DNA from: Pohlia nutans
Lineage: Eukaryota; Streptophyta; Bryopsida; Bryales; Mniaceae
Length of the DNA: 64,000 nt
NCBI GenBank assembly: GCA_022496805.1
Contig: CM040099.1
Location: forward strand, 21,498,031 to 21,562,030
Direction of reading: 5' to 3'
The notes beneath the pieces were generated by a model. That model worked only from the letters and a program-made list of their open reading frames with translations. It searched no databases and was not told the origin of the DNA. The position numbers and the translations under genes are program-made. This document shows positions 1 through 64,000 of the stretch, piece after piece; the first letter of the stretch is position 1, and every line of letters begins with the position of its first letter.

Positions 1-953
1 ATTTTCTAGTTGTGTGTTTAGAAGAATTGTAGGGGAAAATTAGTGAGAAATACATTGTTGCTTTGGTTGGAAAGATTGTGAAGTCGAGATAGGGTTTTCT
101 TTGTCTGTTTTTTATTGGAAGTAGAAAAAGAGAAAAAAAAAAAAGGATTTTGTTTTGTTTTGGAATCACTACGGGGGAAGACTACGAGTTGTGGGATTCA
201 AAAGAGCAAGGCGACGAGCACAAGGTGATTGGGTGACGCAAGGGCGCCGGATTTCACGGCGGAGTAGAGTCGGGAACAAAGACATCGAAGCACGAAGAAA
301 ACACGGCGATCGACGGGGAGCAACAACAAGGAGACGGCGATTGGTAAGGCGGCGACGAAAACCAGAAGACGAAGACACGAAGACCAAGAGACGAATCCGG
401 AAGGTGACGGGCTGTGAAGACAGAGGGCAAGACGGCAAGGCGTCGATAGCAGAGAGAAACGAAGGCAACTCCCCGTGTGATAATACGGAGGGACAGAGTG
501 ATATTATAGAGGGAGACACCTCCTCTTCTTCTCATTTTTAATTCTAGGTTTTGTGTGAATTATCTTCTATCTTTGTGATCATTAGGAGGATAGATAAAAC
601 GTTATAATTGAAATTGGTGACTTTAGTCACCTACGAAAATATTGTGTGCATTCTTTCAATTTTTGTTCAATTTTTTTGAGTTTTATATTTTGTAATTGCT
701 TTGAACTAGTTGTCTCTTTTGGTGTTGTTTGTGGGTGAATTGGGTCCGGTGAGGGTTCTAGCGCGGAAGCGCTGCCCAATTTTCACCGGGTCAATTCATT
801 ATTAGAAGTTTAGGCAAATTAGGGTTTTAAAACTAGGGTTCTTGGGCACGATTTAAGCTTAGACCAATTTTCCTATTTTTCACCGTTTTATTTAGAAAAA
901 ATCTTACACACAAACGCCTAGGTTAATAGGAGTCCATTGCTTGCGTCTATAAT
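1..953. other. Non-coding flank, probably LINE 3' untranslated region
   Basis: This stretch lies past the stop codon (954-956, minus strand) of the LINE. I see no credible gene. A basic, Arg-rich open frame at 155-541 on the plus strand is low complexity and overlaps open frames on the other strand, so I do not call it. No poly(A) tail marking the LINE 3' end is obvious, so the end of the element is undetermined and may lie outside the window. Confidence 0.4.
736..798. repeat. Imperfect inverted repeat (hairpin)
   Basis: The arm TGAATTGGGTCCGGTGA at 736-752 pairs, with a few mismatches, with its reverse complement at about 781-798. The GC-rich loop contains GCGCGGAAGCGC. If the LINE 3' untranslated region covers this site, the hairpin could be a 3' end structure recognised by the element's reverse transcriptase, but that is inference. 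Confidence 0.5.
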
Positions 954-1780
954 TCACCCACTTTCCGGCCGGACATATGGGCTTTTGATCGGCGACGGTC
1001 GAACGCTCATATCGAGTTCTTGTGGGATTGTTGGTTCTTCATATGTGATGGAATCTGCAGAGAAGTGGGCAATTATATGGGTGTCTGGGAAGGGCCCCGT
1101 GTGTGGGGAAATTTTTTGATACCAGTTTGTATCTGGTATTACTAGTATAGTGATGGTATTTGGGTCGGTTTTGGCTGCCAGTCGTGCCCAGTGAATTGCT
1201 TGTTGGGTTGTTTCTTCATTATATGGGTGGGCGTAGCCTATGCCTTTCCATTTGTATTGAAAGGCGGTACCGAGTGATCCAAAGACTTTATCTCTTGCAA
1301 AGAGAGAGTAGAATTCTGAAATTTGTGTGGAGCATGTTATTGGTGATGAGAAGTAAGAATGGGAGATATTAAAGGAGGTAGTAATGGAGTCAAGAATGCT
1401 TGTTGGTAGGGTGTGTTGTGCTGCTTTTAGTGGGTCTTTTCTGGGGATTTTATGGTTGTATCTTTGATAGAGCCATATTACTTCTTTTTCAAATGATTGT
1501 GTTTGCGGTACTAGGCCGTGTGAGCTATAGATTGCTTTATTATATTGTTGCCATAACCATTTTAGTCTCGTGGTTGGTATAGTGGTAAGATGTCTACCGG
1601 TATTTTCGTATAGGTGGGTTTGTTCATTATTTATTTGTATGGTATCGTAATTGGAAATAATGTCTTTTTCCGGGTTGCATTCTTGTATGTGTATTTGTGT
1701 GAGCGGGGTGGATGTGGATGGTGGGATGAATCTTGCATCTCTGCTTTGTTCAAGAGTGAAGTGTGTGTTAATAATTTTTT
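954..1780 (-). other. C-terminal domain of LINE ORF2 (unassigned)
   Basis: The minus-strand frame continues past the two TAA codons (1812-1814 and about 1785) and stays open for some 275 codons to the TGA at 954-956. It contains HFTLEQSRDARFIPP, YFSSPITCST, FARDKVFGSLG, YKWKGIGYAHPYNE, AIHWARLAAK and TITILVIPDTNWY. This is not the RNase H or CCHC knuckle usual in plant LINEs. It loosely recalls a methyltransferase-like or restriction-like fold, but I see no NPPY-type motif and cannot assign it. Confidence 0.6.
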
Positions 1781-2721
1781 AGTAGTGGTTGTGTTGTGAT
1801 TTTGTGTAGTATTATGTTAGTAGTTTAATGTTATGTGTTATGATAGTTGGGTGGTTGAAGGGGAAGATTTCTCTTTGTGGCAACCATTTGCTGTATGTGA
1901 TGTTGTTTTGGAGAGTCCATTGACATAGGTATGTATTATATTTTTTTGTTATTTTGTATTTATCTTTTGTGGATTTTGTTTTATGGTCTAGTATTATGTT
2001 GATGGGAAATCTTAGTGGGTTGTTTTTGACATTGGGGGGTGGGTGTGGGTGCAGGTTTTGATGTGGGGCTGGGGGTTGAGGTGGATTATCTGGTGCTCTA
2101 GGTAGTAAATTTTGATTATGTGTGATATATCTAGGTTTTAGCATTCGGGCGGGAGGGTGTCGTGCACATAGGTTCAGGCAATTTGGTGTGCAACTTGGAT
2201 AGCAAAACAATTTTTCAGCTATTTGAAGTGCACTTCTTTCTAGTTTGGTTGGTGTTTTGTAATATGTTTTGAAGTTTTTTGGCGTCATAAGGGTTGTTCC
2301 GTTGGGAAGGGTGATGTGTTTTATTTCATATATGTTATGAATTAATAATTTGTGTAAAAGTTTGAGTGATAGTTCGGGGTTGAGATGTAGAAGTTCAATT
2401 GTCGCTTGTGCTCGCCATTCTCGTTCCAATTCTGTCATATGTAGCTGGAAATTTTCATGTGTATTTTTGAGGTGTATTTCTCCAGCATTTTTTAGCAGAA
2501 ATAGTGTACGTATGGTTGGTGAATTTATGCAATCATATTTTGTGATTCTTGGGATTTCTTCCGCGCCTCCATATTTGGCTAATATGTGTTGTATAAGTCC
2601 TTTGTATATTATACCTAGTCTCCCTTGGTCGTTAAGGGCGTTTTGAAGTTGTTCACCAATGCATCATAAGTATGCGTTTTTTTAGTGAGAAGGCTTCAAG
2701 ACCAAAGAGTTCGTGAGGTAA

Positions 2722-3536
2722 TAACACGCAATTCCCAATTTATGCACTTGGCCATATAATCATGCGTTTGGCCCTTGGGCGCAATAAAAAATTTGTCTAA
2801 AAAATTCTTTAAAAAATTTCAATTTTTGTCTTTCTACAATTACTTACATTGTAAACAAACAATTCTTTTATTTATTTTTTATCCGTATCTTTATATTTTC
2901 TTTTACCTTTTCTTTTATCTTTTCTTTTATCTTGTTTTCTTTCTTGTCTTCTTTCTTGTCTCCATCTTGTTTTCCTTCTTGTCTTCTTTCTTGTCTCCAT
3001 CTTGTTTTCTTTCTTGTCTTCTTCTTTTTCTTCTATATTTCTTCATTTCTTACTTTTCATTTTTTTTCCTTCTTGTGGCAGCCGCAAGTCCTACACTCAC
3101 AACAATTTTTTTTATTTTTTTATTTTATTTATTTTTTTATTTTATTTTTTTCCGGTTCTCTTCTTCTTTGTATAGGGTTCAGCCATTGTGGTGCTGAACC
3201 CTAAAATAAATTTTAAAAAATTGATTTTTTTTAGGGTTCAGCCGCCGGCTGAACCCTAACCGGCGGCCAAAAAAAAAAAAAAAAAAAAAAATTTTTTTTT
3301 TTTTTGGCCGTTTCGGCTTCTCCCTCTCTTCCCTCCCCTCTTCCCTCTTTCTGTCATTTTCCTCTCCCTCTCCCTCTCTTTCTCCCTCTCCCTCTCTTTC
3401 TCCCTCTCCCTCTCTTTCTCCCTCTCCCTCCCCCTCTCCCCTATATATATGAGCGGAGGGAGAGGAGAGAAAGGAGAAAAGAGAGACGAGAATGGGATAG
3501 GGTGCGCGGCCGCGCACCCTATCGACCGAAACAGCC

Positions 3537-3567
<31 letters not shown>

Positions 3568-4153
3568 TTTTTATTTTTTATTTTTTTATTTTTTTTTATT
3601 TTTTCCTGTGCCGGCGTTTAGGGTTCAGCCAGAGGCTGAGCCCTAAAAATAAAAAATAATTTTTTTTTTAGGGCTCAGCGCCACAATGACTGAACCCTAA
3701 ACAAAGAAGAAAACCAAAAAAAAAAAAAAAAAAAAAAGTTTTTTTTTTTTTTTTTTTTTTTTTTTGGTTTTTTTCCTCCTTTGTTGTGAGTGTGGGACTT
3801 GCTGCTGCAACAAGAAGAAAAAAAGTGAAAAGTAAGAAATGAAGAAAAATAGAAGAAAAAGAAGAAGACAAGAAGAAAGACAAGAAGGAAAACAAGAAGG
3901 AAGACAAGAAGGAAAACAAGAAGGAAAACAAGATGGAGACAAAAAAGAAAACAAGATAAAAGAAAAGATAAAAGAAAAGATAAAAGATAAGGATAAAAAA
4001 TTAATAAAAGAATTGTTTGTTTACAATGTAAGTGATTGTAGAAAGACAAAAATAAAAAAAATTTAGAGAATTTTTCAAACAAATTTTTTTAAGCCAAATT
4101 TGCTCGTGAAATGAGTGCACTTGGCCAAGTGCATAAATTGGGAATTGCGTGAT
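2722..4153. mobile_element. Foldback/MITE-like element with long terminal inverted repeats, inserted in LINE
   Basis: The ends are inverted copies. CACGCAATTCCCAATTTATG at 2725 onward recurs reversed just before 4153, and pairing continues for roughly 450 bases on each side (about 2722-3200 with 3680-4153). Removing the element joins the LINE reverse transcriptase frame cleanly (ANVIT-Q-LPHEL), which identifies a target duplication of TAA (2719-2721 and 4154-4156), possibly TAAT. A three-base TAA/TTA duplication suits PIF/Harbinger-type elements. There is no transposase, so it is non-autonomous. The interior is palindromic and homopolymer-rich. Confidence 0.85.
3222..3665. repeat. Palindromic, homopolymer-rich core of foldback element
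   Basis: The core holds short palindromes such as GGTTCAGCCGCCGGCTGAACC near 3236-3257, a CCCTCTCTTT-type pyrimidine repeat (about 3320-3440) and a perfect 28-base palindrome at 3496-3523 centred on GCGGCCGC. Long A and T runs (3270-3300, 3537-3565, 3717-3765) flank these. Reading frames reported here are low complexity (Lys, Phe, Ser, Pro runs) and are not genes. Confidence 0.7.
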
Positions 4154-4156
4154 TAA

Positions 4157-5370
4157 TTGGGTTATTACGTTTGCTGTGCATTTTGGTAGACCACATATTG
4201 TTTTTTGGATTCCTATAATTTTTTTATCTAGTTTTTTGATGGTCGGTAATGAGTATGAGACTGCATAGAAACTGTATGCAATGCCTGCTCTAATGACGGT
4301 GTCAACCATGTTGAATTTTTGTTTAATTGTGGTAGGGCATTTGGCTAGTTGTTTACATTGGTCTATTATTTTGTTTGTGGTGATGTGCGTTTGGAGTTTC
4401 CATTTTAGTGAGGGTACTAGTTGAATGCCTAAGTATACATATGGTTCGTTTTGGTGTAGGACTGGTATTGGTTGATTTCTATAAGATATGTTGTGGTTTT
4501 GTATTTGGGTTTTAAATTTTTCAGGATTTAGTTTGGATTTGTTGGGACATCCAGTGATGGCACATTTTTGTACGCCTAAATCCATTCCAGCCCATTCACA
4601 GAATTTATCTAGTTTGTTTAATTGCGTTTGTAGTGATTGGAGATTATTTGTTATAGCTGCTAAGTCGTTTGCGTATGCTGCAGAGCTAATGGTAAATTTT
4701 GATGTGCCAAATGTGTACCCGTTATTTCCTCTTTGTAACCATCTGAGTAGTGGTTCAAGGAATATCAAAAATAAGTATGGGCTTAGTGTATCTCCTTGGA
4801 TGGTGCCTCTTTGAATGGGTATTGGTTTTGTTTTGCCGAAGTGTTCACCGGTGAATACAGTGGTAGAGTGTGAGTAGATATTTCCAATTAGTGTTACTGC
4901 ATCTGTTGGATATCCAAGGTCTTTCATTATAGCTAATAGTCTAGCATAGTCAAGGGAGCCAAAAGCATTTTTGAAATCTATGTATAGGAGGTATATGTTT
5001 TGGTTTGTAAATCTGGCGTCTTCCAGGGCTGCTATGAGTAGTTGTAGCTGTCTAGATGTGCTTCTTTCTATTCTAAATCCTTCTTGACTGTCGTGGAGTA
5101 TTTGAAATTTTTCACCATATGCTGATAATATTAGTGTTAATGTGCTAGTAAATAGTTTGTAAATTTTGTTTGCAAGTGCTGTAGGTCTGCGGTTTGGTAA
5201 TAGTGATGAGTGGGTCACCTTTTTTGTACAAAAGTATGGTTAAACTTGTTTTCCAAGATGCTGGGATTTTCTTTTGTTTATAACAATGGGTGAAAAATAA
5301 GAATAGTAGTTTGTGAAAGCTATTAGGCATATTTTTTAATATTGAGTTTGGAATTTTATTTGGACCTGGT
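4157..5370 (-). other. Reverse transcriptase domain of LINE (N-terminal part)
   Basis: Reverse transcriptase signatures are clear: NKSPGPNKIP at the start, NRRPTALANKIYKLF (motif 2a), LLYIDFKNAFGSLDY (motif A), IQRGTIQGDTLSPYLF (motif B) and YLGIQL after motif C. Motif C reads AYANDLA where active enzymes have Y-x-D-D, so the first catalytic Asp is Asn (a single GAC to AAC change would do it). A one-base frameshift lies near 5190-5205. The domain stops abruptly at 4157 where the foldback element is inserted. Confidence 0.9.
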
Positions 5371-6329
5371 GATTTGTTGTTGGATAGGTGTTTTAAACAT
5401 AGGTCGTATGATTCCTTGTCGAAGTACTTATGTAGTGGTGTTTGAGGGTCTCCTCTTTTATCTATAATAAATCCATCTAGGTCGTGCCATGGGTATTGTT
5501 TGACTCCACATGTGCAATTAGATGGGTGCTCTGGTTGGTAGTAACATGTTGGGACTGTGGGTCTATTACTAATTGATTGTTGGATATAAATTTCATTTGC
5601 TATGTTGTTTGGGCTAGTTAAAATGTTGTTGTTTCTATCCAAAATGCAATCTAACGGTGGTGTTTCGTGGTTTTTGAAGACTTTTTTATTTATTTTCTTG
5701 GGGCTTTTTTCATATAGTTGTCTGTATTTTGTGATAGCTTTTTTAACACATTCTTGTGTGTACTTTGTGGTAATTTTACGTGCTTGTTTGTTTGCGTTTT
5801 TAGCAAGTTCTGCTAAGTTTTAATCCATTCTTGTGGATTTAATTCTGGGTTAGGAGGTGGTGGTATGATAGTGTGGTTGTGGTTTTTCAATTCATCTATT
5901 ATTGGGTGGTTGTGCCAGTTTGGTGTGGTTTTTGTTATGTATATTGCTTTTCTGATTAAGTGGTAGGTAGATAGGTGTTTTTTCCCTTTTTTCTGGAGTT
6001 TTCTTGGCAAAAAACCTCCTTGTTGAGCTGTGCGGTGTGTTAGTGAGGGTAGAGGTGGAGCACTACAGGTTTCTTGAATTTTTTCTGATATTTGTTGTAT
6101 TAAGTGGTCTAATTTTGTGCAAGATGTTTGCCATTGGTTGTTTGTTAATTGTTCATTCATCAATATTGTAGTGAGTTCATTTATTTGAAGTGAGTTTTCT
6201 TCAAAAAATAATGTTTTGAATTTTTCAATGTTATCTTGTGGGATGGGGTTTAGAATCATTGGTGGTTTATTTGCTTTTGGTTGAGTGGGGTGAGCTAGTA
6301 GTGTGTTTGGTGGTATTTGTAGGGTGACT

Positions 6330-7075
6330 GGTGAGTGGTCTGAGTTGAGGTTGTAGTCATGGTTTGTGGTTGAGGTATATAATGTATTATTGTGAGTTTT
6401 GATGTAGTATCCATCTATTAGACTTGTTTGAGTGTAATTTTTTCCACCTTGTCTGGTGAATGTGCTATTAGTTGGTATGTAGGTTAAATCTAGAGAGTCT
6501 GTGAATGTACGCCATTCTGTGTCTTCTGTTTGTAGAGGTGTTATGTTGAACTCATTTTGTCTGCCGATAAGGGCTATGTCTCTATTGAAATCGCCACATA
6601 AAATGTATGTGTGGTTTGGGTGTGCTGTCATTTGTTGTTCTATTTGTTGTTGTATTACTGTTATGTATTGAATATCTTCTAAGTGGGAAGGCATGTACAT
6701 GTGTAGTATTAGCCAGGGTTATAGTGGTGCATTTTTAATTTGTATAATTTGTAAATATGGTGAGATTTCAGCTGGGGTAGGTATTTTGGTGATATTTCCC
6801 AGGTATGAATATTTGTTATTTATTAGAGTGAGGAGTCCGCCTCTAGCAGGGGTATATGGCATTCTTTGTTGCATGCATCTTGTTAAGGCGTGTGTGTTGT
6901 TGAAGATTAGTTTGTATTGTGGAAATAGGTTTTGTATATATCTTGTTGATTTTGTTGCCGTTAGTTTGGTTTCTTGTATTGTGATAATTGCTGGATTTGT
7001 TGTGGTGTTTGAGATTAGATTTTGTAGACTTGGTAGGGCTGTGTTTAAAGATGACGTGTTCCATGTAATAATGTG
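6330..7075 (-). other. EEP (APE-like) endonuclease domain of LINE
   Basis: Family landmarks appear in order: TWN near 7063, IQETK, RGGLL, GDFN, SLIDGYY and SDHSPV near 6340. These carry the metal-binding Asn, Glu and Asp and the catalytic Asp-His pair, so the active-site residues are kept. A single in-frame TAA (6719-6721) interrupts the domain between RGGLL and GDFN. The enzyme nicks target DNA to prime reverse transcription. Confidence 0.85.
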
Positions 7076-7703
7076 TGTGTTGTGGTTTGTTGTTTGTGTC
7101 TCTTGGATTTGTGGTAAAGGTATATTAGGTAGTGGAGGTGGGTGTGAATATTCATTTATAGGTTCATTGCATTTGAGAGATTCTTTTAGTAAGTTTTTGG
7201 GTAGGAATGGGAATTTGTTTGTTAGAGTTTGGTGGGTTAATGTTTTGATTGATAAAATCATATAGTTGTTTATGTATGGTATTGGGGGGGTTAATTAGGT
7301 TGTGGTTGTTGTTTTTAAATTCGGTGTATGGGTGTGGGTTTAAGATGTGTCTTTCGGGGGGATTTTGAAGAAGTGCCATTTTCTCAAGAAGTATTGTTGT
7401 CCAGTCTGGGTCGGGAATTTGTATTAATTGGTGGTCGCATGATTCTAGTAATGGACTTAGCGTGGTAATGAGAGCATATAGCATGCACGGAGGTGAGTGG
7501 TGTTGGTTTTCAAGTATGTATTTTGAGAGGTGAGGATAGTCTGTGGATGCTTCAAGATGGTTTGGGTGTGTTGTTTTTAAACAGGGAGCAAACTTTTTTG
7601 CTAAATCTTGGTACTCTGGATGTAGTTTTATTGTGCATGATATAAAATATGTTTTGTTTCTATTTTTATGTGATGTAGGATGTGTTTTAAGTAAGCTTGG
7701 CAT

Positions 7704-7748
7704 TGGTCCCGGGTTAGTTTCAATGTCACCAGAGAGTACTAGTAGTAG
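7704..7748 (-). other. 2A-like (CHYSEL, ribosome-skipping) motif in LINE ORF2
   Basis: The minus strand reads LLLVLSGDIETNPGP, followed at once by the ATG at 7703. The core matches the 2A consensus D-(V/I)-E-x-N-P-G-P with the usual G before D and a leucine-rich run before it. In known 2A peptides the ribosome skips the final Gly-Pro bond, so one frame gives two separate products. 2A-like motifs at the start of ORF2 are known from animal and trypanosome LINEs. Here skipping would release the Lys/Asn-rich leader from the endonuclease/reverse transcriptase. The motif is read directly from the sequence. Activity is inferred. Confidence 0.85.
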
Positions 7749-8004
7749 TTTTGGGATATGGTAATTGATTAAGTCTGGTTTGATGTTAATTTTGTTTTTG
7801 TTAGGAAGGTGTTTTTTGTTTTTTATGAGGGGTTTTGAGGCCTTTTTATTTGTTTTGTTAATGGTGTGTTTTATGTGATTGTGGTGAATAGGATTTTTGT
7901 AATTACGATTATTATTATTAATATTTGGATGGTTATTAGATGGGGTGTTTTTGTATATTTTTTTGGGTGTATTAGTTTTGTGAAGTGGTATTGTTGTGTG
8001 TGAT

Positions 8005-8034
8005 TTTTGGCCGAGGCCGGTAGGCCGAGGCCAC
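8005..8034. repeat. GGCCGAGGCC direct repeat in LINE leader
   Basis: Two copies of GGCCGAGGCC lie 5 bases apart inside otherwise AT-rich leader DNA. On the minus strand they encode KWPRPTGLGQ, so the repeat is part of the open frame. Confidence 0.6.
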
Positions 8035-8392
8035 TTAGAGTTTATGTTTTGGTGGTTTTTTGGGTGGTTTAATTTTATTGGTATTTTTTGGTTTGGATTG
8101 ATGGAAGTCCATTTATGTTTAGATGAGTTTTTGTTTTGTTTATATGTTTTTATTTTGTTTTTGATTTTGATTTTGATTTTGTTGTTTTTAATTTTGAGGT
8201 AGTTTTTGGTGGTGTTTTTTTGTAGTTTTTTATTTTTTATTTTGTGTTTTTTTATATATTTTATAGCATCTATAGATATTATAAATATCTGTTTGTTTTT
8301 GTGTTTTTTCTTCTTTTTTTCCTTTTTTATAATTACTTTTTTCTTAGTATATAAATATACTCGTAGATTTACCGCTGCGTTGTTTGTCCAAG

Positions 8393-10022
8393 TTAGTTTG
8401 ACGTGTTCATGTTGCCATCTTCAATGGCTAGAGTGTTGCCACTTTTCTCGTCCAAGGCTTGCATAGTACTAGCAAGTTGTCTTCTAAGGATTGTCATTTG
8501 CGCTGTCAGGCTTGATGATGACTTCTCCACTGCTTTCTCTGCGATTTGTTGTTGTTCACTGTGGAGTTCTTTCTTCATGGTGGAGATTTCTTCTCTAATT
8601 CCGACTATTTCTTTCATAATGTCATTTTGAGGTGTCTCTTTTGCGGAATGTCCTATTGCTTCTATGGTGTTTGCTAGGGCAGTGTTCACATCACTGAACC
8701 CTAGCCTTGTGAGTTCAGCAGCATTGGGGGCGTTTGCACCATCGAGACTCCTAGGACGTGCAATAAACTCTACATGTTTGCCAAGAAGTTTTACAGACTT
8801 CTTGACAAACGTCTTGTACACTGTAGCATTGAGACATTGAATGTTGCATGAGCCTAAGTGTTTACCATTCTTCTTTTCACGCTTGAAGAAGAAGCTCACC
8901 GCATTTCTTAGTCCCATGTGAGTTTCGATGCTTGCTTCTGTTTCTTCAACACTCTTTGTTTTGTTGAGATTCTTGGCGATAAAGATGAGTGCGTTCTTCC
9001 TTGCAATGTCATCCTTTGCGTTTACACGATCCGCTAGTTTCCCCTCTAAGATCTCGTGGTTGTATGTGATTTGATGTTCTTTCATTTTTTGAGCTTGTTC
9101 GGGAGATGCTGCTACTATCTAAGCAAAGAGGTTTTTTTTTTTTTTTTTGAACATTCGTTATCTCATACTCCATTCCTCTTTTTAAACTCTCCACTAGTAT
9201 TTTTTCATAGAGTTCATACCATTCCTTGTGCTCTAGTTCTGCACTTGTTACTTTGATTGATAAGAGGTTGTTCAAAGCAAGGGAGTCGTAAGTTTTACAA
9301 ATTTTTCCTCTCTTGAACTTCTCATGGTCAAGTTGGAGGATGAATGGTCTTAACCCTTGGAAAAGGCCCACTCCATCAATTTCGGGGTTTTTCAAGTGCA
9401 ACTTGATAACCCCGCTCCACTTAGTGGATTTGTGGTAGCACATGATGGCAATGGGTTCCCTAATGATATCCCCAAGCAGAATGTTCATTTCTTTGAGTCT
9501 CTCCTCTACCAATGACATGATAATTTCTTTTTCCCATTCTTTTTCCCCCATCTTGAAGAGGATGGCGATTTGGTAATCAAAGGAGAAGCCATACTTATCA
9601 ACCTCAACATCAGATGGAATCTGTGTGAGGTTGAAGTGTTGGCCATCCATGCCATCCTCCCGTGAGTTGGGCCATTCCTCTTGAATGACAAACGGGAAGG
9701 AGATCAATGTTGATTGACATTCCTTAGCTTCCTTTTCTCTCATCCCATTCTTATCAAGCGTTGCTACAGGTTCGTTACTATCCATGGGGTAACCTTTTCC
9801 ACGGTTTGTCCAATTCATAGCTTGATACCCAAGCCAAAAGGGAGGGCGCTTCAAACCGGAGTTTGATTTGCTCTTGGCCTTGTTTTGGCTTGTAGCAACT
9901 TGAGATGAGTTAAAGGTGCGTTTCTGAGTTACAAACATTTCTACATCCAGGTCATTGTCTAAGGCTTAGAGCTTGTCTTTGTATCGTTGAGAGGAGGTGG
10001 AGCTAGTGGGGCGTTGAGACAT
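8393..10022 (-). pseudogene. LINE ORF1 protein, broken
   Basis: The frame starts at the ATG ending at 10022 (MSQRPTSSTSSQRYKDKL). It is interrupted by TAA at 9966-9968, continues from DNDLDVEM to about 9150, shifts frame at an A run (9131-9148 on the plus strand is poly-T), carries TAG at 9119-9121, and ends at 8393-8395. It encodes about 540 residues. The middle has FSFDYQIAILFKMGEKEWEKE and IAIMCYHKSTKWSGVIKLHL, and the end is a coiled-coil-like Glu/Lys/Gln stretch (EIVGIREEISTMKKELH). It precedes ORF2, as LINE ORF1 RNA-binding proteins do. I recognise no named domain. Assignment rests on position and the coiled coil. Confidence 0.65.
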
Positions 10023-10107
10023 GCTGAAAATAAAAGAACTTTGTGTTAAAAGATTTTTTTGGATTTTGTAAAGTAAAAAGTCTCTCCTTTTTATCTCATG
10101 ATTTACT

Positions 10108-10350
10108 CCTCCCCACAACTTAATTTGTGGGGCTGAGTGGAGTATAATCATTGAGAAGGAGACATAAGTTTTGTGAGTGAGTTTTACTATGGTAAAGTTG
10201 TAAGAATGGTTAATGCTATACAAGCATTCATACAAATAAGGGCAAATTTTAAGAAGCATAACATAAGTTTTATGAGATTGGGTGTACATATCCCCTCCCC
10301 ACAACGTAACTTGTGGGGCCGCACGGGGTATGACTATTAAGAAAAAGATA
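10108..10350. repeat. Two imperfect direct repeats with CCCCACAA/TTGTGGGG hairpins
   Basis: Copies at about 10110-10175 and 10293-10350 share CTCCCCACAAC, a short spacer, TTGTGGGG and a following GTAT(A/G)A-CATT-like stretch. Each forms a stem of 8 base pairs. A further shared CATAAGTTTT(G/A)TGAG lies between them, so the unit is about 183 bases. Confidence 0.6.
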
Positions 10351-12129
10351 TTTGAAGTATTGTTGCTACTAGAAATTTTATAGTTGGGATTGCTAGTCCT
10401 ACATTGTTTGCTAATGATTAGACAAGACATATCTGCTAATCTACTACATACATTCATAGCATTATTACGGGCAATTTCCTCTATCACAGTAGTGGAAATA
10501 CAGCAAATATTACTATCACGATTGGTCATGCAAATGCAACACACACTATAATCCTTATGATTGAGATTGCAAAGCAAAACAAGCATGTTCCAATACATGG
10601 AGTTGTTTCTAATAATGCGGCAAGGGTTGTCATTCAAATCCATCAAAATCAGAACTAAGACAGTACGCATATACACTTGGGTTCGGTCCTTTCTCATAAT
10701 ATTCAAAGTACAAATATCTAGGCTTTCAAAATAAGCCTTAGAAGCTTTAAAATTCCTAGGAAAAGCGTCAGAGAGATGAGCGGGAGAAATATACTTACCT
10801 TTCTGTCTTGGGCTTGGTTGAAGCTTGCCTGCATCCGCTTCACTCCAGTAATGTCCTTCCTTCAACAGCTCCTCTTCCGCACCAGCATGTGATCTTCTAA
10901 CAAGGCAGGCAGACGGCTCCTCTCCAACAATGTTGGCAAGCAGCTTTTTTCCCGGAGTGTATCCAGGCAGCTCCTTCCGTGTGGGCTGAGATGCTCCTTT
11001 GTGCAAGTGTACTATTGGTCTATGGCCCTGTGGCTTGTACAACGGTGGTGAGGAAGACAGAGAGTGAGAATAGTGAAGTCTGGGAAGCAGGGGAGTACTA
11101 CCGTACGCAGCTTGGAGGCTCAGCTTGGCAGGTAGTAGGTAAATGAGGATTGAAGCTGCTGGAAGAGCTGATATGGAAACTAGAGAGGGGGCGGAGTTTA
11201 CAGTAAGGGGAGGAGGAAGAAAATATTGGTAGAGAGTAGCGGTTAAGCGCAGCAAAGAGAAGTGAGGAGCAATTGAACCTCAGCAGCTTATAAGCTGGGT
11301 AGTGTAGTTGAGGACATTCGTGGGTGTTTATCCTGGGAGTTTTTACGTTGTCGTTTTTGCTCCGTTGGGGTTGCGGCATTCTCTGCATTGCTGTGTTGTT
11401 TTCCTTCGATTGGGTTCTGTTGATGTGCGCTGCCAGGCTTTCAGAAAAGCCGTAATTTCTTCTCAAGTTGGAATCGGCGTTTTGGGGGTGTTGTGTTTGT
11501 GGACCAGGTACGTTCGGAGCAAATTTAGGGTCTGTTGACTCTTTTTCAGTGCCTGGCATGGTCGAGGTAGGTTTATTTAGGTTTTGGGTTGTCCTACGTG
11601 ATGAAATCATGCTCGTAATTTCAGGGTTCCCACCGAGGCCTTGCACGATGTTCTTGAGGTTCGGAGGTCCTGCATGATCGTCGCCAGGCTGTGGGATTCT
11701 AAGTTGGGTTTGTGGTTGATGCTCGTGATTCTTCTCACGGATATGCTGGGGTCTTGTGCACCACGATGTTGCCAGCGATTGAATTCTTTTGCGAATTTGA
11801 GCCTGGGGTGTGTTCACGAGCTGCTTCCACTCCTTTTTCGGCCTGTTGTTGTTATCCTCAGGATATTTGTGGCGTTCTTCTAGCTTGGCACGTAAGCTTA
11901 GCTTCTTGGCCGTGTGTGCTGGTGCTGCGGAAATTGGCGTCCTCTTGGATTTTTGTCTGTTCTCCCATCGTGCTGCACCTTGGCTCGGATTAGGTGGCAG
12001 TTTGGACGAGCGCGTTGTTGGGCAAGGGCAACTATCTGCCCACACCTTCTTCTGCATGGCATCCTCGTTCATTGTCGGTGGACCTTGCTGCGCTTGGCAA
12101 CATTGGTACGTTTGATGTTGTCGCAGCTG

Positions 12130-12325
12130 GGTTGAAGACGGGGCGAGGGCGTTCATGTCTGGCGAGGGCGTCGAGGGCGTTACGAGCGTCGAGGGCGCTG
12201 CGGGCGTCGAGGGCGTCGGGGGTTGTCGAAAGTGTCGGGGGCGTCGAGGGCATCGAGGGCTATCGAGGGTTGTCGAAGGCTGTCGAGGGCTATCGAAGGC
12301 TATCGAAGGCGTGGAGGGCTGTCGA
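12130..12325. repeat. GTCGAGGGC minisatellite
   Basis: About twenty degenerate 9-base units related to GTCGAGGGC or ATCGAAGGC follow each other. Because 9 is a multiple of 3, open frames run through on both strands, which explains several spurious Ser/Pro/Arg-rich frames here. Confidence 0.8.
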
Positions 12326-12409
12326 GGTCGCGTCTGTGCTTTGTAGAGGTCGGGGCGGGGGCGATTGGTTTTTCCGTGATTGAGGCTGACTTTGAGGACG
12401 TAACTAGGG

Positions 12410-12478
12410 CTAGCGTTGGAGTCGCAGCAGAGGCTGGCGTTGGGGTCGCGGTAGAGGCAGGCGTTGGGGTCGTGATTG
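12410..12478. repeat. Short tandem repeat (27-base unit)
   Basis: Units of the form GGCGTTGGGGTCG-(C)GGTAGAGGCA recur about two and a half times. They encode TPTPASTA-like repeats on the minus strand. Confidence 0.6.
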
Positions 12479-13500
12479 GACTTGTGATGCTGCGGCTGTT
12501 GGCGTTGCTCTCCATTTTTCCGGTATGCCGTCGTTCTTGTTTGGCAGCTTGCCTGCACACCATCACGCGTCGTTCCTTGCCTTCGTCCTAGTGTTCTCGC
12601 TTGTTTGCGTCTTGTATCTTTGACTGCTCGGGGGAGTTCACTGTGCACACCAACTGTTGCGGCTGTACTTCTTGCTTCTGCTGCGTATCTATATCGAATA
12701 CTCCTCCTGCTTCGGTTTAAAGTTCTAGTGCACTTGCAGTTTTCGCTGTTTGCTGAGGATCGCTTCGGTAGTTTTGGTACTACTCTGTTGTTGTTTTGCC
12801 TGCGAGCATGATCATGTTTGTATGTTAGTATATTGTGGTTTGTAGGTTTTGGAGTACCACGTACCTGATTGGGTTTTTTCCCATGCGTTGCTGTGCCTTT
12901 GGTGGGGTTTCGCTTGTTTTGGGTAGCGCAGTGTTGACGTGGTGTGATGATGCGGTTGCAGGCACGGTCTTTGGCTGGAGAGGCAGTTGCAGAGCCTGGA
13001 GCATGCTTTCCACTTGTTCGGTTCTTGGGCAGCGTACTAGTTTGATGGCAGCGTGACGGTATTGTGTTGGATCTTGGTAAATAGCAGTACAAGAATTAAG
13101 ATCTAGATCTTGCTTAAAGATGTTGCTAGCAAGTATATCTGAGGTAATCAAATGCAGAGAAATGATACAATGTAGAATGCAAAAGAAGGAAGAGAAGGAT
13201 TCAAGCCTGGATGGAAATCTTGGTGTTGTTGTTGTCATTGGTTGCCTGTTGTCTGCGGTGAGGAGAAGAAGAGTTTGGGTGGTGGTGTCTTTGTAAGGTG
13301 TGGTGAGTAGTGTGTCGTAGGAGCTATGCACAGATTGTGGAGGCAGCCCAGCCTGCACTCCTGCACAAGTGACCTCACAGATCGAAGAAAATAAAAAAAC
13401 CCCAATGTGATGCCAACATACCATCACTCCGGCGAGATCCAACAAGCTACGCCGAGTACGATCTGATCTTGTGCTCATTTCTCCAAAAACCACGTTGTTG

Positions 13501-16500
13501 CAGCCCAGCTCGCGAACCTGTGCTTAGATCTACTAGCACTTCCTACGCCACGCCCTTACAACAGACACACATTCACAGGCAACATGGTTGTCTTCCCTTT
13601 CACAACCTCTCCACACCGCGTAATGCGGAGCTCAGCACGCCATCCTCCGGTCGGATGTATCCTACATTCTAAATATTTTTCCTTCGAGGCTCCCATGATT
13701 GTTACTAAAGTGATTAGTACTGTCAGTAGATAGTAACATCATTCCTTTGTTGATTGTTAAATAATCAAACCGGCCTATACTGAGGGTGGAGCCGTCGAGG
13801 AGGTTTTGCATAAAAATTATAATAAAAAAATAAATTAAAAAAGAAAAAAGAAAAAAGAAAAAAAGTGAATTATGTCTAAAGTTTCAAAGAGAAATTTATT
13901 TTTCAGAAAACAACTTTAATCAAACGTTGAAAAGTATTTGGGAATAGTCCATTCATCAAACCTTGTTTTTCAAAATAAATTTTTATATATCTTTGGTATG
14001 GATGTGTTAACCTTGTCGGCTTACCCACCTATGGTACATTATGTTTAGAATGCATCATCGCTTGGATGTTTCGTAAACAAAGTTGTAGGAGAGTTCTACA
14101 TTACATTAGTTGCACATACATTGACATTCAACGTAAATTTGAGGGATTCTATCTGAAAAAGTAAATGCATTCAATCCTACAAAATAATATTTTTAACCAC
14201 TGAATGTCCATAGCCCTTTCCAGATTTGGAGAATTCCAATTATGTATTATAAAATGCAACTAAGAAGGATATATTTTGAACTTCATGTATGAATGAAAGT
14301 TTTACATTATGAATTTTAGATTCTATCTATATTGTTAGGCATATGATTGCAAACACCAATATTTTTGTATAAAATTTGAAATTCAAGATTCAAATTTCTC
14401 TTGTAATTTGATTACAAACAAGATATTGAAAATTAGTTGATGAATTATTTTGTGATAAGTTGAAATGTGATACTTTAAGTGTGGTGATTTTTGAAGATTT
14501 TTTCGTTGCTTAATATTATGAGTTGATTTTTTCAAGAGCACTTTTGAACTAAGATCTTAGAAATTTTGAATGAATCATTGCAATACGAAATGAGGCATAA
14601 AAATTTCACAAATCATCCCTTTTCTAATTGGTTCACACATACATGAAGCTAACTTCCCATAAAACTATTGTAAAAAATCCACACTGTAAAAAGTGTGTGA
14701 CGGATGAGGAAAACAAAGTTCAATCTTGTGTGTCACTCAGAAATTGAACGCTACATTGAACTAGTGTCCTGGGGCACTAGTTCTAAACCCGAATACTATT
14801 TAATTTTAGGGAGATATAGAGTTCTTGTAAAAAAAAAACGAATGATGTGTTCCATTGACATATGGCAGTTTTATAATAAATATGGCATGCCACCTCATTT
14901 CACTCTCATTACTTGGAAAGAACATGGCGCTCTCAATGAAAGTGGAAATGACAAGTGTCATGTAGTGTTAAGGGACAATATTTCTCTTTACCTTTGAATG
15001 GATTGTTCTAAAAAACAACAATTCTTCTTGGACATTAAATACGCCATTCCGTGTAGTTGAAGCTACAAAGATTTGAAGTAGTGTGCTCTACCTAATGATT
15101 CCCTTTGGACATCGTGGGATGATAAGCACTTGGGTTTCACTTTGCTTATTGAACCTAGATCGTGATATATGGTCTCACTACTTCAAGTCCTTGTAGATTC
15201 AAGGAATTGATTTGGTTGCTTCCGAGTTATTTTGTCCAAGCCCCACTCGAGTGAGATGAGTGAAAATGAACCATATTAGGACAACATAGTGGATGTAGGC
15301 TTGTCCCTTGTAGTCGACATGGCTGGAGACTATAGGCTCCGAACAATCGAGACCCCATCCCACTATTGAGGGCCTCACAACGAGTAGCACATGAGTAATT
15401 AATCTAACTAGGATTTGAAGTAGTAGCAAGGCACATTGTTGTGTTGCCGTAATTCCTGGCTCTATTCTCAGAACCCCTAACAGTGTGTACATCCATGCCA
15501 ACATAAAATCCCCCCCCCATATATGTCAGAAATCTGCCAAGGTGTTGGGCAAGGTATAGTACATTAAACTTGAATCTTTACTTCATGAAGGGAACAAACA
15601 ATGAATCTGCGAGGACACCCAAATTATACAATTCATGAAGATGGTGCAGGAGCAATTACCAACTGGTTGCAAGACTCTATTTGAAATTCAACATTGGAAA
15701 AGTCGACTACATGGATGATTTCAAGCCACATAAGTATGTACATAGCCAGATCCCAGTACCATATTACCAAAAACTTGAATCACTTCCACAGCTTCTCCAG
15801 GGACATGTTCTTATCTGTTTCCTTCTTCATCACTTTAGCCACACCCATCTCTTCATGTGTTAAATGTACTCTCCGCTTAGAATTCAAAAAGAGCAAACAT
15901 GCCGGCTTCTGTGCATACAGCTACACAGAAACCACTTGACATGATCAATAAGTAGGCAAAAATAAAATAAAATAAAATAAATACCACGATGCAAAAGTGT
16001 TTTGCTTGCTAGATATTAACTACCAGCAGCAATTTGAGACATGGTTTAGGAGTCAAGAAACATGTTTGAGACATGGCTTTCTAAGGATGCTCCATTCATG
16101 CGTCTCTTTTAATTTCTTCACTTTTGTTTTTTAACTACTTGTAAACATAATTGTTATTCACCTTAAATTTTAGATTAGATATTGAATTGAACAGAAAAAA
16201 ATAAAATAAAAATAAAAAACTGAATTTTTATCATGTTTTCATGATAAAATTTGTAAATATTTAACCCCTAAATCTCCAAGCGGCGAGAATTTGGATCATG
16301 AACAAATTCAAAGCCTTGTAATTTTCTCATATACCCTCAGTTGATTTTCATCCAAGTCACCTTTAAAAGCCTATTAAATTCTCTACCAATTACAATAAAT
16401 CTCTTGTGATGGGGAGCTTAGATAATATTGGAGAGGCCTCCAACTACAAGTATGTCTAATTTATTGGGTAGATTTTATGCTTGCAATAGTCTTTTCATGT

Positions 16501-17519
16501 ACACCTCATGTACATTTGAGGCATGCTAATATCTATTTTTGAGCCTAGAATCTACTTCTGTTCAAAGGGTTGGTACGTTTAGGGATTAAAATATCTTCCA
16601 TTTATGTCAAAAGATTTGTCATACTCTCCATGACATTGTCAAGCCCTAGACTTTGTATCAGAGTTATGCGTGTATCTAATGAAAATAATTAAAAATATAT
16701 GATTCTTGATTTGGAGCTACAATACAATGTAGTACGCTATTCATGCACTATGATTGTAGTACTTTGACCAACCAGTAGGTGGTGCAGTACCCTACTGCTT
16801 AAGAATGTTATGCGTAATGTTGATGACTATCTATGAAAAATTACAAATCATACAATGTGATATTTCAAGTATCCAAATTATGGTGCTTTGACTTTCTCAA
16901 AGCAGGTGAGGACCTTTAGGAGTTAAGCTGATTGCAGCTAATTTCATTAGTTGGAGTTGATTGAGTTTCAAAACCTTTACCCAGATGAAGACACTATCGT
17001 TTCGAAAACTCAATCCTCTCAACAACATTCAGCAAGTTAGAGACCAACTCATGAACAAAAAGATGATTGTTTCCCTTGCAAGTATAACTTCACTCACATT
17101 AATTTCTCTCATAAAAGCTGTACATACAGAAAATCTGAGCCTGTTTTAGTGCAAGAATGCACTGTCCAGGCTCCAGTGAAAAGTGGAATAAGCTTCAATG
17201 TTGATAGAACAAGGTAGGAACACACAATTCCATCCCTGTATGCGCATCATTCTGCATCATAGACTTGTTCTGAAACTGACTTTGAAACCATTTCCTTTCA
17301 AAACTCTCATCGGTTGAATTTGAATTTTAAGGGGACTGGTTTTCAGAAACGTGTATACGACGGTTTAAGTGGTCTACACAACTTCTACATTGAAAATTCT
17401 TAGTACTCACATGGCATATCCCAAAATTTTATCATTTCTTTTCTTGTAAAATCACCATAGTTGCCCACAAATAATTTCTACCTCGGAAAATGTGCCCCCA
17501 ATTCTATTGAATTGCTTAA
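13501..17519. other. Gene-poor stretch
   Basis: No gene is supported. The stretch contains A-rich tracts (13805-13865), AATAAA-type microsatellites (15958-15984 and 16195-16220) and degenerate MITE remnants. A 97-codon open frame at 14704-14997 on the plus strand shows no domain and no codon signal I trust. Confidence 0.5.
14190..14600. repeat. Degenerate copy of the large AACCCCTAA MITE family
   Basis: The interior (GAATTTTAGATTCTATCT, AATTTGATTACAAAC, GATACTTTAAGTGTGGTGAT) matches, with many differences, the element at 21844-22431. The terminal repeats are too eroded to define ends. Confidence 0.5.
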
Positions 17520-19900
17520 AAGTAGGGTTTTAGTACAAAGCACAGTATTCTTATGAAACTGTGGTGTGCTTGGGCCAATGAATCTACAATACTTTGGCAC
17601 CTTAAAAAAACCCTAAAAGAATCATAGATTTGCAGTTTGAATCGCGGTTTGAAATGACAAATTCAATTGATCATATTGTGAAAAATATAATTTAGACACG
17701 AACATGTTTTATATCATTGCCAGATCTGGTTAAGAATATTACATGGGGTGATCAAAAGAGGAATAAATTTGAATAAAAGAAGGTCTCAAAGCTAGAACCT
17801 ATTCAAAACTCCTAAACAAAAAAAATATGAGGTTCAATTCGGGCTTTGCGGTCCCAACTTCATGGGACCACAAAACTGGGCTTGAATGAAGAGCAGCCCT
17901 GACCGCGCCACCACTCTTTGACCCAAGCAAGATCTGGAAACTTATCACTTGCCAGCCAATCTCCCCTAGAAACATCAAAATGGCGAAAATGATTAGGCCT
18001 CGATGACGTTCTCATGCAAACAAATCCCCTACCCTTCAACGTGTAAATGTACATGTTGAATGCAGCCTCATAGAAGCGTTCAACGTAAGGGAGACTTGGA
18101 ACTGGAACAATTGTTTCAAGTTTGAACACTGTGGGAGTTTCAGCCGATGATAAATCCGTTGAAACCAGGACGATTCCTTCACTTGTACCACAAATCAGCA
18201 TATAGAAAATCCCACGAAGAATGGCAAAACTGTCTATCGAGGCATGGTCAGCTCCATGGCTGCTACAATCAAGGTCGGTGAGCATCTTGGATACGAAAAA
18301 CCTGTCCCATGAGTCCCTCTGCACATCGTAGCAACATAGAGAATCTTCCCGGTACACCTTAGCATCACCAAAGATGATATACCGACCACATGAAGCTGAG
18401 CAAAGGTAATTTACAAAAGTTGGAACGAGCTTACTGCAACTCCAAATCCGAGATGTACTGTTGTACACCGAGTAGTGTCCGTGGTAAACTCTGTCTGTGG
18501 AGGAATAATTTCTATACTGCAAGAAAACTTTGTATGTCTTGGATGGTTCATCTACCATCACGACAAATGTAAAGTACGAGCTTTGTAATTGAGGATGTGC
18601 TGGCAACCATTTAAAAGAATGGAGAAGAGGGTTCCATACTTCAATGCCTTGGTAGAATGGAACGGTCATTTCTGCTACCTCTAAAGCGTTAGGAGAAAGG
18701 TTACTGATCATGAACTTTATGCTTTGAAGCATCAGTAAGCCATCAGTTCCCCCGGATATGAGCCAAGCTTGCTTCACCTCCGCCGGCAACTTTTTGGGAA
18801 ACTCTCACCATTGCATAGACTCATGTTCGAATGCTGCCAACCTTGGCACTTGACAATTCTGTGTAGTCGCAAATCCGTAGGAGGAGAGGAGATTGTCACC
18901 GTGGCCAAAGATTTCAGAGAAACCAGGGCTCGTCAAGAAATTCCGGTTGACATGGCGGAGTATGTCCACAAATCTGTCCACAGGGAGATAGCTGAGAACC
19001 TTGTAAGCAAGCCCGGCTGGCAATTCTCTCCACAATTTGGGGCTCAATTCAAGATGATTCAGAGCTCCATAGTCAAAGCTTCCTGCCGCTTCAGGTTCTC
19101 GTTTCTTGCAAGCCCGCTTTAAGTATGGACGTTGCCACGTTGGCATTTGCTGTTCATGGTTACAATGAATTGTCCTGCATGCGAACGTTGAATGTTACAT
19201 GATCTTCAGGTGCTATAAATTTGCCAATGAAGCGCTAAAATGCTGTCAAAGTGTTGACAAGATGGTTGTTCTACAAACCATGTCTACGATAAAGCTCATT
19301 CCGACTTTCAATTGAGAATTTGGCACTTTGGAATGACATTACAGGCTTACATGCATCCAAACTTACTTTGTTTCAGAGTCAAATGCTTCAAGTGACATAA
19401 GCGGAGAGTTGTTGCAGTTTTATATTTGCTTCAGGTTTCCAGCCTTTGTTTTCGTACTGTCGCAATTTTGGAATTCAATGGTAGTAGGTATCTGTTTTCA
19501 AACCAATAAACGTACGGTGAATAATGTATCCAGCATGCTCAATTTATTATTGCAAGTCTAACACAATGACAATGAAGTTTATCGACTTGGTTAAACTTTT
19601 CAGTTTATCAAATTGCCAAATAGTTTCATACCAGAGTCACTCTCCAGTGTACTACGTACGTTTATTGGCAACAACATTACAAGCAACATATAGGAACTGA
19701 ATTGCTGATATATAAGTTGCTTTGAAAGGTAGAAACTGACTGATGTATGATTTCAGTAGTACGTGGAATTATAATTTATACAGCCGGCTCCACGTGCTCC
19801 ACAGTGTAAGCAGCCTCGATGTCAGTCATAGAGAAAGCTCAGAGATAAGCGTAACTTGGAAGGAATCAAATAGCAATTCTTGTTGATAAGAAATGATTTA
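17520..19900. repeat. Left arm of large inverted duplication
   Basis: The reverse complement of this arm matches 24510-26650 across F-box gene sequence, promoter-side sequence and downstream sequence (for example CCAAAGTATTGTAGATT in both). Divergence is moderate and contains indels, so the duplication is old. Confidence 0.8.
17860..19146 (-). pseudogene. F-box protein gene copy A, premature stop
   Basis: The frame begins MPTWQRPYLKRACKKR and runs to a stop at 17860, about 428 codons, with one in-frame TGA at 18805-18807. An F-box lies near residues 34-75 (LWRELPAGLAYKVLSYLPVD and following), the part that binds SKP1 in SCF ubiquitin ligases. The C-terminal half has the VWNPLLHSFKWLP block and repeated hydrophobic strands typical of kelch/FBA-type substrate-binding domains. 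The paralogue at 25318 has CGA (Arg) where this copy has TGA, so one C-to-T change explains the stop. As it stands only a short F-box fragment would be made. It could be a pseudogene or, less likely, a truncated F-box-only protein. No intron is needed. Confidence 0.8.
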
Positions 19901-22900
19901 TGAACTCAAACATTTGCTTATATTGGCCAGAATACATGAATGTAAGAGAGAGTCCGTAGGAATCCAACTAGAATAATCGATCAATCATGCAACTAACTAG
20001 CTTTAGATCTCAGAGCAATTGAAGAACAAACATGAAGAGGTCTCTATTGAGACAAAAGTGTCAGAGAGATCCAGGGGAAGGAGAGAAACTGTAGTGCTTG
20101 TTTGTCCCTTTGGAACTAATTGTGCTAATTCCTTGCACTTTTCTTCAAGTTATACATCCGGCCACACCCACTCTTGCTGAAGCTGTGGTAGAAGCTTCAG
20201 CCTAACTACTGAATTTTCCGCGTGTCGGCAAATAACTGCAAATTTTCTGTTGTCGATGATTTCAATTGTGGCTTCGATCCTAGAGATGATTGTTGATTAT
20301 TTTGTCATGGCTTGTCGTGAAGGGAGTTCGGAGTGGCAACTACCTCTGTAGACTGCAGTGGGCTCAGACCTATAAACCTTGTCAACCTCGTTTATTATAA
20401 AAAATTTAAAACCCAATGGACCTATAAAGCTCTTTTTTGCATAAAAATTTATAACTTGTAAGCATCTAATAAATTTTATAATTTATAATTTATATTGTAA
20501 ATCAAAAAAAGATACAAGATCTCGATGAGCCCCTTGTTTAAAAAATATATATATATATATATAATTTATTTACACATCATCATAACTATTTGTATTAATA
20601 CTTATTTGATTTTAAATATTTTTGTACCTATGCCTTTTTTTTCTTAAGTGCTAATAACTAGGACTTTGGAATTCTAAATTATAAGAAATTTTTCTACGGA
20701 CCTCTATAAGCATTAAAAGTTTTTAGAATCATAATTTATAATTATGAGAGTTGTTCCCCAAGCAAGGAAGTTGCAGTGTTCAATGTAACACTTAGATCGT
20801 TAGTCTTGCTCGTACAATGCATACTAATTCATTGGCCAAACTCGCCCCTCAATCTTGCCCGAGTAACAATCTACTTCAGTTCCAGGTCAAAAAACCTCGT
20901 CCGGAAGACTGCTTGACTTGTTATTTCAACGGCAGCTCTTTTGACTACCATTTGAGCTCTAGCACTAGTAGCAAATTTGTTCTTGACGGAATATTGTGCC
21001 TAGATTTTATTTTTTCTTGTGACCAAAACCACTCACCAGCATTGACACAACCCATGTGCCTGACGCAATTTCATTCCTCTTTCATTTATAGTAAGTGAAA
21101 AATAACACATTTCCTACTAGTGCAGCCTCTTGTGATGGTGGATCAAGCCTCACTTTATAGCATGGTTCAGCAATTTCCTTGTGAGATAATACAATTGCCA
21201 GAGATGGATTGAACATTTTTGTACGTCTAAGGAGACTGTTTTTTATGTATAGTCGTGTTAACAACTGAGAGACGGACGTTGTGTTAGTTATATGCTAATT
21301 TTCAGAGCACATAACCAATAGAACTTTTATCTTCTGAAACCTACGGCATATGGAATTTTGCAGACTAGGACTCGTTGTTAACATGCACGGTGACCAAAGT
21401 GGGAATAACTTCCCACGTCATATGCCACGTCTGAAAAACGATTAATCACAGTAGGAAATTGGCATGATATGGGTATCGGTGTGACGTGTCACACTATGTG
21501 ACTTATGTGTAACTCATTTAATATGTGCTAAAATTTTCATCTTTAACACCATGTATGTAGGCGCAGCCATGCCATCTATAACACCATCTAATTTATGTGA
21601 TTTTGAAAAAAAAAATTCGTATCAAAAGGATATTTTTCTAACATCACACTATTTTTGAAGGAGGTACCGATATCAGACCATTGCCCAATGATTTCACCCC
21701 CGTGCCACATCAGCACAATCACAATACATCTGCAGAGGTGGGGTGTGGCCTTTATTGATGTACAAAAAGACCAGTTAGAAATATTGCGTAGAAATATTTC
21801 TTCAGAAATATGAAAACAACCTTTTAAAAAAACCATAACATTGTTAACCCCTTAACGTACCAGGGTGTCCCTGGAATTGACAATTTGAGAAAAAGCATTA
21901 TAAACTACCATTTAGAAGAATATTCTGGAATTGATATACATATGAAAGTTCTAGATTTTTAATTTTAGATTCCATCCGTACGGTTCGATTCACTAATACA
22001 ATCACCAATATTTAATTATAAAATTTGAAAGTTAAAATTAAAAATTCCTTCTAAATTCGATTACAAACTAAATTTCAATATTTTTTGAGTAAATTTTTTT
22101 GGAATGAGTTTGAAATGAGATACTCTTAAGGGTGGTGATACTTTGAAATTTTTGTGTTTCTTCAATTTATGACCTCATTTTTCACGATTCCACTTTGAAC
22201 TAGAGTCAATGCAATTTTGGCTTGGTCAACGACTTGACATACTTCTACATTTGCAATTTTAGAAAAATATGTACTCTAGTATGACTAAATCCAGCCATTA
22301 GATAGGACAACAACTTGGTGAAGAATCTCCAAAAAATTGGATGAGTATCATCCAAGCGTTGATGAGAACGTGAGAAGGCTTTGAAATCATTCGTCGTCCA
22401 GTTTCTGGACGCTGTGACATTTAGGGGTTAAGCACTTTACTTTGTACCCGTACTAAAAGCACACATTATGTTAAAATTAGACTACCGGACTGAACAAGTG
22501 ATGGTCCTCAATTTTTCTACGGTGCTTTTATTCCACAAATTAGGGGCCTATCTTTATTAAGAAGGGGAGCGTTCCTCATCACTTTTTTAGTCCAATTTAA
22601 TGAAATGTGCGCTTAAAGTTTCCAAGATTGTCTCCAATGCTCTTGGATGTTTTTTTTTTTTTTTTTTCACATGTTAAGTTTGTCTTACTTACTTGCATCC
22701 TATCAAATTCCCTCACATAATGGCAAGTATCATCTCTCACTCAATGTTCCAAGAAAAAGTTATTGTATTAGTAAAATTCAAACCACGCAATTATAGAATG
22801 TATTGAAACATAACCTTCTGAATCCTTTTATGAAAAAACATATCCCAAGAGCATGCCTACCAGTGGTTGTTATCCTATAATTTCTTGCTGAAAATTGAGA

Positions 22901-24509
22901 TTCCATATCGGGAATAATTTTTGGTACTTTTAGCAGTCAAGATTGGTACTTTTCTTCTAAATACCAACCATACTCTGTTCGTTTTGGAAAATTTAAGATT
23001 GGAAATCTTGGTTATCCAAGTTTGGACTAGTGAGCTTAGGGTATGTTCCCACTTGGCCTTAGAGGTGGTCTTAGAAGGCGGTCTTACCTCCTTAATAAAG
23101 TGTGTGTTCCCACCTACATTCTTTAGTAATTACCAATCCTACATGGATGTTCACGTGGCAAACTTTAACTCTTAAACATTTAGCTAACATTTAACTCTTA
23201 AACATTTAGAATGGGTATTAGCTAACATTTAGGAGGACAAAAAAATACTAGAGCGATAGTAGGCAATTGTTAAGGGAGCACCAAAATTGGAAATATTCCC
23301 AAGTTTTAAACACTTAAAAATGGTCTTAACTAATATGGCTCTTGGAAGGCCATTATGTAATCCGGCTACTATAGATGACACCTTTCCTAAAAAGAAGATA
23401 TTCCTCCCAAAATTGTGGAGGTCTTAAGTTTTTATTCATGTTCTTTACAAAGGCTAGGAGGGAACGTTAACGGGCCTTTACTCTAATATTTTGTTTCCAA
23501 ATACAGACATGGCTGGTTATGCCCTTTGAATTTCATCTGGACCTAACCTTCTCCAATCCTACAAAAATTTTATACTCAAGTCCAACTAAAACAACACCAT
23601 ATCCATATACAACTCCATGTTTATGTTTCTTATTAAAAACCGGTGGCATAGAAGTACTCCTTTATCCTATATATTTCATACCTTTAAATGATATACTAGT
23701 GTCCCCTATGTTGTTGGCCCGAGTGTTATTGTGACTTGCGTACTCTTTTATTTTATTTCTTGTGACTTACGTACTCTTTTATTTCTTGTTTCAAAAATGA
23801 TTTATTCATAATATAATTCGAATTATGCCCAAAATTATGGTGACAATATTCAATTAAATGTATGTAACTTTCATTATGTTTTGAAAGTTAATATTTAATA
23901 TACATTAGATGAAGGTGTTTTTTGGTGTGTCTATGCGTTTGCTCACCAAGTCGGTTCAACATAGAATTCATGTTTACTTTTAGTCTTTTACTTTCATATA
24001 AAAGACATCCTATTTTTATAAGTAACATATTTTTAATATTAATGTAATATTTAAAAGTAAAACACAATTCATGTTTAATTTTAGTCTTTTCTATTTAGAT
24101 ATTTAGATTGACAAGAATGAGTTCTTTAGTTGACAATTTTTATTTTTTGATGATTTATGTTCTTAAGAAGTCTATTTAGAGTTGGAGACCGATTTAAAGC
24201 CAAGGATTCTCTAGTTTTTGAATTTTGATAAGATTGAGGTTTTTTAGTTGATAAATTCTATTTTGAATGATTTCTATTTTTTGAAAATCTACTTGTACTC
24301 AGAGGTAATTTTAAAGAAGGTGAGGAGGGTTTAAAGACCAACACACAAGTAATGATAACCTAAAAACCACTTGTTTCATAAGACTGATTCTTATCTTCTC
24401 GCAAGCACTACAGTTTTTCTCCTTCCTCTGAATCTCCTAGAAACTGTAATTTTAACAGATCTTTTGATGTTCGTCGTCAAATTGCTCTGTGAAACTAGTT
24501 TCTTGATTC
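19901..24509. other. Spacer between arms of inverted duplication, no gene seen
   Basis: This AT-rich stretch has a TA microsatellite near 20548-20562, a MITE at 21844-22431 and a T run at 22652-22668. Short open frames (for example 20817-21098 and 22921-23175) have no recognisable domain and are not called. Confidence 0.5.
21844..22431. mobile_element. MITE, large AACCCCTAA-ended family
   Basis: The ends are inverted: TTAACCCCTTAACG at the left and ATTTAGGGGTTAA at the right, about 590 bases apart. It has no coding capacity. It resembles 14190-14600 internally. Confidence 0.65.
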
Positions 24510-26650
24510 ATAAAACTAAGTTTTCAAAACACTTTCTTATCAATACGAATTGCTACCCGCTCGGCTTTTGATTCTTTTGTGGTTACAAATAACTCTCAAA
24601 TTTCTATATGGTTGATTAACACGAGGCTGCTTATACTGTGGAGTATGTGGAGCCGACTACACAACTTTTAATTCCATGTACTACTAGAATCGTATATTTG
24701 TAAGTAATTGCTACCTTTCTTAGCAACCTTACGGGGAGTAGCTATATCAAAAATCCGGTTCCTAAATGTTGCTTAACAAGATGTAATGTTGTTGCTAATA
24801 CAGTATACGATTCTAATAGTGTGACTCTGACTCTGGTCTGTATTTCTTGAAACTATTTGGGAGACTTATGATAAACTGAAAAGTTATTTATTGATAAACC
24901 TCATTATAACTCTGTCAGACTTGCAAGAAAAGAGGTTGAGCATGCTCGAGACATTATTTATTCATGGTTCATTTTTTGGTTCACAGATACTTATAAGCAT
25001 TGTATTCCCAAAATTGCGAATACTGAAAACTGAAGGAAACATAAGTCTGCAAGAGACTTGTTGCAATTGAAAAGCTATTTCTGTCATTTGAAGCATTTGG
25101 CCCCAAAACAAAGTAAGTTTGGATGTTAGCTTGAGTTGTCATTTGAAAGTGTCACGTTCTTAATTGAAACAAGAAACGAGCGTAGGGACTGAGACATTTA
25201 TTAGAACAACCATCTTGTCAATTGTTTGAGAGCATTTTAGAGCTTCATTGGCAGATCTATAGCACGTGAAGATCATACAACATTCAACGTTCACGTGCAG
25301 GACAAGTAATTGTTACCATGAACAGCAACCGGCAACGTTCATATTTAGAGCGGGCTTGCAAGAAACGAAAATTTGAAGCGGCAGGAAGCTTTGACAATGG
25401 AGCTCAGAGTGATCTTGAACTGAGCCCCAAATTGTGGAGAGAATTGCCAACGGGGCTTGCGTACAAGGTTATCAGCTATCTCCCTGTGGACAAGCTTGTG
25501 GACACACTCCACCATGTCAACCGGAATTTCTTGACGAGCCCTGGTTTTTCTAAAATCTTTGGCCACGGTGAAAATCTCCTCTCCTCCTACGGATTTGCGA
25601 CAGTACTAAATCGTAAAGTGCCAAGGTTGGCAGCGTTCGAACATGAGTCTATGCAATGGCGAGAGTTTCCCAAAATGTTGCCGACGGAGGTGAAGCAAGC
25701 TTGGCTCATATACGGGGGAAACAATGGCTTACTGATGTTTAAAACCAAAAAGTGCAGGATCACCAACCTTACTAAGCAGATGAACGCAGAAGCAATGGAC
25801 TTAGACTTGTTTTCTCCCAACATTGGAGTATGGAACCCTCTTCTCCATTCATTTAAATGGTTGCCAACACATCCTCAATTACAAAGCTCGTACTTTACAT
25901 CTGTCGTGATGGTAGATGAACCATCCAAGACATACAAAGTTTTCTTGAATTGTAGAAATTTTTCCTCCACAGACGAAACTCGGTGTACAACAATACAACT
26001 GGGATTTGGAGTTGCAGTAAGCCCATTCCCGGTTTTGTAGATTACGAGGTAGATTGCCTTTGCTTTGCTTCATGTAGTCGGTATATCGTCTTCGGTGATG
26101 CTAACGTGAATGGGGAAGATTCTCTATATCGCTACGATGTGCAGAGGGACTCATGGGACAGGTTTTCCGTATCCAAGATGCTCACCGACCTTGATTGTGG
26201 CAGCCGTGAAGATAGCCTAACTTGGATAGACAGTTTTGCTATTCTTCGTGGGATTCTCTACACGTTGATTCGTGACACAAGTGAAGGAATCCTCATGGCT
26301 TCAAAGAATTTATTGGCTGAAAATCTCACGTTCAAACTTGAAACAAGTGTTCCAGTTCCAAGTCTCCCTTACACTCGAGTTGGACTTTTCAACTTGTACA
26401 CTTACACCTTGAAGGGTAAAGGATTTGTTTGCGTGAGAACGTCATCCATGCCTAATCATTTTCGCCACTTTGATGTTTCCAGGGGAGATTGGCTGGAAAG
26501 TGATAAGTTCTTGGATCTTGGGATCAAAGAGTGGCTGGATTGCTTCTCATTCAAGCCTAGTTTCGTGGTCCCGTAATGTTCATGTATTACATTGCCAAAG
26601 TATTGTAGATTTGCGAGCACTGTAGTTCCATAAGGTAGAAACATCTAAAA
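24510..26650. repeat. Right arm of large inverted duplication
   Basis: This is the reverse-complement partner of 17520-19900. Shared landmarks include the CGAGGCTGCTTA-ACTGTGGAG block, GTAATGTTGTTGC, and the F-box gene itself. Confidence 0.8.
25318..26576 (+). pseudogene. F-box protein gene copy B, frameshifted
   Basis: The frame starts MNSNRQRSYLERACKKRKFEAAG with the F-box near residues 36-77 (LWRELPTGLAYKVISYLPVD), and the first frame ends at 26040. The remaining C-terminal half resumes in another frame from about 25983 (VYNNTTGIWSCSKPIPGF) to 26576. Alignment with copy A shows about 16 bases missing near 25972-25985, between SSTD and SVYN, which causes the shift. Apart from this both halves are well preserved and end in the same SFKPSFVVP. 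The role would be substrate choice for an SCF ubiquitin ligase. A short intron here is unlikely because copy A is continuous. Confidence 0.8.
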
Positions 26651-28230
26651 CCATAGTTTTAAGCAGCCGTGTTATGGAAGGAAGGGAATCGTGCTAAGGC
26701 TGAAGGGCAATTTAATGAAGCAACCTCTGGAGAGCCAAGATACCAGGACATCAGGTTTTTAATTTAATTTTGACACAGTCCTTTTACGGCTTCTTTAACT
26801 GTTAACTTTAACGTCTCAGTTCGACATTGTTTTCAAAGATTCATTATAAAACTTATGATGAAAAACAAAAATGGAGTTGATATGCAAGGAAAAGTTGTAA
26901 ATGTCAATGTGAAGATTGCATCATATAGTTGGATTCATCATAATATTTATTAATATTTATTAAAGAATTTTGCAAGGTTTTCTCTTGGAATTCATTTTAA
27001 AATCCAAAATTAACACATTTTTATAAAAAAAATGATAAGGAAATTGGAATAACGTGCATTACAAGATGGTATGGTTTCCATTGTTTAATTCTACTTATTT
27101 TGAAAAATCATGTTTAAGGACTCACTTTTTAAACTAAGAATGAAACTTAATGTAAACCAATTCTGTTGTTTCTCAAAAAATCACAATACGTTATTTTGAA
27201 TACCCATAGGGTACAAATAATAGTCAACTAGCACAAGAACCAAGAATAATTTGGATGGATGAATAACTGTACATGATGTGCTGTTGGGAAAGGTTGCAGT
27301 CTGTTTGTCGTCCATATATTGGACGCAGTCGCGCCAAAGGGTTGATGCTCGCCATGTACGTAATGGCAAACATTTAAGAACATGATTAATATCGAAAATA
27401 ATTTGCGGCAAGCTTGTTATTACCACTCAGGTGCTAACTTGGGCGGCATTAACTTACAAAAAAATTATTGTGGAAATTAACCATCGTGCCACTGCAAAAT
27501 CAATGGGATTTTTAACTTCCAGCCAAAATTTACAGTGTCTTCCAAATCTTGTTTTTGGTAGCAAATCTATAAAATTAAATAAAATAAACTTGAAGGTTGT
27601 GTTTTTTCCGACGAGCTGTTGATATGCTATTTATGCTGAAAGATCTATTCAAAAAAATTGAAGTACCACGCGAGCTTCAAAATTCAGCACTGCACATTAA
27701 TTGACCTTGACGATATTAAGTTTGTGCATCTGCATCTCAAGACACGGGTTGCATATCTTCTAATTAAATCAAATTTTTTAGTTGGTTTTATTCTGTGAGG
27801 TAGATAGGCCCCATTGTCAAGATTGCATATTTGCTTCTATATGAAGCCTTAACCTGATTGTAGTCAGACACCTGAAAAACTAATGTAGGAGATGTGGATT
27901 AATAAGTTTGTTTCGCGAATTGGAATAATAAATACACTGCTCATAACATGTTTAAGATACTCTCATGTATCATGGGTTTCGTAGCTAATCATGTGCAAGC
28001 CCTTACGTTTTCCTCACCAAATACTTCTCTAAATAATGTCACTTCTACATACAATTAGTGTAACAAAATTGATTAACGGTTGATACCGATTAGAATATAA
28101 TCATTTGTGTGATAACAAATCATGTGTGAGAACAAATAGTGGTATAATTATCCTATTTTTAAACAATCTGTAAACTATACAAGCTCTGTATACAAGCTGC
28201 CAAGTCACCTACTGCGCGTTGCCACGTCAC
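26651..28230. other. Intergenic, no gene seen
   Basis: AT-rich DNA between F-box copy B and the 3' end of the ABCC gene. No open frame with protein-like content was found. It should include the ABCC 3' untranslated region just below 28231, but I could not pick a polyadenylation site. Confidence 0.5.
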
Positions 28231-49436
<21,206 letters not shown>

Positions 49437-50087
49437 CACAACAACCGATTCATTCGCTTCAAGCCATTAATTTGCGGAATCCGTGAAAACAAAACCTATG
49501 AATTCGCAGTTGCAACTAAAAAAATAATCAAAAAGTAAAGGCGAAGCGTCTCACTTGGAATCGAAAGAAACAAAGACCTTAACTTGCGAAACTCATGAGC
49601 TTAGAAACTCTGTGGATTTCTGCAAATGGGCTCCCTATCACACAAAAATGAAGATTGAAAGGCAGGCACTGATTAAGAAAGACAAAAAAAAGGTCTGCTA
49701 GACAAAGACAGATCCTGCGCTTTTGGGATTCCTGGAAGGATCCATGTCTGGTCTGTTAGTGAGTATCAGCATTGAGGAATGAGCGTACACACCATTGAGG
49801 AATGAATGCCCCGTAACTGGCATCTTTGTTGTGCACTAGGCTCGTGGTTTGTGTCCTAAAAAGCAAAAAAAAAAAAAAGACGGTAGTGTAAAGTGAGTGA
49901 GGTTTAGGCAGTCGGAGAGTGAGGTGCTGTTAGGCTGCTTGCTGTTGAATGAAAGTCAGCAACTGGCGTGTGGGTTTTGGGTTTGGTGGGTACGTTATTT
50001 TATTGGAGCTGATGGCATGGAGCTCGTGGGGGAGGAAATGAGCCCGTCTTCCAGGCTCTCCAGCTGGTCACTTGGCATTCATACCGG
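49437..50087. promoter_or_regulatory. Upstream region of the ABCC gene
   Basis: The gene is on the minus strand, so its promoter and 5' leader should lie here. I could not identify a TATA box or transcription start with confidence. No open frame is protein-like. Confidence 0.3.
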
Positions 50088-50341
50088 CAGTGATCTCAAA
50101 ACTGGTTAAAATTAGCTGGATTTCTACCCCCAAAAAAATGGGGCTGCTAAACACACAAAGAAAGAAAATGAAAAATAAATTGAAATGTAGCGAGAACGCT
50201 CATCGTGTTATGAATATGTACCAACTTCATGAGGAGATATCAATGGATATCATCATGGTATCACCTTAATATTTCAAGGGTGTTGTCGGATATTATAGAG
50301 GTATCGTGAGTATTGTATGCACTGGGTAGCAAAAGTAGATA

Positions 50342-50853
50342 CTCCCTCCGTCCCAAAGATATTGTCCTAGTTTTTGGCAATTTTTTTTTTTCAATAGAGT
50401 TATTTGTAAAGGCATCCGGTCTTCTGTCCTGCTTTTTTCATGGACCAGAGCTAGTACCAGAGCATTCTGACACCACTTCTCCTCATGGTCCCACCCCACT
50501 ACCCAATTCTTTTCCCTCCTTCCAAATTTTTATGAATAAAAATTTCAATCCATCCAGTGTTCTATTTTGGGTCTACAGTAAGATCATGCCGATCCTCTCC
50601 TTTCCATTTTACAAGTCAAAAAGAAGGGATTTGAGGGACTTTACAAATAACTCTAATATGTGTCTTATGTTTTATACTTCAAACGTGAGTTTTGTTCACT
50701 TCAAACAAGGTGGACAACAAGAGTGACACAAAAACTACATAATACTATTGAAGATACACCATTTTTCGAATATTGAGATGGCTTTTTTGGCAAAAAAATG
50801 TGTTGAATTAAAACACGCCAAAACTTAGGACAATATCTTTGGGACGGAGGGAG
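50342..50853. mobile_element. Stowaway-like MITE nested in the hAT-like MITE
   Basis: Ends CTCCCTCCGTCCCAAAG and CTTTGGGACGGAGGGAG with TA at 50340-50341 and 50854-50855. The sister copy at 60952-61262 has the uninterrupted site AGTAGATACCATTTATG, proving the TA duplication. Confidence 0.95.
50397..50653. mobile_element. Third-level TA-flanked MITE
   Basis: Ends GAGTTATTTGTAAAG and CTTTACAAATAACTC with TA on both sides. The related Stowaway copy at 49025-49237 lacks this 257-base segment at the matching place (TTTCAATATTTGTCC), so it inserted into the Stowaway element. Confidence 0.9.
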
Positions 50854-50953
50854 TACCATTTATGTGGGAAGTCGCATAATGTTCTAAATGTTATAAAGTG
50901 GTTCTGAGATCACTGGTACCGGTAGTCACACACTGTGACACAGTGGCTTTTCT

Positions 50954-51684
50954 TTAACCCCTAAATGCCTAGGCCTATGACTATGGAATCATGTTTTACA
51001 TGTTACACTCAATTTGCCACTATAAATAAGATAAAAATTCAACTTTATATTTTTAATAGATGGATCCACGTGTCTACTACAAATCGTGAATTTTTCATAA
51101 AATTTGTTGAAAATTTGGAATTACTATGATTTTTTGAAGTGATTGTAAAGAAAATTCCTATCAATTACAAAATATGCTCAAATTCTTTGATTTTCTAAAC
51201 AAAGAGGTAATTTGCAATGAAGAACATTACAGTAGATGAAAATCATCCGTGTTACTATATTTAGAAAATCACTACACTATTGTAATACCCACCAAACTTG
51301 TAACTCTAATAAAATACTCAATTGTCCAATTTAAAAAAACATCAAAGTGGAGTAGTTTTTAGACTATGTAAGCTTCATTTTGTTAGTTAAGCTCAAATGC
51401 AATAGAACTCATTTTCATGGCCTAAATTTAGTTTAAGCAAGAAAAGTATAAAAATCCAAAATACACTTCGTGGTGAACCATTTTTATTACTCTTTTGTAG
51501 TTGGGACCTCATGTAAAATCCCAAAATGACTTGAATTACTTGAATTTAATTTGAAGAGATGGCATGAGCAATGAACACCCTTCACACAAAAAAATGCATG
51601 GAATTCAACATTCTTTCTTCATCCAGGGACTAATACTAATCATCCAAAGACCACTTTTGGGTCTCGCAGGCTGTTAGGGGTTAA
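50954..51684. mobile_element. MITE, large AACCCCTAA-ended family
   Basis: TTAACCCCTAAATGCC at the left and CTGTTAGGGGTTAA at the right, about 730 bases apart. Non-coding and AT-rich. Confidence 0.65.
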
Positions 51685-54600
51685 TGACTTCGAGGAGTAC
51701 TCAATGACGGTTTTACCAGAAAAATATTATGGTCACCATTGTCATCAGGGTCGTCGTCGTTGGTCTATCGATAATATCTTTTTCATATTATTTCAAAAAA
51801 CAAAAAATCGATAAACTTCAAAAAAAACTTCCAAAAAAGAACGCATTTTGAAGAAAGTCTATTAAACATTTATTTTTTTCAACTTCTACCTCTTGAATCT
51901 AGTACCTTACTTGGTTGATTATTGCTTCTTAGAACTTATCTAAAGATTAGCATCTAAAAAAGCATAATGTTCAAAGTGGTGCAAGAAATCTCTTTTTAGT
52001 CATGTCCAAAGTGATGTTTCAAACTTTAAAATTCTTTTAAAAAATGTGTGCTTCATAACATTCTTAATCAAGTTAACCTTCTAGTACTTAGCTGATCACA
52101 TTTTGGTCAATAGAGTATCAAAAATGCAAATGACAGAATATCCGTGAAGAATCGGATTTTAAATTGTAAAGTTCAAAGTTGGAGATTTATAATACACATC
52201 TCCTAAAAAAATCAATTTGGAGTTGTGAAACTATCAAATTACCTATGAACAAAATACGAAAATACTGCAAACACTTGAAAATATAGTAAATACTTACAAA
52301 TACAACACATGTACTCTGTGATATTTCTTGTGTTCGTAAGTTTGTTATTTTGTTTTTATATTTTAACGTACCGATATACATTTTTGTTCTAAACCATATA
52401 TGAATAAATCACCCTCACTTATAAAATTCACAATAATTATGTGTTCATTTGTTCTTGATATGAAAGATTGCAACGTTCGGAGAGGTGTTGACATAGGTCA
52501 TTGTCGAACTTCTTCACTTGAAAATTCAACCCAAAATTCTATTTAACTTTGAAGTCACACACCCTCCAAAATCCCATTTTTGAGTGCACATTATATAGTT
52601 CAAAGACATACTATGATCTTGCAATTCCACCATTGGATGATTCCTTAGTTTTGGCAAATTGTCTCCACTCTAGTGGAGAATACAAAGATATGATTACTTT
52701 CTAATTTAATTCATTATATTTCTGAAAGTATCAATCATAGTAGAAAAATCCATTGAAATCCAGTGCACCACCCTAAGCACTAATTAAAAGGGTAAACAGT
52801 CACACCCTTATCCTCTCAAGAGGAATCAACATCTTGGACAATACTTTGAAGTGGAAAGTCGACAAAACAATAAACTTCTGAAAACGAGGAGTCCATCTTT
52901 AGATGAAGATTGTAACAATTCCCTCGATTTCCTTACAAGGTGCAACGATTCTCAAGATCAAGGCCAATTACTCCACAAGGAAAATGTGTGATGCACTACC
53001 GCCTTAATCTTTTGTTTCCAGCCGCTATAGACTACTTTTGGAGATGCTCCTCGGGTTGCCCTCCAAGGACCCTCTTGATGTTTAAACGTTAAGAATCTTA
53101 TGATTCCTGAGTCAGTGTGAAACTCGAGGAATTTTAAGTCGTGTCAATAGCATCAAGCTTGCTTACACGCATCAGTTACACGTTTACAGCCACCTTATGA
53201 CAAATACGACAAGCACGTTTTGACAAACAGGTTATCTTATTAGGTATAGATAAAATCGAAATTGTCTTTTGTCCTTGTCAAATCAAAGTACCCGTACTGG
53301 ACTCTTCTTTTGTTTGTTTTTTTCACTGAACTGTCTTCGATGTTGATATTGCAACCAACATTAGGGAACCCAAATCTTCAGTTCACATACATGCACATTC
53401 AAACGTTCCACATGAAAAAAACTAGTGATGGGCAAGTGACCACAGCTTTGTAGAATGTACATTAATGTCGGATTTGAGATCTTATATGTATCCAACTCTC
53501 ATTTGAGGGTATCTCAAATCCTTTTTATAATGACTCTCTCTACAACTGGCATTTTAGAATATTCTGCACACTTGGAACACTATTATTGGAAGTGGCACAT
53601 TTGTTGTCATAGTAATGTCATAGTGAGAAAGTTGGGACCCAAGGTGATTCCATTCAAGAGGTTTGAGTGTAGGACTACTATGTTGCTGAGTAAGCAAGTG
53701 TAAGATAGTTTTCTCATAAGTGTGCATGTCTCTAAAAAGTCAGTAGGCTAAAAAAAAATTATGATAAATGTAAATGTCGCTCATAAGTAAATATACAACA
53801 CTTGAGAATTATGACAATGCTTAGTATTTGAAGAGTTAAAGTTAACTCATGGTATTATTTACCCTATGGGTATAAATTTCAAAAATTCATAACTTCTTTA
53901 TTCAACATCCAACTGATATGTTTTTAATAGTTGGAATTCTTTTGAAAATGGAGACATGACTCTTTAAGAAAAATTAATCATTTTTAATTTTAAAAATACA
54001 TTGAATAGTTGAAAGTCACAACAATGGAGCTTCTATTTTATTAAGTACACTAATCATTTAAAAGATGTGGCATTTCTAAATAATAGAGTCAACAATCTTA
54101 TGGGTTGCTTTATACTAGCACCCAACCAATGTTGTACTAGTGATACATGGTTATTAGGGCAACTTTACGTATGAACTTGATCCCGTGTTCTTTCCCGCCC
54201 AATTCAACCAAATTTCACCTCGTATTAGTTTTACCCCTAAAAGGACTATGTTCATCTTAAAATTTAATCACTTCTTGTGATGCTTTCAAGAATGTATCTG
54301 TATCTCTTAATTGGTGTTCATATAGAAAACTTCACCGTTGAAGCTCGAAGAGGACTTAATCGTGAGATTGTATATCAATTTTCAAGACAATCTATGGTAT
54401 AGAGTAAATGATTATAAGGTTTGATCATGAGTTGTTTTTGAGCCAAATCAACGAATCATTCACTGCAAACATTCTTATAAATTTTAGAACCATGATTAGT
54501 GTTTGAAATTTCAAGGGCATACAAAGATGTACTCTATCTAGGTGCTTACAAAAAATGGTGTTCTAAAACTCAACACAACAACAATCATTGATTTCAAAAA

Positions 54601-55479
54601 AATTATGTTTGGGTGAAGTGACTTCTTGGTGACTCGTTGAGCCAATGTTTGTGATTGTTATTAATTGTTACATTGCATAGAATGTGTAAAGAATTTTTTT
54701 GATTTCAAAATATTTAATTTTTTTCCAAAATCACATAAAATGTGTAAAGATTTTATTTTTGATTTCAAAATATTTCAAAAATGTTCCAAAATAACATAAA
54801 ATGTGTACAAAAGATTCCAAATATTTTGAAAGGAGTCTCATGTTTTTTTTAACAATTCCTATATAAAATATTTTTTATTCAAATTTATTAGTCTTTTATA
54901 AAGACATGAAATGTTTTTCATTGATTCCGGTTATACAAAATTTGAATTACTTCCTCCATTTCATAATAAAGCCCAAAACTACATGTCTTCTTATGTCAAT
55001 TTAAGAGTCCACATTCATTCAATTCATTATGTTGCCTTCCTACATTGACTCCTACTCATTCATTGTGTTGCCTACCTACATTAACTTCTTAGGTTTTTTC
55101 ATCCCTTGCTATCTAGATACATGGTTCTAAAAGTTGCCACTACAACTAAGGCAAAGAGTTACACAGCTCAATGCTGAATCGTAAAAGAAAATCTAGGGTA
55201 AATACTACGCGATTAGCCGCTTGTTGAAATTTAATAAAACAAACTTGTGAAGCAAAATAGAGGGTGTCACAATTCTTCCCAGTCGGTTTGTGAAAGTCTG
55301 TGAAAAATCGATTAGGAAGACACTTTCCATATTCTTAATTGTGAATTCTGTAAATCGTTTTTTTTTTGGTCAAGAGACAGTTTAACATTTTTGCTACTTT
55401 TTCCATGGCTTGAAGAGCAATCCAGACAACTTGAATAATCTTTTCATATTAATATATAGATAATTTCATGATAATACAC

Positions 55480-55685
55480 ATGTACTACCGAGGTGCTACT
55501 TAGGCAATACATGGGTGATACCTAGATTTAAAGAGGCTACACATCTCGCCTCCATGTAAGAAATTTGACTAAAATTCCTCCCTTTTTCTTCACAAATCCT
55601 TTGTATCAATTAGCCAACCCAAATTTTATGTAGCAATTTGGCTAAAATTAGCAACAATAAAAATCACTGGACTGTGGTTTCTCAT
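55480..55685. repeat. Repeat shared with the FUT intron
   Basis: The sequence from GAGGTGCTACTTAGG to AAAATCACTGG matches the reverse complement of about 60788-60951, inside the fucosyltransferase intron. Confidence 0.75.
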
Positions 55686-56933
55686 CTGCGAGAAATTCTG
55701 TTTCATTTGTTTCCAAAATAAAAAATAAAAAATAAAAGTAAATAAAAAATAAAAAACCCACACAGACAGACACGCTTTTGTTGGAAGGTTCAGTCCTTGC
55801 TTGTCACATTATTGCCTCCATTCAACACACACCGCTCTCCTCAATTCAAACTTTGACCAGCCTTCAGTGGTATAAATGTATAAACATCATAACATTCAGT
55901 GGCCTTTGTGGCTGCTGCCTTCCCTTAAAAATGATGTGGAACATTCCACATCATTTCATTTTGGGATGAAATGATGTGGTATATTTCACATTGCATTAAT
56001 AACTATGGGGCAGGTGGCATTAGGCAAGAGCAACTAACTATAGTGGACAGTAATCGAAAGCACTTACTCAATCACAATTCAACAGTGTCTTGTAATTGTT
56101 TAATTGAATGTTATGTTCAAGAAAGAAAGAGAGACTTCGACTTGCCGCATGAGTTATAACACGTTGCGGAACAAATTAATGTAAATATTGATTTTTTAAT
56201 TTTATTTATTTTATTAAAATTTGGAAATGGGCCAGAGTCCACGAATTGATTTTTCATTTTTGATGCACCCAATTCTTCAAATTAGGCCCATGTTAGATCT
56301 TGTTGTTTCTAATTAAAAAAATTGAAGTAGCAACCTATTGGCATGAATATTGAAGGAAACCTTAGTGGTCCTAATCCAAATAAATAAATTTTTTAGTTCC
56401 ATACCCAAAGAATTAGGCATGAGTCCAAATTTATAAAACTGAGGGTGAAATTTTAAACCAATACATCTTTCAATCCTATTCCTTGATTACTATTCCTCTC
56501 TTCTTCTTCCTCACTTCTTACTTTTCTTCATCCTTTTCTAATTTGTGCTTTAGGTTCTTCCATACCGTACGTGGAAGGCAGGATTGGCACTCACATGTCA
56601 AACAATTAATAAAAGTTGAAACAATGGAGGTCGGCACTTTCAAAAGTAATTACTAAAAAACCGGCTATTAATAATTAACATTAATTTTTTTCAACAGCTA
56701 AACGTTTTATTCTATTTTTTGTCTACGATTTTTGTTGAGTGTTATGTGTTATGTGTTTTTTTTTTGGATTTTTGTTGACTTTAATTTTGTTGATTTTGAC
56801 GAAATACTTAATAAATTTATTTTTATTTTTTGGCATTTTTTTGGGAAATTATTTTCTATCAACTCTGGCTTCCTCGTGCGGTAATGTTCTTTAATCCCAC
56901 TTTGGCACACCTCAGAACATGTAGCAGATCTCT

Positions 56934-57115
56934 AAATCATGAAAAGTCCACATCAAAACTTAGTTAAAGAATGAGTGATAAGACACTATATACCATATCT
57001 CCAAATCATGAAAAGTCCACATCAAAACTTAGTTAAAGAATGAGTGATAAGATATCTCCAAATCATGAAAAGTCCACATCAAAACTTAGTTAAAGAATGA
57101 GTGATAAGACACTAT
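56934..57115. repeat. Three-copy tandem repeat
   Basis: Units with TCTCCAAATCATGAAAAGTC, CACATCAAAACTTAGTTAAA and GAATGAGTGATAAGA occur three times, the middle unit lacking the ACACTATA tail. Confidence 0.85.
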
Positions 57116-57839
57116 ATTTGAGACACTGTATTTGATGTCTGACAGTGCTACTGTTGAAAAGAGTGTGACTTGGTTAAAGAACCTTATGTCCTTGTTGAAA
57201 CTCTCCTTTGGTTAGAAGGCCTTTACATAACTATCTAACTCAATCTTCAATAATTATCTCTTTGGGCCCAATTTTGATTTCAATTTGCATCATTTTAGGC
57301 CAAAGTCCTAGTATAAAGCGCCCCTTGGCAACCTACATTCTTTGTAATAAGTCCCAGCATGGAACAAATGCTCTGATCACCCAAGATGAACAGCTCATTG
57401 CTTTGGCCCTACTATATCTACAAGAAAAATTCCATTTCTTTTTTGGGAACAATGTGATTAAGAATCCTCCTTCACTCACCAACAAGAAGATATAAGATAA
57501 TCACACCTAATTGCAACACTCCAAAATCTTGTACAAATATTTTGAGAATGTACACCAGAAAAAACTCGTATCCGTTTTTAAATCATCTACAAAACAAATT
57601 TGGAACCCTTGTAACTTTTGCATATGGAATCTAAATGCTGCATTGAAACCCTCTTTGCTTTCCTAAAAAGAATAATTAAAAATATGACTAGAAACTACGC
57701 TCAGTTCATAACCTTTTCATACAGTAATACACAGTTTAGTGCAATGGAACCCTCTCAAAAATGGGGACAAGACCCACATTCCATTCCCACTCAAAAGAGC
57801 ACTCACTTGAATTGCTGGAAAAATTAGGGTTCAGGGTTT

Positions 57840-58213
57840 AGAGCATCCTCACCGCAGGGTATCCCATATCTGTATCTGGACGAACTTCATCCAGATAGCA
57901 GTGAAAACCCTTGCACTGCAGTCCCGTATTGGCAAAATTTTCCCGGACTGGATCCCGAATACTCGATACTGGCTTCGTTTTCCAAGATTGAAAGTTGCTA
58001 TCCGCATCGCTCATTTTACCCGATTCTTTTACTTGTTTTCACCTCCACCGCGATTTCGAAGTGTTGTATTAGGGTTTGAAGAGGGAACATGCTAAAACGA
58101 GGTTTGTAGTTTTGCTTTTCCAGGAGTCCGCGGTGCAGCGTCTAGTGCTGGAAATCGGGAAAAGACTCGTCCCTTTCCAGATACAGAATCCAGAATTGCG
58201 GTGAGGATGCTCT
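57840..58213. mobile_element. hAT-like MITE downstream of the fucosyltransferase
   Basis: AGAGCATCCTCACCGCA at the left and TGCGGTGAGGATGCTCT at the right are perfect inverted ends about 374 bases apart. Such AGAGCATC ends are common in plant hAT MITEs. It lies about 20 bases from the stop codon, so it is in the 3' untranslated region or just beyond. Confidence 0.85.
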
Positions 58214-58237
58214 TAGGGTTTAGGGTTTAGGGTTTAG
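58214..58237. repeat. Telomere-like TTTAGGG repeat over the FUT stop codon
   Basis: Three and a half TTTAGGG units. On the minus strand the first CCTAAA supplies the TAA stop (58234-58236) of the fucosyltransferase. Confidence 0.85.
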
Positions 58238-58818
58238 GACGCGTCCGATCTGTCGGTGGCGAAGCTGGGCATGATTTTGACGCCGCCGACAACATCTTCG
58301 CAGGGTTTGATGAAAGGGAGGATGTTTTTCGGGTTGCGGCCGAGTCTGTGCCCGTCACAGTCCAATTCCGGAGGGGCATGGAAGCAGGGCTCGAGGGAGA
58401 CGCCGCGGTTGCAATGCCCCTGCGCTTGGAAAGTGTCCAGCGCCGTCTCGGTGGACGGGGTCTTGGTGAGGATCCACGGCGTGGCGCCGGCCAGCCCGTG
58501 CGCGATGTAGCCGAACGTGGACCAGGGGCTCGTCACGAGCGCGTCGCTCAGCGACAGCAGGTACATGTCCGCCCACGCTTTCTTGTCGTGCTCAAATCCA
58601 TACTGCTGGTACTCTTCTTTGCTCGGGCTGTGCACGCCCACGTAATCCGCCCCCTCCACCGGCGCATCGGCGTAGAAACTCCGCAGCTTCTCGTAGTACG
58701 TTTGGTCCAGCGACGCTATAATCGCCGCCGTTGTGCCGCGCTTGGCACTGTGCAGCGTGTCTTCGCCAGTGGAGGTCACATTTGGCAGCAGCTTCTTCTC
58801 CAAGACGCAAGCCAGGAG
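58234..58818 (-). CDS. FUT last exon
   Basis: It starts LLACVLEKKLLPNV after acceptor TTCACAG, includes ALVTSPWSTFGYIAHG, and ends CEDVVGGVKIMPSFATDRSD with TAA at 58234-58236. Confidence 0.92.
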   Translation of the reverse strand, partial: LLACVLEKKLLPNVTSTGEDTLHSAKRGTTAAIIASLDQTYYEKLRSFYADAPVEGADYVGVHSPSKEEYQQYGFEHDKKAWADMYLLSLSDALVTSPWSTFGYIAHGLAGATPWILTKTPSTETALDTFQAQGHCNRGVSLEPCFHAPPELDCDGHRLGRNPKNILPFIKPCEDVVGGVKIMPSFATDRSDAS

Positions 58819-61800
58819 CTGTGAACACAACAACAAAATTAGGGTTCATTTGGAAGTATTCTTCTCGGCAAGGCCAAGTAAATATTGGCTTCCACACCGG
58901 TAGTGCGTTTCGTGGAAGTGAAAATTCCAAGAGTAGAACTGATAAGTTTGAAACTCAGAAATGAAGATATTGATTTTGAGGATGTCCCATCTGAACAACG
59001 GGTTGGGATTTTCGTACACGAATAGGTCAAATTTAATATTCATAAGCTATCAAAATGATAAATCCTGGAATCGTTTTTCAATTGTTAACCAAGTTACCCA
59101 TTTCTGTTAAGCCTACAACATTTAGAAACAAGTTTTCAGAACTGTATTCAAGAACCCAACAAAAAACGCAGCAGTGTTGGTTTCAGATATGTATGACACT
59201 GCTACCGTCCACGGTCTCAATACAATTAGCGGTGTTCCAGAGCAATAAATTTCTGAAAAGGGACTCTCTATGCTCAGTTGCTTAACCCCTAAGCTTCTAA
59301 AATGCCCAATACGGCCATCTGCATCACTAAACTTTGCAACGGTGGCATTTTCTCATTTTACCTCGGCTTTCTGATTGCAATAGTACATCATTTTTAAGCT
59401 CTTGTTCTATACTACAAGATCAACAGTGTCGATCGTGTCAATCTGAAGTCATTTTCACACAAACAGATGATTTACAGCACTACAAGATCAACAGTGTCAA
59501 TCGTGTCAATCTGAAGTCATTTTCACACAAACAGATGATTTGCAGCACTACAAGATCAACAGTGTCAATCGTGTCAATCTGAAGTCATTTTCACACAAAC
59601 AGATGATTTGCAGCAAGGGGTCCAATTTTCCTATACTACAGAAAATACACAGTGGACGCTTAGGGGTTAAATGATGGTTCGTTTTAGGTGTTGTTACCTT
59701 AAACCCTAAACCCTAAACCTTGAACGAGGAGAGTGATGCGCACCTGATCCGCAACAACACCGGCGGTGACCGTGGACTCCAGAACGCGAACCTGAAGCCC
59801 CACTTGCCGATGCGCCCCGGCGAGATACGCTTGCCGGAACCGCAAAATGTTTCCCCACATGCCATTCGACGGCCGGAAAAGGTACCGGACCGTGTGATGA
59901 AACACCGTGTCTCGCTGGGGAAACATCCGGTCAAGCTCACGGTGAAACCCGGGATCGAAATGGAACCCCGGCACGGCGTAGTTGTTGGACCGCCAGTACA
60001 ACAGCGGCACGGTGCTTAACTGCGTTTGCACCTGATTCAATGAAAAGAAAATTCATGTTTTCAAGTGAGTCCCATTGGCGATTTGAACATTAGAGTTAAA
60101 AGAAAAGTCAGCTCAAAGAGGAAAGTTTTAGCAAACTCCTCTTGAACTCATATTGAAATATAAATAGACCAAAAACTAGTTCATGATGAGTTGGGAGACA
60201 ATCTAAAGCAAGCCACTGCCATTATTCTCCACACCTCGCAATGACTCCCACACCTTCTACCAAACCTCCAAGCCCATGGCCCAGAAGGGGACAATCTATG
60301 ACACGACAATATTCAACCCAAGTATAGCTCAAAAGAGAGGTTAGAAGTAGAGCAAAAAGGGAGGTTAGATGGGCTTCTTTTCGGTAAACTCTATGGAAAC
60401 TTGCAAAATAGAAAGCATGTTTTGGCGATTTACTACAAAGACATAGAGTTCTTGGCTACCGTATACATACCAATGATAAGGGAAGATTATGGCGGTATAC
60501 TCTACTTTTTTTACCGACTTTTTCTTATAGCAACATAGTAAGTCCATTTGATAGCGATGTAAAGCCACAAAAAAATTTGCTGACCTGATTACAAAAGAAT
60601 CGCTTGTCGTAGTCATCGTAATCGTGCATCAGATTTACGAAGATATAGTTATTAGGAAGAGGCTTAGGGAAGGTCATGTTGCCGGTGCTGGCGTTCAGGT
60701 ACGATCCCAGCTTGTGCTCATTCTCCCACGTCATTGAATTGATCCAGCCGTAATCGTAATTCTCTGGTAACAGCCATGATGTACCTGCCAGTGATTTTTT
60801 GTTGCTAATTTTAGCCAAATTGCTAAATCAAATTCGGGCTGGATAGTTGATACAAAGAATTTTCGGAATAATTGCGAGATTCCTTACGATTTGTAGCCTC
60901 TTTAAACCAAGATATCACCCAGATATTACCTAAGTAGCACCTAGGTAGCACCAGTGATCTCAGAACCTCTTTATGACATTTAGAACATTATGCGACCTCC
61001 CACATAAATGGTATCTACTTTTGATACCCAGTGCATACAATACTCACGATACCTCTATAATATCCGGCAATACCCTTGATATATTAAGGTGATACCATGA
61101 TGATATCCGCGGATATCACCTCCTGAAGTTGCTACATATTTATACCATGATGAGCATTCTCGCTACATTTCAATTTTTTTTCATTTTCTTTCTTTGTATG
61201 TTTAGCAGCCTCATTTTTTGGGGTAGAAATCCAGCTAATTTTAGTCAGTTTTGAGATCACTGGGTAGCACTTAAGTATTACCCTGATATTACCTATATAT
61301 TAACTAGTGGGACCTGTGCCATTGAGCACATTGACGTTAATTTAATGTTAAGCCAATTTTTTTTGAGCTTGGGTTGTCTCTTTGACGGATTCCAGCGCGG
61401 AACGGTCGAGTGAGACAAACCGAACTGTATTGTACAATAGATATAAAAAGGGCATCCAAGGAGCCTGGTGAAAAAGCACTGGTACCTGGGAAGGGCTCGC
61501 AGTAGAGCCCGGAGAAATCCGTGCCGGAGTGGTCCAGCAATAAGACGCGGTCCGTGAGGATGGCGTAGACAAAAGCTGAGATGATGGTGATCATGCGGTT
61601 GCCGAGGCCGCTGTTGGCGATCCAGATCACGAACTGGCAGTCGCCCAGATCATCGTTGCTGCCGTTTTGGCTGATTGTGGCCGCTTTCGGCGCGCACCGC
61701 CGGTGACGATCCTCGTACTTCCGGAGCTTGGTGATCAAGTAGGGCGATGGAACGTGTGGACTCGGGTTTCGAATCAGATGCTCCTCGGATCGGCTGGTGC

Positions 61801-61875
61801 ATGATGGTGCGTAATCCGATGCCGGGAGTAGTAATCCTCCCAGAGTCGGATCGCCCGCTTTGAAAATCTCCGGCT
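58234..61875 (-). CDS. Xyloglucan-type alpha-fucosyltransferase (GT37), 5' incomplete
   Basis: Four exons join in phase to about 487 residues. Family landmarks appear in order: SPYLITKLRKYEDRHRRC, the GDP-fucose-associated WIANSGLGNRM motif, LTDRVLLLD, CEPFPGTSWLLPENYDYG, VPGFHFDP, and SPWSTFGYIAHGLAG near the end. The family adds fucose from GDP-fucose to xyloglucan, arabinogalactan or related wall glycans in the Golgi, as type II membrane proteins. The N-terminal exon with the membrane anchor was not found. Exon 2 needs one base from it (phase 1, giving E-PEIF). The acceptor specificity cannot be read from sequence. All exons lack stops, so the gene is probably active. Confidence 0.9.
59283..59670. 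mobile_element. MITE family 2 copy with internal triplication
   Basis: TTAACCCCTAAGC at the left and GCTTAGGGGTTAA at the right. A 68-base unit (ACTACAAGATCAACAGTGTC and following) is repeated three times at 59411, 59479 and 59547. The copy at 40930-41147 has it once. It lies in the last FUT intron. Confidence 0.85.
59744..60031 (-). CDS. FUT internal exon
   Basis: It encodes VQTQLSTVPLLYWRSNNY, FHRELDRMFPQRDTVFHH and VLESTVTAGVVADQ. Acceptor AATCAG, donor TCAG/GTGCGC. A telomere-like CCCTAAACCCTAAA lies 25-45 bases beyond the donor. Confidence 0.92.
60585..60784 (-). CDS. FUT internal exon
   Basis: It encodes (G)TSWLLPENYDYGWIN, two N-glycosylation-type sites (NAS, NMT) and LMHDYDDYDKRFFCNQ. 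Acceptor TGGCAG, donor TCAG/GTCAGC. Confidence 0.92.
60952..61262. mobile_element. hAT-like MITE family 5 copy in FUT intron
   Basis: Ends CAGTGATCTCAGAAC and GTTTTGAGATCACTG are flanked by an exact 8-base duplication GGTAGCAC (60944-60951 and 61263-61270), diagnostic of hAT transposition. It is the uninterrupted sister of 50088-50915. Confidence 0.95.
61486..61875 (-). CDS. FUT first recovered exon
   Basis: It encodes PEIFKAGDPTLGGLLLPASD, the HVPSPYLITKLRKYEDRH block, WIANSGLGNRM and DHSGTDFSGLYCEPFPG. Acceptor TTGCAG, donor CCAG/GTACCA. Upstream coding sequence must exist beyond 61877. Confidence 0.9.
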
Positions 61876-61972
61876 CTGCAACAACCAATTTGAGAACATT
61901 GAATCCAAGGTAAGGGAAAAAAAATCTCCGATTTTCAAATGGTGGTGCTTTCTACAGAATATGATCAATCTT

Positions 61973-62190
61973 AACTCCTTAAGGACCAAGGATTCGTAGT
62001 TTTAGAATGACGAATTCAATCAATTATACTGTGAAAAATATAATTCAGGTAAGACCAGATTTTACATCACTGGAATCAGTGAGGAATTGTATGTGTTGAT
62101 CAATAAATAAATAAATTTGAACAAAAAGAAGTCCACATAGGACCTACTCAAAATTGCTAAAAAAAAACATGAGGCCCAATTTTGGGTCAA
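61973..62190. mobile_element. MITE family 1 copy
   Basis: TTAACTCCTTAAGGACCAAG at the left and a TGAGGCCCAATTTTGGGT right end. The right terminal repeat is partly lost. Confidence 0.65.
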
Positions 62191-62261
62191 GCATAGATGT
62201 TTCCATGTTGCAGTGGATGTTTGGCTAACCCCCTTCCCAAGGTAATTAACTTATGCCACAG

Positions 62262-62498
62262 GTTAGAAGATTTGAAAATCTCCGTTTGAATGGCGGTTTT
62301 TGCAGATATGATCAAGTTAGCACTGATGATTTTCCATGGGTTGTTACAATGGCTATTGCTGCCAAGCCCACTTCCCAAGGCAATGCAAGATTTGATTTTC
62401 ATGACAAAACGCTGTTCCTTTATGAAACTGGCGTCTGTTTGCAGCAGAAGAGCTGTGCGGGTATCAATTTTTTTTCCTTGACAGATCTCGAAGTACAG
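62262..62498 (+). CDS. Unassigned exon-like open frame
   Basis: A 79-codon open stretch lies between a good acceptor (TTATGCCACAG) and a good donor (ACAG/GTAATG), phase 0 on both sides. The protein (VRRFENLRLNGGFCRYDQVS, FPWVVTMAIAAKPTSQG, FDFHDKTLFLYETGVCLQQK) is protein-like, not low complexity. I do not recognise it. It could be an exon of a plus-strand gene continuing beyond the window or a gene relic. Confidence 0.35.
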
Positions 62499-62543
62499 GT
62501 AATGCGATTTAAAAAAATAAAATCAAGGTCGTACCAGAAAAAA

Positions 62544-62803
62544 CTAACATTCAGATGAGTATCTGTACTTGTGTTTAATCAGGTATTTGTTATACTGATA
62601 CAGACTCCTAACTCCCCCACAATGCATTCCGAAATCTCCATAAGCTGTACATTTCCTGAAGAATATAGTGTGAGTCAACCTATTGCCGATCGTAACATTT
62701 TTATCAAGTTCTAACAAAGTCTCTTTGCCTCTCACAAAATAGGACCCAGCTAGTATAGAGTTGGTAGCCACTTCAACTAAAATATTGTGAGTATATTCCA
62801 GGC
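62544..62803 (-). CDS. Unassigned exon-like open frame
   Basis: An acceptor-like TTTATTAG precedes LEYTHNILVEVATNSILAGS, VRGKETLLELDKNVTIGNRL and MHCGGVRSLYQYNKY, ending in TAG at 62544-62546. It could be the last exon of a minus-strand gene or a relic. No family recognised, and it is not part of the fucosyltransferase. Confidence 0.3.
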
Positions 62804-63239
62804 CTAATAAAGAAGAAAATCTCCCGGTTACAAGGTAAAGCACCCTCTTTGTGCCATGTGACTATTTAGGCCATTTTGTGATCACTAAATACACAAACAG
62901 GGTGGTTTATCATAAAATGAAGATTAGCAAAGATAATTAAAAAGGCTAAAACTTGATCAAAAATTGCAAGGGGCAGTTGGAACTAGACCGTATATGTCTG
63001 TCTGTCTGACTAACTTCCAATTGGACGATGATTTTTCACCTTCTAGTGGAAGGCACGACGGGGTCCAATCAGGTAGCTAGAAATGACCACTTCTGGTACA
63101 CAAGGACAATAATAGGACGCACCACTACCACTCATGGATCTGGAGCTTCTGTACTGTCAGAGCTCCAGACAAATAATTCTATATCATGAGTGAATTGACC
63201 CCTTCACCCAAACCCTAATTGCCAGTTGATCTCAGAATC

Positions 63240-64000
63240 TAAGAACTCTCAAGATTTTCGTTGATCTTCTCACCCAAATCTACGGATTTCCGGAGCCTAC
63301 AACCAACAACTTTAGGGCATAGAAAAATGTACACAGAACTTAACTTGGTTTCTAGAGCTCTAGAATCAGATAATAAAATCAGATACGTAAAGAACACTTG
63401 TCACCAAATCTACAGATTTCCAGTACCGTCACCAATTACACTTCCTTGAGTATTGCACTTCCTAGAGTGTGCACACAAAATGCACCCGAGTTGCATTGAA
63501 CCCCTAAACGCCCCATGGGGATAGTATATACGTTGTCGTATAATTGGGATTTGCTACCGACAAGAAACTCTAAATTAAGATCTCATAAGCTCACTAGAAC
63601 CGCACTAGAACCGCATTGATTTAAATTTCAACTTCTCCTTTGACCTTCATTGAAGGTGTGGATTCATTCCAAATACAACCAAAATACAACGTATTCTACT
63701 GACCGCAAAGGCACGTTCAGACGGTTAGGGGTTAAGTGATTTTAGTAAAAGCTATAGAATTTAACAAGGCCAGAAATTTTCGGTTGATCTTGTCACTCAA
63801 ATCTACGGATTTCCGGTACCATGGCAATTACTAGAGTGTGCACAAAGCAACCACAGAAATTGCACTAAACGTAAGTTATTTTCTAGAGCTTTAGAATCTA
63901 ACAACTGTCACAAGATTTCAATTACACTTTCATTTCAGCACTTTCTTGTGACACAGAAAATGGCACAGAAATTGCACTAAACGAAAGTTAGTTTCTAGAG
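63240..64000. repeat. Duplicated segments around a MITE
   Basis: Segments with CAAATCTACGGATTTCCGG, CTAGAGTGTGCACA and GTTT(C)TAGAGCT-TAGAATC recur at about 63260-63470, 63780-63900 and 63940-64000. No gene is evident here. Confidence 0.7.
63499..63736. mobile_element. MITE family 3 copy
   Basis: AACCCCTAAACGCCCC at the left and CGGTTAGGGGTTAA at the right. The interior matches 45172-45406. Confidence 0.7.

Follow-up and report, generated by a model that had tools for sequence, protein, structure and literature searches.

A conserved 2A-like peptide in a decayed, likely Dualen/RandI-type LINE of Pohlia nutans

The window, by which we mean the whole 64-kb stretch of Pohlia nutans DNA that was analysed, very probably contains a decayed LINE, likely of the Dualen/RandI type, whose conserved 2A-like (StopGo) peptide is predicted to split a leader from the endonuclease and reverse transcriptase of one reading frame. 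Both an APE-type endonuclease (PF14529) and a reverse transcriptase (PF00078) are present in the window. The first-pass annotation had described a plant LINE with a 2A-like site, and this description stands: the site is an in-frame, conserved feature of the family, the two domains were found and plant genes lie in the same window. The ORFs 61951-61340 and 58845-58237 match both ends of the xyloglucan fucosyltransferase family PF03254 (E 4.3e-40 and 2.6e-39), which we take to be a plant family. Since both ends of one such gene are present, the host of the window is a plant. Pieces of an ABC transporter occur at 32-49 kb. The plant label of the LINE family is drawn from the window alone, not from the contigs of close relatives.

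In StopGo translation, as outlined in PMC12846837, the peptide ending in NPG is released and translation resumes at the proline. By analogy with this known mechanism, ribosome skipping is predicted for the LINE 2A. The nascent GDIExNPG peptide would stall in the exit tunnel, the stalled leader peptide would be released with the last Gly-Pro bond skipped, and translation would restart at the proline, with which the downstream protein would begin. A single reading frame would in this way yield two proteins, one the leader polypeptide and the other the endonuclease/reverse transcriptase.

The 2A-like peptide and the leader frame in the window

Positions 7748-7704 of the minus strand read LLLVLSGDIETNPGP, a 2A-like (StopGo) peptide which matches the D(V/I)ExNPGP core exactly. 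The codon that follows directly (7703-7701) is Met, and the motif thus stands at 7748-7704, immediately before a methionine, just as it had first been reported. Even with up to one mismatch permitted, the back-translated core has a single match in the 64-kb window, and dinucleotide-shuffled windows gave none (0/100). The assignment of 7704..7748 rests on the motif itself, on these shuffles and on its retention in relatives and in a second group of elements. The break is predicted between Gly (codon 7709-7707) and Pro (codon 7706-7704).

Upstream of the peptide, the same frame is open from 8420 and forms a leader rich in K, N and I (7749..8420, minus strand), predicted from the ORF, the stop counts and the composition to encode the upstream product. 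The 238 codons between 8417 and the motif's end contain no stop, compared with 17 and 23 stops in the other two frames, and none of 5000 dinucleotide shuffles remained open in the leader frame or in any of the three frames. As 223 of these codons precede the 15-residue motif, the earlier observation of a frame open for more than 200 codons was correct. In the window copy, none of the 239 codons counted through the end of NPGP encodes Met, and the start of the upstream product is therefore not visible there. The characterization of the leader as Lys/Asn-rich applies to the window copy (K 24%, N 16%), but the commonest residues across 33 leaders of relatives are T (15%), K (12%) and N (10%). In-frame similarity of the window leader to the relatives reaches as far as 7883.

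The leaders of the relatives are up to 895 residues long before the core, and some of them bear repeats. In 13 of the 16 leaders with an RPRH/RPRQ unit, 96 residues separate this unit from the end of NPGP; in two leaders with an RPTGL/RPIGL unit the corresponding distances are 114 and 124 residues. Judged from the sequences, the long leaders and the set RPRH/RPRQ-to-NPGP spacing fit a translated leader. A hydrophobic stretch (mean hydropathy >1.6 within the first 80 residues) was found in 3 of 33 leaders. The A-rich leader of the window contains a GC-rich word, CCTACCGGCCTCGGCC, at 8009-8024 (minus strand), its sole match in the window, and RPTGLA or YRPRHK units occur in leaders of relatives, repeated in some. 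These two units could be one DNA word read in two frames, and the CCTACCGGCCTCGGCC word may be an element at the DNA or RNA level and not a motif of the protein.

Conservation of the site in the family and in Haematococcus lacustris

The search with the reverse-transcriptase part gave 159 matches, and among the best 120, which were listed, P0024 and P0025 hold a 2A site. With a profile of seven sequences, headed by P0024, 144 matches were obtained (best 120 listed); the search words came from the motif-holding part, which favours motif-bearing matches. Of the 231 pooled relatives, 106 could be aligned, together with the window, in the domain that follows the 2A. The site is covered by 64 of these and by the window; 41 of the other 42 begin downstream of it. 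The site is canonical D(V/I)ExNPGP in 40/64 relatives, carries H at position 14 in 6/64 and Q in 4/64, and is broken in 14/64, five of the broken cores reading NLGP. Intact members devoid of the motif had been named at the outset as evidence against a 2A in this family, and the outcome is mostly in favour of the 2A: 50 of the 64 site-reaching relatives keep the motif and 14 do not.

The core columns hold 3.5-4.3 bits of information each and the free position 1.9 bits, compared with 0.5-1.8 bits for the leader from -60 to -14, values that were taken in an ungapped register and are lowered by leader indels. Conservation peaks clearly at the 2A site, which is flanked by a loosely conserved leader on one side and a conserved domain on the other. 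Upstream of the core, G occurs at -1 in 61/65 sequences, C or S at -2 in 56/65 and L at -4 in 59/65, and positions -13, -11 and -9 are partly conserved (Y 45/61, F 39/61 and N 41/61, respectively). All larger branches of a tree built from the sequence following the core contain intact sites. The broken sites require 11 changes, the shuffled mean being 13.0, and are scattered across the tree as scattered decay would give; the two-row branch of P0198 and P0219 is wholly broken and another branch has 7 of its 17 rows broken. H14, carried for example by P0148, appears in two separate branches; P0025 is among the Q14 members.

The arrangement proposed for an intact element is seen in P0025 (1131 aa), where leader, 2A, endonuclease and reverse transcriptase follow one another in one frame, both domains being assigned by Pfam. 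P0024 has the same one-frame order by alignment; a Pfam search of this protein gave no domain. A precomputed Pfam endonuclease domain is present in the same protein in 16 of the 50 relatives with an intact site. Tandem 2A-like cores, two per protein, were observed in P0148, P0172, P0214 and P0236. Such tandem cores would release three products; the repeat in P0236 may be a gene-model fusion.

A second group of elements comes from Haematococcus lacustris. Its protein P0078, which matched the reverse transcriptase with 36% identity over 75% of the searched part, holds LLLACGDVEANPGP. Searching with the front part of P0078 yielded 47 proteins, 22 of which align across the site and 25 of which do not. 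The site is canonical in 22/22 of these proteins and 23/23 sites, many of which are near-copies of one another. P0234 combines in one protein, in this order, the 2A, Josephin (PF02099), APE endonuclease (PF03372), reverse transcriptase (PF00078), RNase H (PF00075) and a restriction-like signature. In both P0234 and P0245 a Josephin-type protease domain is located between the 2A site and the endonuclease.

Layout of the window copy and probable affiliation of the family

All parts of the element lie on the minus strand and are distributed over several frames. The domain after the 2A occupies frame A (7164..7703; ORF, similarity and structure prediction), which runs for 179 codons and closes at TGA 7166-7164. 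Helical structure is predicted for its portion 7182-7703, confidently so for the first ~110 residues, and no solved structure matched it clearly. The first part of the endonuclease is read in frame B (6719..7294), which is out of frame with the 2A and ends at the stop 6721-6719, and its remainder lies in frame C (5813..6718; PF14529, E 1.8e-07). The claim that the 2A frame continues to the endonuclease had to be abandoned for the window copy, as that frame is closed at 7166-7164 and the endonuclease is read in frames B and C. Frame D (5145..5819; ORF and similarity) encodes a linker and the start of the reverse transcriptase, and the reverse transcriptase domain is located in frame E (4151..5239; PF00078, E 6.2e-24), with 82% identity to its best relative over 99% of the searched part. 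The LINE resumes past an insertion in frame F (1812..2721; ORF and similarity), followed by a PCIF1_WW-like domain in frame G (954..1778; PF12237, E 1.8e-13). Similarity of the element to its relatives covers 999-2721 and 4013-7883; it stops at 999, and the RNase H/restriction-like endonuclease end of the relative P0093 is missing in the window. The window copy is decayed, and the whole ORF2 protein can no longer be encoded from it.

The insertion is a foldback (inverted-repeat) element at 2726..4150, with ends placed by eye and approximate, and splits the LINE within its reverse-transcriptase part. It has terminal inverted repeats of ~30 bases (by eye) and long A/T tracts. PCIF1_WW (PF12237), presumably a cap methyltransferase family, is also present in 16 of the best 120 of the 159 reverse-transcriptase matches. 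At the position of NPPF, which we assume to be its catalytic motif, the window has AHPY and P0032 has SPPF (by eye), and these sequences suggest that the activity may be lost in some copies. Elsewhere in the window, two overlapping ORFs of 318 and 241 aa at 8393-9965 (minus strand) meet at a run of A and gave no Pfam match, and short GC-rich tandem repeats resembling TCGAGGGC occur at 12161-12310.

On the basis of domain content the family is likely of the Dualen/RandI type. P0093, which shares 67% identity with the window element across 25% of the searched part, carries PCIF1_WW, RNase H (PF00075) and the CX2C..HX4C..RHN..KPD signature of restriction-like endonucleases. We take CX2C..HX4C..RHN to be the signature of these endonucleases, as in R2-type elements. 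It was found in 26 of 268 proteins, including P0093 and the Haematococcus P0234, and 7 of the first 17 signature-bearing proteins also have PD..E. A sequence search of the end of P0093 against solved structures gave 0 matches. The reverse transcriptase scored 85.9 bits against R2 chains and 44.5 bits against human L1 chains. We know of no report of a 2A in Dualen/RandI elements. Dualen is set apart by possessing an APE and a restriction-like endonuclease, according to PMC4640811. Haematococcus P0234 would resemble Dualen/RandI in having APE, a candidate restriction-like endonuclease (by its signature) and RNase H all in one protein, whereas in the window's own family the two endonuclease types were seen on separate fragments.

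Alternative readings, known 2A systems and significance

The Met after NPGP, present in the window and in 33 of the 51 intact sites (window included), might be the true start of ORF2, with the upstream frame untranslated and the motif coincidental, and the Met-free leader of the window agrees with this. We nevertheless regard it as very unlikely. The residue after NPGP varies over the 51 intact sites (M 33, R 6, I 4, L 4, K 3, T 1; 18/51 non-Met), and Met follows NPGP in 0/23 Haematococcus sites; owing to this variation it is not a start codon. The core is conserved and most of the leader is not, the upstream frame is kept open, and the constant 96-residue distance between the RPRH/RPRQ unit and NPGP in 13/16 leaders also speaks against a start codon at this Met. 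We likewise consider it unlikely, if somewhat less so, that in this copy translation of the ORFs at 8393-9965 shifts into the leader frame within the 28-base overlap 8393-8420 and that their tail is the upstream product. The ORF that ends at 8393 does overlap the leader frame opening at 8420, and a leader devoid of Met would suit such a fusion. The base composition, however, shifts sharply near 8400 (G 0.06 at 8101-8400 vs 0.21 at 8401-8700), and blastx of 8393-9965 against the 231 relatives produced one match, with E 0.64. Moreover, leaders that begin with Met and resemble one another at the start occur in some relatives: P0148 and P0172 share 34% over 114 columns from residue 1, and P0148 and P0195 share 45% over 29 columns.

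The motif could also be kept for a role other than skipping, for instance as part of a leader domain or in a protein contact, with one chain made, and the conserved region is indeed wider than the octapeptide, positions -13, -11 and -9 being partly conserved. We give this little credence, about as little as the frameshift fusion. The allowed changes follow the StopGo pattern (position 15 free, I/V at 13, E/H/Q at 14, G before D), which comes near to the residues described as used or active in PMC12846837, and the motif is kept by both groups, the reverse transcriptases of which share 36% identity across 75% of the searched part (P0078). That an A-rich, low-complexity frame spelled a 2A core by chance has a negligible probability: the leader region is 51-60% A, yet the core was absent from all 100 shuffles. 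The chance origin is refuted by the relatives, 50/64 of which keep the core.

2A-bearing APE-type LINEs of animals were reportedly described by Odon et al. in 2013, and Heras et al. in 2006 are said to have described a 2A in L1Tc of Trypanosoma cruzi. The 2A of these elements lies near the protein start. The family studied here shares with them an in-frame 2A-like peptide, an APE-type endonuclease and a reverse transcriptase. It differs in its plant host, with the second group in a green alga, in its relatives with restriction-like signatures, RNase H, PCIF1_WW or Josephin, and in its long leaders, which bear repeats in some members, two 2A cores being present in some. The occurrence of 2A in LINEs of animals and trypanosomes is established (PMC4981915). 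The signal sequences with 2A-like function in sea urchin are similar in that the 2A ends an N-terminal leader and in that a few leaders here have a hydrophobic stretch, but that case concerns host NLR genes with a 26-residue 2A leader, in contrast to a LINE whose leaders reach 895 residues (PMC4981915).

Viral StopGo sequences of the L-rich class resemble the LINE site in the core, in the upstream LL..(S/C)G and in the position-14 variants, and by inspection the upstream context of the family agrees with the L-rich class ending in (A/S/C)G (PMC12846837). Variants with H at position 14 have >95% activity, and E14Q is cited at 56% or 26% in the same source (PMC12846837). By this comparison, the upstream context of the family and its H14 would fall within the reported active range and Q14 would be partly active. 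2A peptides function in plants when engineered in (PMC4981915 and PMC12846837). In 2026, a survey covering nearly 10,000 sites in viruses gave no evidence of natural use by plant viruses, whereas the user here is a retrotransposon (PMC12846837). A search of the open-licence literature, mostly at the level of titles and the beginnings of abstracts, found no 2A in a plant or green-algal LINE, and Rao 2025 may list some. The green-lineage setting of a LINE 2A looks new.

We suggest tentatively, and with more doubt than conviction, that StopGo may be ancient and native in dual-endonuclease LINEs of the green lineage, predating the split of chlorophytes and land plants, and that it may have been elaborated by stacked cores (P0148, P0172 and P0214, with three products) and by E14H and E14Q changes that would tune the leader-to-polymerase ratio. 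By retaining the site, one LINE family in a plant and another in a green alga would count as natural users of StopGo in the green lineage. Together they provide dozens of evolved 2A sequences, position-14 variants among them, and prompt one to ask how the amount of polymerase is controlled by a LINE.
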